In this document: positions 1-64,000 of the stretch, piece after piece | How the letters are laid out: each line of letters starts with the position of its first letter | Numbering within the stretch: position 1 is the stretch's first letter | From: a virus | Length of the DNA stretch: 64,000 bases | Strand: one strand, 5' to 3' | IMG/VR virus record: IMGVR_UViG_3300017989_000073 | Coordinates: 1 to 64,000 of that record | Notes under the pieces: generated by a model | The model's input: the letters and a program-made list of their open reading frames with translations, nothing else | Database searches by the model: none | Told to the model about the DNA's origin: nothing | Position numbers and translations under genes: made by a program

Positions 1-95
1 CACTGCGTGAGAGCGCGGTGTTCTTGCCTCGTCTCGAACGAGGAACTCATGTGTGTGGAGGAGAACCGTTTTTTTTCGGCTCAGCGTGGCACAGG
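1..95 (+). promoter_or_regulatory. Possible CRISPR leader
   Basis: This is the sequence upstream of the first CRISPR repeat. The two repeats nearest to it are identical and intact while the distal ones are degenerate, which is the usual polarity of an array whose leader lies on this side. It contains a run of eight T at about 69-76. No confident promoter was found. The window begins here, so the leader may be cut off. Confidence 0.35.
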
Positions 96-364
96 GGTTC
101 CCCCACACGCGTGGGGATGGACCGTCCTCCGAGGGCCTGTACATCATCGGCGGTGAGGTTCCCCCACACGCGTGGGGATGGACCCGTCGCGCTCCTCGAA
201 GTTCCGCACGGGCGTGTGGTTCTCCCGCACGCGTGAGGATGGACCGGTGCTGTGAGAGCGGAGTCTGCTACAGTGCCCGGTTCCCCGCACGCGTGAGGCG
301 TGAGGATGGACCAGGGCGATCTTCTCCGCTTCAGGCGGTTCTCCCGCACGCGCGAGGATGGACC
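96..364 (+). CRISPR. Type I-E-like CRISPR mini-array, 5 repeats and 4 spacers
   Basis: Repeats of 28 bp lie at 96-123, 157-184, 218-245, 279-312 and 337-364. Spacers are 124-156, 185-217 and 246-278 (33 nt each) and 313-336 (24 nt). The repeat begins GGTTCCCCCACACGCG and ends GGGGATGGACC. It folds into a six-pair stem with an ACGC loop, as in type I-E repeats. Repeats 1 and 2 are identical; repeat 3 differs at three positions; repeat 4 carries a 7-nt tandem duplication of CGTGAGG and a 1-nt deletion (34 nt); repeat 5 differs at one more position than repeat 3. Decay toward the right places the leader on the left and transcription on +. No cas1, cas2, cas3 or Cascade gene is in the window, so crRNA maturation would need host proteins. 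Spacer 1 matches a coding stretch of the phage's own helicase gene at 6009-6041 with 26 of 33 identities, which implies a related phage as the target. Confidence 0.88.
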
Positions 365-797
365 TGTTTGATGGTGTTCTCGTTTCTGGGTAGCGTATAT
401 TAGACGCAGATGTCGCACGTACGAGGACTAAAAAACTTCACCGACAGGCGAACCCAATACCGATCTCCTAGACCTCCGGTTCGGCTTACTCACAACGTTC
501 GCGCCCGAACTCAGCTCAAGTCGAGAGTGTTTCGCCCTGCTCTTCCTCCGAGCTACGGGGAGTGGAACCCCGAGGCCTTGTGCTGGTTGAGGTGGTTGGA
601 GGAGTTCAAGAAGGAGGGCCGACCCGTGGGAAGGTTTGCGGAGCCGCACCGCCGCAGCCGACCTCGGGCATCGATCGACGTCTCGAGTACCTGGAGCGCT
701 GGAACGAACCTTGTGTACTTCTATGTGACTCCGCCCACGACTTCTACCTCTACATGCGGGTATTGACCATCCCCGTGGTATGTGGTAGAAGGGGCGG
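365..797. other. Region without a confident gene
   Basis: About 430 bp between the CRISPR array and the first clear gene. A + frame at 410-766 and an overlapping + frame at 562-801 both read open. The stretch around 550-640 of the first frame (rich in Trp, Glu and Lys) and around 670-780 of the second look protein-like. A short gene, or one broken by a frameshift near 650-680, is possible. Neither frame shows a convincing ribosome binding site or a known domain, so no gene is called. Confidence 0.4.
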
Positions 798-1127
798 ATG
801 AAAACGCTTCGCGGGCTCAGCAAAGCAAACACGATCCGACTGGTCGAAATCGAACACTACGTGAAAACAGGCACTCGCCCGGACGGAATGCACGTCACGG
901 ACGAATGGGTAGACGATTCGATTGCGTTCCTTGCCCGCGAGTTGCGACCGACACTAGAAGCTTGGGCCTCCATCAGTGACGACGAGGAACTGAGCAGCTC
1001 GGTCGCTCGCGAGGCTCGCAAGGTCTACCGCCTGTGGAGTAGACACGCTGACCAAGACAACCTAGACCAAGCGTTTGAAGCCCTGGGGAAGGCGATAGAG
1101 GCGGCGGAGAAGGTTCCAGGTGAGTAG
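798..1127 (+). CDS. Hypothetical helical protein, 109 aa
   Basis: The ATG start is preceded by a purine-rich site (AGAAGGGG) at a good distance. The product is an acidic, mostly helical protein of 109 residues with no cysteine, signal peptide or membrane segment. I do not recognise the family. It is the first clear gene after the CRISPR array and is followed by a hairpin-rich gap before the lysis-type gene at 1249. A shared operon with that gene is possible but not shown. Confidence 0.65.
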   Translation: MKTLRGLSKANTIRLVEIEHYVKTGTRPDGMHVTDEWVDDSIAFLARELRPTLEAWASISDDEELSSSVAREARKVYRLWSRHADQDNLDQAFEALGKAIEAAEKVPGE

Positions 1128-1248
1128 CAAGATCGGGGTGGCCTGTGCTATGTTTCCAGGCCGTGATTGAAGCTCTGCACACCGATCTCACCCCGTACAT
1201 CGTGTAGCTCTGACCCCGGTGTGCCGGGCTCAGAAAGGAGGTAGCCCC
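1128..1248 (+). promoter_or_regulatory. Hairpin-rich gap before the cell-wall hydrolase gene
   Basis: Three pairings are visible: GGCCTG with CAGGCC, an enclosing CGGGGTG with CACCCCG, and CCCGG-TGTG-CCGGG. The last is followed by a strong ribosome binding site, AAAGGAGGT, at 1234-1242. No poly-T tract follows the hairpins, so this looks more like a structured 5' leader than a terminator. No clear promoter was found. Confidence 0.35.
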
Positions 1249-2313
1249 ATGGCTACTTGGCGTAGTGCATTTACCGGATTCAGGAAGGTTGTGGTGGCGG
1301 GGGCAGCCCTCGCTGCCATGGCAGTAGGAGCGTCAGTAGCGTTCTCTCTGTCTTCCTGCGACTTCGCCGAGGCGGAGGAGAGGATCGGAGACCCGATAGA
1401 GACTCCGGCTCCTCAGTACGACGACCCTGATCGCTATTGGGACGAGCGGGACCGCGCGCGTGCTGAGCGTTGGGAGAGACTCGAGGCAGAAGCAGAAGCT
1501 CGCGTCCAGACGATGGAAGAGGAGGCTGCAAAAGCTCCCCCGCCGAAGAGACGGCGGGTGCGTAGGTTCCAGTGGGAGAGTCCAGCTGATGCCCGGGGGA
1601 GGATATGGAACGTACCGGACGAGGAATCGGATGAGGCTCTCTTGACGGCCCTGCTGCGTGTGTGCATCGCCGAGGCAGATGGTCGACCCCAAGACTGTGT
1701 TGGTATCTGGCAGACAGTCAGCAACATCCGGAGGAGGACCTGCGATCGAGACACACCCCATCTGCAACGCATCACCGAGTGTGACGAGGACGGAGAAACC
1801 ATGCTGTCCGCGCTGCGCCGATCTCAGCGACATGCTTTGGGCATGATCAAGGCCCACAACAGGCGCGCAGCGTGGGTGCGAAATCTCACTACCGACTGCA
1901 CGCGCCCTGAAGGATACCCGCACTCTGAGGACCGGTGGAACTCCCACTACGGAACTAAGGTGTGCCCCCAGACAGTGGCAGACGCCCGCAGGCTCATCGC
2001 AGGCGAGCTACCAGAGTCGAGGCCGGGTGCTCGCGTCCGATGGTTGCCAGGTAGGCCGATCACGTGGGGAGGACGTTGCGAGTCGGGGAAAGCCTCGTGC
2101 GACGACCGCATCGCCTGCGCCCGCGGCCTAGCCAGAATCCAGAATGCGGGGACTCTGAACGCGTTCTGGTGCCGTCCGGGTCGCCGAGGGTGCCCGGACG
2201 ATATCGATCCCGTCTGCATTGAGATGGGGTTCCCGAGTCTCCAGGGGCCTGCTGAAACCCAGCTGACGGTGACGGCAATCGCCCCGGAAGGTGACGAGGG
2301 CGAAAACTCTTGA
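1249..2313 (+). CDS. Lipoprotein-like cell-wall hydrolase (SleB-type), putative
   Basis: The product has 354 residues. The ATG at 1249 is chosen because AAAGGAGGT sits 7 nt upstream; the in-frame GTG at 1219 has no such site. Residues 1-36 form a basic start plus a hydrophobic segment ending in L-S-S-C (Cys37), which fits a lipobox, so the protein may be membrane-anchored. A charged helical linker rich in Arg, Glu and Ala follows. From about residue 125 a domain resembles SleB/Hydrolase_2 cell-wall hydrolases: a helix containing C-I-A-E-A-D-G, a V/I-rich helix ending in S-N-I-R-R-R, and a later segment with many cysteines that may form disulphides. The likely role is murein cleavage during lysis. 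The family call is by eye; the glutamate in A-E-A is the inferred catalytic residue. A lipid-anchored lysin would be unusual. Confidence 0.6.
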   Translation: MATWRSAFTGFRKVVVAGAALAAMAVGASVAFSLSSCDFAEAEERIGDPIETPAPQYDDPDRYWDERDRARAERWERLEAEAEARVQTMEEEAAKAPPPKRRRVRRFQWESPADARGRIWNVPDEESDEALLTALLRVCIAEADGRPQDCVGIWQTVSNIRRRTCDRDTPHLQRITECDEDGETMLSALRRSQRHALGMIKAHNRRAAWVRNLTTDCTRPEGYPHSEDRWNSHYGTKVCPQTVADARRLIAGELPESRPGARVRWLPGRPITWGGRCESGKASCDDRIACARGLARIQNAGTLNAFWCRPGRRGCPDDIDPVCIEMGFPSLQGPAETQLTVTAIAPEGDEGENS

Positions 2314-2434
2314 CCCCGCGATCCGAGTAGAGCATCATCAGTCCGCTGGTTTGGTGGACGCCCAACTACTGAACCAGGGGCACGGGGAAGAAAATGCTAA
2401 CCGATCTGCCGCTATGTGATATTGTACCTCTTGA

Positions 2435-2569
2435 AGCGAGCCCGCTAGGAGTACGGGTTCCAGGGTTGGCGTAGGCGCAAGCCTCGCCCAACGGCGCTCC
2501 TCAGCGCCGACGTCACTCGGTTAGCGCCCCTGGTTCTCGTTGGGCCTCCTAGCGGGCTCGCTCTTTTTT
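2435..2569 (+). ncRNA. Multi-hairpin structured RNA ending in an intrinsic terminator
   Basis: A perfect 16-bp inverted repeat (2436-2451 with 2546-2561, extendable by an A-T pair) closes a 94-nt interior and is followed by six T (2564-2569). Inside are a pairing CCAGGG (2460-2465) with CCCTGG (2528-2533), a hairpin at about 2465-2492 capped by a GCAA tetraloop, and a hairpin GGCGCT-CCTC-AGCGCC (2493-2508). There is no open frame of note. The element ends 34 nt before the start of the replication operon. It could be a trans-acting RNA, an attenuator or a folded terminator. No clear promoter was identified upstream. Confidence 0.65.
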
Positions 2570-2603
2570 CACAAAGAGTGTGCCGAAAGGAAGGTGGTCG
2601 TCC

Positions 2604-3035
2604 GTGATCACTGACTTCGAGGGGAACGTATTCGTGCACTGTGCGGCCATGGACGCTACGTGTGCGACCGGGATCGTTCCGAAGGCCGTGCTGGAGCAGC
2701 TGCTACACCACGCAGAACGGATTCCGGAAGAGGGCGTCGTTCGGTTCGTCTCCACCGTAGACCTGGATGAGATTGCGATGTCCATCGGCGTAAGCGTCCG
2801 AAAGGTCGAAGACGCGCTGCTGAAGCTCATGCGTTGGGGCTGGCTGCGGGGGCGTGGGGAGGGGTTCGAGCTGGGGTTTCAGAGCGCTGGTGGAGGGGAC
2901 GTCTTTTACGGTTACGAGTCCTACTTGAGGCTCCACCGGAAGTTGGTAGGTGTGGAATCGACGACGCACCGCGTCGCCGCGGCCAAGAATTGGTTGAACG
3001 AGATCGAGGAGGAGCGCAATGCGCGGAGGGTCTGA
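2604..3035 (+). CDS. Winged-helix DNA-binding protein at the head of the replication operon
   Basis: The product has 143 residues. The GTG at 2604 is preferred because AGGAAGGTGG lies just upstream; a GTG at 2580 is in frame but has no site. Residues about 45-90 contain a helix-turn-helix pattern (a D-L-D-E-I-A segment followed by S-I-G-V-S-V-R-K-V-E-D), then W-G-W-L-R-G, typical of the wing of replication or MarR/DnaD-like winged helices. The next gene starts within it (3019), so the two are translationally coupled. The neighbour is a larger protein of similar HTH type, so a role in replication initiation or its autoregulation is the best inference. Confidence 0.7.
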   Translation: MITDFEGNVFVHCAAMDATCATGIVPKAVLEQLLHHAERIPEEGVVRFVSTVDLDEIAMSIGVSVRKVEDALLKLMRWGWLRGRGEGFELGFQSAGGGDVFYGYESYLRLHRKLVGVESTTHRVAAAKNWLNEIEEERNARRV

Positions 3036-4542
3036 AAGTTTCTTGCTCAAGGATTTGGCGTTCTACAGGTCGAAGATGACCGCCGCGCTCGGAGTGGACA
3101 CAGAGCGTATCTACGAGGAGATACGAACGCACGTCTGGCGGTCGCGAGTTCAGGGCTCTCGCAAGCTCAGAGACGCCGCGAAGAGTGGCGACCTCTCCGC
3201 CAGTCTCTGCCGGACCACGATTGCCCATTCCCTGGGACTCTCCGTGAGAACGGTCCAGCGCCGCATCAACTACCTCCGCAGCATTGGGTGGATTCGAGCC
3301 GAGAATGGCCACGGCTCTGGCGAGGCGCTTGTGTTCCAGCTCGGGTACGTTCTTCCCGGCGGCCTGGAGGTCTTCTACGCCGATGTGGACTGTAGAGAGT
3401 TCTGCAACCACCTTACCGACCTGGCTGAGCAGCAGGAGACCACTGTGTCGAAGCTTCCCGTGCTCGACCGAGCTAGGCTGGCCCGGGAGTGGTTGAACCG
3501 CAGCGACCGGTCCGTACTGATTCCCAGCATCTACACGACAGCGCCCGGGGTAGTGCCACAGAGGCACTACCCTAGTGCCACAGTGGCACTAGTGGAGGGG
3601 GGAGTAGTGCCACAGGGGCACTTGATAATAGATAACCCTTCGGGGAGTGGAATAGATAAGTCCGAGGAATATACCGGGGGCGAGCCCCCGGAGCATATAT
3701 CAGGCCCCCAGCCCAAGCTCATGGCCGACCCTTCGGACGCTAACGTTTCTGGACGTCCAAGTTCCAAGAACAAAAGACAATATGGAAACGATACCAAGAA
3801 CAAAAACGAACTTGGTGAAACAAACACGGACGAAGTAGAAGAGGGAATAACCACGTCTGCTCTTGACAATGCTCTTGACTCCGGGCAAGATGGGGACGAG
3901 CGCTTTGCTCGTGCTCAGGAGGCCGGGAAGGTGGGGGCTCAGAAGGCGGACGTGCAGAATGACAAGAACAACAAGCGTCGAGAACGTCGCGCCCAGGTTC
4001 AGGAATGCCAGGAGAGGCTGATAGCGGGCCGTACCGGGCAGATGGAAGCTTCCGATGCGAACGCGCAGCGCCGCGAGAACTTGAAGGGTGGGACCCAGTA
4101 CTCGTACGAGGTTATTCAGGGCGGTCGAGAGGTGTGGAAGGTCTACGCCGAGCTGCTCAAAGAGCGGGACTCGCGGCTACCGGTGGTCCGTTGGAATGCC
4201 TCGGGGAACGCGAAGGCGCGGGGTCAGGTGTACCGCCTTGTGGACATGTATGGCACGGACGCGACAATCGGAGCAGTCCAGTACACACTCGAGAACTGGG
4301 ATTCGATAAACCAGAAATACTTCAAGCGGACGGGCAACGTGCCCAACTTCGGGCTGATCTCTCACATGCACGAGTCGCTGTTCCGCGAAGCTGCTCTGTG
4401 GGGGGAGCACCGCGGAGTCGTGGAGGAGTGGAAGTCTTGGATGCGTGATCACGAAAACGATGACGAACGTCCACCGTCGGAGCTGCGGGCGCGGTACAAG
4501 AAGGCGAAGGCGGCGTTGGAAGCTTTCGGGCTCGGGAGCTGA
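3019..4542 (+). CDS. Replication initiator, lambda O-like organisation
   Basis: The product has 507 residues; the ATG at 3019 overlaps the previous gene, with GAGGAGGAG upstream. The N-terminal 150 residues hold a winged-helix segment (L-S-V-R-T-V-Q-R-R-I-N-Y-L then G-W-I-R), suited to DNA binding. The middle, about residues 175-380, is low-complexity, polar and likely disordered, and its DNA carries three palindromic iterons (3551-3623) followed by an A+T-rich stretch. The C-terminal part, about 390-507, is a compact helical domain that could contact the helicase loader. This layout matches lambda O, whose gene contains the origin it recognises. Immediately downstream come a DnaC-like loader and a DnaB-like helicase, like lambda O-P plus a phage-encoded helicase. 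No family name was assigned by sequence alone; the role is inferred from HTH, iterons and context. Confidence 0.72.
   Translation: MRGGSESFLLKDLAFYRSKMTAALGVDTERIYEEIRTHVWRSRVQGSRKLRDAAKSGDLSASLCRTTIAHSLGLSVRTVQRRINYLRSIGWIRAENGHGSGEALVFQLGYVLPGGLEVFYADVDCREFCNHLTDLAEQQETTVSKLPVLDRARLAREWLNRSDRSVLIPSIYTTAPGVVPQRHYPSATVALVEGGVVPQGHLIIDNPSGSGIDKSEEYTGGEPPEHISGPQPKLMADPSDANVSGRPSSKNKRQYGNDTKNKNELGETNTDEVEEGITTSALDNALDSGQDGDERFARAQEAGKVGAQKADVQNDKNNKRRERRAQVQECQERLIAGRTGQMEASDANAQRRENLKGGTQYSYEVIQGGREVWKVYAELLKERDSRLPVVRWNASGNAKARGQVYRLVDMYGTDATIGAVQYTLENWDSINQKYFKRTGNVPNFGLISHMHESLFREAALWGEHRGVVEEWKSWMRDHENDDERPPSELRARYKKAKAALEAFGLGS
3551..3623 (+). repeat. Three palindromic iterons inside the initiator gene
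   Basis: Three 19-bp copies of TAGTGCCACAGnGGCACTA lie at 3551-3569, 3573-3591 and 3605-3623; the third ends in T instead of A. Each is a palindrome with arms TAGTGCC/GGCACTA. The second extends to a perfect 21-bp palindrome around a single A. Start-to-start spacings are 22 and 32 bp, about two and three helical turns, so proteins bound to them would sit on one face of the helix. They are the probable binding sites of the protein encoded by the same gene. Confidence 0.8.
3551..3660. other. ori: Candidate origin of replication
   Basis: The iterons are followed directly by A+T-rich stretches (3621-3636, with TTGATAATAGATAA, and 3651-3660, with AATAGATAAG) in otherwise GC-rich DNA. This is the iteron plus unwinding-element layout of lambda-type origins. 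Position inside the initiator gene and just upstream of loader and helicase genes supports the call. It is an inference from organisation; nothing functional is shown by the sequence alone. Confidence 0.6.
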
Positions 4543-4560
4543 CGGCGCCTGGAGGTTGGT

Positions 4561-5226
4561 ATGACCGAAACGACTCGGTTTGAGTGTCCGTGTTGCCATA
4601 CGAAGTGGGATCGGGGGACGTCGTGCCCCAGCTGTGGGCGCCGGTTTCTCAACCGTGTGGACTTGGAGCGGATGAACATTCCGGAGGATCTCTGGACGTC
4701 GAAGTTGCAGTACGTCAGCAAGGATTCTCTTCCTCAGGTCAAGACCTACCTTCTGAATCTCGATGCGGCGGTGGCTAGGGGGGCCGGCCTTGTTGTTTAC
4801 GGGTCGGAGGGGGTGGGGAAAACGGCCATCGCGGCTCTGATAGCTAAGGAAGCGAGGGCTCGCGGGAGCACGGTGCTATTCGTGCGGTTGTGGGAGCTGC
4901 GGGAGATGATCCGCTGTCGCATGGAGTACGACATGGACTCCTCCATGGCTGAGCGAGCACGCGAGGTTGATGTGCTTGTCTTAGACGATCTACGGTCGGA
5001 GGACGCGAGTGAGAAGTTCTTCACCTTGTCGGAGATTATCGAGTTGGTGCGGTATCGAGCGTCACGGAGGCGGGTAACGATCGTAACGACGCGGCTCGAC
5101 AAAGGGGCGCTGGAGGACAACCCGATGGAGTCGCTGTTGGATGTTCTGCTCTTGTTCAAGGTGTCGGGGCCGAACTTACACGACCGAAAGAAGCGAGCGT
5201 TGAGAGAAGCGGTTCTCGGAACCTGA
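4561..5226 (+). CDS. DnaC-like AAA+ helicase loader with zinc ribbon
   Basis: The product has 221 residues and starts at an ATG with GGAGG upstream. Residues 9-27 form a zinc ribbon (C-P-C-C-H then C-P-S-C-G). The AAA+ ATPase core has Walker A G-S-E-G-V-G-K-T at about 81-88 and Walker B V-L-V-L-D-D-L at about 138-144. An R-R-V-T-I-V-T-T segment (sensor-1-like) follows near 180. This is the architecture of DnaC/IstB-type loaders, which open the hexameric helicase and place it on DNA. It sits between the initiator and the helicase genes. A truncated DnaA-like ATPase is the main alternative. Confidence 0.88.
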   Translation: MTETTRFECPCCHTKWDRGTSCPSCGRRFLNRVDLERMNIPEDLWTSKLQYVSKDSLPQVKTYLLNLDAAVARGAGLVVYGSEGVGKTAIAALIAKEARARGSTVLFVRLWELREMIRCRMEYDMDSSMAERAREVDVLVLDDLRSEDASEKFFTLSEIIELVRYRASRRRVTIVTTRLDKGALEDNPMESLLDVLLLFKVSGPNLHDRKKRALREAVLGT

Positions 5227-5247
5227 CGGCGTAGACGGGAGCGGGGC

Positions 5248-6624
5248 GTGGATCTGAATACGATCTTTGTTGCCAGTGTGCTGGCTGAGGGACTCCCGGC
5301 TGTTCGCCGGGCGGCTGAGAAGGGGGTCGATGGCGACTGCCTGAAGGGTAAGGGGTTGAGGGCGTGGGTGTTCGTTCTCGACTACGTGAGTAAGTACCAG
5401 ACCACCCCCGATGCCGCGATGGTTGAGAGCAAGACGGGGGTTATGCTTCCGTCGCCTCCAGCTAATGTTCCTGCTGAGGTGTGGATCGACGAGGTCCTGA
5501 ACGATCGGTTGCACAATGCTGTCGGGACTCAGCTCGGACGAATCGATGCACTCTACAACGCCAGTCAGCCTCATGCTGCTTACGCTCAGTTCGAGGATAG
5601 CGTTCGGGAGCTGAGGCGCCTCGGGATAGGAGTTTCCAAGACGGTCAGCCTGCCTTCGCTACTGCCGGAATTTTTGGCGTACTACGAACGTCTGGAGGCA
5701 GGTGAGACGGGAATTCTTACGCCGTGGCCGACGGTGAATGAGGCTACGCTCGGGTTCTGGCCGGAAGACTTTGTGCTGTACGTTGCGCGACTCGGGGTGG
5801 GGAAGAGCTGGACTCTTATCATCCTCGCTGATCATGCCTGGGCGGTTCAGAAGCGGCGGGTGCTGTTCGTCACGACTGAGATGGGCCGGCAGAAAATCCT
5901 CCAGCGCTGGGTGTCGGTGCACAAGAAGTACCCCTACAACGAGCTTCGGCGTGCGCGGCTTGGTAGCTTCGTCAAGCAGAAGATGATGGAGTGGATTGAT
6001 GAGGTGGTATCGGCGGAGGGTCTGTACATCATCGGAGGCGACTTCGATTTTCGCGTTGAGTCGCTGGAGGCGGCTATCGAGGAATCCGAGCCGGACATCG
6101 TTTTCCTCGACGGTGCGTACCTACTCAAGGTGCCTGGTGATGGGAGGACCGAGCGCGCGGCCAATTCGTTCGATGAGCTGAAGCGGATGGCCAAGCGGAA
6201 CCATATACCTCTGGTCGCCTCCACCCAGTTCAACCGCGAGGTGAAGGGGAGCAAGCTTTCTTCGGCGGGTCCTGAGAAGATCGCTCTGTCGGATGCTGCT
6301 GGCTGGAATGCGGACCTCATATTTGGTTTGATGCGGACTGATGACATGGTACGCGACAAGCGGATGGTCCAGCTCCCTTTGAAGTTCCGGGAAGGGTTGG
6401 GTGAAGAGGTTGAGACCCATTGGGACTTCGACACCATGAACTTCGATGAGTTGCCGAAGGGGGCTATGGCGGCGTTAGGGGCTTCTGGTGCAGGAGGTGC
6501 GGTTGGATCGTCGGGCGGGGGTGCGGGCTCGGGAGCGGCTCCGGGTTCGGGACCTGACCCGGACCCCTATGGTGCGGGCCTGCTGTTTGGCGGCAGTGAC
6601 GACACGAAAGACGTGCCTTTCTGA
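5248..6624 (+). CDS. Replicative DnaB-like helicase (T4 gp41-like)
   Basis: The product has 458 residues. The GTG start follows GGGAG. The N-terminal 130 residues are helical, as in DnaB/gp41 N-domains. The RecA-type core has Walker A L-G-V-G-K-S-W-T at about 183-190, an F-V-T-T-E-M-G strand with the usual catalytic glutamate, and Walker B I-V-F-L-D-G at about 285. An S-T-Q-F-N-R segment near 325 matches DnaB motif 3. The C-terminus is a Gly/Ala/Ser/Pro-rich linker ending in D-D-T-K-D-V-P-F, resembling an SSB tip. Loader upstream and primase downstream complete the module. The codons around 6009-6041 correspond to CRISPR spacer 1 of the array at 96-364. Confidence 0.92.
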   Translation: MDLNTIFVASVLAEGLPAVRRAAEKGVDGDCLKGKGLRAWVFVLDYVSKYQTTPDAAMVESKTGVMLPSPPANVPAEVWIDEVLNDRLHNAVGTQLGRIDALYNASQPHAAYAQFEDSVRELRRLGIGVSKTVSLPSLLPEFLAYYERLEAGETGILTPWPTVNEATLGFWPEDFVLYVARLGVGKSWTLIILADHAWAVQKRRVLFVTTEMGRQKILQRWVSVHKKYPYNELRRARLGSFVKQKMMEWIDEVVSAEGLYIIGGDFDFRVESLEAAIEESEPDIVFLDGAYLLKVPGDGRTERAANSFDELKRMAKRNHIPLVASTQFNREVKGSKLSSAGPEKIALSDAAGWNADLIFGLMRTDDMVRDKRMVQLPLKFREGLGEEVETHWDFDTMNFDELPKGAMAALGASGAGGAVGSSGGGAGSGAAPGSGPDPDPYGAGLLFGGSDDTKDVPF

Positions 6625-7085
6625 TGCCTGCGAAGCAAATGCCGGTTTTGGTGAAGCACTGTGCTCTAGCGATCTACAAGTCCGGGTACTGCTCCGGAAC
6701 GCAGGTGCAGCGAGTTCAGCAGGCTCTGGACATCGCGGTTCGGCGGCTGATCGAGTACGGGTTTTTGTGGAAGGACTCTGGGAAGGTGGCTCCCGAGAAG
6801 ATCAAACTCAAGGCGAAGGGGCAGAAAGCGGAGTCGCGGCATCGCCGTGAGAAGGGGGCGATTCTCAAGACTCAGGAGTGGAACGCCCTGTATAAGTTGA
6901 TCCAGGAGGAAGCCGAAGAGGACGAGGGTGCGGGAAGCACGTCACAAGAGGCGGAGGCTGTGATGCTGGACGCGCGTGAAGGGCGCCGGCAACAGGCACG
7001 GCGTCGTCAGGCGAAGGTGGCGCGATCTTCCGCGACTAGACGCCCGAAGCGTGTGAGCAGGGCAAAGCGGGCAAAGCGACGGTGA
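6624..7085 (+). CDS. Hypothetical basic protein between helicase and primase
   Basis: The product has 153 residues; its ATG overlaps the helicase stop (TGATG). The first 80 residues are helical with a possible HTH around Q-V-Q-R-V-Q-Q-A-L-D. The last 40 residues are a strongly basic Arg/Lys/Ala tail that could bind nucleic acid. I do not recognise a family. Its position inside the helicase-primase operon suggests an accessory replication role. Confidence 0.7.
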   Translation: MPAKQMPVLVKHCALAIYKSGYCSGTQVQRVQQALDIAVRRLIEYGFLWKDSGKVAPEKIKLKAKGQKAESRHRREKGAILKTQEWNALYKLIQEEAEEDEGAGSTSQEAEAVMLDAREGRRQQARRRQAKVARSSATRRPKRVSRAKRAKRR

Positions 7086-7088
7086 GGC

Positions 7089-8231
7089 ATGGATGTTGGT
7101 GCGATTCGTAAATTTCTGAAGGCGATGGGGTGCCATAAGATTTCGGTCGGGTCTAAGTGGGTGCGATCGACGTGCCCGATGGACCATCGCCACAGTGGCG
7201 GCAAGGACGGGCAGCCGTCATTCGCCATCTCGATTGATCCGGGAGACGAAAGCAACTGTCGGTGCCTGGCGTGTGGGATTTATGGGCCTCTCGTTCCGCT
7301 CGTGTGGCGTCTGGAGGCAGACCGTCGGGGGTCGAGACCAGACCTTCTTGCTTTCTTGAGCCGGCACAATCAGCTGGCCTATGAGAAGATCGATGACACC
7401 CCTCGTCCGATTCCCCTTGCAAAGGGGGCGACCCGTTGCAGGGTCAAGTACGTTCCCAATCCGCACCGGGTGAGTACATTTGTTCATCCCGATGACGAGC
7501 CTCAGGCAGAAGTGCCGGAATCAGTCCTGGCTAAGATGGTCGCGGACATGCCGGTTCACGTGCTCAGGTATCTAACTCGGCCGGATGACCCTATTCACGG
7601 GACGCCTGGTCGGGGGCTCACAAAGCAGGCGGTGGTGACGTGGGAACTTGGGTGGCATCAGAGGGATCAACGGGTGTGCATCCCGATCAGGGACGAGGAT
7701 GGAAAACTCGTGGCGATCAGCGGTCGGGTCTTCGATGACAGCGTATGCGCTTATTGTCGGGTGTCCCTTCCACAGAACGGGAAAGACTGCCTAGAGTGCG
7801 GGAAGCGGCAGCCTCCAAAGTACTTGCACAGCCGGTTCAAGCGCGATCGGGTGTTGTACGGTGAGCACCTGCGGGATACACACAACCGAACTGGCTACCT
7901 GTTCGAGGGATTCTTCCAAGCCATCTATTCGTGGCAGTGCGGGTACGCAAACACTTTGGCCCGGATGGGTACGCATCTTAGTAATCACCAGGCAAAGAAG
8001 CTGGTGCAATGGTTTGATCACCTGGTCATCGTTCCGGATGGGGACAAGGCTGGGCGAGACGCCGCGGAACGCGACCGCAGAACGCTTCAAGACCTATCTT
8101 TCGATGATGGTCAGGGTAAGGTGCGTCGTATCGAGCGAATCAACGTTGTTGACATGCCGAACAAGAGGGATGCCGACACCCTAACACCGGCTGATCTCCG
8201 GAAGCGTTTGGGACCCCTAAATACTGCTTGA
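7089..8231 (+). CDS. DnaG-like primase (CHC2 zinc finger and TOPRIM)
   Basis: The product has 380 residues. It starts with a zinc-binding primase domain (Cys near 15, C-P-M-D-H near 29, C-R-C-L-A-C near 57-62) typical of CHC2 fingers. A second ribbon C-A-Y-C ... C-L-E-C occurs near 218-238. The TOPRIM domain is visible as L-F-E-G-F-F-Q-A (about 271, with the catalytic glutamate) and V-P-D-G-D-K-A-G (about 315, the D-x-D acid pair). It makes RNA primers for lagging-strand synthesis at the fork driven by the upstream helicase. At 380 residues it is shorter than bacterial DnaG and lacks an obvious helicase-binding C-domain, as is common in phages. Confidence 0.93.
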   Translation: MDVGAIRKFLKAMGCHKISVGSKWVRSTCPMDHRHSGGKDGQPSFAISIDPGDESNCRCLACGIYGPLVPLVWRLEADRRGSRPDLLAFLSRHNQLAYEKIDDTPRPIPLAKGATRCRVKYVPNPHRVSTFVHPDDEPQAEVPESVLAKMVADMPVHVLRYLTRPDDPIHGTPGRGLTKQAVVTWELGWHQRDQRVCIPIRDEDGKLVAISGRVFDDSVCAYCRVSLPQNGKDCLECGKRQPPKYLHSRFKRDRVLYGEHLRDTHNRTGYLFEGFFQAIYSWQCGYANTLARMGTHLSNHQAKKLVQWFDHLVIVPDGDKAGRDAAERDRRTLQDLSFDDGQGKVRRIERINVVDMPNKRDADTLTPADLRKRLGPLNTA

Positions 8232-8256
8232 CAATTCCTGAGGTACCGGGTAGTTT
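8228..8256 (+). promoter_or_regulatory. Sigma70-like promoter
   Basis: A -35 TTGACA (8228-8233) and -10 TAGTTT (8251-8256) are separated by exactly 17 bp. It overlaps the end of the primase gene and lies about 50 bp upstream of the gene at 8305, which has its own ribosome binding site. Confidence 0.6.
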
Positions 8257-8304
8257 TCTGGGTGCCTTGAGGGCATTTGACGGCCGTGGGCCGGGAGGTG
8301 AGAG

Positions 8305-8922
8305 ATGACGATTCGGACTAATTCTATCCAGCAGTGCGACCGCTGCCTGAAACCGTTCCAAGAGAAGTACCTGAAATCGGGCGACGAGGTGCCGGCCTTC
8401 AAGCAGAAGGGCCTTGTCGTGACGGAGACGTCCGGAACAAGCAAGGATGAGGGGCCGAAGTTCACCGTCCTGTTCTCGTTCGAGGACATCTGCCCGAAGT
8501 GTCAAGAGGTGGTGGCTAACCTGCTCATGAAGCTGCGCGGGGAGGGGAAGGGGGCGAAGAAGTCCCGGCGTGTAGCCAAGAAGCGTACCTCGAAGAAGAA
8601 GGAAGAGGCCCCTGCTCCCACCGAGGAGTACACCGAGGCGGCTCCGGCGGAGAAGTCCACGCCTGGTGGCGAGCCGTCCACGGCGAAGGACACCGCAGAT
8701 CGAGACTTCGAGGAGGCTGGAAGGCTGGCGGACGCTAACATGGCGGACGCCGAGGCGGATGAAAACTCCGGGGGCGGGAACGGAGCGGAAGCCAGCTCCC
8801 AGGTTGACACTTCGGGTCTCGTCGAGGACCCCAAGACCGGGGATAAGTACGATCCCAATACGGGTGAAGTCGTAGTCAAAGGGGCGAAGGGTGACGGAGT
8901 GCCTGAGAGTCATCCCTTTTGA
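8305..8922 (+). CDS. Zinc-finger protein with acidic disordered tail
   Basis: The product has 205 residues and starts at an ATG after GGGAGGTGAG. The N-terminus has a possible zinc site built from C-D-R-C (about 7-10) and C-P-K-C (about 64-67). A basic patch rich in Lys/Arg (about 82-98) leads into a long Glu/Ala/Pro-rich tail. The tail ends in E-S-H-P-F, close to the SSB-type P-F tip of its neighbours. It has its own promoter (8228-8256) and precedes the ssDNA-binding protein gene, so a role at the fork is likely. The family is not recognised. Confidence 0.75.
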   Translation: MTIRTNSIQQCDRCLKPFQEKYLKSGDEVPAFKQKGLVVTETSGTSKDEGPKFTVLFSFEDICPKCQEVVANLLMKLRGEGKGAKKSRRVAKKRTSKKKEEAPAPTEEYTEAAPAEKSTPGGEPSTAKDTADRDFEEAGRLADANMADAEADENSGGGNGAEASSQVDTSGLVEDPKTGDKYDPNTGEVVVKGAKGDGVPESHPF

Positions 8923-8975
8923 TGGTATAGGCCGGGTGGCCAAGTAAACGATCGCGTGATCGAGAGGAGAGCAAG

Positions 8976-9767
8976 ATGAGTGGAGGATGGTACGAACAAG
9001 GGTTTGATGGGATCAACGAGGAGGAACGCCGCCTCGATGAGGCTCAGGGTCCGCACCGGTTGTGGATGCCTGGGGGAGGTTCCAAGGACGTGGTCTGGGT
9101 TGATGACGAGCCTGTTTGTATCCACGAGCACAACCCGAAGATGAACGGCACCTACCGCAACTGGATGACGTGTCTTCAGGGAGTTTACGATGAGGTCGTG
9201 TGCTGCCAACGGCTCGGGCCTAAGAGTCGCTACTACGTTGGGTACGTGACTGCGGTCGACTGCTCGGAGTGGAAGGATCAGCGCGGGAACATGCACCAGT
9301 ACGAAATGCGGCTGGTGCCGATGAAGCTGCGGTCCTTGAAGAAGTTCCGTCGGAAGAAGGACGATCGTGGTTCTCTGGTTGGAACCATGTGGCGCCTCAC
9401 CCGTGAGGACGACAACGCGGCCAACATTGGCGACGATTGGGACTTCGTGCGTGATGCGAACATGGACAAAATGTTCGATTTCGTGTGCTATCGCGGGTCC
9501 AAGCTGAGCGAACTCTGGGAGGCGGCTGAGAACGACCCGGAGGCCATGGCTCGCTTGCAGCGCGCGTTCCAGATCAAGCCGAATGAGGACGGAACGCTGC
9601 CGAGGGTCATACCCCCATTCAACTACTTCGAGACTTTGAAGCCGAAGCCTCCGAAGGAACTCCGGTTGCTCCTCAGCGGCGTGCAGGAGGATGACGACGA
9701 CAAGGGCTCGAAGGCCCCGAGGTCGTCGGGCAAGGGCGCTGCGCGTGAGGAGGACGTCCCCTTCTGA
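8976..9767 (+). CDS. Putative ssDNA-binding protein (gp32-type role)
   Basis: The product has 263 residues; the ATG follows GAGAGGAGA. The body is rich in Trp, Tyr and Phe with basic patches (around 110-130, L-K-K-F-R-R-K-K), as expected for binding ssDNA by stacking. The last 30 residues are acidic and end in E-E-D-V-P-F, the classic SSB C-terminal tip that recruits partners. It lies between replication genes. A second, shorter OB-fold SSB is encoded at 16381. The assignment rests on composition, tail and context; the OB fold is not obvious by eye. Confidence 0.7.
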   Translation: MSGGWYEQGFDGINEEERRLDEAQGPHRLWMPGGGSKDVVWVDDEPVCIHEHNPKMNGTYRNWMTCLQGVYDEVVCCQRLGPKSRYYVGYVTAVDCSEWKDQRGNMHQYEMRLVPMKLRSLKKFRRKKDDRGSLVGTMWRLTREDDNAANIGDDWDFVRDANMDKMFDFVCYRGSKLSELWEAAENDPEAMARLQRAFQIKPNEDGTLPRVIPPFNYFETLKPKPPKELRLLLSGVQEDDDDKGSKAPRSSGKGAAREEDVPF

Positions 9768-9875
9768 TCTTAGAGTTTGGGCAGAGGTCGAGGGCTTGCT
9801 GGGAGCGCGCGTGAGCAGCAGGCTAGCGTAGAATTGAGGGGCGACCTCAGCCGCGGCCGGGCGAAGCCGTGGTAG

Positions 9876-9892
9876 TACGTCCATTGTACGCA
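9876..9892 (+). promoter_or_regulatory. Motif TACGTCCATTGTACGCA upstream of 9901
   Basis: This 17-nt motif recurs with one change at 39828-39844. In both places it is preceded by GGTAG, followed within a few bases by GGGG, and ends 8-10 nt before an ATG. The rest of the gap 9768-9900 contains pairings GAGGTC with GACCTC and CCGCGGC with GCCGTGG but no gene. It may be an operator or an mRNA hairpin near the ribosome binding site. Confidence 0.4.
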
Positions 9893-9900
9893 GGGGTGTC

Positions 9901-10140
9901 ATGGGTCGTAAGCCACTACAGCTCTTGTTTGTCAGGTTCCACTTCGGGAAGTGTCGGATGGAAGTTGCTGTGCACGACCTGGTGTCCAATCGGCGGCGCC
10001 TGATTGATCTCACATGGCAAGCCCAAGGAACGATGAGGGCACCCCCGGAGAACTGGTACGAGTCAGTTGTCGGTGAAGTGCGATACCAACGTACTCAGGA
10101 GCTGAAACAGGCACGGGGACGGTTCATTTCAGGAGGCTGA
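9901..10140 (+). CDS. Small hypothetical protein, 79 aa
   Basis: The ATG follows CAGGGGTG. The product is basic with alternating beta-like segments (L-Q-L-L-F-V-R-F-H-F) and a helical, polar C-terminus. It ends 1 nt before the UvsW-like helicase gene and its 3' end supplies that gene's ribosome binding site. No family was recognised. Confidence 0.6.
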   Translation: MGRKPLQLLFVRFHFGKCRMEVAVHDLVSNRRRLIDLTWQAQGTMRAPPENWYESVVGEVRYQRTQELKQARGRFISGG

Positions 10141-10141
10141 T

Positions 10142-11479
10142 GTGGATGTGCGCGTGGATGGGTGGGCGTGGTTGCCGAAGTCGGAGCTGACTCCGCACCA
10201 GATCGTGAACATGGAAAGTATGCTCACGGTCTACCCCCAGAAGGTCGGCGACTACCCTGGCGAGGACCCGAAGCCCATTCCGCTTTACGAGCACGGAGAC
10301 GGCGTTTTTGGGGTGCCACGCGAGTTCTTCTTCTCGAATAGGCGACCGGTTCACCGAGTTGACCTGCAAGTTACTAAAGGTTCGTCAGACTGGTGGCCGG
10401 CGGAGTTTGTCGGGACTCTCCGCCCTGAGCAGAAGGTGGCCAGAGACGAGGTCGTCAGCATGTTCTTGGCCGGGCGATTGGGGGGCATTGTCCAGGCGAA
10501 GCCGGGTTGGGGGAAAACTGTCTGCGCTCTGGCGATAGCGGCGAAGCTAGGTGTTCCCACCCTCGTGGTGGTCCACAAAGAGTTCTTGATGGATCAGTGG
10601 ACCGATCGGATCGGGAAGTTTCTTCCAGCTGCGAAGATCGGTAGGGTCCAGCAGGACGATTGCGACTTTTCCGGCAAGACGGTTGTTATGGGCATGGTGC
10701 ACTCCCTCGGTGGGGAGCAGCGCTACCCTGAGGAACTCTGGGGGTGGCCTGGGCTCATTATCGTGGACGAGTGCCATCGAATAGGCGCACGCACGTGGGC
10801 TCCCGTACCGCCTCGTTTCCGTGCGAAGTACCGCCTTGGGTTTACGGCCACGCCCCGGCGCAAGGACGGCGCGGACGATGTCTTCTGGCAGCACATCGGT
10901 CCGATCGTTTTCGCTGGGAAAGAGGAGCGTCTGAAGCCCATCGTGAAGCGGGTCTGGTCCAAGTTCAAACTCGTGAAGACAGACAGATTCAATCCGCATC
11001 TTGCTCCCCGTTCGTTGCTACTGCGGTTTCTGTGCGCGAGTCGGTATCGAAACGATCTGATCGTCGATCAGCTCATTTCCGCCCTGGTGGCTGGTAGGAA
11101 GGTCCTGGTGCTAAGCGAGCGCTTGAACCATCTTCAGCGTCTTGAGTCGGAGATTCGGAAGCTGTGGCCATCGGTAGCTGGGGAGGTCTCGGTGGGTCAG
11201 TACGTGGGAGGTCGCACGAAGGCTCAGCTAGAGAGGTCGGCGCAGGCAAAGGTGATCTTCGCCACGGTGCAGTATGCTGCCGAGGGGCTAGACATACCGG
11301 CTTTGGATACGCTGTTTCTGACTACACCTATGAGTGATGTGGAGCAGGCCGTGGGGCGCATCCTGCGTCCATGTGGAGGGAAGAAGGACCCAATTGTTGT
11401 GGATTTCCGGGACGACGCGGTTCCCATGTTCGAGGCGATGGGGAGGAAGCGAGACCGGTTCTACCGGAAGGTGACTTGA
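10142..11479 (+). CDS. SF2 helicase, UvsW-like
   Basis: The product has 445 residues; GTG start with AGGAGGC just upstream. The N-terminal 90 residues are a UvsW/RAD25-like specificity domain. Helicase motifs are clear: motif I K-P-G-W-G-K-T (about 120-126), motif II D-E-C-H (about 209), motif III F-T-A-T-P-R-R (about 236) and motif VI Q-A-V-G-R-I-L-R-P (about 401-409). UvsW-type enzymes unwind R-loops and branched recombination intermediates and switch phages from origin-dependent to recombination-dependent replication. It lies in a recombination cluster with UvsX and RuvC. Confidence 0.9.
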   Translation: MDVRVDGWAWLPKSELTPHQIVNMESMLTVYPQKVGDYPGEDPKPIPLYEHGDGVFGVPREFFFSNRRPVHRVDLQVTKGSSDWWPAEFVGTLRPEQKVARDEVVSMFLAGRLGGIVQAKPGWGKTVCALAIAAKLGVPTLVVVHKEFLMDQWTDRIGKFLPAAKIGRVQQDDCDFSGKTVVMGMVHSLGGEQRYPEELWGWPGLIIVDECHRIGARTWAPVPPRFRAKYRLGFTATPRRKDGADDVFWQHIGPIVFAGKEERLKPIVKRVWSKFKLVKTDRFNPHLAPRSLLLRFLCASRYRNDLIVDQLISALVAGRKVLVLSERLNHLQRLESEIRKLWPSVAGEVSVGQYVGGRTKAQLERSAQAKVIFATVQYAAEGLDIPALDTLFLTTPMSDVEQAVGRILRPCGGKKDPIVVDFRDDAVPMFEAMGRKRDRFYRKVT

Positions 11480-11503
11480 CAATCGAGCCTTATTTGGTAG
11501 ACG
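11476..11503 (+). promoter_or_regulatory. Sigma70-like promoter for a possibly leaderless mRNA
   Basis: TTGACA (11476-11481) and TAGACG (11498-11503) are spaced by 16 bp. The -10 box ends 6 nt before the ATG at 11510, so transcription would start at or next to the start codon. The only purine-rich stretch, GAAGG, is too close to the ATG to serve as a normal ribosome binding site. Confidence 0.45.
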
Positions 11504-11509
11504 TGAAGG

Positions 11510-12307
11510 ATGCAGGCTGGGAAAACTCAAGGTTATTTTCAGGAGTGGTACGAGAGCAACCGGGGCGACTTGAATGAGCGCCGCCGAGAGCGTTATGCGA
11601 ACGATCCGGAATACCGGGCCAAGGTTCAGAAGTGGAATCAGTTGGCTCGCGAGCGGCGGCGGGCGAAGGCTGATGAGGAAGAGCGTGAGGCACGTGGGGC
11701 TGTGAAGATGAAGGCGTCTGGATCGTGGAAGACAGTGGAAATCGAGGTCGACGGGGTCAAGGTGCGCATGTTCACCATTGGGGCTCTGGCCAAGGCTACA
11801 GGTAAGGGCATATCCACGATTCGCGTGTGGGAAAAAAACGGGACGCTTCCCGAGACTCCGTATCGCTCGAAAAAGGGGGATCGCCTTTACACCTTGGAGA
11901 TGGTCGAGTCTGTGCAGCGTGCTCTGAGGAAGGCTGGAAAACTCAATGTGGGGGTGCTGCGGGCGAAGGCACGCCCTCCATATGTGGAGCGGGAGGTGTG
12001 TTTCCAGGGGGTTGATGAGCCGGTGCGGTTGCGGTTGTACAAGGTAGGTACGCTTGCCAAGGCAGTTGGACGGACGGTGGTTGCGATCACACAGATGGAG
12101 AAACGAGGGGTGCTGCCCAGAACACCTTTCGTGTTGTCGGCGCTGGAGTACCGGCTCTACACGTTGGACATGATCGAGGTCGTTCAGGCCGCGTTTGATA
12201 AACGCGGGGGAACGATTCGGGGGCGATCAGAGTGGGATGACTTCCATGATGAGATTGTGGACGGATGGACGAGGCTTGGAATTATGGACGCGAGGTTAGG
12301 GGTATGA
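11510..12307 (+). CDS. Tandem MerR-like HTH protein
   Basis: The product has 265 residues. After a highly charged helical N-terminus (about 1-65) come two MerR-type helix-turn-helix units. Unit one is about 85-145 (F-T-I-G-A-L-A-K-A-T, R-V-W-E-K-N-G-T-L-P) and unit two about 175-230 (Y-K-V-G-T-L-A-K-A-V, T-Q-M-E-K-R-G-V-L-P). Each ends with R-L-Y-T-L-(E/D)-M. Two DNA-reading heads on one chain would let a monomer bind a two-part site. No effector-binding domain is visible. It could be a phage regulator or a DNA-organising protein. It has its own promoter and overlaps the next gene by ATGA. Confidence 0.78.
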   Translation: MQAGKTQGYFQEWYESNRGDLNERRRERYANDPEYRAKVQKWNQLARERRRAKADEEEREARGAVKMKASGSWKTVEIEVDGVKVRMFTIGALAKATGKGISTIRVWEKNGTLPETPYRSKKGDRLYTLEMVESVQRALRKAGKLNVGVLRAKARPPYVEREVCFQGVDEPVRLRLYKVGTLAKAVGRTVVAITQMEKRGVLPRTPFVLSALEYRLYTLDMIEVVQAAFDKRGGTIRGRSEWDDFHDEIVDGWTRLGIMDARLGV

Positions 12308-12750
12308 AAACAAGGCCGGTCGAGGAGAACCACCCTACGGTGGAGAGGCAGGTCGAGCAGGATCGCGAGGCGATGGAGGGGCTGTTGACCGATGAGGGGG
12401 GCGCTGTTCTCGCCGAACCTCTGGTCCTGACAGTCCGTCGCATGTACAAAGAAGACGGGGACCTGGTCACGTCTCCGGATGAGGAGGTTGAGGAGATCCA
12501 AGTTCAAGATTTCCATGTCGAGCCGGCCCGAACGAGTCTCCGTGTGAATCACACAGTCAACCTGGGGAATTTTTGGTCGCTATCTGTCCAGGTCGGTGTG
12601 GACGTTCCGCACTACCGCGAGGAACACGAGGCAGCCTGGAAGTTCGCGGTGAAGACAGCAGCAGAGCGGCTCCTCGATCAGATTGAGCTGGGGAAGGCGC
12701 GTGCTGAGGAGCTGCAAAAGCGACGAGGGCCGGGAACGGACCTGTTTTAG
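12304..12750 (+). CDS. Hypothetical protein upstream of uvsX
   Basis: The product has 148 residues; the ATG at 12304 overlaps the previous stop (ATGA) after TTAGGGG. An upstream in-frame ATG at 12265 would overlap the previous gene more and lacks a site. The first half is acidic; the middle has a beta-rich stretch (T-V-N-L-G-N-F-W-S-L-S-V-Q-V-G-V) and the end is helical. No family recognised. Translational coupling with the regulator upstream and closeness to uvsX suggest a recombination accessory. Confidence 0.7.
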   Translation: MKTRPVEENHPTVERQVEQDREAMEGLLTDEGGAVLAEPLVLTVRRMYKEDGDLVTSPDEEVEEIQVQDFHVEPARTSLRVNHTVNLGNFWSLSVQVGVDVPHYREEHEAAWKFAVKTAAERLLDQIELGKARAEELQKRRGPGTDLF

Positions 12751-12758
12751 GAGGCTTG

Positions 12759-13859
12759 ATGGCTGAAGATCGTCTCAAGGCGCTCATGTCGAGCGAGTTG
12801 ATCAAGAAGATCAAGAAGAAGCACGGGAGCAACATTCTGACTCCGGCTGACGAGTTCCGGATCAAGAGCGTTCCCCGCATACCTACAGGGATCTTTTTCT
12901 ACGACTACGCGCTCGGAGGCGGCGGGTTCCCGGCGGGGCGAGCCAACATAATCTGGGGACACAAGAGCACGGGTAAGACGGTGCTGTGCTTCCGGGCTAT
13001 GGGTAACGCTCAGAAGATGTGTGCCAACTGCTACACCTTTCCGGATGAAGAGACTGGCGAGTGCTCGTGCGGAGATTTCCGTGAAACCCTTTGCGCCTTT
13101 CTGGACGTAGAAGGCTCGTGGGACCACGAGTGGGCTCGCCTCCACGGTGTGAACCCCGATCGGGTGCTGTTGTCGGTGCCTGAGTACGCGGAGCAGACCC
13201 TTGACATTGCCGAAGCGCTACTCCGGTCTGGGGATGTGGACTTCCTCGTTATCGATTCTTTGGCCTTTCTTACTCCTGCCAAGGAGATCGAAGAGTCGAC
13301 GGCTAAGGCCTTACAGGCCGAGCAGGCTCGGGTGCTGGGTCGAGGTATCCGCAAGTTCGGGGCTGCGTTGAACCACATGGGAAGTGTGACCGGTCGCAGG
13401 CCCACTCTGCTGTTCACGAATCAGATTCGGATGAAGGTTGGGCTTCTGTTCGGTAACCCCGAGACTCAGCCTGGGGGCCTAGCTCCTGGGTTCTCAGCTA
13501 CTACCGAGACTAAGACGTACGGTGGCAAGTACGAGATGGATGAGACGACAGGGAGGCCCATACACGTGGATTTGTCGTTCAGGGTGGAGAAGAACAAGTC
13601 AGCAGGGGCGAAGATTGAGGGGGAGTGGCGGCTAATGCTGGCTGACACCACGATCAAGCGGAAGGGCGAGGTCTACGACGAGCCGGCCATGGTGGATATG
13701 GGGATCAGGGTGAGCCTGGTTCGGAAGGAAGGGAGTGGCTGGGTATGCCTCGGAGAGAAATACAAGTCGAAGTCTGCCCTGCTGAAGCGGATGGTGGCGG
13801 AGCCGGCGCTGAAGAAAAAGTACGGCGACGTTCTGATGGCAACTTTGACGGCGGGGTAG
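12759..13859 (+). CDS. uvsX: RecA/UvsX-like recombinase with an inserted zinc-binding loop
   Basis: The product has 366 residues. The ATG at 12759 has TAGGAGGC upstream. The RecA core is clear: Walker A G-H-K-S-T-G-K-T (about 68-75), the F-L-D-V-E-G-S strand, Walker B D-F-L-V-I-D-S near 163-169, and L-F-T-N-Q-I-R near 213. Between Walker A and the next strand lies an insertion with C88, C91, C102 and C104, which could bind zinc; canonical RecA and UvsX lack it. The protein coats ssDNA and drives strand exchange in repair and recombination-dependent replication. Confidence 0.9.
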   Translation: MAEDRLKALMSSELIKKIKKKHGSNILTPADEFRIKSVPRIPTGIFFYDYALGGGGFPAGRANIIWGHKSTGKTVLCFRAMGNAQKMCANCYTFPDEETGECSCGDFRETLCAFLDVEGSWDHEWARLHGVNPDRVLLSVPEYAEQTLDIAEALLRSGDVDFLVIDSLAFLTPAKEIEESTAKALQAEQARVLGRGIRKFGAALNHMGSVTGRRPTLLFTNQIRMKVGLLFGNPETQPGGLAPGFSATTETKTYGGKYEMDETTGRPIHVDLSFRVEKNKSAGAKIEGEWRLMLADTTIKRKGEVYDEPAMVDMGIRVSLVRKEGSGWVCLGEKYKSKSALLKRMVAEPALKKKYGDVLMATLTAG

Positions 13860-14242
13860 GGCCACGCCCGAAGGTTTTCGATCCGAATTACGAACGGGGT
13901 AAGAGGTCGACACGCGAGGAGCGGAAAGTGGCCGAACGCTTGGGGGGTAGAGCTTTGAAACGCTCTGGCGGTATGGCTTGGTCACGCTACGACCCGACTA
14001 CCGACTGCGGGGACATCACGGCTCCGGATCTCCACATCGAGCATAAGCGCGCAGAGCCTGGAACAAAGTCCATAGGGGTGCAGCGTGTGTGGTTAGCGAA
14101 GGTCACCGAGGGGGCGAATCGCCGATTGAAGATCCCGACCGTGGTACTCCACTTCGAGAAAGCGCAAAACCACGCGGAAGACTGGATGATGCTTCCTCTG
14201 GACGTTGCTGAGCGGTTGCTGGCTGTGTTGAGGGAGGAGTGA
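13745..14242 (+). CDS. Hjc-like PD-(D/E)xK nuclease, putative Holliday junction resolvase
   Basis: 165 residues from the ATG at 13745, which overlaps uvsX by 115 nt with only a weak binding site. The next in-frame start is GTG 13928 (GAGGAGCGG upstream), giving 104 residues. The stretch from about residue 42 (P-K-V-F-D-P-N-Y-E-R-G) looks coding, which favours the longer form. The nuclease core shows R-S-G-G-M then G-D-I and I-E-H-K-R (D...ExK), the pattern of archaeal-type resolvases. It could cut branched DNA made by UvsX. Start site is uncertain. Confidence 0.7.
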   Translation: MPRREIQVEVCPAEADGGGAGAEEKVRRRSDGNFDGGVGPRPKVFDPNYERGKRSTREERKVAERLGGRALKRSGGMAWSRYDPTTDCGDITAPDLHIEHKRAEPGTKSIGVQRVWLAKVTEGANRRLKIPTVVLHFEKAQNHAEDWMMLPLDVAERLLAVLREE

Positions 14243-14592
14243 TGTCCGGGAAGCCGGTCCTGTACCGACACCTCGAGAAGATACGCCAGCATCTTGTTGT
14301 GCCGGCTTTTGATCGCGTGCGTGTGATTCTTTCCGGGAGCGACCAAAATCTCCGTCTGGACCTGGAGTGCATTGTCTGTGATGAGCTGCTAGAATGGGAC
14401 TCCTCCAAAGGGTGGTGGATTTGCTCTGGTTGCGGGCAAGAGACGACGGATAGTGAGGGCGCCGAGTTGTTGAGAGCGTGCTATCGCGGCCTAGGTGAAG
14501 TGCTCGGAGAGACTGACGACGGTGAGGAGACGGACGAAGGGAAGGGTGTCGGACGATGGGTAAGGAAGCTCATGGGGACCTCCGAGCGCTGA
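14242..14592 (+). CDS. Zinc-ribbon protein, 116 aa
   Basis: The ATG at 14242 overlaps the previous stop (TGATG) and follows AGGGAGG. Residues about 43-64 have C-I-V-C ... C-S-G-C-G, a zinc ribbon with W-W between the knuckles. An acidic stretch follows. The 3' end overlaps the Cas4-like gene by 37 nt, which suggests translational coupling. No enzymatic domain is visible; a DNA- or protein-binding accessory to the neighbouring nucleases is the best guess. Confidence 0.7.
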   Translation: MSGKPVLYRHLEKIRQHLVVPAFDRVRVILSGSDQNLRLDLECIVCDELLEWDSSKGWWICSGCGQETTDSEGAELLRACYRGLGEVLGETDDGEETDEGKGVGRWVRKLMGTSER

Positions 14593-15401
14593 TCCGGAAG
14601 GCAATACCTGAGCGACGAGACAAACCTCCTCTGACTCACGACATGTGGATTCGAGTATCTGGGCTCGCGATGATGTGTGCGCGGGAGGAGATCCTATGTG
14701 TCCGGTACGGGATTGTGAGGGAAGACGCGGTCGACGCCGACCTCATGATGATCTTCGAGCACGGCAATGGTCTGCATTGGGACTTGCAGAATCGGATCTT
14801 ACCCCTGACGAAAACTCTCTATGGTCGGTGGTTGTGTGGGTCTTGCGGGGCGTATTTGGGTGGGAAGGATGAGTGGGACGGCGCGGACATGGAAGGCTTT
14901 GAGTCCTCGCAGATTCTGCGTCCAAAGGTCTGCCCAGAGTGTAAGACTGGCTTGACATCCGACAACAGTCTCTATCAGGAGCAGTGGGTGAAGGAACCGG
15001 AATACCGCATAGCCGGTCACCCTGACGGCTTCATTCGCCTTTCCGGGATGCCGGGTCTGGGTCTTCTCGAGGTGAAGTCGATCAGCCCCCGAGGTGCCTA
15101 CGAGGTCCGTAACTGTGCGAAGCTGGACCACGTGGCCCAGATTCAGTGCTACATGTGGATGACCGACTGCCGATGGGGGAAGGTTCTCTACTGGGACAAG
15201 GGCACCGTTGGAATGCGGGGACTGATCGAGCACACCATCGAGTACGATGATGACCACGTCGAGGCCATTCAGAATTTGATACGCGCTATCTGGACCGGGG
15301 TTGAAGGGGGGAAGCTCCCTGATCGCATTTGCGCCTCTCCGGACTGTAAGCGGGCCGAGGTGTGCTCGGTAGCGAGGCAGTGCTTCCGGGAGGCCGCGTG
15401 A
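14556..15401 (+). CDS. Cas4-like PD-(D/E)xK exonuclease with Cys cluster
   Basis: The product has 281 residues. The nuclease core reads A-G-H-P-D (about 152-156), L-L-E-V-K-S (about 170-175) and Q-I-Q-C-Y (about 194-198): the H, D, E-x-K and Q-x-x-x-Y motifs of RecB/Cas4 nucleases. The C-terminus has four cysteines (C-x5-C-x5/6-C-x5-C, about 260-280), like the Fe-S cluster of Cas4 and AddB. A zinc ribbon (C-G-S-C-G ... C-P-E-C) is inserted near 90-130, which Cas4 proteins usually lack. It is likely a 5'-3' or ssDNA exonuclease in recombination. Phage Cas4 homologues have been linked to spacer acquisition, so its coexistence with a phage CRISPR array is notable; no cas1 or cas2 is present here. 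Confidence 0.83.
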   Translation: MGKEAHGDLRALIRKAIPERRDKPPLTHDMWIRVSGLAMMCAREEILCVRYGIVREDAVDADLMMIFEHGNGLHWDLQNRILPLTKTLYGRWLCGSCGAYLGGKDEWDGADMEGFESSQILRPKVCPECKTGLTSDNSLYQEQWVKEPEYRIAGHPDGFIRLSGMPGLGLLEVKSISPRGAYEVRNCAKLDHVAQIQCYMWMTDCRWGKVLYWDKGTVGMRGLIEHTIEYDDDHVEAIQNLIRAIWTGVEGGKLPDRICASPDCKRAEVCSVARQCFREAA

Positions 15402-15805
15402 TGAGCGACGGTCTTGAAGTTCGCAGGTCCCACCAACCCTTGATTATCGATCCGAAGGTAGTGCGCCCCCTACCCCCGGCGCTGTGGGGGCACGCCTGCT
15501 CATGGTGCGACAAGATGCAGTCGGTGTGGGAGGTCTTCGAGGATGGTGCACAGAAGAAGGGTCAGCCGGTCTGCTCGCTCTGTTGGCTATATCAGTCGGA
15601 CTGGGGGAGGGCTAGGCGGACGGATGTGGATAAGATGCTCCGCGCGGTGGAGTTAACATCCAGGGAGATCTTTAGAAGAGATGACGCCGGCAGACTCTGG
15701 TCTTGTTCGGACGCTGATCGCATTTTGGCTTCTATCGCAGTGACTTCACGTGTGGCTGCACAGCGAGCGCTGATGGCGAAGTTCGGAGGGACGGATGGGA
15801 CGTGA
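15401..15805 (+). CDS. Zinc-finger hypothetical protein
   Basis: 134 residues from the ATG at 15401, which overlaps the nuclease stop (TGATG). A pair C-S-W-C (about 34-37) and C-S-L-C (about 60-63) makes a zinc-binding treble-clef-like unit with Trp residues. The remainder is helical. It overlaps the RuvC gene by 11 nt. Function unknown; the operon context is Holliday-junction processing. Confidence 0.7.
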   Translation: MSDGLEVRRSHQPLIIDPKVVRPLPPALWGHACSWCDKMQSVWEVFEDGAQKKGQPVCSLCWLYQSDWGRARRTDVDKMLRAVELTSREIFRRDDAGRLWSCSDADRILASIAVTSRVAAQRALMAKFGGTDGT

Positions 15806-16376
15806 AGTTTTTATTTTGGGGGCAGACCCTGGTTTTGCTTCGTTCGGGTTCAGTGTCGTACGGCTGAGGGACTCGTATGAGGAGATCGTTCGGACGGATG
15901 TCATCCGGACGCAGCCTTCGGCGAAGAAGCGCGGGGTCAAGGTAGCGGATGACAATTTTCGGAGATCCCAAGCTATCGGGGCTGTCCTACATGAAATCGT
16001 GCGAGAGTACTGCCCGATGGTGTTCGCTGCCGAGTCGGCTTCCTACCCGAGGAATGCCAGTGCGGCTGTGAAGCTTGCTTTGGCGTGGGGTGTGGTTGCG
16101 GATTTGTGCCTTGTGCACCAGCTTCCGTTGGTTCAGGCCAGCCCGCAAGAGATCAAGAAGGCGCTGTGCGACGACAAATCGGCCTCCAAGGAGGATGTAC
16201 GACGTGTGATGGAGGGCAGGTACCCGGGGCAGTTCGATGCTTTCAAGACTCGGTTTCCGGCGCGAAAGCCTCCCCAGCCTAATGGGCAGTGGGAGCACGG
16301 ATTCGATGCGGCCGGAGCTGTGGTGACATGCCTCGATACGGATGTGCTGAAGATGGCACGGGGGATGTCTGGGTGA
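15795..16376 (+). CDS. ruvC: RuvC-like Holliday junction resolvase
   Basis: The product has 193 residues. The RNase H-fold core starts with I-L-G-A-D-P-G (catalytic Asp about 11), followed by F-A-A-E-S (Glu about 80) and H-G-F-D-A-A-G (acidic residue about 171). These are the RuvC metal-binding positions in the right order and spacing. Poxvirus and phage RuvC proteins have similar length. It would resolve junctions or debranch concatemers before packaging. Adjacent SSB and nuclease genes support a recombination role. Confidence 0.88.
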   Translation: MGREVFILGADPGFASFGFSVVRLRDSYEEIVRTDVIRTQPSAKKRGVKVADDNFRRSQAIGAVLHEIVREYCPMVFAAESASYPRNASAAVKLALAWGVVADLCLVHQLPLVQASPQEIKKALCDDKSASKEDVRRVMEGRYPGQFDAFKTRFPARKPPQPNGQWEHGFDAAGAVVTCLDTDVLKMARGMSG

Positions 16377-16380
16377 GAAG

Positions 16381-16692
16381 GTGAGAGGTATAAATCGTAC
16401 GATCATATCTGGCAATGTGTCTCGGGATATCCACTACGGGACGATGCCAGGTGGGGGGTCGGCGTTGTCCTTCACCATGGCGTCGGATCGAGTGGCGAAC
16501 GGTACCACCATCACGGCGTGGGTGAAGGTGAATGTGTACCTCGATGCGCTGATCAAGGTTTGTCGGGGTCAGCTGATGTGCGGGGGTTACGTGATCGTGG
16601 ATGGGGAGCTGATGAACCGGGACGGTAAGTACGGGCGGCTCACTGAAATCCGGGCGAGGGAAATCGTATTTGTGAAGGAAGGTCGCGAATGA
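16381..16692 (+). CDS. ssb: Single-stranded DNA-binding protein, OB-fold SSB family
   Basis: The product has 103 residues. The sequence N-R-T-I-I-S-G-N-V-S-R-D near the N-terminus, followed by S-F-T-M-A-S-D and W-V-K-V-N-V-Y, is the SSB OB-fold signature; the second half has G-G-Y-V-I-V-D-G-E-L. It stops right after the fold and has no acidic tail, unlike the protein at 8976. The start is GTG 16381; SSBs usually start at M-N, and an ATA codon at that place has GAGAGG upstream, so a rare start is conceivable. The next gene overlaps by ATGA. Confidence 0.88.
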   Translation: MRGINRTIISGNVSRDIHYGTMPGGGSALSFTMASDRVANGTTITAWVKVNVYLDALIKVCRGQLMCGGYVIVDGELMNRDGKYGRLTEIRAREIVFVKEGRE

Positions 16693-17552
16693 GTGCCGTC
16701 GCTTCGATAGCCGATGCTCCCGGTACGGAAAACTGGGGTACGAAGATCCGACGTAGAGCGAGGATGCTCGTCAAGTCGATCGACCAGGGGTACATGGAGC
16801 TGGCTGAAATCCTGCACACGGTGTGGTCCACGCCGATCAACGGGGAGCGCCACAACGCCTGTGTGACGGTGGCTTGGGGGTACGACAGTTATGTCCAGTG
16901 GGCGGAGGAGGAGCTGGGAATTCGGCGCCGGAAGGCGGAGGTCCTAAAGGCTATCTGGCACCATCTCCATGTTACACTCGGAGGGAAGCTCGACGACCGC
17001 GCTCGCCGGAAGATCATCGCCCTGGGGTGGACGAAGGTTCGTGAGTTGATACGGGTGCTCGACGAGCACAATGCGGAGAAGTGGGTGGAGGTGGCGGAGC
17101 ATCTGAATTACAACGAGCTGTGCGAAGCCGTTCGGCGGGCTCTCAAGGACCAAGAGAAGCATGACCAGGCGGCAGCTGTCGGTACAGTAGACGAGGACGA
17201 GGACGACGAGTTCAAAGGCGTAGACCCTCCGGACGACATTGGGCGATTCAAGGATCTGAAGTTCCGCCTCACGCCCGAACAGAAGGCGAATATCGAGATG
17301 GCTTTGGATCGAGCAAAGCAGCTCGCAAACTCCACCAAGTCGGGGCACTGTCTCGACCTCATTTGCACTGACTTCCTCAGCACGAACGACTTCAAGCGTC
17401 CGGACGACCCACATCGGCATCTCGTTTTCCTGGCGAAGTTCGAGCGCTTGATGGGGAAGCGGCTTGTAGTCATAGATGCCAAGACGTGGTTGATTGAGTA
17501 CGGGATGGACGCTTTGGAGAAGGCGGCCGAGGCTATGGAGGATTCCGAATGA
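16689..17552 (+). CDS. Hypothetical protein in the SSB-ParB operon
   Basis: The product has 287 residues, starting inside the SSB stop (ATGA). The N-terminal 150 residues are helical with basic helices and aromatic positions, possibly HTH-like (Y-V-Q-W-A-E-E-E-L-G-I-R-R-R-K-A-E-V). An acidic run (D-E-D-E-D-D-E) near 167-172 separates it from a second helical domain. I do not recognise a family. Tight coupling with SSB and the ParB-like gene suggests a shared DNA-handling role. Confidence 0.72.
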   Translation: MSAVASIADAPGTENWGTKIRRRARMLVKSIDQGYMELAEILHTVWSTPINGERHNACVTVAWGYDSYVQWAEEELGIRRRKAEVLKAIWHHLHVTLGGKLDDRARRKIIALGWTKVRELIRVLDEHNAEKWVEVAEHLNYNELCEAVRRALKDQEKHDQAAAVGTVDEDEDDEFKGVDPPDDIGRFKDLKFRLTPEQKANIEMALDRAKQLANSTKSGHCLDLICTDFLSTNDFKRPDDPHRHLVFLAKFERLMGKRLVVIDAKTWLIEYGMDALEKAAEAMEDSE

Positions 17553-17788
17553 CGGACGTTGGTATAACGCTGCCTGTGTCTCCAGACAACATTCACGAGG
17601 AGCTGGAGAGCGTGGAGAAGCTCGTGAAGAAGTGGCGGGAGGCAGTGGGGAAGGGACTCCCAGGGATCGACATTCCGACTCAAGATGCTGAGGCGAAGTT
17701 GGATGCCTTCATGCGTCAGCTCACCGGGGAGCTGATTCTTGTCGCAGGCAAGTGCCAGAATCTGGCTGTAGTCCTATCCGAGCGATGA
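17549..17788 (+). CDS. Small helical protein, 79 aa
   Basis: Its ATG overlaps the previous stop and its stop overlaps the next start (ATGA), so it is translationally coupled on both sides. The product is a helical, mostly acidic protein with no cysteine-rich or membrane segments. It may be a partner of the ParB-like protein encoded next. Family unknown. Confidence 0.65.
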   Translation: MTDVGITLPVSPDNIHEELESVEKLVKKWREAVGKGLPGIDIPTQDAEAKLDAFMRQLTGELILVAGKCQNLAVVLSER

Positions 17789-18585
17789 CCGACGTTCCTA
17801 CACGACTGGAGAACCTGGACCCTGGGCTTCTCGACAACAACCCATGGAACCCGAATTTCATGGAGCAGGACGACTTCAATCGTCTCATTCGGGAGATTGA
17901 AGACGTTGGGTTCATCGCCCCTGTACAGGTCGTCCCGATCGAGGGCGGTCGGTATCGGATCGTCGGAGGCGAACATCGCGTAGCGGCGGCGAGGGAGCTG
18001 CGTCTCGGCACGATTCCGGTGATGGTGCTGGAGGGACCCCGGTGGCAGGATGAGGAGCTTCAGAAGCTCGTAACAGTTCGTCTGAACGCGCTGACTGGGA
18101 AGGTCAATCCAGACAAGATGGCGATTCTATATCGCCAGATGGCGAAGAAGTACGGGGAGGACGCTCTTCAGAATCTGTTTGCCTACACGGACCAGAATGC
18201 ATGGGACAAGCTTGTCAGTGGTATCAAGCAGGGTCTCTCCAAGGCGGCGCTTCCGAAGGAGAAGCAGAAAGAGTTCACCGAGAAGGCGAAAGAGGCGAAG
18301 ACCCTGAAGGACCTGGAGCGGATTCTCAATGAGCTGTGGTCGAGCTACGGGGACACGGTTCAGCTCTCGTTCATGATCTTCACTTACGGCCGCCGGGAGC
18401 ACTTCTACATCTCCATGGATAAGAAGACGCGCGAGGCGGTGAAGAAGATCGGAGCGCACTGCAAGGGGCACGCGAAGGATATCAACACTGTGGTTGGACC
18501 CGCACTCCAGGCACTCGCGGACGTCCTTGAGAAAGACGCCTCCCCGAAGAAGGCTGAGCCAGTCCAAGACGACGTTTGCTTTTGA
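17785..18585 (+). CDS. ParB/sulfiredoxin-fold nuclease-like protein
   Basis: 266 residues from the ATG at 17785 (ATGA overlap); an in-frame upstream ATG at 17752 is less likely. Residues about 8-95 form a ParB N-terminal domain with N-N-P-W-N-P-N, G-F-I-A-P-V-Q-V and the CTPase/nuclease signature G-G-E-H-R-V-A-A-A. No HTH typical of segregation ParB is evident; the rest is helical and lysine-rich. The C-terminus, D-D-V-C-F, resembles the SSB-like tips of other replication proteins here. It more likely acts in DNA processing or gene control than in partitioning, as no parA is seen. Confidence 0.82.
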   Translation: MTDVPTRLENLDPGLLDNNPWNPNFMEQDDFNRLIREIEDVGFIAPVQVVPIEGGRYRIVGGEHRVAAARELRLGTIPVMVLEGPRWQDEELQKLVTVRLNALTGKVNPDKMAILYRQMAKKYGEDALQNLFAYTDQNAWDKLVSGIKQGLSKAALPKEKQKEFTEKAKEAKTLKDLERILNELWSSYGDTVQLSFMIFTYGRREHFYISMDKKTREAVKKIGAHCKGHAKDINTVVGPALQALADVLEKDASPKKAEPVQDDVCF

Positions 18586-18621
18586 TGCGTTGTCGTCTCG
18601 TTTCCTACAAGGGCTTCGAGT

Positions 18622-18650
18622 TTGTCGCTAACCTATGGTACTCATAGAGT
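18622..18650 (+). promoter_or_regulatory. Sigma70-like promoter for the giant gene
   Basis: TTGTCG (18622-18627) and TAGAGT (18645-18650) are spaced 17 bp apart. Predicted transcription start near 18657 leaves about 25 nt of leader containing GAGAGG before the ATG at 18682. Confidence 0.5.
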
Positions 18651-18681
18651 CGTCCGGTGGATCGATTCGAGAGGCTTGACC

Positions 18682-21600
18682 ATGGGTGTAATGACTGAAG
18701 TCACGGAACAGCCCTTGCCGGCCCTGCTAGAAGCGAAGAAAGGGCCAAACCCTGAGAAATTCATTCCTGTTTTTGATTGGTCTTCAAGCCACGTGTGGGT
18801 TTGGTTGCGGTCTCCGGGTGGGAAGATCGTTGGGCCGTCGAAGCTGCTGAACTCGCACGTGCAGAAGTTCAGCGCGAAGCTGGGGTGGCCGAATCAGGTG
18901 ATCACGTATGCCGGAATGATCGACCCGACCTCGTACTCGGGTCCTGCTGATATCTACCCAGCGACCTGGAAGGCTGGGGATTCGCTGGAGCCGGATCAAC
19001 TACTAGGGGCCTCCGTCAAGGCTAAGTTCAAGCCCCCCGTCCTGTCTGCATCTGGGAAAAAGGTTGCAGCTTTGAAGGTGCCGTCTGGGGTTGTTTGGAC
19101 GGCGGAGAAGGACCCCAACGGGTATCCGATGGGAGAGGACGAGAATTCGGGAGAAGAGTTTTCGGTCCTTCCTAACGGTAAGTTCGGCCAGTGGGACGCT
19201 TCGGAGGGGGTCTACTATGCCGTCGTAGAGGAGGACGGCATGATGGTGGTGTGGAACGCTCCGAAGTATAAGTTGGGGGATGTTCAGGCCGCTCCTCCGA
19301 AGCTGCCCCAGGTGCCGGGGAAAGACGAGCCGGACGCAAAGCCTCCGGAGCATTTTGAGCTACCTCCGAATTATGCTGTCCAGAAGGTGACGCCGACGCA
19401 CGTAGTGGCTACGGCACCGGATGGTACGAAGGTGAAGTGGATCAGCGTGACCGACCACTGGGTCCACGCGGATGAACCTCACAAGGAGCACGAGCCGCTG
19501 CAGGCGGCCGGAGTAGCTCCAGAACCGCCGAATAAGCCCAAGGCAAAGAAGTCTAAGGCCAAGGCTGCCCCGGAGCCTGAGGAGCCCTCCTCGCCTAAGG
19601 GTGCCCCTTCTGTGCCCGAGCCGGGAACGAAGATGGTTTTGTCGGACGAGCCTGAGCCGGCCCCGCACTTGACGGTGTACACGGGGATGACGGACCCGAA
19701 TGGGCTCCCTCTCGTGGACGAGGTGCCAGAGGGAGATTACGAGGACGAAGATGTAGTCAAAGGGCTCACGCTCCTGCCGGATGATCGGGTTGCCCGGTGG
19801 AAGCCCAACGCCGGTCACTACCTGGTGTACGAGTACAACCCGCATTACGGGTTCATGTACTCGAAGCATGGGGACACGGTCACGGTGGATGAGGCGGATC
19901 AGCTGCTCCAGGCTCTGTCGTTGGCGGTCAAGAAGGGGCGCTATCACAAGGTCTCCCATGCCGGGGCGGGCAAGCCTCAGGTTTCAACGCACGCGTATCC
20001 GTTGCCTGAGGGCTGCAAGCTGATCTCCAAGAAGGACCTGCATGGCTTTCCGATGGTTGTTTCAACCCCGGACGACGAGGATGAGGAGGTGCACGAGCTG
20101 ACACTCCTCCCGAATAGCCGGCTTTCACGATGGGACGCTAAAGCGAACAAGTACCTCTACTGGGAGTGGCGGGATATTTTCGGGGACTACAACTACTACC
20201 CGACCCACCCGCCCGAATGGATCAACTTGAAGCAGGTGCAGAAGATGGCGGTTCAGGCTGGCGGAGGGCTTCCGCCGAAGCCGAAGAAAGCTCCTGCACC
20301 GCCACTGCCCATCACCTGGGCAAAGTCCTCGCCGCCGAAGAAGCCGGCGATATCCGCTGCTTTGGCTGGGATGTTGAAGCCGACGGGAAAGAGCGACCCC
20401 AAAGGCTACTCGACGGGGTCCTACCACAAAGATACGTACAGCATGTTGCCGGACAACAAGGTTGGCAAGTGGTCCGGGCCTAACGGTGCCTATATCCTAT
20501 ACAAGTACGACGCGTCGAGCGACAGCTTCTACAACACCGCCCACATTTGGACTCCTCCTGGCCACCATCGAGCGCTCTCAACAGCTCTGATTGGTGGCAA
20601 GGACTTTGCCCAGGTGATGGACAGCGCTGGAACTGAGGCAATTGTCCTCCCGAACGGGAAGTTCGTTCAGTATTCGAAGGGCAAGTATGCTGTCCTGAAG
20701 GTGAATCCGACGAAGGGAAAGGTGTTTGAGAAGACCGGCGAGGTCTTGACGAACCAGGACATCCTGGGCCTTGAGACGGGTGCGCATCTCAGTCTGAAGC
20801 CTACGGGGGAGGTGGACGTGCACGGCCTTTCCACGTACAAGGTGACGGAGGGCTCCCAAATCGGGGCAGTTTTTACCTTGCTCCCGAACGGGGACTTCGC
20901 TCGGTGGAACTTCGCAAAGCAGGCATATCGGCGATACGACCATGAGGCTTCGGATAACCCTGAGGTGCCATCAGTGTGGTATCAGTCGGTCCCTGCCGAG
21001 TGGTTCACATTGAACGATGTGAACGCTATGTACTTGAAGTCGGGGACGGAGAAGGCGCACCCCGAGGACACACATCTAAAGCCTGCGGACACATTGAAGC
21101 TTACGGGTTCGGTTGACCCGAACAGCTACCCGTATGTCGAGGTCACCTCTGGAGTCTCGAAGGGGCTGGTTCTGTCGATGCTCCCGAACGGCGTCTACGC
21201 GAAGTGGCGGAAGGTGGTAAGCCTTTACCACGTGTATGCGTATCGCCCCGACATGGGTGCTTGGGCAGCGGCAAGTCCGCAGAAGATGTTCAGTCTGAGT
21301 GATTTGGAATCATCTGGAGCGGTTCCTGAGGAACCGGAGCCCGAGCCTACTCCGGCTCCAAAAGCGCCTCCGACAGCGGTCTTTGTGACGCCCCAAGGGG
21401 ATCTGCCTGATCCGAACACGTTGGAGGATATTGGCGCAGCGAGCCTGAAGGGGGTTGGCAAGAAGACGCGGCTCCGAGATCCGGAGACGGGCAAGCTCTA
21501 TCTGTTCAAGCCAGCGCTGCCGAAGACAGGACCGAAGAAGACTCAGGCGTTCAAGGCGAAGTCTCAAGAAGCCTTTGCCGCGATCGCTGCTGTGGGGCGT

Positions 21601-23976
21601 CCGGACGCTCACGTTCCGGTCGAGACGGTGAAGTACAAAGGCCAGCTCGGTACTCTCCAGCCGATGCTCGACTTGGATGAGGCTCAGCCCGATCTCGCTG
21701 GAGTGCCTCCTGCTGATTTGACGGAGCAGCAGAAGGTCGATGTGGCGTCTGAACACCTGTTGGATTGGCTCATGTCCCAGCACGACTCATTTGCTGCGAA
21801 CTTAGTGCTGACAAAAGATGGTCGGATCGTTGGGATCGACAAGGAGCAGGGTTGGAAGTACGTCGATCACGCTACTCAGTCGGATCGACTCGCCACGGAC
21901 TACAAGCCGAACTCGGTCCTGTACGGCGAGCAGGAGCCCTACTACAACAAGTTCTGGAAGGCGTTTGCTGATGGTTCGATGAGTTTTGATCCAGAGGCGA
22001 TGAAGGCCACTCTGGAGAATCTGGAGGCGATGGACCCGCGGAAGATGGAGGCGGCTCTCGAGGACTATGCTGCCTCCCGAGATGACATGCGAGGTCCGAC
22101 CAAGGCCTACGATCGCTATGCCTTTGTGAAGAAGATGCTGAGCCGGAAGAACACTCTCCGGTACGACTTCGAGCAGTTCATCACGGAGCAGTACGAGAAG
22201 CGCACTGGCAAGAAGGGCAAGTTCACTTTCAATACCGGTTGGGTCCCTGAGGGGGAGACGGTGGGACCGAAGTTCCAGACTATCTCTCAGAGCGCTCGCG
22301 AGTGGATTTTGAGCGAATTCGGCCCGAAGGCCTTGAAGCCTCACAATGAGTTCCCCGAGCTGGTTTTGGTTCGCGTGGATCGCTTGGAGCCAGTCACGAA
22401 GGTCCAGGAGTTTTTGAGCACGATGGGCGTAGAGCCTGCCACGCACGATCCGGATGGGGGTCTTATTCCCAACAATCCGATCTTTGGCTCGAACTACAAC
22501 AGTGTCATTGTGCGAGCGGACGATCTGAACAAGGTCGTGACGAAGGAGCAAGAGATCAAGCAGGACCCGGGGCAGAAGTACGCAGACCACCTCGGTTCCC
22601 CCACATACCTGTCTCAGGTGTTAGCTCCGGAGGCTTCTCCGGGCGACATTGAGGGGCTATCCAAGGTTCATACAATGCAGCTTGGTCCGCTCGGGCGTGA
22701 TTTCACACTCGATGCGGATGCGGTGGAGCAGCAAACGGCGTCGGTGCAGCGGGTAGTCGAGGACGGCGAGACGTACTACCGGGTCCATTTCAAGCTTCGG
22801 GAACCGTATTGGCGTTCTCTTCAGAACCTAGGCAAGTCCTCTACGTTCACGTGGTCCCTAGGTGCGTATGATGGTGGTCAGGATGCCCTGGTGGTCAGCG
22901 AGGGGTACCAAACGGGAGCGCTGTCGAAGCCTGCGCGTCACTGGAAGTTCGGGAAGGACGAACTCTATGTTATGACGGACAGTGCTTCCTACACGTTCAT
23001 GGGGTCTGTCTATGCCATCGTCCGATCCGGCGGTGACAAGGTGAGGTCGGTTCTCGACAAGATGTTGAAGGCGGTCGGGGTCGCTGGTCAGGTCATGAAA
23101 AACCCGACGAAGGAGGACATGCGACTCTACAACCTCTCACAAGCCCTCTGGTATCTCTCTCCGAAGTCACATCAGACGTTAGTAGCTGGTGGGGATATGA
23201 CGGCGGAGGCGATCACGAAGAAGCTCAAGGGGCACCTCGCGAAAGATGAGATTGATTCGATTCGCCAAGTGCGAGGGACGGTGGGGCGGGGAGCAGCGAT
23301 GGTTCCAGGCCTCTGGAGGAAGCTTGGAGGAGGAACTCCGGAGAAACCAGCGGTGCGATTTGTTTTCTGGAACGTCAACAAGACGAGCCTTCCAAAAATC
23401 CTGAAGTCTGCGGCTACGGGTATCCACGAGCGCGTGCGGATGGGGCTTCCTGGCGGAGGTAGCGGAACCGGGGCTTCCGAGACTACGGATATCGAGACTG
23501 GAGGGGCGGACACGACCACGATGCGGATTTCCACTGCTCAGGCGAAGAACACCGCGATCAGTACTGTCGGGAATGTCCGTCGTCCGGTTCGACTGATCAT
23601 CGCGCCCGAACTGCTTGACCGCCTCGATGTTTCTATCGCCTCCGGGGATGCTTTTGGGTGTCAGAACCCGGTCCACCATTCTAAAGGGCACTATTTCAAG
23701 AACCGCAAAGGTATGAGCGCTGCGATCAAGTCGTTCGACGGAGGTGGTTCGGCGACCCACCGGGGGAACACGGAAATTCAGATTCGTCGGGGGGTTCCCC
23801 CGCACCTTATCAAGCGGGCCTGTGTGAGCAGCGAGTCCGTTCGGAAGGTTGTTTTGGAGGAGTGTGAGAAGGCGGGCATCACGGAGCATAACAAAGTACC
23901 TATTGAGGACTTTGTGGTGGTTGAAGACAACGCTGGGTCCATTTATAATAAATACTTGAAGCCTCTGGGGTACTGA
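18682..23976 (+). CDS. Giant multidomain protein: LPNG/W repeats, kinase-like core, possible ADP-ribosyltransferase end
   Basis: 1764 residues. The ATG at 18682 has GAGAGG upstream and lies just after a promoter; a TTG at 18622 is in frame but inside it. Residues about 70-900 contain seven diverged copies of a 70-100-residue unit with a core D-P-N-G-Y-P, L-L-P-N-G-x-x-x-x-W and Y-x-x-Y (near 143, 334, 451, 570, 641, 709 and 809), joined by Pro/Ala/Lys-rich linkers. Residues about 915-1060 look like a compact kinase fold: K-L-Y-L-F-K, then H-D-S-F-A-A-N (Asp1035, Asn1039) and G-I-D-K-E (Asp1053), as in PI3/4-kinase or HipA-like enzymes. The last 130 residues (G-N-T-E-I-Q-I-R-R-G-V-P-P then helices) recall DarT-type ADP-ribosyltransferases. 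It may modify host proteins, as an early effector or injected protein. Domain calls are inferences by eye. Confidence 0.72.
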   Translation: MGVMTEVTEQPLPALLEAKKGPNPEKFIPVFDWSSSHVWVWLRSPGGKIVGPSKLLNSHVQKFSAKLGWPNQVITYAGMIDPTSYSGPADIYPATWKAGDSLEPDQLLGASVKAKFKPPVLSASGKKVAALKVPSGVVWTAEKDPNGYPMGEDENSGEEFSVLPNGKFGQWDASEGVYYAVVEEDGMMVVWNAPKYKLGDVQAAPPKLPQVPGKDEPDAKPPEHFELPPNYAVQKVTPTHVVATAPDGTKVKWISVTDHWVHADEPHKEHEPLQAAGVAPEPPNKPKAKKSKAKAAPEPEEPSSPKGAPSVPEPGTKMVLSDEPEPAPHLTVYTGMTDPNGLPLVDEVPEGDYEDEDVVKGLTLLPDDRVARWKPNAGHYLVYEYNPHYGFMYSKHGDTVTVDEADQLLQALSLAVKKGRYHKVSHAGAGKPQVSTHAYPLPEGCKLISKKDLHGFPMVVSTPDDEDEEVHELTLLPNSRLSRWDAKANKYLYWEWRDIFGDYNYYPTHPPEWINLKQVQKMAVQAGGGLPPKPKKAPAPPLPITWAKSSPPKKPAISAALAGMLKPTGKSDPKGYSTGSYHKDTYSMLPDNKVGKWSGPNGAYILYKYDASSDSFYNTAHIWTPPGHHRALSTALIGGKDFAQVMDSAGTEAIVLPNGKFVQYSKGKYAVLKVNPTKGKVFEKTGEVLTNQDILGLETGAHLSLKPTGEVDVHGLSTYKVTEGSQIGAVFTLLPNGDFARWNFAKQAYRRYDHEASDNPEVPSVWYQSVPAEWFTLNDVNAMYLKSGTEKAHPEDTHLKPADTLKLTGSVDPNSYPYVEVTSGVSKGLVLSMLPNGVYAKWRKVVSLYHVYAYRPDMGAWAAASPQKMFSLSDLESSGAVPEEPEPEPTPAPKAPPTAVFVTPQGDLPDPNTLEDIGAASLKGVGKKTRLRDPETGKLYLFKPALPKTGPKKTQAFKAKSQEAFAAIAAVGRPDAHVPVETVKYKGQLGTLQPMLDLDEAQPDLAGVPPADLTEQQKVDVASEHLLDWLMSQHDSFAANLVLTKDGRIVGIDKEQGWKYVDHATQSDRLATDYKPNSVLYGEQEPYYNKFWKAFADGSMSFDPEAMKATLENLEAMDPRKMEAALEDYAASRDDMRGPTKAYDRYAFVKKMLSRKNTLRYDFEQFITEQYEKRTGKKGKFTFNTGWVPEGETVGPKFQTISQSAREWILSEFGPKALKPHNEFPELVLVRVDRLEPVTKVQEFLSTMGVEPATHDPDGGLIPNNPIFGSNYNSVIVRADDLNKVVTKEQEIKQDPGQKYADHLGSPTYLSQVLAPEASPGDIEGLSKVHTMQLGPLGRDFTLDADAVEQQTASVQRVVEDGETYYRVHFKLREPYWRSLQNLGKSSTFTWSLGAYDGGQDALVVSEGYQTGALSKPARHWKFGKDELYVMTDSASYTFMGSVYAIVRSGGDKVRSVLDKMLKAVGVAGQVMKNPTKEDMRLYNLSQALWYLSPKSHQTLVAGGDMTAEAITKKLKGHLAKDEIDSIRQVRGTVGRGAAMVPGLWRKLGGGTPEKPAVRFVFWNVNKTSLPKILKSAATGIHERVRMGLPGGGSGTGASETTDIETGGADTTTMRISTAQAKNTAISTVGNVRRPVRLIIAPELLDRLDVSIASGDAFGCQNPVHHSKGHYFKNRKGMSAAIKSFDGGGSATHRGNTEIQIRRGVPPHLIKRACVSSESVRKVVLEECEKAGITEHNKVPIEDFVVVEDNAGSIYNKYLKPLGY

Positions 23977-24386
23977 TGATTCCCTTCAAGCGCGTGTACA
24001 GGATGAAGGTCGACGGCGACGACTCATGGGAAGTTGTCATGGGGGTGACTCCCTATCCGGACAATAGTGGGCTCTGGATGCTTCGAGCGAGCACCACGAA
24101 GCCTTCGACGGACGTGCTTGGGAGGGTTTTTGAAGGGGCTGAGGGGAAGCTTGTTGTGATCGGGGATCGGTTCCGAACGGTGTTGGAGCCTTTGACGCTT
24201 GGGCGCTTTGAGGGGATGCGGGCCGATATCGGTCAGTTCGATTATCTCCGAGGCATGGTTTCAACGGACGAGGCTCTGCAGGCGTGGTATTGGGACGAGT
24301 TCGGTACCGACGGTGACGGTGATGAGATCGAGCAGGCTGACATCCTGACGTGGTTGCATGCCAAGTTCCAGCCCGGGCCTATTTGA
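23976..24386 (+). CDS. Small partner of the giant protein, 136 aa
   Basis: Its ATG overlaps the stop of the giant gene (TGATG), which implies coupled expression. The product is acidic with alternating beta and helical segments, including W-E-V-V-M-G-V-T-P-Y and a W-Y-W motif near 108-110. It could be a chaperone, inhibitor or regulator of the large protein. No family was recognised. Confidence 0.65.
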   Translation: MIPFKRVYRMKVDGDDSWEVVMGVTPYPDNSGLWMLRASTTKPSTDVLGRVFEGAEGKLVVIGDRFRTVLEPLTLGRFEGMRADIGQFDYLRGMVSTDEALQAWYWDEFGTDGDGDEIEQADILTWLHAKFQPGPI

Positions 24387-24415
24387 TCTGCTCTTCTTTT
24401 TGTCCACAGAATCGG

Positions 24416-24444
24416 TTGCATTTCAAGAGCAAACGTGTGATAAT
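24416..24444 (+). promoter_or_regulatory. Sigma70-like promoter with extended -10
   Basis: TTGCAT (24416-24421) and GATAAT (24439-24444) are 17 bp apart, with TGT just upstream of the -10 hexamer. The gene at 24495 follows with its own AAAGGA site. Confidence 0.6.
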
Positions 24445-24494
24445 CCGATCACGGATGGCGGGGGTATTCACTCCCAGGGAAAGGAATACGGACG

Positions 24495-24902
24495 ATGGCA
24501 ACTGGAACGTCCAAGATCAAGTCTGTGGCCGAAGCTGTGCAGAAGGCGAAGCGGAAAGCCCAGCCGGCTAAGAAGCGCGGGGCTGCGAAAAAGCGCACCG
24601 CGAAACCCACGACTCGAGGCGGTCAGGGCGGGGCGGCTATTGAGCTTTCCGTGGACCGGTTGAATGCGAAGGAGGGTAAGGTATTCGCGGCGCTCAACGG
24701 GACGGGTTCTGGGGTTCGGGCGATCATGTCCATCGCGGAGCTGGCCGAGACGTGTTTCAAGTCTCAGAGCAAGGCGAAGGGGAACTCCTGGACGCGGAAC
24801 TCGCTTCGGCGGTTGGTGCAGGGAGGCCTAGTGGAGAAGGTTGAGCGAGGTAGGTACCGAGTCACCGAGTCCGGGCGGAGGAAGCTCGCTCGCGCGGCGT
24901 GA
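24495..24902 (+). CDS. Histone-like tail plus winged-helix protein
   Basis: The product has 135 residues; the ATG follows AAAGGAA. The first 45 residues are a Lys/Ala/Arg-rich, histone-H1-like tail. Residues about 60-135 form a winged helix (S-I-A-E-L-A-E-T, R-N-S-L-R-R-L-V-Q-G-G-L-V, then G-R-Y-R-V-T). It probably binds DNA nonspecifically through the tail and specifically through the HTH. It ends 4 nt before the DNA polymerase gene and has its own promoter, so it may regulate or accompany polymerase. Confidence 0.78.
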   Translation: MATGTSKIKSVAEAVQKAKRKAQPAKKRGAAKKRTAKPTTRGGQGGAAIELSVDRLNAKEGKVFAALNGTGSGVRAIMSIAELAETCFKSQSKAKGNSWTRNSLRRLVQGGLVEKVERGRYRVTESGRRKLARAA

Positions 24903-24905
24903 TCT

Positions 24906-26708
24906 ATGCGTCTGGATTACGACTACATCACTGAGGCTGGCGATCTCGATCGAGTTGCCAGGGACGTCTTAGGGGCGGCTGTTCTCGGGTTCGATATCGA
25001 GACAACGTCTCTCGACCCTCGTCATGGGGACATACGCCTGGTCCAGCTGAGTGTTCCTGGCCCGGAGAACGATTCTCGAGGTCGAATATATGTGATCGAC
25101 CTCTACCAGACGAAGACCCTGGGGCCTGTGTTCTCTGCTCTCCAGGAGACGAAGGCGATCTTCGTCATCCACAATGCGAAGTTCGAGCAGAAGTGGATGT
25201 GGTGGAAATTCCGGTTTCGCATATGGCCGGTGTTCTGCACCTTCCGTGCAAGCTCGATCATCTACAACGGGAAGAAGGGACTGAGGCACGATCTCGACTC
25301 CGTGATTACGCGAGAGCTGGGCGAGCACCCGGTGAATGTGGGGCAGGGCGACTCCAACTGGTCACGATCGCGTTTGACGCAGGAGCAGAAGGACTATGCG
25401 GCCGAGGACGTTCTGCGGTTGGCCGGGTTGCGAGACGTGCTGAAGCAGAAGCTCACGCAGTACGGCCTACTCACGACGGCTCTTGTTGAGTTCGGAGTTG
25501 TGTTTGCTGAGGGGCGGGTCGAATTGAGTGGCTTCGCCCTCAACATGGACAAATGGAAGGCGCTCGCCGAGAAGAACATCGTGCTCCGCTCGAATGCTCG
25601 CGAAGAACTGCTGTACAAGCTCCCGCATCCCAAGGACCAGCTCGCCCTACCAGGGTTCGGTGGCCAATGGAATGCGGACTCTCCAAAACAGATGCTGGCT
25701 TCGCTGCAGAAGCTGGGACTCGAGATCGAGGCTACGCCAGAGATCGTGCTAGCTCAGTTCGCGAGTCGGTATCCCCTCGTGAAGAAGGTGCTCGACTATC
25801 GCCACATCGCGCAGCGGGTGAAGACCTTCGGGTTGACCTTTCTGCGCCACGTTGAGGCGGATGGGCGCATCCACCCAGATTACTTCGGCATGCTCGCCAC
25901 CGGTAGGTTCTCGGCAAACAAGAGCATGCAGCAGATACCCCGTGAGGACGAATTCAGGGAGTGTTTTGAGGCTCCTGAGGGGTGTCGGTTAGTCGGGGCA
26001 GACTACAGCGGGATAGAGATGCGGTTGTGCGCGGAGATCTCGGGCGACAAGGCGCTGACGCTCGTTTTCGTGGAGGGCATGGACGCGCACAGGGCGACTG
26101 CGGCTGTCATTGCCGAGGTTCCGCTTGACCAGGTGTCTAAAAAAGATCGCCAGAACGCTAAGCCTGTGAACTTCGGTTTCATCTACGGTATGATGCCGGA
26201 CAAACTCGTTCTCTATGCTATGTCGAACTACGGTGTGACTCTGACTCCGTCGCAGGCTAAGAAGTACCGGGCGAGGTATTTCGAGCGCTACAGCGGCGTA
26301 GAGCGCTGGCACCGCAGGGTACTCCGAGATGGGCAGCGAAACGGGTTCTCGAGAACGCTTTCCGGGCGCATTCGTTATTTGGACCCGAGCGAGTCGCACA
26401 ATGAGTATTTCAACACGCCAGTGCAGGGCACAGGGGCGGACGCCCTGAAGACCTCTATGGCGATTGTTCAGGATCGGATCGATAAGCGCTTTGGTGTCAC
26501 TCCTCCGGAGACCCCTGATGGGCCGGCAGCTATCGTTCACCACGTGCACGACGAGATCATCACCGAGGTGCCGGACGACCATGCAATCGTAGCTGAGATG
26601 GAGAGCCTGCTCAGTTCGAGCATGGTTGAGGGGATGGAGAAGTTCGTCAAACGCGTTCCCGTTGTGGTCGATCCGTCGAATGGTCGGTCCTGGGCTGAAA
26701 TTCATTAG
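24906..26708 (+). CDS. polA: Family A DNA polymerase with 3'-5' exonuclease
   Basis: The product has 600 residues. The N-terminal exonuclease domain has G-F-D-I-E-T-T (about 28-34), H-N-A-K-F-E near 92 and D-Y-A-A-E-D near 161, the DnaQ-like acidic residues. The polymerase domain shows motif A D-Y-S-G-I-E-M-R (about 366), motif B R-Q-N-A-K-P-V-N-F-G-F-I-Y-G (about 415-428) and motif C H-H-V-H-D-E-I (about 544-550). The 5' nuclease domain of bacterial Pol I is absent, as in T7-like and many other phage polymerases. It is the replicative polymerase to be paired with the helicase, primase and SSBs. Confidence 0.96.
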   Translation: MRLDYDYITEAGDLDRVARDVLGAAVLGFDIETTSLDPRHGDIRLVQLSVPGPENDSRGRIYVIDLYQTKTLGPVFSALQETKAIFVIHNAKFEQKWMWWKFRFRIWPVFCTFRASSIIYNGKKGLRHDLDSVITRELGEHPVNVGQGDSNWSRSRLTQEQKDYAAEDVLRLAGLRDVLKQKLTQYGLLTTALVEFGVVFAEGRVELSGFALNMDKWKALAEKNIVLRSNAREELLYKLPHPKDQLALPGFGGQWNADSPKQMLASLQKLGLEIEATPEIVLAQFASRYPLVKKVLDYRHIAQRVKTFGLTFLRHVEADGRIHPDYFGMLATGRFSANKSMQQIPREDEFRECFEAPEGCRLVGADYSGIEMRLCAEISGDKALTLVFVEGMDAHRATAAVIAEVPLDQVSKKDRQNAKPVNFGFIYGMMPDKLVLYAMSNYGVTLTPSQAKKYRARYFERYSGVERWHRRVLRDGQRNGFSRTLSGRIRYLDPSESHNEYFNTPVQGTGADALKTSMAIVQDRIDKRFGVTPPETPDGPAAIVHHVHDEIITEVPDDHAIVAEMESLLSSSMVEGMEKFVKRVPVVVDPSNGRSWAEIH

Positions 26709-26715
26709 TTTGTTG

Positions 26716-26744
26716 TTGACTATCCTGTGACTAGTTGGTACGGT
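26716..26744 (+). promoter_or_regulatory. Sigma70-like promoter for a possibly leaderless mRNA
   Basis: TTGACT (26716-26721) and TACGGT (26739-26744) are 17 bp apart. The -10 box ends 7 nt before the ATG at 26752 and no ribosome binding site lies between, so the mRNA would begin at the start codon. Confidence 0.5.
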
Positions 26745-26751
26745 CGGGCGC

Positions 26752-27444
26752 ATGGTTACCTTGATACCAGTAGAAATTTCGGCTCGAGACCTTCCCGACG
26801 CTTGGTTCCTCGCGGTGGAGTCGGTGCTACAGGTGGGTCGCAAGTGGACAGTCCAGCATGGGTCGTACGAGGGCCAGCAACGATGGGAGCTTGACTGGGT
26901 TACGATTCACATCACACACCCAGGAGTTCGGCCGCTTGTGCCGGAGATGCCTGCACACCTGTCGCATGTGCCTCCTCCTACGACCATGGAGTATGTCGAA
27001 GAGTACCTGCCTTATCTTATGGAGGACTCGGCGCTTGCGGAGAACGAGCAGTATACCTATGGCGAGCGGATCAAGGCGCAGATGGAGGCGATCATCCGGA
27101 GGTACCGGAGTAACGGATTCGGTTCCAATCAGGAATGCATCGCCGTGGCCAAGCCTTCGGATATCTTTTTGGACGATCCTCCTTGTCTTCGCCAGATCGA
27201 CACGCGGATCGTGGCTCCGGACGGATTGCGGGAGGGGGAGAGCCACCGGCTTCACTTTTTCCCGTACTTCCGATCTTGGGACCTGTGGAACGGGTTCCCG
27301 GCGAACATGGCAGCTATTCGCCTCATGCAGGAGTACATGGCGGAGGCCATCGGAGTGGAGGCAGGTGAGATCATTTGCTCCTCGAAAGGGTTGCACGTTT
27401 ACGACCACGCTTGGGACCTGGCAAAGCTTCGGGTAGGAGGGTAG
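26752..27444 (+). CDS. Thymidylate synthase-like enzyme (ThyA superfamily)
   Basis: The product has 230 residues, shorter than bacterial ThyA (about 264). D-P-P-C (Cys about 145) fits the catalytic nucleophile loop. It is followed by R-S-W-D-L-W-N-G-F-P-A-N (about 173-184), matching the R-S-x-D-x-x-x-G-x-P-x-N signature, and G-L-H-V-Y-D-H (about 213-219), matching the H-x-Y-x-x-H nucleotide-binding end. It may make dTMP from dUMP or a hydroxymethylated pyrimidine nucleotide; the substrate cannot be told here. The N-terminal 70 residues are atypical. It lies next to the polymerase gene and appears to be leaderless. Confidence 0.82.
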   Translation: MVTLIPVEISARDLPDAWFLAVESVLQVGRKWTVQHGSYEGQQRWELDWVTIHITHPGVRPLVPEMPAHLSHVPPPTTMEYVEEYLPYLMEDSALAENEQYTYGERIKAQMEAIIRRYRSNGFGSNQECIAVAKPSDIFLDDPPCLRQIDTRIVAPDGLREGESHRLHFFPYFRSWDLWNGFPANMAAIRLMQEYMAEAIGVEAGEIICSSKGLHVYDHAWDLAKLRVGG

Positions 27445-27452
27445 AGAGAAGA

Positions 27453-27962
27453 ATGGCAGACGACAGGAGAAGCGACGGCAAGAAGAGAGCCTCGATCGAC
27501 CACTGGGAGACGGTTGAGGTTCTCCATAGCAATGTTCTGACGGTGGGAGAAGAGGACCTTGGTGTGGTGGTGGAGGCGCAGCGCCCGGTGTTCGAGTCAG
27601 GTCAGAACGGGCGTGTGAACATGAGCGTCGTGATCCGGCGAGGGGAGCGCATGCTGCGTTTGTTTTGTCGGGATGGGGACATGACTGAGGTAGCAACCCT
27701 GCGCGACATGCTCGACACGCTTGATGACCAGGCTTTGGAGCGGATCACAGCCCGGTTTGGTGAGTTGTGCAGGGAAAGGGCGGAGCGCGCGGAGCGGAAG
27801 CTAGCCCGATATCGCGAGTTGTATCTGTCTGCGGTTACGATCATCCGGAACTACCAGGCAGAACGCGATAGTTTGCTGGCTCGGGTGCGGGCTGCGCTCC
27901 TAGGGATCGAGTCTTCCTCGTCCGCCCGAGACGACGGGCGTCATCACCGCAGTTCTGGCTGA
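27453..27962 (+). CDS. Hypothetical coiled-coil protein, 169 aa
   Basis: The ATG at 27453 follows GAGAGAAG and lies 8 nt after the thymidylate synthase-like gene. The N-terminal half is beta-like (V-E-V-L-H-S-N-V-L-T-V-G); residues about 85-150 form a long charged helix (R-A-E-R-A-E-R-K-L-A-R-Y), a probable coiled coil. The end is Ser/Arg/His-rich. Function unknown. It is the last gene before the packaging genes. Confidence 0.7.
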   Translation: MADDRRSDGKKRASIDHWETVEVLHSNVLTVGEEDLGVVVEAQRPVFESGQNGRVNMSVVIRRGERMLRLFCRDGDMTEVATLRDMLDTLDDQALERITARFGELCRERAERAERKLARYRELYLSAVTIIRNYQAERDSLLARVRAALLGIESSSSARDDGRHHRSSG

Positions 27963-28068
27963 CACTTACCTACATCTGCCCAGAAGAGCGCACCTTAGCC
28001 GAATGGGCCGAAGCTATGTGCGAGACCGCTCAGGCTCCTCTGTCCGACTGTCCCTGCTAGTCCTTCAC

Positions 28069-28097
28069 TGGTCACGCCTGCCAGGTTGGCTTATGAT
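28069..28097 (+). promoter_or_regulatory. Possible promoter before the small terminase gene
   Basis: TGGTCA (28069-28074, four of six to consensus) and TATGAT (28092-28097) are 17 bp apart. The -10 ends 7 nt before the ATG at 28105. The preceding gap 27963-28068 shows no gene. Confidence 0.38.
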
Positions 28098-28104
28098 GGT
28101 CAAG

Positions 28105-28776
28105 ATGGCACGGACTGGGCGAAAGCGGCCGAAGCCCCCTGGCCGCGACACACGATTCAGAAAATTGCGAGCGCTGGCGTGCTTCCAGGAGGTCTATGAC
28201 CGCATCTGTGCGGGGTGGCCTCTGGCGCAGGTGGCGCGGTTCATCCAAGAGGAGCGCAAGGAGTACACATCGATCTCTCATCATGGACTGGAGCAGCAGC
28301 TGGCGGAGTTCCGGAAGAACATGCCTCCGGGGGACCTGGTCCAGAAGAGATTTCCGGACGTCTTCGACCAGGCGAAGGAGAAGGTCGAAGCCAGCATCGA
28401 CGAGTTGGAGGAGCTGGAGGAGCTGTACAGAATCCAAATGCACCGTATCGGGATCGATTTCAGCACAGAGAAAGGTATCAAGAAGCTCATGCCGTCGATG
28501 ACAGCGGAGATCCGAGAGGCTCGTAACTTGCTCAAGGACATGGCTGAGCTGAAGATGGAATTGGGAATCCTGGGTCGGGCTCCGAAGGGGGTCGATGTCA
28601 ATGTCGGCGTGGAAGTCGAGGCGAACCTGTCGAACGAGGTGCTGGCTAAATTCGGCGATGGTGCTGTTCAGGAGGTGCTTCAGGACGCCGAGTCACGGCG
28701 GAAGGTGATGGGTATTGTGGAGCGCTTCATGAAGCTGCCTGCGCCATCCTCGTCCTCTTCTGAGGGTTCCAACTAG
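28105..28776 (+). CDS. Terminase small subunit, putative
   Basis: The 223-residue form starts at ATG 28105, 7 nt after a possible -10 box; in-frame ATGs at 28093 and 28096 are alternatives, and none has a ribosome binding site. A basic N-terminus (R-K-R-P-K-P-P-G-R) leads to helices with an HTH-like pattern near 35-60, then a long Glu/Leu-rich coiled coil (about 95-150). That arrangement of DNA-binding end plus oligomerising helices is typical of small terminases, which select DNA for packaging. The large terminase gene follows after 8 nt. Confidence 0.72.
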   Translation: MARTGRKRPKPPGRDTRFRKLRALACFQEVYDRICAGWPLAQVARFIQEERKEYTSISHHGLEQQLAEFRKNMPPGDLVQKRFPDVFDQAKEKVEASIDELEELEELYRIQMHRIGIDFSTEKGIKKLMPSMTAEIREARNLLKDMAELKMELGILGRAPKGVDVNVGVEVEANLSNEVLAKFGDGAVQEVLQDAESRRKVMGIVERFMKLPAPSSSSSEGSN

Positions 28777-28784
28777 GCTGCATC

Positions 28785-30803
28785 ATGATCGAGTATCAGG
28801 AAGGCCACTGGCGATCTATCCGTACGCCTCTGGAGAAGACTGGGCTCCTGGAAAAGGACCTGGAGACCCTTACACCGGACGAGCGGAAGACGATCGAACT
28901 CATCCTGGCGGAGCTGAAGGACCCGAAGAGCGACGCCGCTCTTCTCCAAACGATCGGAAATCTCGAGTGGGTTCGCACGCCCGTGGACATGAAAACGTTC
29001 TGCATGGACCCCTACTACCTGGGGAACACGTGCGACAACCTGTATTCGATCTTGCTGGATGACTTGGCCACGCTGTTTGACGAGGGGTACCGGGAGGCGG
29101 TGCTCACGGGAGCCATCGGGTGGGGGAAAACCTTCGCCGCGTCCATTGGTATTTGCCGTCTTCTTTACATCCTCTCTTGCATGCGCGACCCTCACCGGTC
29201 GTTCGGTATCGCGGCGAACTCGAACATCTCGATTGTGTGCCTCTCGGTCAACGAAATTTTGGCCACCAAGGTCGCCTACGAAAACATTGCCACGAAGATC
29301 GAGGCTAGCCCGTACTTTCAGGAACACTTTCCGTTCGAGAAGACCAAGAAGGAACTCCGGTTCCCGAAGAAGGTGTGGGTGGCGGCACGAGCGAGTAATG
29401 ACGGGTCTGTGCTCGGTCTCAACGTGATCGGTGGCCTTTTGGATGAGACAAACTTTATGCCGAAGGCGACGAAGGGGCAGGACCCACGGTTCAACCTTCA
29501 AGACCGGGCTGAGGTGCTGTACAACGCTATGCAGCGCCGGATGAAGTCCAGGTTCGAGCGCAAGGGCCGGCTGCCGGGCATCCTGTTCGTTGTTTCCTCG
29601 AAACAAACCAACGACGATTTCACGGCCAAGCGAATCAAGGAGTCAACGCTAGACCCTACGGTGTTCGTCCGGGACTACGCGCTCTGGGACGTCAAGCCGG
29701 ACATCTACTACTCCGGCGAGTGGTTCCACACCGTTGTGGGTAACGAGCAGGCACCGAGTCGGATCATTGAGGACAATGAGGACATCGACGAGGTTCGCGC
29801 CACACTTCCCGAGGACTGCGTCATCATTGAGGTGCCTGAGGACTTCCGGGGAGATTTCGAGAACGACCTGGAAGGGGCGATCCGCGACTTGGCTGGCGTG
29901 GCTACGGTGTCTGTGAGCCCGTACATCCAGCGCCGGACGAAAATTATCGATGCGGTTCGCTCGGACATGAAGCACCCGTTCAGTGTGGAGGTCTACGATC
30001 CCTCCCAACCAGGTACGTTTTACTGGCACAAAATGCTCCGACCCGCGAATGATGCGGAAGGGGGAATGCGCCCGATTCTGAGCCCGTACGCTCCACGCCA
30101 CATCCACATCGACCCGTCATTGTCTGGAGACGCGACGGGTTTTGCGATGGGGCACGTTTCGGGGTGGAGAGAGGTCGTACGCAGGGACGACGAGGGGAAC
30201 AAGTATCCGGAGCGAGCCCCTGAGATCACGATTGACGTGGTTTTGCGGATTGTCCCTCCGGTGGGCGGGGAGATCATTCTTGGGGACATTCGGAAGCTTG
30301 TGTACCAGCTCGGTCGCCACGGTTACATGATCACGTGCGTGTCGATCGACTCGTGGAACTCTGCTGATGCTATTCAGAAATTGAACCAGAGAGGGTTCAA
30401 CGCTGTCCAGCTCTCGATCGATCGAACGATGGGGCCGTACGACCTGTTGAAGTCGGCGCTCTATGAAGATCGGCTGTACTACTACGACTACGAGCCCCTG
30501 CTTCAGGAGCTGAGGGAACTCGAACACGACCGGGTAAAACGGAAGGTTGACCACCCGCTGCGCGGGCGGAAGGACACCTCGGACGCTGTGGCCGGGGTTG
30601 TGTGGACACTGACGGAAAACTCGTCGTCTATTCCTTTGGAGATGCTAAAGAGCGTTCCAGACCATGGGGACGCGTGGATGCGCGAGCACCAGCAGGCCGC
30701 GCTAGCTCGGAGCTACGGGAGCGAGGATGTGGCGGATATAAGCGAAGACCTTACGGTTTTGCCTCCATTTCTGATAGGCTCAGGATTCGGGCAGGGCGAC
30801 TGA
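28785..30803 (+). CDS. Terminase large subunit
   Basis: The product has 672 residues. The ATPase domain has Walker A T-G-A-I-G-W-G-K-T (about 107-115) and a Walker B-like V-I-G-G-L-L-D-E (about 216-223). The C-terminal nuclease shows H-I-D-P-S-L-S-G-D (about 444-452), an S-I-D-S-W-N segment near 523 and D-T-S-D-A-V-A-G near 597, consistent with the RNase H-like acidic triad. The phrase R-T-P-V-D-M-K-T-F ... D-P-Y-Y-L-G near 65-82 is a common N-terminal terminase signature. It drives headful DNA packaging through the portal. Confidence 0.95.
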   Translation: MIEYQEGHWRSIRTPLEKTGLLEKDLETLTPDERKTIELILAELKDPKSDAALLQTIGNLEWVRTPVDMKTFCMDPYYLGNTCDNLYSILLDDLATLFDEGYREAVLTGAIGWGKTFAASIGICRLLYILSCMRDPHRSFGIAANSNISIVCLSVNEILATKVAYENIATKIEASPYFQEHFPFEKTKKELRFPKKVWVAARASNDGSVLGLNVIGGLLDETNFMPKATKGQDPRFNLQDRAEVLYNAMQRRMKSRFERKGRLPGILFVVSSKQTNDDFTAKRIKESTLDPTVFVRDYALWDVKPDIYYSGEWFHTVVGNEQAPSRIIEDNEDIDEVRATLPEDCVIIEVPEDFRGDFENDLEGAIRDLAGVATVSVSPYIQRRTKIIDAVRSDMKHPFSVEVYDPSQPGTFYWHKMLRPANDAEGGMRPILSPYAPRHIHIDPSLSGDATGFAMGHVSGWREVVRRDDEGNKYPERAPEITIDVVLRIVPPVGGEIILGDIRKLVYQLGRHGYMITCVSIDSWNSADAIQKLNQRGFNAVQLSIDRTMGPYDLLKSALYEDRLYYYDYEPLLQELRELEHDRVKRKVDHPLRGRKDTSDAVAGVVWTLTENSSSIPLEMLKSVPDHGDAWMREHQQAALARSYGSEDVADISEDLTVLPPFLIGSGFGQGD

Positions 30804-30842
30804 TCGGTTCCAAGTTCTGGCTGACCATGGTATGAGGACTAC

Positions 30843-31184
30843 ATGAACCGCGCACTTAGACAACAGCTGGACGAGATCTTCGGTGCCAGTATGAACGTGG
30901 CTCCCGGAGGCACCGGAGCTGTGCTCACTCGCCCCTCGAAGCTGTCGTTGGATGTGGCTGACCAAGTGGTGCGGAGAATGCCTCTCGACGGTCTGTATCG
31001 CGATGTTGGTGCTGTCGCAGCTCGGGTGTTGGCCGACGAGCTGGAACAGGCATCGCTGCGGCCGGCTGACTACGCTGACCTTCCCGATCTCCCGAAGGTG
31101 GTAGCGAAACGAATCGTAGGGTATCTTCTTCGATCGGAAGAGTTTGCTCGGTCCTTCTCTGAGTATCTGGCTGCGAGGGGATAG
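30843..31184 (+). CDS. Small protein between terminase and portal
   Basis: The product has 113 residues; ATG after GAGGAC. It is helical with a Gly/Ala/Pro stretch near 18-28. Its last base overlaps the GTG start of the portal gene (TAGTG), so translation is coupled. No family was recognised; the position suggests a packaging or portal-assembly accessory. Confidence 0.68.
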   Translation: MNRALRQQLDEIFGASMNVAPGGTGAVLTRPSKLSLDVADQVVRRMPLDGLYRDVGAVAARVLADELEQASLRPADYADLPDLPKVVAKRIVGYLLRSEEFARSFSEYLAARG

Positions 31185-34100
31185 TGGGCGCTGTACAGAA
31201 CGTCATTGATCGCCTACGCGGCGCGTTCGTGGCAGATAAAGAGCGTGGGGGACAGCTGCTCGCGAAGGGCAGCACGTCTCCGACCTACCCGGATTCGGGG
31301 TACGACCTTCTGCAAGCCTACGGGTACGACGCTCTGTCGGACTATCTCCGGCTCGAACACGACCTCCTAAGCCGATACGTCGACTACGAGGAGATGGATG
31401 ACTATCCCGAGATAGCATCAGCGATCGACGTGTACGCGGACGATGCTTCTCAGCCCGATACTCAGCTTCAACGAACGGTGTGGGTGTCGAGTCCGGACAA
31501 GACCCTTCAAGGTGTACTGGACGATCTGTTCTACAAGCGCCTCCGACTTGACGAGGAGATTTGGGAGATAGTGCGGTCTCTCGTCAAGTACGGGAACGAC
31601 TTTGAGGAGCTGCTTGTCACGGATGAGGGTGTGGTCGGTCTGAATTTTCTCCCCGCTCCTACGGTCCGGCGCGTGGAAGGCCCGCGCGGGGAGCTGTACG
31701 GGTTCGTCCAGGATTTCAAAGGTCGATTCGGGTATAGTCCTCAGGGGTTTCAGAAGATCCTCGCTCAGCGTACCGATGCCATTCGCCAGGCTATGCAGCC
31801 GGGCCAGGCTCGGGTGCCCGGGAACATGCTTCAGCGGGTCAATGCGCTCGAACCTTGGGAGGTCGCCCATTTTCGCTTGCGGGGAAAGCATCGCCGAAGT
31901 GTATACGGTTATTGCGAAAGGGCGACGTCAAAGGTCTCTACCCCGTTCGGGGTGAAGGAGATCCAGAACCTACGTCCCGGAGACGTTGTTCATGTTATGG
32001 ACAACAGCCGAATGATCGGGGTGAAGGTTCTTGACGTGGTTCGTAGTGGAGAGAAGAAGGTTTATTCGATCAAGACTCGGCATCGCGAAAACTTTGCCAC
32101 GGCAGAGCACCCTGTGATGGTGTTCAGCGAGACCGATTTGTTGACCTACAAGCCTGTTTCGGAGTTGTGTCGAGGTGATCGACTTGTTCTTCCTCGTCCT
32201 CCTGAGGTTGACGGGGTACTTACACGGACTAAGAGCCCGGAGGTGTTTGATCGAGTGCGGTTGACCTCTGAAGGGGTCGAAGCGGTGGCTAGACTTCGAG
32301 AAGGGGAGCGGTATTTCTACCGAAGGACCGGGCTAAGCGATATCGACGCCGGGGCTGACGTATTTTGTGCCGGTGATCGAAGTGTTGTTCGGGATGTGTT
32401 TGATCGGATGTGTGGGGCAGTTCCTGAGCTGGCACGCCCTGGGGCGTTTGTGGTTCATGGACGATGCCGAGGGAACTTCGTCCGGTGCCCTGAGTATGTG
32501 GACGAGGAATTTGCGTGGTTGTTTGGGTTGCTCTTGGGCGATGGATGGACCTCGCAGGGGCATGATGTTGGTGTGGCTGTCAGTTTGGACGAATCACTGA
32601 CTGAGAACATTCGTGAGCGGTTTCGGGTGTATGGGTTGGAGCCGAAGGAGCGCTATCAGAGGGTTGTCAATGAGGACACTGGAGAAGAGGTTCGTGTCCT
32701 TCGACAGCTTGTTGTTCACTCGGCCGACTTCGTGGACATTTTGCGAGGGCTCGGGTTTGTCAATGGTTCTCATGATAAGCGTGTGCCACAGTGGGTGTTT
32801 GAGTCGTCGCGAGATATCAGGGAGGCGTTTGTTGCGGGGTTTGTAGCGGCTGACGGTTGGGAGGTTGAGCAGGCTGGGTGTCGGGCGAAGCGAGTGGAGC
32901 TGAGCAACTACGACTTGGTCCGCGATCTGAAAACTCTTATCGATGGGTTGGGTTGGACGTGTGGGAATGTCTGTACCCGCGGGGCGCGTCGTGGTGTGGT
33001 GTCGACGCATCCTGCCATGATGGGTAAGGTGGTGGATTCAGGGCCTGGGTATATTATTCACTTCCACACTACGCCGTTGTTCGACGGGCCTTTCAAGTTG
33101 GAGGGGGTGCTTTCTGTCACCGAGCAGGATACTCCGCCTGAGCCTGTTTACGACATTGAGGTTGATCACGAAGCGCACAACTTTGTTGCTGACGGGCTCG
33201 TCGTTCACAACTCCGTTCTCGAGCCTGCGCGCTGGATATGGAAGCGATTGATGCTCCTGGAAGACGCTGCCATGATCTACCGGCTCCAGCGAGCGCCTGA
33301 GCGCTTTGCGTTCTACGTAGATGTAGGTAATTTGCCTCCCCAGGAGGCGCTGGCGTTTGTGAACAGGATTCGGCAGCAGCACAAGAAGAAGCGATTTGTG
33401 AACCCTTCCACAGGTAAATTAGACCTGAAATTTGAACCACTTAGCCAGGATGACGATTTCTGGGTGCCGGTCCGCCAAGGAGTGGAGGGTACTCGGATTG
33501 AGGTTCTCGGTGGTCCTTCTTGGCAGCACATGGACGACGTCGAGTACTTCCAGACGAAGATGTTTTCCGCACTCAAGGTGCCGAAGGCATATCTTGCTCA
33601 GGACGAGAATACGGCTCGCGCCGTGCTCTCCAGCGAGGATGTCCGGTTCGCTCGCTCTGTGCTCCGGGTCCAGCGTGAGATTCGGAACGGCTTGAGGAAG
33701 ATCAGCCGGACGCACTTGGCCGCAATCAACGTCAACCCGTACGACCACGAGTACACGATTCACATGACTGTGCCGTCAGCGATTTTCGAGCTGGCGCAGT
33801 TGGAGGTTCGGAACGCTCGGGCGGACTTGGCGGCTCGTATGAAGGAGCACGTTTCCCTTCGGTGGGTTTTGGAGAACGTTTACCAGCTGTCGGAGGAGGA
33901 CATCCGGATCATCATTCAGGAGCGATCCGAGGATGTCATTCGCGAGGGTAAGGCGCAGGCCGAGGTCGAGAAGATGAGCGCGCAAGCTCAGGCTGATGTT
34001 GAGCGAGCGTCGGCCGCTGTGGGAGGGGGCGTGGAGTCGTTGGGGTTGCCTTCAGGGTTCCGGTCTGGGATGCGTATGTTGGAGCGCAAGATCGATTCGC

Positions 34101-34282
34101 TCCCACGTAGGCTTCGTGGCGGTATTTCTGAACAAGAATTGCTTAGAGGGAGTCGGGAGGCGGAGAAGCGAGCAGAGACAAAGCTTGATCGTATCCTACG
34201 GTCGAGCGATGCTCAGAGCCGTCGGCTCAAGGAAAGCGTGGCGCTGATTCGGGATGTAGCCTCTGCTGCTCGGGGGCGCTAA
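31184..34282 (+). CDS. Portal protein (T4 gp20-like) interrupted by an intein
   Basis: The precursor is 1032 residues; removing the 433-residue intein (residues 244-676) gives a 599-residue portal. Extein landmarks match T4 gp20: V-Y-G-Y / S-V-L-E-P-A-R at the junction, L-L-E-D-A-A-M-I-Y-R and R-A-P-E-R-F-A-F-Y-V-D-V-G-N-L-P, then D-D-V-E-Y-F-Q-T-K-M. The C-terminal 120 residues form a charged, Ala/Glu/Arg-rich coiled coil. The start is a GTG overlapping the previous stop. The portal ring is the DNA entry gate and tail attachment site. The intein must be excised for assembly. Confidence 0.94.
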   Translation: MGAVQNVIDRLRGAFVADKERGGQLLAKGSTSPTYPDSGYDLLQAYGYDALSDYLRLEHDLLSRYVDYEEMDDYPEIASAIDVYADDASQPDTQLQRTVWVSSPDKTLQGVLDDLFYKRLRLDEEIWEIVRSLVKYGNDFEELLVTDEGVVGLNFLPAPTVRRVEGPRGELYGFVQDFKGRFGYSPQGFQKILAQRTDAIRQAMQPGQARVPGNMLQRVNALEPWEVAHFRLRGKHRRSVYGYCERATSKVSTPFGVKEIQNLRPGDVVHVMDNSRMIGVKVLDVVRSGEKKVYSIKTRHRENFATAEHPVMVFSETDLLTYKPVSELCRGDRLVLPRPPEVDGVLTRTKSPEVFDRVRLTSEGVEAVARLREGERYFYRRTGLSDIDAGADVFCAGDRSVVRDVFDRMCGAVPELARPGAFVVHGRCRGNFVRCPEYVDEEFAWLFGLLLGDGWTSQGHDVGVAVSLDESLTENIRERFRVYGLEPKERYQRVVNEDTGEEVRVLRQLVVHSADFVDILRGLGFVNGSHDKRVPQWVFESSRDIREAFVAGFVAADGWEVEQAGCRAKRVELSNYDLVRDLKTLIDGLGWTCGNVCTRGARRGVVSTHPAMMGKVVDSGPGYIIHFHTTPLFDGPFKLEGVLSVTEQDTPPEPVYDIEVDHEAHNFVADGLVVHNSVLEPARWIWKRLMLLEDAAMIYRLQRAPERFAFYVDVGNLPPQEALAFVNRIRQQHKKKRFVNPSTGKLDLKFEPLSQDDDFWVPVRQGVEGTRIEVLGGPSWQHMDDVEYFQTKMFSALKVPKAYLAQDENTARAVLSSEDVRFARSVLRVQREIRNGLRKISRTHLAAINVNPYDHEYTIHMTVPSAIFELAQLEVRNARADLAARMKEHVSLRWVLENVYQLSEEDIRIIIQERSEDVIREGKAQAEVEKMSAQAQADVERASAAVGGGVESLGLPSGFRSGMRMLERKIDSLPRRLRGGISEQELLRGSREAEKRAETKLDRILRSSDAQSRRLKESVALIRDVASAARGR
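31913..33211 (+). mobile_element. Intein with LAGLIDADG homing endonuclease, in portal
   Basis: The 433-residue intein begins with Cys (residue 244) and ends in V-V-H-N, followed by Ser as the +1 residue: the canonical splice junctions. Block B is T-A-E-H-P-V-M-V (T-x-x-H) and block F is V-Y-D-I-E-V-D-H-E-A-H-N-F. Two LAGLIDADG-type helices, L-F-G-L-L-L-G-D-G and F-V-A-G-F-V-A-A-D-G, with their acidic residues, indicate an intact homing endonuclease. All splicing residues look present. The insertion lies at the conserved boundary before S-V-L-E-P-A-R. The region uses more T-ending codons than the flanks, suggesting separate origin. Confidence 0.93.
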
Positions 34283-34312
34283 CTGTTTGACAGATGGTCC
34301 AGGAAGCGGATA

Positions 34313-35215
34313 GTGTCGGCCAATATGATCGCTCGTTCTGAAAAACTCCTGCCGGGTAGCGAACTCCGGAGGCTACGGTCCGGGAGCTACGAGGAGAAGA
34401 TCGAGGAAGCGGCAGTGATCGTTCGGCTGTTGCTAGGTGAGACCCCCTTCCAGGTGGTGGCCACTCGGGAGGACGGGGCGATCGTTTATTCCGATGGTCG
34501 GTTTCTCCGGATGGTTTTGAGCGAGTCGGGACCCGTCCTACGGGATTTTGATGCCGAGGTGTTCACTCCAGGGAACGTGCGGAGTTTTGTGGAGCGCGAG
34601 GCGACGAGGGTAGTGGACTTGTTTTTGGGTGGTTCGGTGAAGCGAGCTGTAGGGCTGCTAGAAATGCTCGTTCCGCTGGCTGCGTTTCCGAATGACGACG
34701 TTTCTCGGGTCTCGGCAGTCGTTTTCTCTCCTCGCTTGTGGCGACGGGTGTTGGAGGCTCGCCGCGAATTCGTGGTTCGATTCTTGGCGGAGTCCTCGCT
34801 GGCTGGCGAAGGCGGCCAGTTGCACCCGAAGTTCGGGAAGTTGTATGATGAGTCGATCGCATTGCCTACGCAGCACGAGTGTGACTGCGACGAGGATCAA
34901 GTGATCGAGGATTTGCGGATCGTGCTCAACAGGCTGGGGAGTCTCCGGGACGAGGTTAGCGAGTCGCTGGAATCAGTGGCCGGGCTACTCTCGAACCCAG
35001 ATGACGAGGTAACGGCCATGTTCGCGCAGTTCGCTGGGGATTTGCTGAGCGACCTGCGTTCGCTACACGAGACGGCTTCCAAGGCTGCAGAGATGATGGA
35101 CGATGTCCGTTCTCGTGGTAAACTCTGCGACACAATCGTCGAGGGACTGCGTGACCGCGAGGTTGCGAGTCGCTTCGCCGTCGTGGTGGCCAATCGGATG
35201 ATTGAGGCCAACTAG
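34313..35215 (+). CDS. Hypothetical head-region protein, 300 aa
   Basis: The GTG at 34313 has AGGAAG upstream; an ATG at 34325 is the alternative. The product is helical and acidic in its second half, with a cluster H-E-C-D-C-D-E-D near 188-195. It sits between portal and the acidic protein at 35226 and overlaps neither by much. It may be a structural or prohead-core protein. No family recognised. Confidence 0.7.
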   Translation: MSANMIARSEKLLPGSELRRLRSGSYEEKIEEAAVIVRLLLGETPFQVVATREDGAIVYSDGRFLRMVLSESGPVLRDFDAEVFTPGNVRSFVEREATRVVDLFLGGSVKRAVGLLEMLVPLAAFPNDDVSRVSAVVFSPRLWRRVLEARREFVVRFLAESSLAGEGGQLHPKFGKLYDESIALPTQHECDCDEDQVIEDLRIVLNRLGSLRDEVSESLESVAGLLSNPDDEVTAMFAQFAGDLLSDLRSLHETASKAAEMMDDVRSRGKLCDTIVEGLRDREVASRFAVVVANRMIEAN

Positions 35216-35225
35216 GAGGAATGAG

Positions 35226-36131
35226 ATGAGTCTATTGAGACATCCGGTAGTGATTACTTCCGTGGAGGAGGATTTTCGACGGATCGGCCTCATCACGGAG
35301 GAGCACCGCGACGAGGAAGATGCTCAGGAGACAGAGGAGGAGGCTGAGGCTGAGTCCGAGCTGAGCACTGATGAGTCGGATGAGTCCGATGAGGCGGCCG
35401 AGTCGGCAGACGACGAGGTCGATGCCGACGCCGAAGGTGAGGACGAGGACACGGACGAGTCCGGTGTGACGGAGGCCTTGGCTTTCCACGCCGCCTTGAA
35501 GTCGAAGTGGGATGAGTGGGGCGAGGCCGGTGTCGAGACTGTCGATCTCAGTGACGACCAGATGGAGGAGCTGGAAGGCTTCGCAGAGTCCGTCATGGAG
35601 CTTTCCGGGGACGTTATCGGGGAGGGCCTCGATGACGACGAGGAGACTGACGCTGACGATGCGGAAGATGGGTCGGGGCAGGCACACCCGTACGAGTCCG
35701 TGGCTGAGGCCATGAGAGCGATCGAGTCTCTCCTTGACGAGGACGTGGGGGCTCCGCAGTCGATGGACGAGGCGGCACCGGCGTTCGCCAACCTGGCCCT
35801 CGTTGCCGAGAAGCTGTACGGGTTCTTCGAGGAGCTGGCCACGGTCGAAGATGATGTGGAGTACGCGGAGATCGCCGAGACCTACGAGGATATCGCCAAG
35901 TGCTCAGCGGAGATTGTGACTGTACTTCAGACCGAGGACCCGGACGCGATCAACCTCGATGCTGTGACTGAGATGCTCAATGAGTATCTAGGTACGGTCC
36001 TGAGCGGTCTGGAGACCTACGCCGTCATCCGCGAGGCGATGGATGACGACTCCGATGCTGATGCCGACGACTCTGAGGAAGGTGATTCGGACGAGGAGAT
36101 CGGCGAAGGCGAGAACGAGGGAAACGAATAG
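35226..36131 (+). CDS. Highly acidic protein, possible prohead core/scaffold component
   Basis: 301 residues from the ATG at 35226, which follows AGGAGGA; an overlapping ATG at 35221 is out of frame and hits a stop at once. Residues about 25-90 and the last 25 are runs of Asp, Glu and Ser. The body is helical. Its position between portal and protease matches T4 gp67/gp68-type core proteins, which are acidic and degraded by the protease. That role is an inference from charge and location. Confidence 0.72.
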   Translation: MSLLRHPVVITSVEEDFRRIGLITEEHRDEEDAQETEEEAEAESELSTDESDESDEAAESADDEVDADAEGEDEDTDESGVTEALAFHAALKSKWDEWGEAGVETVDLSDDQMEELEGFAESVMELSGDVIGEGLDDDEETDADDAEDGSGQAHPYESVAEAMRAIESLLDEDVGAPQSMDEAAPAFANLALVAEKLYGFFEELATVEDDVEYAEIAETYEDIAKCSAEIVTVLQTEDPDAINLDAVTEMLNEYLGTVLSGLETYAVIREAMDDDSDADADDSEEGDSDEEIGEGENEGNE

Positions 36132-36211
36132 AGCGGCGTCGGCCCCTTCCGCCAAAGAAGGGCGGATCGTGGAGGCGCCGCCGAACGGCGTATTCTTCGG
36201 GGAGAAAAGAA
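36132..36211. other. Short gap before a small head gene
   Basis: About 80 bp with GC-rich inverted segments (CGCCGCCGAACGGCG) but no poly-T tract and no recognised promoter. It supplies the GGAG ribosome binding site of the next small gene. Confidence 0.35.
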
Positions 36212-36364
36212 GTGGTCGGAGTGGAGAAGAGCCCAGTGAAGCGGAAGACACGTACTGTCGGTAGGGATGGTTCCGTGCTCGACCGTCCTGGGTTTGGGGG
36301 TGTGTTGGACACCATAACTGGCCGCACCCCGTTCCGATCCAACTTCCGGTGGAAGCGAGGATGA
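36212..36364 (+). CDS. Small basic head-region protein, 50 aa
   Basis: A 50-codon frame starts at GTG 36212 with GGAGAAAAG upstream and ends at TGA 36362-36364, 4 nt before the protease gene. The product is basic and Gly/Arg-rich (R-D-G-S-V-L-D-R-P-G-F-G-G, then F-R-S-N-F-R-W-K-R-G). The ordered sequence and fit into the gap support a real gene. It could be a short prohead-core or DNA-binding protein. No family recognised. Confidence 0.55.
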   Translation: MVGVEKSPVKRKTRTVGRDGSVLDRPGFGGVLDTITGRTPFRSNFRWKRG

Positions 36365-36368
36365 GGAC

Positions 36369-38033
36369 GTGAGTACTCCTGTCGACTCCCAGTCCCTGAA
36401 AAATCAGCTGATCGATGAGCAGGTTCAACACTGCAAACTCGAGCTGATTGAAGGGGAGGGCGAGAAGAAGGGCCGTGTGTACGCACGTGGCGAATTCGGC
36501 CACGCGGCGAAGCCAACTGCCAATGGCCGTTTTTATCGTCATCGCATTTGGGAGAGCAATATCTCCCGCCTCCAGGAGAACCTGCAAGCCAGAAAAGTGA
36601 TTGGAGAGTTAGACCATCCGACAGACGGTCGGACAGCTCTTCAGCGCGCTTCGCACGTAATCACTGATCTTCAGTTGAAGGGCGATCAGGTGATTGGTGA
36701 GGCGGAGATCTTGGATACGGCCAAGGGTCGTGATCTCAAAGCCATCTTGGCTGCCGGTGTTCCTGTCGGCATCAGCTCTCGAGGATTCGGGAGTACGAAG
36801 CCGGACGGGAAGGGTATTGAGGAAGTTCAGGACGACTACAAGCTCATCACCTTCGATTTCGTTGCCGAGCCTGCTGATCCGACGGCCTACCCTGAGGCGG
36901 TGTTCGAGAGTTCCGAGAGCGGTGCGGCCATGATGTTTGAGGGTGCGGATTTGGATGCTCAGGTTGAGCCGGCTTCCGAGGAAGAGGTAGAGGCCGCTTC
37001 GAGGGAGGAAGAGGAGGTCGAGGCATCGGAGGAGTCGGAAACATCTGACGCTCCTAACGTGTCGTCGGCTCCTCCTGGTGAGGCCGAGATGGCCCAGCGG
37101 TTTGCGGATCGCGTCCTTCAGGACATGAATGGCGACCCGGTCCCGGTCGAGCGTTTGCGTGAAGAGTTCGCATCCGTGCTCGTGGATCGCATTGCGGCAT
37201 TGCGCGCTGATGTTGAGCAGCAGGTGCGCACTGAGATGGCGACCGACCCTGCTGTGGCCGGGGCCAGGGCGGCCCTGGAGGAAGTGCAGCGTGCTTTGCT
37301 GCCCTTCGCTCTGACCGAGGATGCTACGGCCCTCGTTGCCGAGCGCGACGAGGAGATTACGCAGCTTCGTTCCCAGCTCGAAGAAGCCGAGGCTACGATC
37401 GAGCAGCAAGAGTCGCTGATCGGAACGTTGACCGAGGCGGCTCGGGAAGCAGGGTATAGGTATCACTTGGAGTGTTTGCTTCACGAGGACAACTCGGATG
37501 CTAGACGCATTCGAGGTATCGTTGGGGACGTTGCCCAATACGAAACTCCGGACGATCTTCGTGAAAGCGTTGAAGAGGCCATGCAGGAGCTGCGTACGGT
37601 TCGCCTCGAAGAGGAGCGGGTTCTTCGCGCTCAGACAGAAGAGGCGGATGCTCTCCGAGCCCGAAACCAGGAGTTGGCGGAGGGGTTGGAGAAGGCGCTC
37701 GTGGCCAACCGCGATCTCGCTGTAAGGGTCTACGCGAGTGAAAGGTTGCAAACTCATCCGTGGGGTGCGAAGATCCTTCGCATGCTGGAACGATCCGGGT
37801 TTCAGTCTCGGGAACACGTGGATGCGGTGATTGAGGAGTTCCGCGAGCCGACTCGAGATGTTGACGATCTGGAGAATGTTCGAGCCCGTGTCCGCGCGAA
37901 GCTTCAAGGCGGGTACGAGCATCTACAGGAAGACACAAAGGAGGTCAGGTCTCATCGAGGCAGGGCCGACAACTATAATGGGCTCGGAGTGTCTCTGTCC
38001 GATCTGAAGAACTTGTCGGGCATGAGGCGTTGA
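36369..38033 (+). CDS. Prohead protease fused to a scaffold-like domain
   Basis: 554 residues, GTG start with GAGGA upstream. Residues about 20-180 are a T4 gp21/U9-type serine protease: G-E-L-D-H-P (His about 83) and G-I-S-S-R-G-F-G-S (Ser about 137) provide the catalytic residues. After a Glu-rich linker (about 195-240) comes a long coiled coil (about 240-520) with Ala/Glu/Gln/Leu heptads, as in scaffolding proteins. A single polypeptide with both parts would be cut during maturation. The capsid gene follows after a structured leader. Confidence 0.88.
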   Translation: MSTPVDSQSLKNQLIDEQVQHCKLELIEGEGEKKGRVYARGEFGHAAKPTANGRFYRHRIWESNISRLQENLQARKVIGELDHPTDGRTALQRASHVITDLQLKGDQVIGEAEILDTAKGRDLKAILAAGVPVGISSRGFGSTKPDGKGIEEVQDDYKLITFDFVAEPADPTAYPEAVFESSESGAAMMFEGADLDAQVEPASEEEVEAASREEEEVEASEESETSDAPNVSSAPPGEAEMAQRFADRVLQDMNGDPVPVERLREEFASVLVDRIAALRADVEQQVRTEMATDPAVAGARAALEEVQRALLPFALTEDATALVAERDEEITQLRSQLEEAEATIEQQESLIGTLTEAAREAGYRYHLECLLHEDNSDARRIRGIVGDVAQYETPDDLRESVEEAMQELRTVRLEEERVLRAQTEEADALRARNQELAEGLEKALVANRDLAVRVYASERLQTHPWGAKILRMLERSGFQSREHVDAVIEEFREPTRDVDDLENVRARVRAKLQGGYEHLQEDTKEVRSHRGRADNYNGLGVSLSDLKNLSGMRR

Positions 38034-38040
38034 GTGGGAG

Positions 38041-38171
38041 ATTCTGGCGGGCAACGACGCTCCGCCGTGACAGAATGATCTAGCAGACCGGATACCCGAC
38101 CGGCAGAGGTTGACACCTCGCCTGTTGAACACAGGAACCCGTGAGAGCGGGACTCGGGGCGGAGGCAAACC
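38041..38171 (+). promoter_or_regulatory. Four-hairpin leader, copy 1, before the capsid gene
   Basis: Core at 38087-38152: hairpin 1 CCGG/CCGG, hairpin 2 GAGGT-TGAC-ACCTC (38106-38119), hairpin 3 CCTGT-TGAAC-ACAGG (38121-38135), linker A-A, hairpin 4 CCCGT-GAGA-GCGGG (38138-38151). GGAGG and the GTG start follow. The same order occurs before the sheath and tube genes. An extra hairpin, ATTCTG with CAGAAT (38041-38075), lies upstream. The element must be in the 5' untranslated RNA of the most abundant virion protein. Confidence 0.72.
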
Positions 38172-39662
38172 GTGGAAGCTCGACAGATGCTTCAAGAAGA
38201 AGGTCGTCAAACCATCGCCGACCAGAGCTACGTCGGGGCCTTGATTCGGAAGTGGGGAGACTTCCTGGAGGGCCTCGCCGACTATTCAGAGCAGGATCGG
38301 TACATCCTCGGGTGTACGGCCATGCTCATGGAGAACGAGTCCCTGTGGCTCCAGTCTCTCACGGAGGAGACAAGGACCGTCAACGTCGGCTCGTTCACCA
38401 AGTTCATTTTCCCGGTGTTGAGGAGAGTTTTCCCCAACCTGATCGCGAACGAGATCGTCAGCGTCCAGCCGATGACCGCTCCGATCGGCGCGGTTTTCTT
38501 CCTAGATTACGTGTACGGCTCCACCAAGGGCGGCACGACCGAGGGTGCGGTCTTCCCTCGGGATTTCGATCGGGACTACTCCAGTGAGTATGTCAACGGC
38601 GAACCGCTGGTCACGGGAGACAACGTCAACTACGGTGGTGCGGGCACCCCGCTCGATGCCGACCTCGCCTGGACGCCAGTTCGACCACTGGACGCGACTC
38701 GTGGGTTTTCGTGCATCGTTCGCGAGGTGTCTTCGGCTGGCGCGACCGTGCAGGAAGCCACCGACGACGGGTCCGGTGGTTTCACTGGTGCTGTCACTGC
38801 GGGCACGATCAATTACTCGAACGGTGCCATCACCGGCTTCCTGTTCACGAACCCGCCGGCCACCGGCAACCAGGTCAAGGCGTACTACTACTTCGACGGC
38901 GAGCTGAACACGAAGGTCCCCGAGGTCAAGCTCGACGTCAAGAAGTCCCCCGTGGAGGCCAAGCCGCGTCGGCTCAAGGCCCTGTGGTCGTCCGAGGCGG
39001 CGGAGGATCTCCGAGCTTTCCACGGCCTCGACGCCGAGACCGAGATCGTGTCGATCATCGCGCAGGAGATTGCGCTGGAAATCGACCGTGAGATCATTCA
39101 GGACCTGTTCCTGAACTCGACCGGGACGACTGGTACCTTCGATCGCATCCCTCCGGGTGGCATCTCCGAGATCGACCACTTGCGTGCCATGATCACGCAG
39201 ATCAGCACGGTCTCGAATCTCATCCACAAGAAGACGCTCCGCGCGCCTGCCAACTGGATCGTCACGAGCCCCGAGATTTCGGCGCTCTTGACCCAGCTGA
39301 CCACACACGGTGACTTCAAGCCGATCTGGTCGGGAGACATGAACCCGAACTCGCCCACCGACATCATGATGCGGCCCAGGACGAGCCACGGTCAGTTCTC
39401 CATCTACAAGACCGGAACGCTCATGAACAAGTGGACCGTTTACGAAGACCCCTTCTTCACGACCAACAAGATGATGATCGGGTTGAAGGGCGGCTCCTTC
39501 TTGGAGAGCGGCTTCGTTTGGGCTCCCTACGTGCCACTCCAGGTCACTCCGACCTTCCTCGATCCATCGGACTTCAGCTTCCGCAAGGGTCTCCGCACGC
39601 GGTACGCCAAGAAGCTGCTTCGGCCAGATTTTTATGGCCAGCTGACCGTGAATAACCTGTAA
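38172..39662 (+). CDS. Major capsid protein (T4 gp23-like)
   Basis: The product has 496 residues; GTG start with GGAGG 7-11 nt upstream. The sequence has an N-terminal helical arm (residues 1-60), a long beta-rich middle with Gly/Thr insertions (about 120-250) and a HK97-type core with K-K-S-P-V-E-A-K-P-R-R-L-K-A-L-W-S and D-R-E-I-I-Q-D-L. It follows protease and scaffold in the standard T4-like order. The first 40-60 residues may be removed by the protease. It assembles the icosahedral shell. Confidence 0.92.
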   Translation: MEARQMLQEEGRQTIADQSYVGALIRKWGDFLEGLADYSEQDRYILGCTAMLMENESLWLQSLTEETRTVNVGSFTKFIFPVLRRVFPNLIANEIVSVQPMTAPIGAVFFLDYVYGSTKGGTTEGAVFPRDFDRDYSSEYVNGEPLVTGDNVNYGGAGTPLDADLAWTPVRPLDATRGFSCIVREVSSAGATVQEATDDGSGGFTGAVTAGTINYSNGAITGFLFTNPPATGNQVKAYYYFDGELNTKVPEVKLDVKKSPVEAKPRRLKALWSSEAAEDLRAFHGLDAETEIVSIIAQEIALEIDREIIQDLFLNSTGTTGTFDRIPPGGISEIDHLRAMITQISTVSNLIHKKTLRAPANWIVTSPEISALLTQLTTHGDFKPIWSGDMNPNSPTDIMMRPRTSHGQFSIYKTGTLMNKWTVYEDPFFTTNKMMIGLKGGSFLESGFVWAPYVPLQVTPTFLDPSDFSFRKGLRTRYAKKLLRPDFYGQLTVNNL

Positions 39663-39670
39663 TAACAGGT
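39655..39670 (+). terminator. Hairpin at the end of the capsid gene
   Basis: ACCTGT-AATA-ACAGGT overlaps the stop codon. There is no poly-T tail, so it may act in mRNA processing or stability and not as a classical terminator. Confidence 0.35.
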
Positions 39671-39827
39671 ACTTCCACACACATCTGAAATTCCACCTAG
39701 ACTGCGCGAGCCTTGGCCACGATCTCGGGTGCTCCGTGCGCGTGCGAAAAGCCCGCCCGCTAAGGAGATGTGAGCGGCGCTGGTTGCAAGCTTCGTAGGG
39801 AGCAAACGGTTGTTTATTCTGGTAGAC

Positions 39828-39844
39828 TACGTCCATTGGACGCA
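39828..39844 (+). promoter_or_regulatory. Motif TACGTCCATTGGACGCA, second copy
   Basis: Sixteen of 17 bases match the copy at 9876-9892. Here CGTCC-ATT-GGACG forms a perfect 5-bp hairpin 10 nt before the ATG at 39855. The rest of the 39663-39827 gap holds no gene that I can support. Confidence 0.4.
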
Positions 39845-39854
39845 TTAGGGGACG

Positions 39855-40806
<952 letters not shown>

Positions 40807-40808
40807 CC

Positions 40809-40976
40809 ATGAAGTGCCCAAAGTGTGGAAATCCGGGAGTCCTGGTCGAGACGGTTGGCTCGAAGGGTGACAAGCGAGTTCGCTGCGCGAAGTGCGGTTT
40901 GGATGAGGTCAGGGATGGTCAGGGACGAAAACTGCTTCTCGACACTGTAGGTGGCGGCAACGTCCTGCTATCCTGA
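40809..40976 (+). CDS. Small zinc-ribbon protein, 55 aa
   Basis: A 55-codon frame from ATG 40809, after GAGGGG, to TGA 40974-40976. The product has C-P-K-C-G-N near the start and C-A-K-C-G-L near residue 30, a rubredoxin-type zinc ribbon, followed by a short charged tail. It fills the gap between two neck genes exactly. It may be a zinc-binding structural or chaperone protein. Confidence 0.7.
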   Translation: MKCPKCGNPGVLVETVGSKGDKRVRCAKCGLDEVRDGQGRKLLLDTVGGGNVLLS

Positions 40977-40991
40977 TCGTGGGAGGTGGTG

Positions 40992-41729
40992 ATGGCTCGC
41001 CCGCCTGGAAACAAGCTAATGGACCGGGAGGAGCTGTACGAGTGGATTCTCCGTCGACTCGGTGCGCCCTTCTGGGATATCGAACTCTGCCAAGAGCACG
41101 TCAAGGATGCTGTGGAGATGGCGGTTCGGTGGTTTGCTGCGAAGAAGGGTGTGTCCAAGTTCTTCGCCATTCAAACCCAATCCAGCGTTGTCGAGTACCA
41201 GCTGGACAGCGAGATCGATCGCGTTCTGGATGTGGCCTATGAGACACACAAACTGGACCTCTCGCTCATCTTTTCCCCTTTCACGCTGCTCGAAGAGAAA
41301 ATCCCCTACGACGTGTTCGCTTCCGGAGGCTCTGGCGGTCTCTATTCCAGCTACGTGCAGGCGCTTCAGTACATCGAGCAGGCGAAGCGGATCTTGAGCG
41401 CTGAGTTCGAGTGGTACGAGGTCAACGACAAGCTCTTCATCGCCCCGCCGCCTGTGGACTCCCGGAAGCTGATTGTCTGGGCGAAGATCAATTTCACGCA
41501 GATCGAGGAGCTGGAGGAGCGAGACCATGAGCTGGTCAAGAGGTACGCGCTAGCCAAGGCTCAGCAGGATTTAGGGTGGAGCCGCGGTAAGTACGGTGAG
41601 TACCCGAGTGCTCAGGGCACGACGACTCTGAATTGGGACCGACTGCTCGATGAAGCTAAGGAGGAGATCGAGCGTCTTGAGGAGGAGATCATGGGGGCCG
41701 GGTATCCGATGGGGCTGGTGTCCGGGTGA
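40992..41729 (+). CDS. Neck protein, T4 gp13-like, putative
   Basis: 245 residues from the ATG at 40992 with GGGAGG upstream; in-frame GTGs at 40986 and 40989 are less well placed. The N-terminus (L-Y-E-W-I-L-R-R-L-G-A-P-F-W-D-I-E-L) and the following acidic helix resemble T4-like neck/head-completion proteins that begin with an (I/V)-L-R-R-L-G-A-P motif. The body is beta-rich, the C-terminus a charged helix. It would close the portal after packaging and accept the tail. Confidence 0.68.
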   Translation: MARPPGNKLMDREELYEWILRRLGAPFWDIELCQEHVKDAVEMAVRWFAAKKGVSKFFAIQTQSSVVEYQLDSEIDRVLDVAYETHKLDLSLIFSPFTLLEEKIPYDVFASGGSGGLYSSYVQALQYIEQAKRILSAEFEWYEVNDKLFIAPPPVDSRKLIVWAKINFTQIEELEERDHELVKRYALAKAQQDLGWSRGKYGEYPSAQGTTTLNWDRLLDEAKEEIERLEEEIMGAGYPMGLVSG

Positions 41730-41745
41730 GTTCGAGGGGTAGGTA

Positions 41746-42330
41746 ATGGCCGTCACAAAGAAGTGCTCCGGGGTCGTCAGTTGTGAGTTTGCTACGCTGA
41801 AGAAGAGAGGTCCTCAGAAGTGCGGGCCATTCGCGCTCGACGGCCGGGACGCTACGATGTTTGATCACTTCGCGCAGGAGCATACGCAGGCTTCTGGCAC
41901 GGACATTCTGCTCTGGCACCAGAATTTGGAACAGACGGTTCGTGATCCCCTTTACGACGAGCCGATCGATCGGGTTTGGCTTGGTCCTTACAAGTTCAAG
42001 GGGTACGTGGCGTACATCCCAGGCTCTCCCCAGATGCGGGAGGAGGGTATGACCGTCCGTTGGGAGGGTAGTATCTGGGTCGCGCGCAAGGAGCTAGAGG
42101 ACACCGGTACCCCGGCTCCGCTGGAAGGGGACGTCATCAAATACTGGGACAACAAGTTCTTTGCGGAGCACGGGGTCAACGCAGAGCATGGGGTCCACGG
42201 CGGGTATTTCTTTGACGTTATCAATGTGGACGACGATGGGCACGTTCAGGACTCGGATCACTTTGTTGGGCTGACGATCAACATCATCCGCCGTACGGAG
42301 TTTACGCCGGAGCGCCGCCTGGACGGCTGA
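41746..42330 (+). CDS. Virion connector protein, putative
   Basis: The product has 194 residues with two N-terminal cysteines (C-S-G-V-V-S-C) and a third at 26. The centre (D-P-L-Y-D-E-P, then G-P-Y-K-F-K-G-Y-V) resembles other head-tail joining proteins of large myophages. H-G-V-N-A-E-H-G-V-H-G-G is a short internal repeat near 141-151. The place in the gene order fits a gp14-type neck protein. The call is by position and partial resemblance. Confidence 0.62.
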   Translation: MAVTKKCSGVVSCEFATLKKRGPQKCGPFALDGRDATMFDHFAQEHTQASGTDILLWHQNLEQTVRDPLYDEPIDRVWLGPYKFKGYVAYIPGSPQMREEGMTVRWEGSIWVARKELEDTGTPAPLEGDVIKYWDNKFFAEHGVNAEHGVHGGYFFDVINVDDDGHVQDSDHFVGLTINIIRRTEFTPERRLDG

Positions 42331-42343
42331 CGAGGGTGCGTTT

Positions 42344-42814
42344 ATGGACATGGTGAGGGTAGGGCAGGCCATTGCGAGCGGTGTGTCGATTGTGTGTGCG
42401 ACATGCAGGCGGTACTGGGCGGGACGAGAGCGCGGGCTTCCCGGGTCAAAGTGTACGGCAGCGAAGCCGTGTGGCTCTCCGTTCGCTGCGCTTACATTTC
42501 CAGAATACGACGGCCCGATTCGAGATTTCACTCAGTGGTGTTTCGTGTGTGGGGCTCGGGCCACCAAAGGTGTGAGAGTTCGGGAGGAGCCGCGTGTTAT
42601 CGGGATGTGCGACGAGCACGTCAAGATGCTCGGAGAGGTCGAGCCAGTGGGTCTTTCTCTCAATGGTGAGAGCGTGGCTGATCTCATCGATCGGAAGTTG
42701 GGGCGCCTGTCTCAGAGGCAATTTTTCGGCCCGAAGAAGCCCTCCTTGGTGGATGTGATGGTCGAGACTGAGATGGAGTGGGCCGAGGATGCGGCCAAGC
42801 GGGGCCGTACGTGA
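42344..42814 (+). CDS. Cysteine-rich hypothetical protein, 156 aa
   Basis: The product has seven cysteines in the first 90 residues, including C-A-T-C, C-x5-C and C-F-V-C, with M-C-D-E-H later, suggesting one or two zinc sites. The C-terminus is a charged helix. It overlaps the next gene by 4 nt. It may be a virion or chaperone component; no family was recognised. Confidence 0.65.
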   Translation: MDMVRVGQAIASGVSIVCATCRRYWAGRERGLPGSKCTAAKPCGSPFAALTFPEYDGPIRDFTQWCFVCGARATKGVRVREEPRVIGMCDEHVKMLGEVEPVGLSLNGESVADLIDRKLGRLSQRQFFGPKKPSLVDVMVETEMEWAEDAAKRGRT

Positions 42815-43626
42815 AGATAACGGTCGACACGGCCCAGTTCCATCAAGCACACCTGCTGGTGCAAGAATGGCAGCGTCGGGCACGAGCTGTTCGGGGACAG
42901 TTCCTCTATCGAGCGGTGAACCAGGTTCACGACGACATACTCGGGCACTTGCCTCCAGATCGGAAGGAGCTTCGAGACTCGCTTCGTGTTCAGACGATTC
43001 GCGGGCTTCCAGACTCCGCGAATGGGTACCTCATTCGGTCGATTCCGAAGGGGCGGGGGGTAGCGAAGGCGGAGGGGGAGACCACGGTCGTCTACGTTTC
43101 TGCGCGAGATCACTTGATGATGGCTGTACCCGAGGAGACGACCATCCTTCAGGATTACAGTCCGTGGACGTTGGACACTATGCCCTACGCGCCAGACCCG
43201 AAAACTTCCGAGGTCGTGTCTCGCCGGGTCAGTCGCAGGGAGGTCGTGCGGGTTCGACGGTTGCGACGACGAGATCGGCCCGAGTGGAGTCGGAGGATGG
43301 TTCGGGCTGGGATTCGCACGGTAGGTCCAACTGTAGGCTCTCTGGCCGCGGTTCCGGATACGGCATTCGAGTCATTGAGGTTGGAGTTCGGGTTGGGCGG
43401 CTCGGGGTCACACTCTCACTGGCGGAGAGCGATCTTGAAGTTGGCTCTCCGGGGTGGAGCTGGTATGATCGCCAGAAAACGAGAGTTTACGAGAGCGATG
43501 ACCGACCTGCGCTTCAGCGCCTGGGAGAGATGGCCGCGAAGGACACCGACTTTTGCGACTATTGCGGAGGCGCGGAAGTACGTGCCATTCCAAAAGAGAC
43601 TGGGCCTGCAAGTGGGGCAGCGATGA
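42811..43626 (+). CDS. Head-tail joining protein (HK97 gp10-like), putative
   Basis: 271 residues from the GTG at 42811, which overlaps the previous stop (GTGA). The first 60 residues (V-K-I-T-V-D-T-A-Q-F, then A-V-N-Q-V-H-D-D-I-L) resemble gp10/gp14-type tail-completion proteins. The middle, about 125-160, is unusually Arg-rich. Location between neck and tail genes fits. An overlapping + frame, 42789-43622, is an artefact of this GC-rich region. Confidence 0.6.
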   Translation: MKITVDTAQFHQAHLLVQEWQRRARAVRGQFLYRAVNQVHDDILGHLPPDRKELRDSLRVQTIRGLPDSANGYLIRSIPKGRGVAKAEGETTVVYVSARDHLMMAVPEETTILQDYSPWTLDTMPYAPDPKTSEVVSRRVSRREVVRVRRLRRRDRPEWSRRMVRAGIRTVGPTVGSLAAVPDTAFESLRLEFGLGGSGSHSHWRRAILKLALRGGAGMIARKREFTRAMTDLRFSAWERWPRRTPTFATIAEARKYVPFQKRLGLQVGQR

Positions 43627-43937
43627 GCAGAGCAGCCAGGGCGGTGCGGCGGTCGGCAGCTCGACGCCAGGCGCGAGAAATTCGCCGCCGGGAGCACATC
43701 GTTCAAGAAGCGTTCGACGGGTATTTGGACGCGGTTGTAGATCGCTTGGTAGCCGCGGGGGTGAAAGATACCGTGGCTATCGAGGCTGTGTTCAACGCGG
43801 TCGATCTGCTGGGTGAGGAAGGGGAGCTTCCGCCTTTCCCAGAAGGGCGTGTCAGTTACGATGTGATGGCGACTTGGCTTGTAGCGGCGGCGGACTACGG
43901 GTTTGCGGATTTCATGGCTGAGGCGGTGTGCTCATGA
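43623..43937 (+). CDS. Hypothetical protein, 104 aa
   Basis: The ATG at 43623 overlaps the previous stop (ATGA) and the stop overlaps the next start. The N-terminal 28 residues are Arg/Ala-rich; the rest is acidic and helical with V-S-Y-D-V-M-A-T-W-L. The frame is open far upstream, and an ATG at 43530 is possible, but coupling favours 43623. No family recognised. Confidence 0.6.
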   Translation: MSRAARAVRRSAARRQAREIRRREHIVQEAFDGYLDAVVDRLVAAGVKDTVAIEAVFNAVDLLGEEGELPPFPEGRVSYDVMATWLVAAADYGFADFMAEAVCS

Positions 43938-44758
43938 CGCGGGACATGCAGATCCCGGTTTCGGGTGAAAGCTCACGTGAGCAAGGCACGGCGCCAGCTG
44001 GAATTGTAGGGCTGCGTAACTTCGACGCCGGAGTTGTGGAGACGCTCGGGGCCGAGGTGCACGAGGTCGACACCGGGAAAGGGCCGCACTCGAACTACTA
44101 CATCGCGCAGAGCGATATGGTTCCGGTGGAGCCGGCCCCCGGGTTGCCCGGAATCCCTGTCACGTTTTCGCATCCGGAGGATGTTTACGAGCGCTACCGA
44201 CAGCCGGTGATTGTTGTTCGCAGAGATGATATTTCACCAGCGATGAATCGCTGGCACCCTGGGCACAAGTCGTGGAAGGCTCCGGCGCAGGGAGCTAATC
44301 CGGTGACAGTGGTCCGGAATCCTGACACGTTCGGGGAGATGCGCTTGGAGGGGTTCGATCGGTACGAGACCAAGGATACGGGCGTTCCGTTCGACATTAC
44401 TTACACGATCTCCATCTATGCGAGACACCGAGGAAAGGGACCGCTCCCTAAGAAGGGTGTTCCGACCGGGTTTACGAACGCTGCGGGGTCCCCTCGAAAC
44501 CAGGTGAACGCGGTTCTAGACTACGTGCTCCGACGCTACCCTCCCTACTGCCAAGTCCTCGTGGAAGATAGCGTTGGGGACCAGCGGAAGTATTCTGCGT
44601 TCATGGAAGCTGTTTCCCATCTGGATGAGGTTCCCGAAATCACGGAGCGTGTGCTAGGATTCGCCGTGACGCTGCGGGTCGAGGCAGAACTTGACTTGTC
44701 CGATCCGGTGGTATGGCGGGCGGCAACGGCAGCGACTCTCCGGTCTGAGGTGTTGTAG
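43934..44758 (+). CDS. Tail terminator/completion protein, putative
   Basis: 274 residues from the ATG at 43934 (ATGA overlap). A beta-rich protein with R-Y-R-Q-P-V-I-V-V-R-R-D-D, N-R-W-H-P-G and D-I-T-Y-T-I-S-I-Y-A-R near the centre, and Y-S-A-F-M-E-A at the end. That mix of a DUF-like tail-completion core and its place just before the sheath gene suggest it caps the tail tube, as T4 gp3/gp15 do. The assignment is mainly positional. Confidence 0.58.
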   Translation: MTRDMQIPVSGESSREQGTAPAGIVGLRNFDAGVVETLGAEVHEVDTGKGPHSNYYIAQSDMVPVEPAPGLPGIPVTFSHPEDVYERYRQPVIVVRRDDISPAMNRWHPGHKSWKAPAQGANPVTVVRNPDTFGEMRLEGFDRYETKDTGVPFDITYTISIYARHRGKGPLPKKGVPTGFTNAAGSPRNQVNAVLDYVLRRYPPYCQVLVEDSVGDQRKYSAFMEAVSHLDEVPEITERVLGFAVTLRVEAELDLSDPVVWRAATAATLRSEVL

Positions 44759-44760
44759 CG

Positions 44761-45135
44761 ATGGCAAGGTATTTCAATCGAACTCGTGGACCTGTCACAG
44801 TATCTCTGAGGAACGGAGAGTCGGCGATCGTCGCTCCCAAGCAGGTGCTCACGGTAACACCTGAACAAGATCGATCGGCCAGCATCCTTTCTCGTGTGCG
44901 AAAGAATCTGCTTGTCAGGCTCCCTGATAAGCCGGCGGCGGTTCCGGCTCCAACACCGGCGGTACCGGAGGTACAGGTTCCGGTGAAACCTCAATCGCAG
45001 CCTGTACCGGTAGAGTCTCCAACCATGGAGTGGAAAAAAGCCAGGCTTGTCGAGTATGCTCAGGCCAAGGGGTTGGAGATCTCATCAAGTTGGACTAAGG
45101 TGGAGATCCTGGAAGCGATCGAAGGGTCGGAGTAA
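44761..45135 (+). CDS. Second HeH-domain protein, upstream of sheath
   Basis: The product has 124 residues. Residues 1-60 are a small beta-rich domain (Y-F-N-R-T-R-G-P-V-T-V-S-L), then a Pro/Ala/Val-rich linker, then a C-terminal HeH unit (M-E-W-K-K-A-R-L-V-E-Y-A-Q-A-K-G-L-E then T-K-V-E-I-L-E-A-I). The unit is homologous to the end of the protein at 40432. The N-terminal domain may bind tail or head; the HeH unit could bind DNA or a shared partner. Confidence 0.73.
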   Translation: MARYFNRTRGPVTVSLRNGESAIVAPKQVLTVTPEQDRSASILSRVRKNLLVRLPDKPAAVPAPTPAVPEVQVPVKPQSQPVPVESPTMEWKKARLVEYAQAKGLEISSSWTKVEILEAIEGSE

Positions 45136-45170
45136 CTACCACGCCGGTGGTGTGGTGTTGAAAACTTAGT

Positions 45171-45240
45171 ACCGGTGTTCCAGCCGGCAAGGTCGCAAGG
45201 CCTGCTCGTCCGACGTGGCGGGAACTCGCAGTATGCGGGG
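45171..45240 (+). promoter_or_regulatory. Four-hairpin leader, copy 2, before the sheath gene
   Basis: Hairpin 1 CCGG (45172-45175) with CCGG (45184-45187); then AGG/CCT; a rearranged third stem CCTGC (45201-45205) with GCGGG (45218-45222); linker A-A; hairpin 4 CTCGCA-GTA-TGCGGG (45225-45239). AGGAGGG and the ATG follow. A separate hairpin ACCAC-GCCG-GTGGT (45138-45151) ends the previous gene. The order matches copies 1 and 3, but the middle stems are the most changed. Confidence 0.62.
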
Positions 45241-45265
45241 ATGGACCCTTAGGAGGGACTAGGCA

Positions 45266-47845
45266 ATGGCCGAAATACTATCGCCCGGTGTGTTCGTAGA
45301 AGAGGTGCCGAGTGCCGTCCAGGTCGTGCAGCCGGTTTCCACGTCGAACTTGGGCATCGTTGGAGCAACTCAGCGAGGACCTACGGACGAAGCGATCCTG
45401 GTCACCTCGTTCGGACAATTCATCAGCATCTTCGGCGATCTCATTGCGGAGTCAAGAACCGGTCTCTCCATGGCCGCGTTCTTCGCCAATGGTGGACGCC
45501 GAGCCTATGTCGTCCGGGTGATGCCCGGAGACGCGGTGGAGGCCGGGACCGACCAGTCGGGTGCTCCCTCGGCTTACGACAAAGGTCAGGTCACCAGTGC
45601 TCGGAGAGATTTCCAATGCAACACCGGTGATGGTGCCACGGCGACGGTCACTCAGGCCGTGCTCACGCCGGTTGCCCTGATCACGGACCTTGTGGCGGAG
45701 CCGGGTTCGGCTGGTGTCACCTTCCGGTGGCGTTCGGATGATACTCCGGTAGCGACTGAGAACCTGTTCGAGCGGGACGGTGTGACCGCGCTTGTCCAGG
45801 ATTCCGTTGGGCACCCGAGTCACCATTACGAGGGCCGCGTTGTTACGTCGATGCCTTCTGACGGTGTCGATTCGGCTCTTCCAAGCATCATTCCTGGTGG
45901 CACTATCACCCTGAATTGGGACCCGGATGGTGCCACGCCGACGACCCTCAACCTGACGCAGGTCGGCACGACCATGCGCGCGAGCGGGACATCCGCGCAA
46001 GGCACGGTGGCCACTCTCGATCTCATTTCCGGATTCCTCGTCGTCACCTTTGGCGGTACCGAGGTTCCGGTGCTCGCTGGAGACGGGACCAACATCACCC
46101 TCGACTACACGCCCGGCACGGACGTACGGTCAATCTCCGACGACGGCAGCGGTGCCATCCCCGACGTCGGGCCGATCCTCACTGCGGCGGGCTCCGTCGA
46201 CTACGTGGGAGCCACGGCTGGTAACTACACGTTCACCACGGCGGCTGGGTACGAGCCCGGAACGGCTTGCCCGGTTCTCTGTGACTACGACATTCAGGCC
46301 TGGGACATCGATCCGATCTCGGTCGGTGCGTGGGCTAACGACATGCGGATTGAGGTGATCGGGAACGACGACTACTACACGGTTGCGACTGATACCTACA
46401 CCCGCTTCAACATCAACGTCCGGCTACTCAACTCGTTGACCAATCTCTACGACATCAAGGAGACCTACGAGGAGATCACGTTTACGGACGCGACTTCGGC
46501 GCAGTACTTCCCCGATGTGCTCAATGACTTGTCCGACCTCGTGAACGTGGTTGAGCCAGCACTCAACGCTGAGGGGCCGCAGCAGCTCAATGGTGAGTCT
46601 CGGAGTCAGGTCGTCGCTGCCGGCGACGAGTTGGCTGCGAATCGAGCTATCGCGACCACGCTCCTCGACGTCCCACTCGTTCCTCGTTCGTTCAGTCTGT
46701 CTTGGACTGACACCACGAGCACGACCCGGACCATCACGGACGATGGTTCAGGGAACCTGATCGGTGATGTGGACGCCGCCGGGAACAACACCATCGACTA
46801 CACCACGGGCGCGATCGACGTGCTTCTGTCGAATGCGATTGATCAGGATCAGCTCGTGTCTGCGACGTATCGGTCGGTTTCCGAGGAGGACAGCCACCTA
46901 GATGGGTTCGCAGGGGGTGCGGACGGCACCTTTGACGCTACCAACTACGGTCGGAGCCAGTTCACGGCGATCACCTTGGAGCCAAACTTCCAGGGCCTGT
47001 ACGCCTTGAACAAGATCGAAGAGCTGATGCAGGTGATCATCCCCGATTTCGCAGGGGACGTGCAGATCACGAAGGACCTGCTCGACTATGTGGACAGCCG
47101 CGAGACACTCCCTTCTGGTGGTGATCGCTTTGCCATCCTCATGGTGCCGCAGGGCTCGTCGGCGCAGGAGGCGGTGGACTTCGTGCGGCTCGACGTGGGG
47201 CAGTACTCCAAGTTCGCGGCTATCTACTGGCCGTGGGTGAAGGTTGCGGACCCGTTGGCGGACAACCGTCCGGTCGTGTTCCCACCTCTTGGACATTTGG
47301 CAGGCATCTATGCTCGCACGGACACGAACCGAAACGTGGGCAAGGTCCCGGCAGGGACGGTGGATGGCGCGCTGAGTTTCCTCTCTGGCCTGGAGATCGA
47401 CTCGATCAGCCAGGGGGAGCGCGACACGGTTTACCCCGCGAGGATCAACCCCCTCGTGTCCGGACCGCAGACCGGCCTCGCTGTCTGGGGTGCTCGGACG
47501 CTGTCGTTGCAGTCCGAGTGGCGGTACATCAACGCCCGGCGTCTGTTCATGTTCGTCGAGAAGTCCGTGTACAACTCGACGCACTGGATCGTCTTCGAGA
47601 ACAATGGTTCGGGGCTCTGGGCGCGGATCAAGGCGCAGCTCCAGGCATTCCTCACCAATCTCTTCAACGATGGCCTATTCGCCGGAACGACGCCCTCCCA
47701 GGCGTTCTTTGTCACGGTGGACGAGTCCAACAACAGCCAGGCGTCGATCGACGCTGGTCAGGTGATCATTGACGTCGGGATTGCTCCGAACAAGCCTGCA
47801 GAATTTATCCGATTCCGCTTTCAGCAGAAAACCTTGGATTCATAG
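45266..47845 (+). CDS. Tail sheath protein
   Basis: The product has 859 residues with AGGAGGG upstream. The N-terminus (S-P-G-V-F-V-E-E-V, then G-I-V-G-A-T-Q-R-G-P) is the conserved start of contractile sheath proteins. The C-terminal third (D-V-G-Q-Y-S-K-F-A-A-I-Y-W-P-W-V-K; A-R-T-D, then G-V-W-K-like P-A-G-T; N-A-R-R-L-F-M-F-V-E) is the conserved core. A central 300-residue Thr/Asp/Gly-rich section makes it longer than T4 gp18 (659), so extra surface domains are likely. It contracts to drive the tube into the host envelope. Confidence 0.94.
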   Translation: MAEILSPGVFVEEVPSAVQVVQPVSTSNLGIVGATQRGPTDEAILVTSFGQFISIFGDLIAESRTGLSMAAFFANGGRRAYVVRVMPGDAVEAGTDQSGAPSAYDKGQVTSARRDFQCNTGDGATATVTQAVLTPVALITDLVAEPGSAGVTFRWRSDDTPVATENLFERDGVTALVQDSVGHPSHHYEGRVVTSMPSDGVDSALPSIIPGGTITLNWDPDGATPTTLNLTQVGTTMRASGTSAQGTVATLDLISGFLVVTFGGTEVPVLAGDGTNITLDYTPGTDVRSISDDGSGAIPDVGPILTAAGSVDYVGATAGNYTFTTAAGYEPGTACPVLCDYDIQAWDIDPISVGAWANDMRIEVIGNDDYYTVATDTYTRFNINVRLLNSLTNLYDIKETYEEITFTDATSAQYFPDVLNDLSDLVNVVEPALNAEGPQQLNGESRSQVVAAGDELAANRAIATTLLDVPLVPRSFSLSWTDTTSTTRTITDDGSGNLIGDVDAAGNNTIDYTTGAIDVLLSNAIDQDQLVSATYRSVSEEDSHLDGFAGGADGTFDATNYGRSQFTAITLEPNFQGLYALNKIEELMQVIIPDFAGDVQITKDLLDYVDSRETLPSGGDRFAILMVPQGSSAQEAVDFVRLDVGQYSKFAAIYWPWVKVADPLADNRPVVFPPLGHLAGIYARTDTNRNVGKVPAGTVDGALSFLSGLEIDSISQGERDTVYPARINPLVSGPQTGLAVWGARTLSLQSEWRYINARRLFMFVEKSVYNSTHWIVFENNGSGLWARIKAQLQAFLTNLFNDGLFAGTTPSQAFFVTVDESNNSQASIDAGQVIIDVGIAPNKPAEFIRFRFQQKTLDS

Positions 47846-47908
47846 GGTTAGCGGGGCGGACTTCGGTAGCGGTTTCAGCAGATAAGGAAGTGTTTAGGGA
47901 GGTAGGTC

Positions 47909-48256
47909 ATGCAGGTAACATTCACGAACGCTTCGTCGGGCGACGTTTTTCTGAGCCTGCTCTACAAAAACTTGGCAGCAGGCGAGGCCGTGACGGTCTC
48001 GAAGTCGCGTTCCGAGTTGGACATGGAGCAGGAGCTGAAGAAGCTCGTTCAGGCCGGTACCATTGTCCTGTCGTTCGCGGTCGAGGACGGCGACGACGCT
48101 GCACTCGGCACCGAGCCTTGGCCGCCCTTCACGGACTTGAGCCGTCCGGCCCCGGCTGACTGGCCGCTCTTCGGCGCCATCTGGAACACGGATGACAATG
48201 CGCTGAACTGGACGGATGGAACGAATTGGCGGGACGCGGCGGGTGTTATCACCTGA
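47909..48256 (+). CDS. Small virion protein after sheath, 115 aa
   Basis: ATG after GGGAGGTAGG. The N-terminus is beta-rich with an A-G-E-A-V-T-V turn, followed by a short helix and a Trp/Asp/Pro-rich end (W-P-P-F, W-P-L-F, W-T-D-G-T-N-W). It lies between sheath and tube genes. A tail or decoration role is likely; no family was recognised. Confidence 0.65.
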   Translation: MQVTFTNASSGDVFLSLLYKNLAAGEAVTVSKSRSELDMEQELKKLVQAGTIVLSFAVEDGDDAALGTEPWPPFTDLSRPAPADWPLFGAIWNTDDNALNWTDGTNWRDAAGVIT

Positions 48257-48278
48257 TCGAGTCTGAGAGGAGATCATC

Positions 48279-48917
48279 ATGAGCTTCAGGTTTACACGTG
48301 GCTCTGTCGCTGTGGCTACTCTGACGCAGAGTGGGCAGCCAAGCAACGACGAGGATCTTGTCGTTGGTAGCGACACCTACAAGTTTCTTACCGCCCCTGC
48401 AGGGGCCACAGCTGACATCGAGGTCGAGATCGGCGCGGACGCTGAGGCGTCACTCGACAATCTCCTCGCAGCTGCCCAGGCGAGTGGGACAGAGGCGCTG
48501 GTGTGGGACAAGCTGAGCGCGACTCAGCTCCGTCTTCGCTCGGCAGTATCCGCCAACGGGCAGGTTGCTTCTGGGAACCCCGATATTGCACTCGATGCGA
48601 GCGGGGTGACGAACTGGGCCAGTGACGTTGGGGATGTCAACCTCAACACTCTGGCTGGGAAAGAGTCGGGGAACCAGGTTCTCGCGGCTACCAAGCTGGC
48701 GATCACCACGGCCATGATCACGGCTGGGGCGGTGCGGTTTTCGTTCTCGTTCGTGCCGGCTGCGGTTCAGGTGACTGTCCTCGATGCGACGGGTGCGCTG
48801 AAGATGGCGATCACGGACACCTTTGTCATTTCAGGGAACGACGTGGTCGTTACTTTGAATGGCGGTGGCGGTGACCTGGCGAATACGGACGTCGTGCACA
48901 TCACGGCTTTCGAGTAG
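48279..48917 (+). CDS. Beta-rich virion protein, 212 aa
   Basis: ATG after GAGAGGAG. The sequence is Ala/Gly/Thr/Val-rich with few charged runs, typical of secreted or virion beta proteins. The end V-F-V-I-S-G-N-D-V-V-V-T-L-N resembles appendage domains. It may decorate the tail or be a minor tail component. The tube gene follows after the third leader copy. Confidence 0.65.
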   Translation: MSFRFTRGSVAVATLTQSGQPSNDEDLVVGSDTYKFLTAPAGATADIEVEIGADAEASLDNLLAAAQASGTEALVWDKLSATQLRLRSAVSANGQVASGNPDIALDASGVTNWASDVGDVNLNTLAGKESGNQVLAATKLAITTAMITAGAVRFSFSFVPAAVQVTVLDATGALKMAITDTFVISGNDVVVTLNGGGGDLANTDVVHITAFE

Positions 48918-48959
48918 GCTTGCGGTTGGTAGCTCGGCTGTTGTAGGTTTGGAATAACG

Positions 48960-49026
48960 ACCGGAAGCCCTTCCGGCAGAGGTTTTTGACCTCGCCCGTC
49001 TTTGACGGGAACTCGCTGCGGCGGGA
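48960..49026 (+). promoter_or_regulatory. Four-hairpin leader, copy 3, before the tube gene
   Basis: Hairpin 1 CCGGAA-GCCC-TTCCGG (48961-48976), hairpin 2 GAGGT-TTTTG-ACCTC (48979-48993), hairpin 3 CCCGTC-TTT-GACGGG (48995-49009), linker A-A, hairpin 4 CTCGC-TGCG-GCGGG (49012-49025), then GGAGG and the ATG at 49047. Compared with copy 1, hairpin 3 changes CCTGT/ACAGG to CCCGT/ACGGG: a compensated change that supports pairing. Confidence 0.72.
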
Positions 49027-49046
49027 CCAGGGACGGAGGCTGTTAC

Positions 49047-49583
49047 ATGGCTCGGCCAGTGTCAGAAGACTTCCTTCACTCGATGCGTTTCCACGTCGAG
49101 GTTGTCAGCGGAGAGGTGGCGGCCGAGGAACGTCTCGGCCCCCCGCAGGCGGGCTTCTCGATGTGTTCGGTTCCTGAGGCTACGATCGAGGCGGTAGAGT
49201 ACAAGGAAGGTACGTACATCTACACCCGCAAGCAGCCGGGGAACACGACTTTCGCACCGATCTCGCTTTCTCGAGGGGTGGCGATCACCGACCAAGCTTT
49301 CTGGAAGTGGACCAAGACGGTCATGGAGGGCGCTGGGAACTATCGGGAGGATGTGCGGATCAAGCACTACCACCGGGAGGAAGCGCTCACAGGAAGTACA
49401 GAGGGCAACCTGACGGCGATCCCGACGGAGGTGGACGCCCAGCGGACCTATTTGGTCCATGAGGCGTTCCCGGCCCGGTACAAGGTGGCAGGTGACCTGG
49501 ATGCCACGGCGTCGGAAATCTCCATCATGGAACTCGACTTGGAGCTGGAGTACTACGAGCTGATCGTCAACGCTGCGGCGTAG
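49047..49583 (+). CDS. Tail tube protein (T4 gp19-like)
   Basis: 178 residues from the ATG at 49047. GGAGG precedes it, and an upstream in-frame start at 49002 would lie inside the hairpin leader. The sequence has the tube signatures F-H-V-E-V-V-S-G, K-Q-P-G-N-T-T-F, S-R-G-V near the centre, and A-R-Y-K-V-A-G-D-L-D-A near the end. Rings of this protein form the inner tube that the sheath drives through the envelope. A terminator follows the gene. Confidence 0.92.
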   Translation: MARPVSEDFLHSMRFHVEVVSGEVAAEERLGPPQAGFSMCSVPEATIEAVEYKEGTYIYTRKQPGNTTFAPISLSRGVAITDQAFWKWTKTVMEGAGNYREDVRIKHYHREEALTGSTEGNLTAIPTEVDAQRTYLVHEAFPARYKVAGDLDATASEISIMELDLELEYYELIVNAAA

Positions 49584-49588
49584 AAGAG

Positions 49589-49625
49589 GGCCGTAGGTCG
49601 CGTTCACGCGGCTTGCGGCCTTTTT
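49589..49625 (+). terminator. Intrinsic terminator after the tube gene
   Basis: A 15-bp stem (GGCCGTAGGTCGCGT with ACGCGGCTTGCGGCC, three G-U pairs, TC loop) is followed by TTTTT. This ends the capsid-to-tube transcript or the tube message. Confidence 0.85.
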
Positions 49626-49636
49626 CGCGCGGGGCG

Positions 49637-49650
49637 TTACCTAAGAGTTG
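49637..49650 (+). promoter_or_regulatory. Shared motif TTACCTAAGAGTTG, copy 1
   Basis: It lies just after the terminator and ends 22 nt before the GTG at 49673. A near-identical motif, TTACCTAAGAATTG, is at 50685-50698. The position suggests a phage promoter or a regulatory site. Confidence 0.45.
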
Positions 49651-49672
49651 ATTGATTGGATCGGGTTGAACC

Positions 49673-50458
49673 GTGGCCAGAAGCTCGCTGACTGACTACC
49701 TGCAGAACTATCCGTTCTGGTTGATGGATATCGCGCCGATCGAACCTTTGGCCCTTCCTCTCTTTTCCCCGCTTCTCGGTTTCTCCTCGATCACGGCCCC
49801 TGAGGTGAATGTCGAGATCACAGAGATTACCGAGGCCAACTGGTTTTTCAAGCGCAAGGTCGTGAAAGGCGGCGACGCCTCGAACATGACATTGTCGCGG
49901 GCCTCGAAGTGGTACGACAGTGACTTCTATCGGTGGGTTCTGGCTGCGTTAGCAGGTAACACTGGTGGAAGGGGGCCGCTCCACGCTACAGCGCTGGGTG
50001 GTGCAACGCCTCGAAGAGACCTGCTCCTGGTGCATTTTATGTCCAGGAACCCGATTCCGGCGGGGGCGGCACAGGGATTGGCGGCTGCGGCCGGTGTACT
50101 GGCTCTACAAGGGACGGCGACGGCGCTGGTAGGAAGTCCCTCGTCTCTAGCCTCGACGGCTTTTTTGGCCGGTTCTGCGGCTCAGGCGCAATCAATAGCG
50201 TCGTCTGCTGCCGGGGCACCCCTTGGGCCTTTTGAGTTCGCTCCGCGACTCCCTGCCAAGGCGTGGGTTCTCTACGGTTGCGTTCCGGCCCGATACAAGG
50301 CAGCTGGCGATTTCGACGCATCTGACGGGTCGATCTCGATCCAGGAGTTAGAGATTGCCGTTGAATCTTGGGACGAGCTGTCGCTCGGTAGTGAGGCGGC
50401 TCCAGTGGCTATGGGTATTGCGATTGCTGACGCTGTAGGCGGCGTAACTGCGAGGTAG
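49673..50458 (+). CDS. Second tube-like protein, 261 aa
   Basis: A GTG start without an evident purine-rich site. The C-terminal A-R-Y-K-A-A-G-D-F-D-A-S-D-G-S-I-S-I closely parallels the tube protein (A-R-Y-K-V-A-G-D-L-D-A), as does the overall fold. A 90-residue Ala/Gly/Ser-rich insertion occupies about 120-205. It is likely a tube-to-hub adaptor (T4 gp48/gp54-like role) or a second tube form. Confidence 0.75.
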   Translation: MARSSLTDYLQNYPFWLMDIAPIEPLALPLFSPLLGFSSITAPEVNVEITEITEANWFFKRKVVKGGDASNMTLSRASKWYDSDFYRWVLAALAGNTGGRGPLHATALGGATPRRDLLLVHFMSRNPIPAGAAQGLAAAAGVLALQGTATALVGSPSSLASTAFLAGSAAQAQSIASSAAGAPLGPFEFAPRLPAKAWVLYGCVPARYKAAGDFDASDGSISIQELEIAVESWDELSLGSEAAPVAMGIAIADAVGGVTAR

Positions 50459-50461
50459 GCT

Positions 50462-50644
50462 ATGGGCAAGGATTGGGAGACTCTCGATACTGAGAAGGTG
50501 CTTCGCCGTCAACGCGATCAGCAGGAGCAGACAACCTCAAGTGGGGTGGGTGGTTACGAAGTTCCTTTGGGGGCACCTCTTCGGCCCCCGGTACCACCCT
50601 ACAAGCCTGTCAAGCGATCGAAGAAGAAGCCCAAGCAGAAATAG
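50462..50644 (+). CDS. Small basic protein, 60 aa
   Basis: ATG 3 nt after the second tube-like gene, with GAGGTAGG upstream. It has a polar N-terminus rich in Gln and Arg, a Gly/Pro centre (P-L-G-A-P-L-R-P-P-V-P-P) and a Lys-rich end (K-R-S-K-K-K-P-K). It may be a short tail accessory. No family recognised. Confidence 0.6.
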   Translation: MGKDWETLDTEKVLRRQRDQQEQTTSSGVGGYEVPLGAPLRPPVPPYKPVKRSKKKPKQK

Positions 50645-50684
50645 GTCCGAGATCCCTTTCGGGGTCGTCGGCGTGTGAGTAGGT

Positions 50685-50698
50685 TTACCTAAGAATTG
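50685..50698 (+). promoter_or_regulatory. Shared motif TTACCTAAGAATTG, copy 2
   Basis: Thirteen of 14 bases match the copy at 49637-49650, and both end about 21-22 nt before a start codon. The surrounding TAGGTTTACCTA is nearly palindromic. A GATCCC/GGGGTC hairpin (50650-50665) lies just upstream. Confidence 0.45.
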
Positions 50699-50719
50699 CA
50701 GTAGTGGAGGAAGCGTACA

Positions 50720-51301
50720 ATGGACGGTGGAACAGAGGTTCTGAAGGCGTCTGTCAAGGATCGGAGGGGCGCCTGGGAGACTCGTGTCTTTGATGCCTGT
50801 GGGGGCCGGTGCTCGAACTGCGGGGACATTGAGCGGTTGAAGGTGCGCATGATCGTGCCGGAAGAGGCCGGTGGGAAGAGGGTTGTCGGCAACGGTGTGC
50901 TCCTGTGCCGGACGTGCGCTATGGCTCGGGATATACAGGCCAAGGTGCCACAGCCGGCGTCTGGGGAGCACACGCGCCCAATCAACTTCTTCGTGAGCCA
51001 AGGCCTCCACAGAAAGCTCAAAAATGGCTTGGCTGCCAGGCACGGTTTCCGGAGCGTGTCGTCTCTGGTCCGCTTCCTCATGTCGAAATACGTGACGGAG
51101 GCAGACCAGTTCGACGATCTGGACATGTTCCAGGATGGGGGCTCGGACGTGAAGATCAACGTTTGGGTTGGTCGGGACGTCTACGCGAGCTTCAAGGCCA
51201 TCGCGGACAGGAACGGGACGACGGTGACAGACACACTGAAAGGGCTCATCCGCATGTATGAGGCGGAGACCCGGCGGATTGTAGGAAGGACGAGACCATG
51301 A
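50720..51301 (+). CDS. Degenerate-HNH zinc domain fused to ribbon-helix-helix units
   Basis: The product has 193 residues; ATG after GTGGAGGAAG. Residues 19-70 have the HNH zinc knuckles C31-x2-C34 and C63-x2-C66, and Asn58, but the catalytic histidines are replaced (Arg43, Met44, Ala67), so cleavage is unlikely. Residues about 90-125 and 144-182 look like two ribbon-helix-helix DNA-binding units (I-N-F-F-V-S and V-K-I-N-V-W-V, each followed by two helices). It probably arose from a homing endonuclease turned into a regulator within the tail operon. Confidence 0.72.
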   Translation: MDGGTEVLKASVKDRRGAWETRVFDACGGRCSNCGDIERLKVRMIVPEEAGGKRVVGNGVLLCRTCAMARDIQAKVPQPASGEHTRPINFFVSQGLHRKLKNGLAARHGFRSVSSLVRFLMSKYVTEADQFDDLDMFQDGGSDVKINVWVGRDVYASFKAIADRNGTTVTDTLKGLIRMYEAETRRIVGRTRP

Positions 51302-52152
51302 ACGGCGAACAAAATCTTCAGAACGAGATCAGCGATGGAAAGCCTGAGGCACCTGTGGGTGGAGCCATCGAGCACATGCACACCGTGCAGCAGATGGAGA
51401 CGCCGAAAGGTACGCTAGGTGTGTTCGAGCTGCCATGCGGCTACCTGGACCCGCACACTCAAGAGCTATTCCGGGAGGTACAGGTTCGGGAGATTACGGG
51501 ACACGAGGAGGACATGTTGTCCTCGCAACAGGTTCCTTCGGCACAGAAGGTGTCGACTCTTCTAGCCGGGTGCGTGGAGCGTATTGGGACCGTCACGGAC
51601 AAGGGCCTCATTTCGGGGATGGTGCAGGACCTGGTTATCGGGGATCGCGTCTTTCTCATTTTCGCCATCCGGCGCGTCACTCTCGGGGACGACCTCCCGG
51701 TGAGAGAGAAGTGTCCGGACTGCGGAGTAACTACGCTGTTCATGGTTGACCTTGCGGAAGACCTGAACCCGAAGGAGATGAAAAACCCGCGGAAGCGGGT
51801 GTACGACGTGCAGCTTCCTTCCGGTACCACAGCCAGATTTCGGGTACCGACAGGGGCCGATGAGGCCAACTTCAACAAGATCATCAAGCGGCAGAAACAC
51901 AAGGCAGATGGGCCGTCCCAGTCTTTGCTTATGCGGTTGGAGCTGCTTGGAGGTGAAAAGCCCACCCTCAAGATGGTAAAGTCGCTAGGGATGCGTGATC
52001 GCCAATTCCTCCGGAACGAGTTTGAGGAGGTGGAGGGCGGCATCGATACGACTTTGGAGCTGGAGTGCCCGTCGTGTGGGAGCGAGTGGGAGAAGGATCT
52101 GGATCTCAGCGCTGCAAATTTTTTCTTCCCTGGGGGTCGGCGGAAGCGCTAG
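51298..52152 (+). CDS. Tail assembly chaperone / baseplate hub assembly protein (T4 gp26-like), 0-frame product
   Basis: The product has 284 residues; ATGA overlap with the regulator upstream. The sequence has V-I-G-D-R-V-F-L-I-F-A-I-R, C-P-D-C (about 140-143), L-P-S-G-T-T-A-R-F near 177, and C-P-S-C-G (about 257-261), the two half-sites of a zinc knuckle, as in gp26-like proteins. A slippery heptamer at 52116-52122 allows a -1 shift near the C-terminus. It sits immediately before the tape measure gene, the usual location of frameshifted tail chaperones. Confidence 0.82.
   Translation: MNGEQNLQNEISDGKPEAPVGGAIEHMHTVQQMETPKGTLGVFELPCGYLDPHTQELFREVQVREITGHEEDMLSSQQVPSAQKVSTLLAGCVERIGTVTDKGLISGMVQDLVIGDRVFLIFAIRRVTLGDDLPVREKCPDCGVTTLFMVDLAEDLNPKEMKNPRKRVYDVQLPSGTTARFRVPTGADEANFNKIIKRQKHKADGPSQSLLMRLELLGGEKPTLKMVKSLGMRDRQFLRNEFEEVEGGIDTTLELECPSCGSEWEKDLDLSAANFFFPGGRRKR
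52116..52122 (+). other. Programmed -1 ribosomal frameshift site
   Basis: A-AAT-TTT fits X-XXY-YYZ in the 0 frame (codons GCA AAT TTT). Nine codons later the 0 frame ends at TAG 52150-52152, while the -1 frame continues to 52331. The placement matches frameshifts in the chaperone genes of many tailed phages. Confidence 0.72.
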
Positions 52153-52331
52153 AGAAGGAACTCTTTTTTTTGATGGAGTGTTGGTCCGGTATCTCCTACG
52201 AAGCTGTCATGGGCATGCCCGTGACACGGCGTCACCGTTTGATGGTCGAGAAATCCAACCTCGAGCGGACGCGTCAGCAGAATCACAACGCGGCTCTTCA
52301 GCAGGCTCGGGCGAGAGCACGAAGACGGTAG
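52122..52331 (+). CDS. Minus-1 frame extension of the tail assembly chaperone (gp51-like position)
   Basis: About 69 residues read in the -1 frame after the slip. It runs through L-E-K-E-L-F-F-L-M-E-C-W, then Y-E-A-V-M-G-M-P-V-T-R-R, and ends in an Arg/Ala/Gln-rich helix. An independent start at ATG 52173 exists but its nearest purine-rich site, AAGGAA, is too far away. Made as a fusion, it would recruit the chaperone to the tape measure protein. The tape measure gene begins 9 nt downstream. Confidence 0.66.
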   Translation, partial: FLPWGSAEALEKELFFLMECWSGISYEAVMGMPVTRRHRLMVEKSNLERTRQQNHNAALQQARARARRR

Positions 52332-52340
52332 GAGGCGGCA

Positions 52341-55300
52341 GTGGGTTTGAACTTCATGGGCTGCGGTTTCAGCTTTGGGGCCAAAGACTCTGGTCTGAAC
52401 GCTGCGCTCGGTAACGTCGACACCCAGTTCAAGCAGCTGAACGACTCGCTCAGTGACTTTCAGCACACCGCCGCAGAAGGGCTCGCCCCGGCTGGAGGGC
52501 TATTCAGCGGTCTTGGTGATGAACTCAAAGAGTTCGAGGGCGTCGAGTGGTCATTCGACGACCTAGATCTGAGTCTTCCGAGCGACCCCAAGGAGCAGGT
52601 AGACGACCTCTCGGTCGCTATGGGTGGTATGGCTGCCGAGGCAGCTGTCGGTGGTACGAAGTTTGGTCGCATGGCGAACTCGGTTCTTGGAGGGGCCGGG
52701 AAGATAACGGGGGCTCTGGGCTGGGTTGGTATGGCTCTCGGGCCGATCATTGCTGGGTTTGGTCAGGCGGCGGAGTCGGCCGGAGGTATGGTTGATGCTG
52801 TGACAGGCCTACCTCGCCGGGCCGGGGACGCGATTCACCGGATCGCGAATGAGGGCGTGAACCTGACCAACAGCCTGGAGGCCGAGGCTGTCTCTCTGGG
52901 TCAGACGGCACGGCAAGTCGGCGCGAACATGGGGTATATCGGCAGCGACCTCAATCGGTTTGTCCAGCAGTCTACCAGCATGGCTATGGGACTCAACATC
53001 GGGGCGGATGAGGCCGCCAGGGCCATTCGTGCGTGGGACGAATCTGCTGAGGTGCTGGGAGCGACAGGTCTCCGGAGCGCTCAGGATGTGGCTAGGCTAA
53101 CTTCGGCGCTCGGAATCAACGCCGACGTTCTTCGTAATTCGACTCTAGAGCTGCGAAATCTTGGGGCTTCGGACGAGCAGATCAACTTGGTCACTTCTGC
53201 TCTGACGCAGATGGGTCGTGAGACGGGGGATGTAGCTGGCGCCTTGAATGAGCTTCCACAGGTTTTGCAGATGCTTGAACGTCGTCGGGCTCTGGGGGAT
53301 ACGCCGGAGCAGATGGCTGCGTTTGCGGCTGACACCGCTGCGGCTGCGCGAGGATTGTTCGCACTGACGCAGGACTCAGATCGAGCCCGTCAGATGGCTT
53401 CCGAGCTGGCCGGGACTGTAACGGAGAGTCGAGAAGCGTTCCAGAACATGTTTGCAGGCACTGAGGATCAGCTTCCTCAGCTGGTCACGGAGCTTGCTGT
53501 CACCCGAGGTGAGGTGAACGAGTCATTCCGCCTCATGCAGGCCGGTCCGGGCGGCCTTATCGAAGGCATGGGGCAGCTGGTCCAGAGCACCCGGGATAGC
53601 GGGGGCAACGTTGGACGTCTGATGGAGTTCATGCGTGGGCGGCTGCAGCAGGTATTTGGTCCTGAGATGACGGCGACGCTGATCAACTTCTGGGGAACGA
53701 TGGACTCGGAGACCGTCCAGGCGATGGGGTCTATTCGCAACGCCTCCGTTGACCTCACACAGTTGGCTCGGGACGCCCACACGACCGGTCGCACGATGGA
53801 CGAGGTCCTCGAACGCATGCGGGCCGGGTTTCAAACGGCGATGCGTCGGATTTCGCGGGCCGACTCGCGGGACTTTCTCCGGCGCACGCGCGACAGCCTG
53901 AGGGATCTTCGAGTGGCGGCGGGCGAAGCGGCGCGGTCTACCGGACCTCTCCGGGATGTCATGGGGCTTCTTTCTCGGTCCCAACAGCTAGGGGCTCTGG
54001 CTCTCATGCCCGCCGAGCTGCGCGGTTCGGCGATAGCGGCCGACGAGCTACGTGGGCAGATCATGCCGCTTGTTGAAGCTTTCACGTCGTGGGGTGGCAT
54101 TCTCGACACCGTGCTTGGGTATATTTCTATCTTCACGACGGATGTGATTACCGAGTGGGGGCGTTTGTCTAGAAGCGCTCGCCAAGCCGGGGAAGAGGCC
54201 ATCGACCCCATGGTGATGCTTGGCCGGGCGATCGACAACCAGGCGCAACGGTACGCCTCCATCTTCGAGGAGTGGATTGGTGATATCGAACAGTGGGTGG
54301 TCCGCGCGGCGGAGGCGTTTTCCAACCTGAATTTCGATCAGCTCTTCGAGGGTCCGGCCGCTGGAGAAGAGGATCGCGGAGTCATGGGTGCTATCCGCCG
54401 AGTGGTGGAGAGACTAGGGGAGGTAGATTGGGCCGGGATATGGGCGAACATTCGGCAGGGTCTGGAGGGCCTGTTTGAGCACATTCGGCCATGGCTGGAA
54501 ACCAAGATGACTCAGTTCCGGGAGATCATTTGGAATCGCATCGGTGAATGGTGGGAGGGGATTGATTGGAACCAGGTGTTCAGCCAGATCGGTGACCTCG
54601 CCGCTAGCTTGTGGGAGGCTGTCCAGCCGGCTCTGGAGGTTCTTGGGACGATGATCGGGCAGTGGTTCCGAGACCATTGGCTTGACGTGTTCATGGTGTC
54701 GAGCACAGCGCTGTCGGCAGCTATCGTTGCGGCGTTGGTTGCCGCGCTTACGGTTGGAGCGGCTTTGTTGGTAGCCCCATTTGTAGGCCTCTGGGCAATC
54801 GTTGCTGAGGGGTGGGAGCGCTGGGGGGATAATGTCCGGGAGGTTGTCGGAGCGGTAGCGGTATGGTTCCAAGAGCTGTGGGAGCCTGTAGCTGAGGAGT
54901 TTTTGGAGCTGTGGGATGGGGCGTTTGGTACTTTCGAGTCGATGTGGGAGAACGCCACGTCTGCGCCACAGCGCTTCGAGAGGTGGTTGCGTGGTCTTTG
55001 GACCGGGTTTGTGCAGTGGTTTCGGAACGTGTTTCCGCAGACGACCCAAGCTATCGAGGAAGTGCTCCCGCAGTGGGTAGCTCGATTTGAGGAACTTAGG
55101 ACTCGTCTTGCTGAGATATGGGGAAGTATCCGGGAGAACATAGCTCTAGCGTTGTCGTCGGTTCAAGAGGGGGTGATAACCCCGTTTTTCAACAACCTCA
55201 CGGCGGCGTGGGAGGGAATCAGCGAGGTGGCTGGTACGGTGTGGTCGACGATCAGCGAGTCGATCGGCAGTGTGTGGGAGGATCTGGTAGGTGTCCCGGA

Positions 55301-56138
55301 GCGGATTCAAGAGGGGTGGAGTGGGCTGACGGCTATCCTGTCTCCCATTTTCGAGAGCCTGACACAGGCTATCCAGCCAGTGACGCAAGCGTTTCAAACT
55401 CTGGGTGACGCTGGACGGGGGCAGCTCGATTCGATTCTGGCTGCCGCTGTACGGTTGTTTGGGAACTCCATCAACACAGTGGTGGGGCGAGATATGGAGG
55501 CGACCGAGGAAGTCATGACTTCGGCCGCTAACAGTGTGTCCGAGACGATGCAGGCTGTTCTCCACGACGCAACCGTGAATGCGATCGTGTCTGGGTTCCA
55601 GGAGGGCTTCGCCGCTGTAGTGGAGAACATGGGCGAGTTCTCGGAGGCGATGGTCGATCACTTCACGACCATGGCCGAGGGCATCTCCGAGATCATGACA
55701 GACCTGTTCAGTCGGGTGCTGGCGCAGTCGCTCGTCACGATGGAAGGAACCGAGACAGCTGTTGAAGGCATCATTGCCCGGCTTCGGACGATAACCGCGG
55801 CTAACGCGCGTCTGGCTGAGGCTCGGGGAGCAGCAGCATCAGCACTGGCTCGCCCGGCGGATGAAGAGGCGATGCGACGGCGCCTAGCTCAACTTCGGGG
55901 GAATGAGGTCCTTCAGGCCATCCACCATCCGGATTGGTATCGAGGAGTGGGAGGTCGCGGGGGATACCAGCAGTTGTTCGTGGCCAAGATGGACGAACTC
56001 CGGGAGGCGGTGGCTGCTCTTGGTGTAAATCCAACGGCAGGAACAACTGAGGAGCGCCGGCGAACGATTCGAGAGGCCCAAGCAGCGGTTTCTCGGATTG
56101 GGGGCCATCCTGGTATGCCGGGTGGTCCAGGGAGATAA
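52341..56138 (+). CDS. Tape measure protein
   Basis: The product has 1265 residues; GTG start with GGAGGCGG. Long helical stretches with Ala/Glu/Gln/Met heptads and a hydrophobic segment near residues 775-815 (V-S-S-T-A-L-S-A-A-I-V-A-A-L, then further A/V/L) are typical. It is the longest gene in the tail region, follows the frameshifted chaperone, and precedes hub genes. Length implies a long tail, assuming about 1.5 angstrom per residue. Confidence 0.92.
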   Translation: MGLNFMGCGFSFGAKDSGLNAALGNVDTQFKQLNDSLSDFQHTAAEGLAPAGGLFSGLGDELKEFEGVEWSFDDLDLSLPSDPKEQVDDLSVAMGGMAAEAAVGGTKFGRMANSVLGGAGKITGALGWVGMALGPIIAGFGQAAESAGGMVDAVTGLPRRAGDAIHRIANEGVNLTNSLEAEAVSLGQTARQVGANMGYIGSDLNRFVQQSTSMAMGLNIGADEAARAIRAWDESAEVLGATGLRSAQDVARLTSALGINADVLRNSTLELRNLGASDEQINLVTSALTQMGRETGDVAGALNELPQVLQMLERRRALGDTPEQMAAFAADTAAAARGLFALTQDSDRARQMASELAGTVTESREAFQNMFAGTEDQLPQLVTELAVTRGEVNESFRLMQAGPGGLIEGMGQLVQSTRDSGGNVGRLMEFMRGRLQQVFGPEMTATLINFWGTMDSETVQAMGSIRNASVDLTQLARDAHTTGRTMDEVLERMRAGFQTAMRRISRADSRDFLRRTRDSLRDLRVAAGEAARSTGPLRDVMGLLSRSQQLGALALMPAELRGSAIAADELRGQIMPLVEAFTSWGGILDTVLGYISIFTTDVITEWGRLSRSARQAGEEAIDPMVMLGRAIDNQAQRYASIFEEWIGDIEQWVVRAAEAFSNLNFDQLFEGPAAGEEDRGVMGAIRRVVERLGEVDWAGIWANIRQGLEGLFEHIRPWLETKMTQFREIIWNRIGEWWEGIDWNQVFSQIGDLAASLWEAVQPALEVLGTMIGQWFRDHWLDVFMVSSTALSAAIVAALVAALTVGAALLVAPFVGLWAIVAEGWERWGDNVREVVGAVAVWFQELWEPVAEEFLELWDGAFGTFESMWENATSAPQRFERWLRGLWTGFVQWFRNVFPQTTQAIEEVLPQWVARFEELRTRLAEIWGSIRENIALALSSVQEGVITPFFNNLTAAWEGISEVAGTVWSTISESIGSVWEDLVGVPERIQEGWSGLTAILSPIFESLTQAIQPVTQAFQTLGDAGRGQLDSILAAAVRLFGNSINTVVGRDMEATEEVMTSAANSVSETMQAVLHDATVNAIVSGFQEGFAAVVENMGEFSEAMVDHFTTMAEGISEIMTDLFSRVLAQSLVTMEGTETAVEGIIARLRTITAANARLAEARGAAASALARPADEEAMRRRLAQLRGNEVLQAIHHPDWYRGVGGRGGYQQLFVAKMDELREAVAALGVNPTAGTTEERRRTIREAQAAVSRIGGHPGMPGGPGR

Positions 56139-56141
56139 GGC

Positions 56142-56465
56142 ATGGCTGTATCGGTGCAGAGCGGGAGTCGGCTCCGTTTTGGGGAACTGACCGAGGTTGA
56201 CGGTGTAGAGTTTTGGGAGGTCCTTGATCTTCCTGCCATCCCTACGCAGAAGGACGATCTCGTGCATCGTGTGATCGGAGCTGATCGTCTCGATCTCCTA
56301 GCTCATCGGTATTACCAGGACTCGCGGTTGTGGTGGGCGATAGCTGTTGCCAATGATATGGAGGAAGTCCCGACGGAGTTGAATGTAGGGGACGAGATCC
56401 GCATTCCGTCTCCTCGTTATGTGACCCAGGTGCTGTTCAAGAAGGCCTCGGTTCAAAGGCGGTAA
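56142..56465 (+). CDS. LysM-like baseplate protein (T4 gp53-type)
   Basis: The product has 107 residues and starts at ATG 56142. The centre (D-R-L-D-L-L-A-H-R-Y-Y-Q-D-S-R-L-W-W-A-I-A-V-A-N-D) and end (L-N-V-G-D-E-I-R-I-P) match the LysM-type baseplate wedge/hub family. It would connect tube and hub, or position the wedge. It follows the tape measure by 3 nt. Confidence 0.82.
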   Translation: MAVSVQSGSRLRFGELTEVDGVEFWEVLDLPAIPTQKDDLVHRVIGADRLDLLAHRYYQDSRLWWAIAVANDMEEVPTELNVGDEIRIPSPRYVTQVLFKKASVQRR

Positions 56466-56466
56466 C

Positions 56467-57915
56467 GTGCCAACTTTCGACTTCTCGGCTCCGTTTGTAG
56501 CGGCTCGGATCATTCTTCCGAGTGGGGATGCGTACCCGCTCTGGACGAATACAGGGGGAGCTGAGATTGGTCTTCCTGCTGTGCCCGGGCAGAAGAGTTT
56601 GCAAGCGTTGTCCTTTCTGCAGGAAGTGCAAGTGGAGATGAACCTCTCGGGCCTACCTAAGGTGTCGGCTCAGTTGAGCCCTCCGTTTGAGGACGGGATG
56701 AAGTTTTTGGACTCTCCACTTGCGGACGGACGTTTGACGAACCGCCTCGAAGTCCAGCTCGGGTACACCGGAGGTACAAGCGACGGAGGAGCGCTCCTAT
56801 CGCCTCCATATGCAGTGGCCTTGGTTGCTCCTGAGGTCTCGATAGACGTTGACGTGCAGATCAACCTGAAGGGTCAAGGGTTAGGTAGTCAGGCTCAACG
56901 GCAACCCGGGCGTATAACGCCGGGTCGAGGAGAGACCCGAAAGAACCTCATACGGAGATTGGTAGCTGGGGAAGGGGAAGGGCGGAGAACGCTAGAGGTG
57001 GACTTCTCGAGTGTGCCTGAGACGTCCGAAGCTGGGAGATACCTGAATGAGTCGGCTGCCGGGTTTGTGCAGGGCGGCCGATCGGACTGGTTTGCGTTGT
57101 GGGAGATGGCGGAGCGCACGCAGTGCTTCATGCTCATTGTCGGGCCGCGTGTGTCAGGAGGGGCTTCGCGCTTGCTGTGGCTTCCTCGGGTGGACACGTT
57201 CTCTCGACCTCCTACTCGCAGGTTCAGGCTTTACCACTATCCGGGAGGGAGGTTGCAGGGCGTTGGCGGTCTACAACTACAGGCTGGACAGCTATCCGAG
57301 GTGGAGCTACCTATTTTGTCTTTTTCGTGCAACACCGAAGCCGTTTGGAATGCGCTGACGTACCAAGATGTCCTCAACCATGGGGCTGCCCTCCGAAGTG
57401 TTGATCCGGATAGCGTTGAGCCGTCGGAAGAGATCATCACACTGGAGCAGACGGATGAGCCGGTGGATAGCGGAGAGGGAGGGCAGACACTGACCGCGAC
57501 TGATGAGCTTCCGGACGTCCCGAATCAGGTTCCCGGTGATCCGGATAACCCGGATGCTGTGGCGAGGGCCGAAGCTGAGGTTCGTACTGGGGCAGCGATG
57601 AGTCTGCAGTGTGAGCTGGAGACGATCGGCGACCCGACAATACTTCCTGGGGATATGGTGGCTTTGTCCGGGTTGGGGAGGCGGTTCGATAACCAGGTAT
57701 ACCGGGTGGATGCCGTCACACACTCGATAGGGATGGGAGGGTTTACGACGAATCTGCGGCTCCAATCGAATGTGGATGCTGCTCGATCCGAAGGTACGAG
57801 GCAGCCAACCGGTCGTGCCAATACAACCGATGTGGAGGATAGTCCTGCGTACACCGCATCCGTGCATCGGAGTCAGGCGGAACGAGCGAGGGCGGAGCTT
57901 CGAGGGGGTGGTTGA
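56467..57915 (+). CDS. Baseplate hub protein (gp27 / late control D-like)
   Basis: The product has 482 residues; a GTG start one base after the previous stop. A beta-rich protein with conserved-looking segments Q-V-E-M-N-L-S-G, F-D-N-Q-V-Y-R-V-D-A-V-T-H-S-I-G and T-N-L-R-L-Q. The last 60 residues are Arg/Ser/Thr-rich. Together with the spike gene downstream, it matches a P2 D/T4 gp27 hub that holds the spike and crowns the tube. Confidence 0.82.
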   Translation: MPTFDFSAPFVAARIILPSGDAYPLWTNTGGAEIGLPAVPGQKSLQALSFLQEVQVEMNLSGLPKVSAQLSPPFEDGMKFLDSPLADGRLTNRLEVQLGYTGGTSDGGALLSPPYAVALVAPEVSIDVDVQINLKGQGLGSQAQRQPGRITPGRGETRKNLIRRLVAGEGEGRRTLEVDFSSVPETSEAGRYLNESAAGFVQGGRSDWFALWEMAERTQCFMLIVGPRVSGGASRLLWLPRVDTFSRPPTRRFRLYHYPGGRLQGVGGLQLQAGQLSEVELPILSFSCNTEAVWNALTYQDVLNHGAALRSVDPDSVEPSEEIITLEQTDEPVDSGEGGQTLTATDELPDVPNQVPGDPDNPDAVARAEAEVRTGAAMSLQCELETIGDPTILPGDMVALSGLGRRFDNQVYRVDAVTHSIGMGGFTTNLRLQSNVDAARSEGTRQPTGRANTTDVEDSPAYTASVHRSQAERARAELRGGG

Positions 57916-58784
57916 TGGCTATCACGGCCGAAGAGATTTTGGACAACATCGTCCGATACGGGATTGAGTTCTATCGTATCTACCCAGGGCTTTACCGGGG
58001 CATCGTGACGGCCAACGACGACCCGCAATCGCGTGGGAGGATTCAGGCACACGTTCCGTCTATGCAGGAGCAGCCTCCGGACATCTGGATCAAGGCGGCG
58101 GTACTAGGAGCTGGAGACGGTCGCGGTATTTTTTGGCCACCGGAGGTAGGAGATCCGGTGTACGTGTCGTTCGCACAGGGGCAGCCCGGACGCCCGGAGT
58201 GCTATATCGGCGGTTGGTGGGGTCAGCGCGACGGGACGTCGGACGTGCCTGAGGGCCTTGGTTACTCGGGGGACTATCCAGACATCCGCGGGATGGTTAC
58301 CCGGTTGGGTCACAAGCTCGTGTTCAGCGATGCAGATGGGGATGAGCGCGTAGAGATCATCTGGAACAAGCCGAACTCGGATGATGAGGCCCGCACCGAC
58401 CGGTCGAAGACAGCGGCGCCCGGAGAGGTCGCGCAGGGAGGTGGTAGTGCCTCGATCAAGTTCACTGCTGACGGGTCGATGGAGATTACTGACAGCGCGA
58501 ATCCTGCCCAGACGATCAAGACAAATGCGACCGATGGGACAATCGAGGTCGCCGACAAGAACGGGAACAAGGTGGTTCTCAGCGCAGCAGGAGCGCGTGT
58601 CGAGGCTGCTTCGATCGATCTCGGTGGGAGCGAGACATCGCCATCAACAGAGCCGGGTGTGTTGGGAACAAAGTGGTACACCTGGGCTGTCTCGCACACG
58701 CACGCGACTCCGGTAGGGCCGTCTGGAGTTGCAACGCCGCCGCCTGACCCTTCGATCCTCTCCCAGATCGTGAGGATGAAGTGA
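57915..58784 (+). CDS. Baseplate spike protein (gp5/VgrG OB-fold)
   Basis: 289 residues from the ATG at 57915 (TGATG overlap). Residues about 25-100 are a gp5-type OB-fold: Y-R-G-I-V-T-A-N-D-D-P-Q-S-R-G-R-I-Q, W-P-P-E-V-G-D-P-V-Y-V. The C-terminal third is a repetitive beta region (G-S-M-E-I-T-D, D-G-T-I-E-V-A-D) suited to a triple beta-helix spike. No lysozyme domain is visible. It forms the membrane-piercing tip. Confidence 0.88.
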   Translation: MAITAEEILDNIVRYGIEFYRIYPGLYRGIVTANDDPQSRGRIQAHVPSMQEQPPDIWIKAAVLGAGDGRGIFWPPEVGDPVYVSFAQGQPGRPECYIGGWWGQRDGTSDVPEGLGYSGDYPDIRGMVTRLGHKLVFSDADGDERVEIIWNKPNSDDEARTDRSKTAAPGEVAQGGGSASIKFTADGSMEITDSANPAQTIKTNATDGTIEVADKNGNKVVLSAAGARVEAASIDLGGSETSPSTEPGVLGTKWYTWAVSHTHATPVGPSGVATPPPDPSILSQIVRMK

Positions 58785-59341
58785 GCCTCGACGTAAACAA
58801 GCTCTACAACGGGTTTGTGACGTGGTTTGAGACGCCGCAGAGCGTGATCACTTACGCTCAGGCGGAAGCGAAGATGGCGAGTGTCTACCACGTCTACGCG
58901 CAAGACGCGGAGGATGTGTCGGGGGAGAGGCTGGAGAACGCTTCGGAACGTCCGTTTAGAGATCAGCTCGCGTTTCAGCGCAGCCAGACCGCTCGACAGT
59001 TCGCCGATCAGCTCGATGCTGCCTTTGTTGCCTACTGGCAGGACTTGACGTTTCCTACTTTGGTGGTGCCTCCGGCAGATCCGCCGTGTCCGAATGTTGG
59101 GGGCACGGGCGAGTTTTCTGTTGAGACCGCAGCCGTGGTGTCGGAGGTGTCTCCGCGGGCGATGTACGATGCGGTACTACCGGTCTTGACCACCTCGGAC
59201 GAGCCGGCGCGGTTGAAGGCGCGGAAGCTGGCAGACGCGATGGACCGAGTAACGAAGAGCGCTGTGACGGTGCTCATCACTGGGGAGGACACGACGACGC
59301 CCACCCCGGTTGCAATAACCAACACGTGCACGGTGTTCTGA
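58781..59341 (+). CDS. Baseplate-region protein, 186 aa
   Basis: A GTG start overlapping the spike stop (GTGA). N-terminal helices (V-T-W-F-E-T-P-Q) are followed by a Pro-rich centre and an Ala/Val/Thr-rich C-terminus ending in T-N-T-C-T-V-F. It overlaps the gp25-like gene by TGATG. It may be an assembly factor or baseplate subunit. No family recognised. Confidence 0.65.
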   Translation: MSLDVNKLYNGFVTWFETPQSVITYAQAEAKMASVYHVYAQDAEDVSGERLENASERPFRDQLAFQRSQTARQFADQLDAAFVAYWQDLTFPTLVVPPADPPCPNVGGTGEFSVETAAVVSEVSPRAMYDAVLPVLTTSDEPARLKARKLADAMDRVTKSAVTVLITGEDTTTPTPVAITNTCTVF

Positions 59342-59718
59342 TGGCTACTCCGGTTATTTACAAGGGGATCAAGTATCCGTTTCAGAAGAGTGGTACAGGG
59401 TTGCCTGCAGCAGCGACGGATGACGACGTCATCAAAGATTCGCTCACGCAGCTAATCATGACGACGAACGGTGAGCGCGTGATGCGCCCCGATGTCGGCA
59501 CCAACGCCAAGGCGTTTGTATTCGAGAACAACGATGTCGTCCTCGGCAATCTTATCCGGGCAGAGGTTCAGGCTGTGATCGGAAAGTACGAGCCTCGGGT
59601 TCAGCTGGTCGATGTGCGGGTCGAGCAGCGGCGTTCGGAAGTCATTCTGACGATCAGCTACATAGTGTTGTCCACGAGAAAGCCGGGGTCGGCTGCAATG
59701 GCGATTCCTGCGTTGTGA
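59341..59718 (+). CDS. Baseplate wedge protein (T4 gp25-like)
   Basis: 125 residues from the ATG at 59341 (TGATG). Y-K-G-I-K-Y-P-F near the start, L-I-M-T-T-N-G-E-R-V-M-R-P-D-V-G-T about 42-57, and F-E-N-N at about 66 form the gp25/W signature. It anchors the first sheath ring to the baseplate. Confidence 0.92.
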   Translation: MATPVIYKGIKYPFQKSGTGLPAAATDDDVIKDSLTQLIMTTNGERVMRPDVGTNAKAFVFENNDVVLGNLIRAEVQAVIGKYEPRVQLVDVRVEQRRSEVILTISYIVLSTRKPGSAAMAIPAL

Positions 59719-59728
59719 GAGGGTGGTT

Positions 59729-61891
59729 ATGGTGGAGCTTGCACTAGGGTCCCTGAACCGTGCCCGGTATGCTGGGCTGGATTTCGATACCCACAATGAT
59801 GACCTGTTGGCCCAGCTACAGGTGAAGTACGCTTCCGACTTCAACGATTTCTCCGTGTCTAGCCTCGGGATCATGTTGTTGGACCTGACGGCTTACGGGT
59901 TGGATACGATGAGTTTCTATCTGGATCGGCGGGCGACCGACACCTACCTCGCCACCGCCCGCACACGAGCCAGCGTGTCCCGCACGAGTAGGCAGCTCGG
60001 GTACAAGATGGGCGGAGCTGTTGCGTCATCGGTCGACTTACACGTCACGGTTCGGGAAGTGTTTGCGTTCGATGTGACGGTTCCAGCCAGGTTCCAGTTC
60101 GATGGGCCGGACGGGCTGATTTTCGAGTGCGCGGAGGATGTTGTTTTCACCCCCGCTGAGCAGGGGATTGCCAACCACAAAGTCATCCCGGCATACGAGG
60201 GAGAGACGATACAGGAGAGTTTTGTATCGGATGGGACCTCTGCCCAGGTGTTCGAGCTTCGGCGCATTCCGGAGGACGAGTTCGTTGTTCAGGGCACTGT
60301 GGAGGTGACTGTTGATGGGGCGGTGTGGGACGAGTCCGACTTACTCGAGTATGGTGCAACGGACCAGTTCGAGGCAGGGTACAACGACGATCCGTCCACT
60401 ATTCGATTTGGAGATGGAATCGCCGGGAATATCCCGACGGCCGGGGCGTCGATAAACGTCACGTACGTTGCTTCCAGAGGTAAGTCGGGGCTGGTCTCTT
60501 CGGGCACGATTGACGAGGAAACGACCCCACTGGTTGTGGCGTTCACAGAGATTCCTCTCACGATTACCAACCCGGAGGGGTCTTCAGGTGGGGATGATCG
60601 CGAGACGCTTGCCAGCGCGAAGGCGTTCGCACCCAAGGTTTGGAAATCGGCTGGGAAGGCGATCACTGGCGAGGACTACGACGGTCTGGCGGGATCATAC
60701 GCGGACCCACTGTTCGGGCGTGTAGCTGTGGCGAAAGCGATCTCTTCCAGATCGGCCGGAGGGGACCTGACGGTTCAGAACTACATGACGAATATTCTGA
60801 ACCAGGTCGATGCTCTGAATTCGTCGCTCACAATATCGACGGGTAACATAGGTGATGCTCTTGATATCGCCAGAACGGCTCTGACTGACCTTTCCTCGGC
60901 TATTGGGGACATCGCTTCTGAGCTGGCTTCGATTGAGTCGGAGGCCACCACTGCCAGGGCGTCCGCACGGGCAATAAAGAACAGCACGGGGGAGATTTCT
61001 ACGGACGCTTCCGATATCAAGGGGCACGTTTCGAGTGGTATTGCTCTGGTGAACGCTTCGAGTGCCGACCCTACCGAGAAGAGTAATATCAATGCCCAGT
61101 TCAACCTGATCGATGCGGAGGCGGATGCTATCACCTCCGCGGCGGCGAGTGTGGAGGCCTCGGCCAATGCCATCGTCAGCGATGCCAACTCGATCCGCAC
61201 TTCGACGGAGGAGACCGGGACCGATCTTGTCACCTCCGGTACCTACCTGAACGATGCGACCCAGCAAGGGGTCACCCTCGTGGCCCAGGTGGCCATTATC
61301 CAGACAGAATCGGACGCTATTGACACTGCGAATGCGGACCTCGTGACTGTGGTGGAAACTTCCAGGGACGGGATCAACGCTCACCTGGATCGCGTGCTCG
61401 CTTCCGACTGCAAGGCGAACCTTGTAACAGTGGCAATTCTGGCTCGGGATGCGGGTGGGTTCTACACGGCGCCATCGACTGGTCTCATCGATTCTCTTCA
61501 AACGGACTTGGACGCTCGTAAGGAGGTGACCCAGTCGGTAGCTGTCACGTCAGGGGAGAATTCACTCGTTCGACCTGTGATTACCGTGCGTGTGGGGATC
61601 TTCAAGAACTACTCCACGGCAGCCATAAAGACGGCAGTGGAAGCGGCGGTGCAGGGCGTCCTTCGCGGCCGAGCGGTGGGGGTGTCGCTTTACGAGTCTG
61701 ATCTGGACGACGTGATTCTCGCGATTGACGGGGTAGCCTTCGTCAACGCCCGTATTTCTGGCCACTTGGATACGGACGGTACTACGACACTCACCTCGAA
61801 GCTGGATGCGAGCGGTAACCTAATCATCGAGGAGAGCGAAGTCATTACGTTGGGCACGATCACTGTGAACCCCGAGGTCTATACCACATAG
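59729..61891 (+). CDS. Baseplate wedge protein (gp6 / J-like)
   Basis: 720 residues from the ATG at 59729 (GAGAGGG upstream). The N-terminus with D-F-N-D-F-S-V-S-S-L-G-I-M-L-L-D-L and the central G-D-G-I-A-G-N-I-P matches baseplate J proteins. From about 350 to 565 it carries an Ala/Ser/Asp/Thr-rich helical insertion (coiled-coil-like) not found in P2 J, before the C-terminal end with L-R-G-R-A-V-G-V-S-L-Y-E-S-D-L. It forms the wedge ring around the hub. Confidence 0.88.
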   Translation: MVELALGSLNRARYAGLDFDTHNDDLLAQLQVKYASDFNDFSVSSLGIMLLDLTAYGLDTMSFYLDRRATDTYLATARTRASVSRTSRQLGYKMGGAVASSVDLHVTVREVFAFDVTVPARFQFDGPDGLIFECAEDVVFTPAEQGIANHKVIPAYEGETIQESFVSDGTSAQVFELRRIPEDEFVVQGTVEVTVDGAVWDESDLLEYGATDQFEAGYNDDPSTIRFGDGIAGNIPTAGASINVTYVASRGKSGLVSSGTIDEETTPLVVAFTEIPLTITNPEGSSGGDDRETLASAKAFAPKVWKSAGKAITGEDYDGLAGSYADPLFGRVAVAKAISSRSAGGDLTVQNYMTNILNQVDALNSSLTISTGNIGDALDIARTALTDLSSAIGDIASELASIESEATTARASARAIKNSTGEISTDASDIKGHVSSGIALVNASSADPTEKSNINAQFNLIDAEADAITSAAASVEASANAIVSDANSIRTSTEETGTDLVTSGTYLNDATQQGVTLVAQVAIIQTESDAIDTANADLVTVVETSRDGINAHLDRVLASDCKANLVTVAILARDAGGFYTAPSTGLIDSLQTDLDARKEVTQSVAVTSGENSLVRPVITVRVGIFKNYSTAAIKTAVEAAVQGVLRGRAVGVSLYESDLDDVILAIDGVAFVNARISGHLDTDGTTTLTSKLDASGNLIIEESEVITLGTITVNPEVYTT

Positions 61892-61950
61892 GCGCTGTAT
61901 TCATTGAGATTTTACACCGGACGCGGTGGCGGGATCGGCGTGCTGGGTGG

Positions 61951-61978
61951 TACACTGAGCCAAGTTTGACACTTTGGC
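61951..61978 (+). promoter_or_regulatory. Hairpin leader before the fibre gene
   Basis: GCCAAGT (61959-61965) and ACTTTGGC (61971-61978) pair with one bulge around TTGAC, after a TACACT (61951-61956) that resembles a -10 box without a clear -35. It does not share the four-hairpin pattern of the other structural leaders. Confidence 0.35.
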
Positions 61979-61996
61979 GGGGGAAGGGAGACACCC

Positions 61997-63604
61997 ATGA
62001 CGCGCACCGCGGTTAGACAGGAAGAGCAGGTCCAGCCTTCCGAAACTTACGATGATTCGATTGCGCCGTCGTTGGCGAATTATGAGACGAACACCTCGCA
62101 CGCCGAGGACGACTTCAACAACCTGCGATCGGCCGTTCACAACCTGTTGAAGGTGCGGACTGGGAACTGGTACGACGACATCACGATTCCGACCACGTTT
62201 GTGTCGGAGTCCCCGACAAGACGTGGCGTGGATAGCCTGGGTCAGGACCTTTGGGACGTTCAGCGACAACGAATCCTGAAGCGTCGAGCGGTCGTTGGTG
62301 CGGACGTCGGCCCGATCGCCGTCAATGCCCAGCACGTTGTTTTGACGGCTGCGGGGGAGCTTCCGGGGAACACTACGGCGGCAGTTGGTGCTGTGCAGAC
62401 GCTCGGTACCATTGTGGCGTATGAGGCTAGCTTCGATACTGCGACGCTGACCGAGGTTGCGGGTGGTGACACTCTCACTCCGAAGAACCTCTGCCTGATC
62501 GTGGACGCAGCCACACGAGATCCGATCACAGACGGCTCTGGGCGTGAGGTGTACGGTCTGCTCCAGAGTGAGAGCAACACGGACGGTCACACCATCAGTA
62601 CCACCACTCCGAACCGGGTGCAGATTTCATTTGTTGTGGCGAACGCGACGGGCGACGACCTGGAACTCGCAGCGGCTGGTACTATGGATGGTAAGTCCAT
62701 CGACTACAAGCCGACCGAGCGTTGGGCCTTCGAGGACATTCCTGAGCACGCGTGGCTCGGTGATGACTTCACCGATCAGGGTGCGGCCTCCCAGAACCGG
62801 CAGGGTGTCTACGACAACCAGGGAGTCGTTCCCGTCGACCTCACGACCAACGCCATCCTCGATCTGGAGGGAGCTGGGCTTATTTGGCGTATCCGCGACG
62901 ATCTGGAAGCCAACCTGTTTTCGGTCATCGAGGGATCGGCCGGGGCGACCTCTGAGATCGAGTTCGGCTCTGATGTCGATGTCTTCGACAACGACGCCAT
63001 CGACAACGACTTCGCCAACCAGTTGCAGGTGGCGACCGGGTCGACCCCTATCCACATCGGTGTAACCGCCGGCCACGTCGAGACCACGGGCTCCGACGAT
63101 TTGCATCTCCAGGCGGCTGCCGAGATGTTCCTGGATGACGTGAACCAGACCGGCTCGACGTGGGCGCAGACTGACGGTATCAAGCTCTCCGAAACCACGG
63201 CTGAGTGGGATGCCTTCGAGGCAGAGTTTGGGGAGGTCTCCCTCCTCAACGCCATCGTTCAGGCGTCTGAAGGCGTGACCCGTTGCAAGGCTGTGGCTGA
63301 GGTTTCTCAGAACATCCCTGCAGACATCCTGATCGAAGGGCCAAGTGGTCCCGGAACGGCCAACATTACAGCCGATCTTTGCGACTACCGGGCACTGACG
63401 TTCACGAGCGACGTGGATGTTTTCATCAACGGTCTCCTCCAGCGTAACGGCGCGGACGCCGCGGCTAACCACGATGTTTACCCCAGTGCTGTTGCGGCGG
63501 AGCGTCAGTACGGCTGTTTCTACGCGGAGTATCCACTCCGCTACCGCGGGGGTACCCGTCCGGACGTGATCACGATGCTCACGTGGGGCGATCCCGTTCC
63601 GTAG
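61997..63604 (+). CDS. Tail fibre or receptor-binding structural protein, putative
   Basis: The product has 535 residues; ATG after GGGAAGGGAG. The N-terminus is polar and helical (D-F-N-N-L-R-S-A-V-H-N-L), the rest beta-rich with Ala/Asp/Gly/Thr, including L-F-S-V-I-E-G and D-V-F-D-N-D-A-I-D-N-D. The end (F-Y-A-E-Y-P-L-R-Y, then R-P-D-V-I-T) resembles terminal domains of fibre proteins. It follows baseplate genes in the usual order. The host receptor is not predictable. Confidence 0.7.
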   Translation: MTRTAVRQEEQVQPSETYDDSIAPSLANYETNTSHAEDDFNNLRSAVHNLLKVRTGNWYDDITIPTTFVSESPTRRGVDSLGQDLWDVQRQRILKRRAVVGADVGPIAVNAQHVVLTAAGELPGNTTAAVGAVQTLGTIVAYEASFDTATLTEVAGGDTLTPKNLCLIVDAATRDPITDGSGREVYGLLQSESNTDGHTISTTTPNRVQISFVVANATGDDLELAAAGTMDGKSIDYKPTERWAFEDIPEHAWLGDDFTDQGAASQNRQGVYDNQGVVPVDLTTNAILDLEGAGLIWRIRDDLEANLFSVIEGSAGATSEIEFGSDVDVFDNDAIDNDFANQLQVATGSTPIHIGVTAGHVETTGSDDLHLQAAAEMFLDDVNQTGSTWAQTDGIKLSETTAEWDAFEAEFGEVSLLNAIVQASEGVTRCKAVAEVSQNIPADILIEGPSGPGTANITADLCDYRALTFTSDVDVFINGLLQRNGADAAANHDVYPSAVAAERQYGCFYAEYPLRYRGGTRPDVITMLTWGDPVP

Positions 63605-63650
63605 CAGTTTTTGAATTCCCTACCTATGACGGATGAAAGTGAGGACGTGG

Positions 63651-64000
63651 ATGAATGTGAACAAGTCGATGCTGAAAGTTGACCTGGCAAAATCGCTAGG
63701 TGCTCAGTACTCCAAAATGGCCTCCGTGGCGGAGAAAGATCGTCTCCGCCAGGAGGGGGCTGTCGACGCTCTCAAGGAAGCCGCCAAAGCCGTTGGGGAC
63801 CTTGGGTTGAAGCTCGACCGGGCTTTCAAGGACGGGGAGTTGACGGCGGAGATGCTGAAGGACCCGAAGCAGGTCGAAATCTTCATCAAAAAGTGGAATC
63901 GGAGGGCTGTCGGAGCGATTGATAACTTAGCAACGGCAGCCGGAATCGCGATTCAAGTTGCTGCGGGACGAATGAAAGGTCTCCAGCAGGCGGAGGCTGT
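63651..64000 (+). CDS. Hypothetical protein, cut by the window end
   Basis: ATG 63651 has GAGGA upstream; an in-frame ATG at 63633 is possible. The visible 116 residues are helical and Lys/Ala/Glu-rich (E-A-A-K-A-V-G-D-L-G, D-G-E-L-T-A-E-M-L-K) without known motifs. The stop lies beyond the window. It follows the fibre gene and may be a tail-fibre accessory or structural protein. Confidence 0.6.
   Translation, partial: MNVNKSMLKVDLAKSLGAQYSKMASVAEKDRLRQEGAVDALKEAAKAVGDLGLKLDRAFKDGELTAEMLKDPKQVEIFIKKWNRRAVGAIDNLATAAGIAIQVAAGRMKGLQQAEA

What the first reader, a model, noticed from the sequence alone, without database searches (positions are those of the whole stretch)
96..364. Phage-borne CRISPR mini-array whose first spacer matches the phage's own helicase gene with silent differences
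Spacer 1 (124-156) aligns without gaps to the helicase coding strand at 6009-6041: 26 of 33 bases match. In the helicase reading frame six of the seven differences fall at third codon positions, and five of the seven are silent; the other two change one Ser codon to Ala. The translated core E-G-L-Y-I-I-G-G is intact. Random matches do not show this pattern, so the spacer most likely derives from the same gene in a related phage. Differences cluster in the first eight bases, the PAM-proximal seed for this orientation, which would protect the phage from self-targeting. Known precedents are mini-arrays in archaeal viruses and huge phages that target competitors using host Cas proteins.
Basis: partly seen in the sequence, partly recalled or inferred. 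Interest (0 to 1): 0.95.

Follow-up and report, generated by a model that had tools for sequence, protein, structure and literature searches.

The report
Phage CRISPR mini-array against related phages
A large uncultured phage appears to carry a short CRISPR array without any cas genes, in which at least one guide comes from another family member's version of the phage's own replication-helicase gene; this fits a known way in which viruses borrow host immunity to shut out relatives.

Summary
The array is real: five 28-nt type I-E-like repeats (one carries a 7-nt duplication) and four spacers at 96-364, period 61. Spacer 1 matches the phage's own DnaB-type helicase at 26/33. None of 4000 random 33-mers and none of 75 real type I-E-like host spacers did as well in this genome. 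Its best match lies at the homologous codons in 14 of 15 helicase relatives, and every spacer-versus-own difference occurs in some relative. New: spacer 4 also resembles the same gene (restricted p=0.006). Spacer 2 may match a PTH2 gene (weak); spacer 3 has no match. No exact protospacer was found in IMG/VR or INPHARED. Phage-homologous DNA starts at most 46 bp after the last repeat, but the array lies in the first 364 bases of a partial contig, so a chimeric contig end is not excluded. No Cas6e is encoded by it or six relatives. The exact host repeat was not found; similar repeats sit beside a complete type I-E operon elsewhere. Best reading: a virus-borne mini-array that uses host Cascade against related phages. 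This is a known kind in a new phage lineage.

The parts
1..95 (+). putative leader, cut off by the contig start; ends in CAGG directly before repeat 1
   Evidence: the same CAGG precedes the first repeat of host arrays L109 and L105; no sigma-70 consensus promoter found
96..123 (+). repeat 1, GGTTCCCCCACACGCGTGGGGATGGACC
   Evidence: hairpin -15.6 kcal/mol, z -2.8
124..156 (+). spacer 1 (33 nt), allele of the family's DnaB-like helicase gene
157..184 (+). repeat 2, identical to repeat 1
185..217 (+). spacer 2 (33 nt), possible match to the PTH2 gene of relative G002 (25/33, in frame VALLEVPHG vs IVLLEVPDG); weak
218..245 (+). repeat 3, GGTTCTCCCGCACGCGTGAGGATGGACC (three substitutions vs repeat 1, weaker stem)
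246..278 (+). spacer 3 (33 nt), no target found
279..312 (+). repeat 4, degenerate (34 nt: one base lost, 7-nt tandem duplication GCGTGAG)
313..336 (+). spacer 4 (24 nt, shortened); reverse complement encodes PEAEKIAL, resembling the same helicase gene on the opposite strand
   Evidence: p=0.006 restricted to helicase genes
337..364 (+). repeat 5, GGTTCTCCCGCACGCGCGAGGATGGACC
410..766 (+). first phage ORF after the array; residues 1-38 are 63% identical to a syntenic frame in relative G001
798..1127 (+). conserved syntenic phage gene (54-61% identity in four relatives)
5248..6624 (+). DnaB-like replicative helicase gene (PF03796, E 3e-18), the gene family matched by spacers 1 and 4
6009..6041 (+). 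own near-match of spacer 1 (26/33), 5' flank GTGGT
6264..6287 (-). own near-match of spacer 4 (17/24); homologous sites in relatives reach 19/24

Best explanation
A virus-borne mini-CRISPR array without cas genes. During infection it is transcribed, the host's type I-E Cas6e processes it and host Cascade/Cas3 loads the guides. The guides then attack replication genes, first of all the DnaB-like helicase, of related phages that enter or share the same cell. The carrier escapes because its own helicase allele differs in the seed and lacks a recognised PAM. Shown: the array, spacer 1's origin in the helicase family, no Cas6e in the phage or six relatives, syntenic phage DNA next to the array. Inferred: transcription, host Cas use, interference, the exact target, and that the array is truly on the phage chromosome.
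For: Period 61 with 28/33 architecture, identical to a 75-spacer host array of the same repeat class. Similar repeat beside a complete type I-E operon in a Verrucomicrobia MAG. Spacer 1: 26/33 to own gene, 0/4000 null, 0/75 real host spacers, best hit at the homologous site in 14 of 15 helicase loci, third-position bias p=0.0025, all seven differences present in relatives. Spacer 4: same gene, opposite strand, in-frame EKIAL motif, p=0.006. No Cas6e in G000-G006. Phage homology 46 bp from the last repeat, E 3e-11, and synteny from there on. The literature describes this class: most mini-array spacers hit viruses related to the carrier (PMC11656645; PMC6858448; PMC7162821).
Against: The array sits at the very end of a partial contig, with only 95 bp upstream. 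No other viral contig has the repeat. No exact protospacer was found in any collection searched. No host genome with the exact repeat was found. Three of five repeats are weakened or degenerate and spacer 4 is shortened, which points to partial decay. The bases after the repeats (G, C, G, A) do not show one fixed PAM-derived base.
Confidence: 0.6

Rival explanations
1. Contig-end chimera: bases 1-364 are the end of a bacterial type I-E array joined by mis-assembly to a phage contig. The spacers are then ordinary host immunity against this phage family.
For: Array in the first 364 bases of a partial record; no other viral contig has such a repeat; CAGG leader end as in host arrays; a host array would also be expected to carry spacers against the phages it meets.
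Against: Phage-homologous, syntenic DNA begins at most 46 bp after the last repeat, and no shared sequence at the joint explains a false join. Degenerate inner repeats (3, 4) are unusual for an active host array. No host genome held carries the exact repeat.
Confidence: 0.2
2. RNA anti-CRISPR: the transcript acts mainly as a decoy. Its repeats, several with weakened stems, titrate host Cas6e and Cascade, and the spacers are incidental.
For: Repeat mimics in phages are an established kind (PMC11656645); repeats 3-5 diverge from repeats 1-2 while still folding.
Against: Known RNA anti-CRISPRs are single repeat units. Here three spacers keep the exact 33-nt length and two point to one phage gene, which a decoy would not need.
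Confidence: 0.08
3. Dead relic: the array was acquired by recombination with a host array and is now decaying without function.
For: Three of five repeats altered, a 7-nt duplication, a 24-nt spacer; no close protospacer found.
Against: Repeats 1 and 2 at the presumed leader side are identical and repeat 1 folds well, and spacer 1 keeps full length, as expected of a recent acquisition.
Confidence: 0.12

Closest known systems
Mini-CRISPR arrays of Saccharolobus portogloboviruses SPV1/SPV2 (Medvedeva 2019, PMC6858448)
   Same: no cas genes, leader side present, spacers against close relatives, carrier not matched perfectly
   Different: archaeal non-lytic virus with 1-2 spacers and tracked targets; here a bacterial myovirus, four spacers, type I-E-like repeats, no exact target known
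CRISPR arrays of huge phages without interference genes (Al-Shayeb 2020, PMC7162821)
   Same: compact array (median six repeats), host-like repeats, spacers against core genes of other phages
   Different: those have targets with 0-3 mismatches and, in some cases, a matched host repeat; neither is available here
[quoted passage not shown]
   Same: cas-less repeat-spacer units whose spacers match related phages
   Different: usually one or two spacers and repeats identical to the host's; here four spacers and mixed repeat variants, and a possible leader

Membership tests
virus-borne mini-CRISPR array | two or more CRISPR repeats separated by unique spacers | tested here: met
   five repeats, four spacers
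virus-borne mini-CRISPR array | located in a viral genome | tested here: inconclusive
   myovirus genes and synteny throughout; phage homology from 410 on; but the array is at the contig end
virus-borne mini-CRISPR array | no cas genes of its own | tested here: met
   Cas6e family PF08798 absent in G000 and six relatives, including the 184.7-kb G002; other cas families not searched as such, none among the proteins scanned; part of this genome unseen
virus-borne mini-CRISPR array | spacers match viruses related to the carrier | tested here: met
   spacer 1 strong, spacer 4 moderate, spacer 2 weak; family level only, no exact protospacer
virus-borne mini-CRISPR array | repeats identical or nearly so to those of the host | tested here: inconclusive
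   no exact repeat in genomes of 84,980 species; nearest chromosomal copies 2 mismatches from repeat 1 in an Acidobacteria MAG; host unknown
virus-borne mini-CRISPR array | guides active against the target phage through host Cas proteins | not testable with these tools
   needs experiment
type I-E CRISPR array | 28-29 nt repeat with hairpin and 32-33 nt spacers, period 61 | tested here: met
   same architecture in L108 and in the I-E-linked array L105
type I-E CRISPR array | PAM next to the protospacer | tested here: inconclusive
   no true protospacer known; homologous sites show varied flanks
RNA anti-CRISPR (single repeat unit) | solitary repeat without a functional spacer | tested here: not met
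   five repeats, spacers of 33 nt with phage-gene origin

The most novel reading that the evidence does not exclude
A bacterial myovirus lineage carries an array whose guides repeatedly come from one gene, the replicative helicase, as diverged alleles of its own copy. The array then works as a kin-recognition device that kills relatives above a set divergence and spares its own kind, and it drives divergence of that gene.
Probability: 0.15. Interest if true: 0.75.

Novelty: new member of a known kind. Interest (0 to 1): 0.45.

Why it matters
Virus-borne mini-arrays are known, but well-documented cases in large bacterial phages without cas genes are limited. Here the guide's origin can be read from sequence: it is an allele of the carrier's own helicase, with the differences concentrated in the seed. 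If confirmed, it makes CRISPR-based exclusion between close phage relatives testable in bacteria, with a named gene as the target.

Tried and rejected
Chance match for spacer 1: rejected (0/4000 and 0/75). Spacer 2 against own gene 34313-35215 (22/33, in frame GNVRSFVERE vs TPVRNFEERD): rejected, because the best matches in relatives do not fall at that site. Spacer 3: no target anywhere. Degenerate spacer 4 pattern in IMG/VR gave 15 contigs, none encoding this helicase, so these are treated as chance. Host by repeat: strict pattern in genome contigs zero; looser pattern gave five loci in Acidobacteria, Alphaproteobacteria, Verrucomicrobia and a chance hit in a Xanthobacter gene; searches in 396 genomes of the phylum and 120 of the order of the Acidobacteria MAG found a few 1-2 mismatch copies of a degenerate pattern, none exact. 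Host spacers of array L108 against the phage family: best 25/33, not above chance. CRISPR-like arrays in the six relatives and in nine further loci: none. The plasmid search used two repeats joined together and only showed that similar repeats exist in Thermus and others. Sigma-70 promoter: none. Rfam: nothing above threshold. End repeats of the record: none found.

Full report
Setting. The window is bases 1-64000 of a 109,107-base IMG/VR record. Its genes are those of a large myovirus: tail sheath, major head protein, portal, tape measure, DNA polymerase, primase, DnaB-like helicase, TubZ-like tubulin. No close relative exists in INPHARED, but six IMG/VR contigs share the helicase at 60-69% identity and long synteny. 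The longest, G002 (184,744 b), covers this record as 113.9-184 kb followed by 0-50.5 kb, so the window's record is a fragment that probably lacks about 63 kb or more (inference).

The array. Five repeats lie at 96-364 with start-to-start spacing 61, 61, 61 and 58. Repeats 1 and 2 are identical (GGTTCCCCCACACGCGTGGGGATGGACC) and fold into a 6-bp stem with a 4-nt loop, extended by outer pairs (-15.6 kcal/mol, z -2.8). Repeats 3 and 5 carry the same three stem substitutions (5 has one more), and repeat 4 has a 7-nt tandem duplication and a lost base. Spacers 1-3 are 33 nt; spacer 4 is 24 nt. The 28+33 layout equals that of a 75-spacer array in a bacterial genome of the same repeat class (L108: 75 of 75 spacers are 33 nt). 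A similar repeat lies beside a complete type I-E operon (cas3, cse1, cse2, cas7, cas5, cas6e, cas1) in a Verrucomicrobia MAG. The 95-bp left flank ends in CAGG, as do the leaders of arrays L105 and L109, and the degenerate copies lie to the right, so the leader side is probably left (inference). Since new repeats are copied from the leader-side repeat, the identity of repeats 1 and 2 fits spacer 1 being the newest (established CRISPR biology; inference here).

Spacer 1 is an allele of the helicase. It matches 6009-6041 at 26/33. The same search with 4000 GC-matched 33-mers from unrelated DNA never exceeded 25, and 75 real host spacers never exceeded 24. Six of seven differences are third codon positions (p=0.0025). 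In 15 helicase loci from IMG/VR (six of them the contigs above; the rest at about 42-61% identity), the best match to spacer 1 within the whole 8-16 kb locus falls at the homologous codons in 14. Spacer 1 is about as close to those sites (21-26 of 33) as the phage's own gene is (20-27), closer in some (26 versus 22 for L078), and each of its seven differences from the own gene occurs in at least one relative (permutation p=0.02). This is the pattern of an independent family member, not of a chance match to one gene. No sampled relative is the exact source: a degenerate scan of IMG/VR returned only the known relative L078's contig, and INPHARED has no near-perfect protospacer.

Other spacers. 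Spacer 4, on the opposite strand, reads PEAEKIAL where the helicases read AGPEKIAL or AGAEKIAL, 255 bp downstream of the spacer 1 site. Against helicase genes alone its best score (19/24) has p=0.006; genome-wide it would not stand out. Spacer 2's best match is 25/33, in frame, in the PTH2 gene of G002 (PTH2 confirmed for the homologous gene of this phage by PF01981); 4 of 250 random 33-mers do as well, so this is suggestive only. Spacer 3 has no match. Two spacers pointing to one gene fits the reported tendency of phage mini-arrays to hit neighbouring genes of related viruses but not the carrier itself (PMC6858448).

Is the array on the phage? Translated similarity to the syntenic stretch of G001 and G003 starts at 410 (63% over 38 codons, E 3e-11), 46 bp after repeat 5, and synteny follows. 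In the relatives this place holds the 5' part of a small metalloprotease gene. So either the array has replaced that part, or a false join lies within about 46 bp. I cannot exclude the latter: the array is at the contig end, no other viral contig has the repeat, and the same spacers would make sense in a host array.

Host. No genome held carries the exact repeat. The nearest chromosomal copies, the closest two mismatches from repeat 1 in a small array of 61-nt period, are in an Acidobacteria MAG that lacks a detectable Cas6e. The host stays unknown.

Mechanism. The best-supported account is guide supply to a host type I-E system. The phage record has no Cas6e, and neither do six relatives, so processing and interference would be the host's. 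The target would be a co-infecting relative whose helicase matches spacer 1. The carrier's own allele has mismatches at spacer positions 1, 4, 5 and 7 and the flank GTGGT, which by established type I-E rules (seed positions 1-5, 7, 8; AAG-like PAM; from my own knowledge of the E. coli system) should prevent cleavage. Such a partial match could still provoke primed adaptation against the carrier, a cost worth testing.

Verdict. The observation and the inference about spacer 1's origin hold. The system belongs to a known kind (PMC6858448, PMC7162821, PMC11656645). What is new is the lineage and the reading of a guide as an allele of the carrier's own helicase. The main open risk is the contig end.

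Noticed in passing
window 365-830 vs G001 28107-28830 and G002 113150 ff: In relatives this place holds a small membrane-anchored HExxH metalloprotease gene. In this phage its 5' part is absent, the array sits there, and an ORF in another frame (MSHVRGLKNF...) overlaps the conserved stretch.
   Followed up: partly
G000 105540-105692 (L016:5540-5692): Two tRNA genes overlapping the first part of the PTH2 ORF; ARAGORN reads one with a four-base anticodon (ctcg), where relative G002 has tRNA-Gln(ttg).
   Followed up: no
G000 100429-101751 and 107101-108012: TubZ-like tubulin and a ParB-HTH protein, suggesting a segregation or phage-spindle function.
   Followed up: no
L046:5285-5435 (Acidobacteria MAG), L050:4704-4731: Short or solitary type I-E-like repeats in bacterial genomes without detectable Cas6e, close in sequence to the phage repeats.
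   Followed up: partly
window 55-68: Inverted, degenerate copy of the repeat start (86% complementary to 336-349) inside the presumed leader.
   Followed up: no
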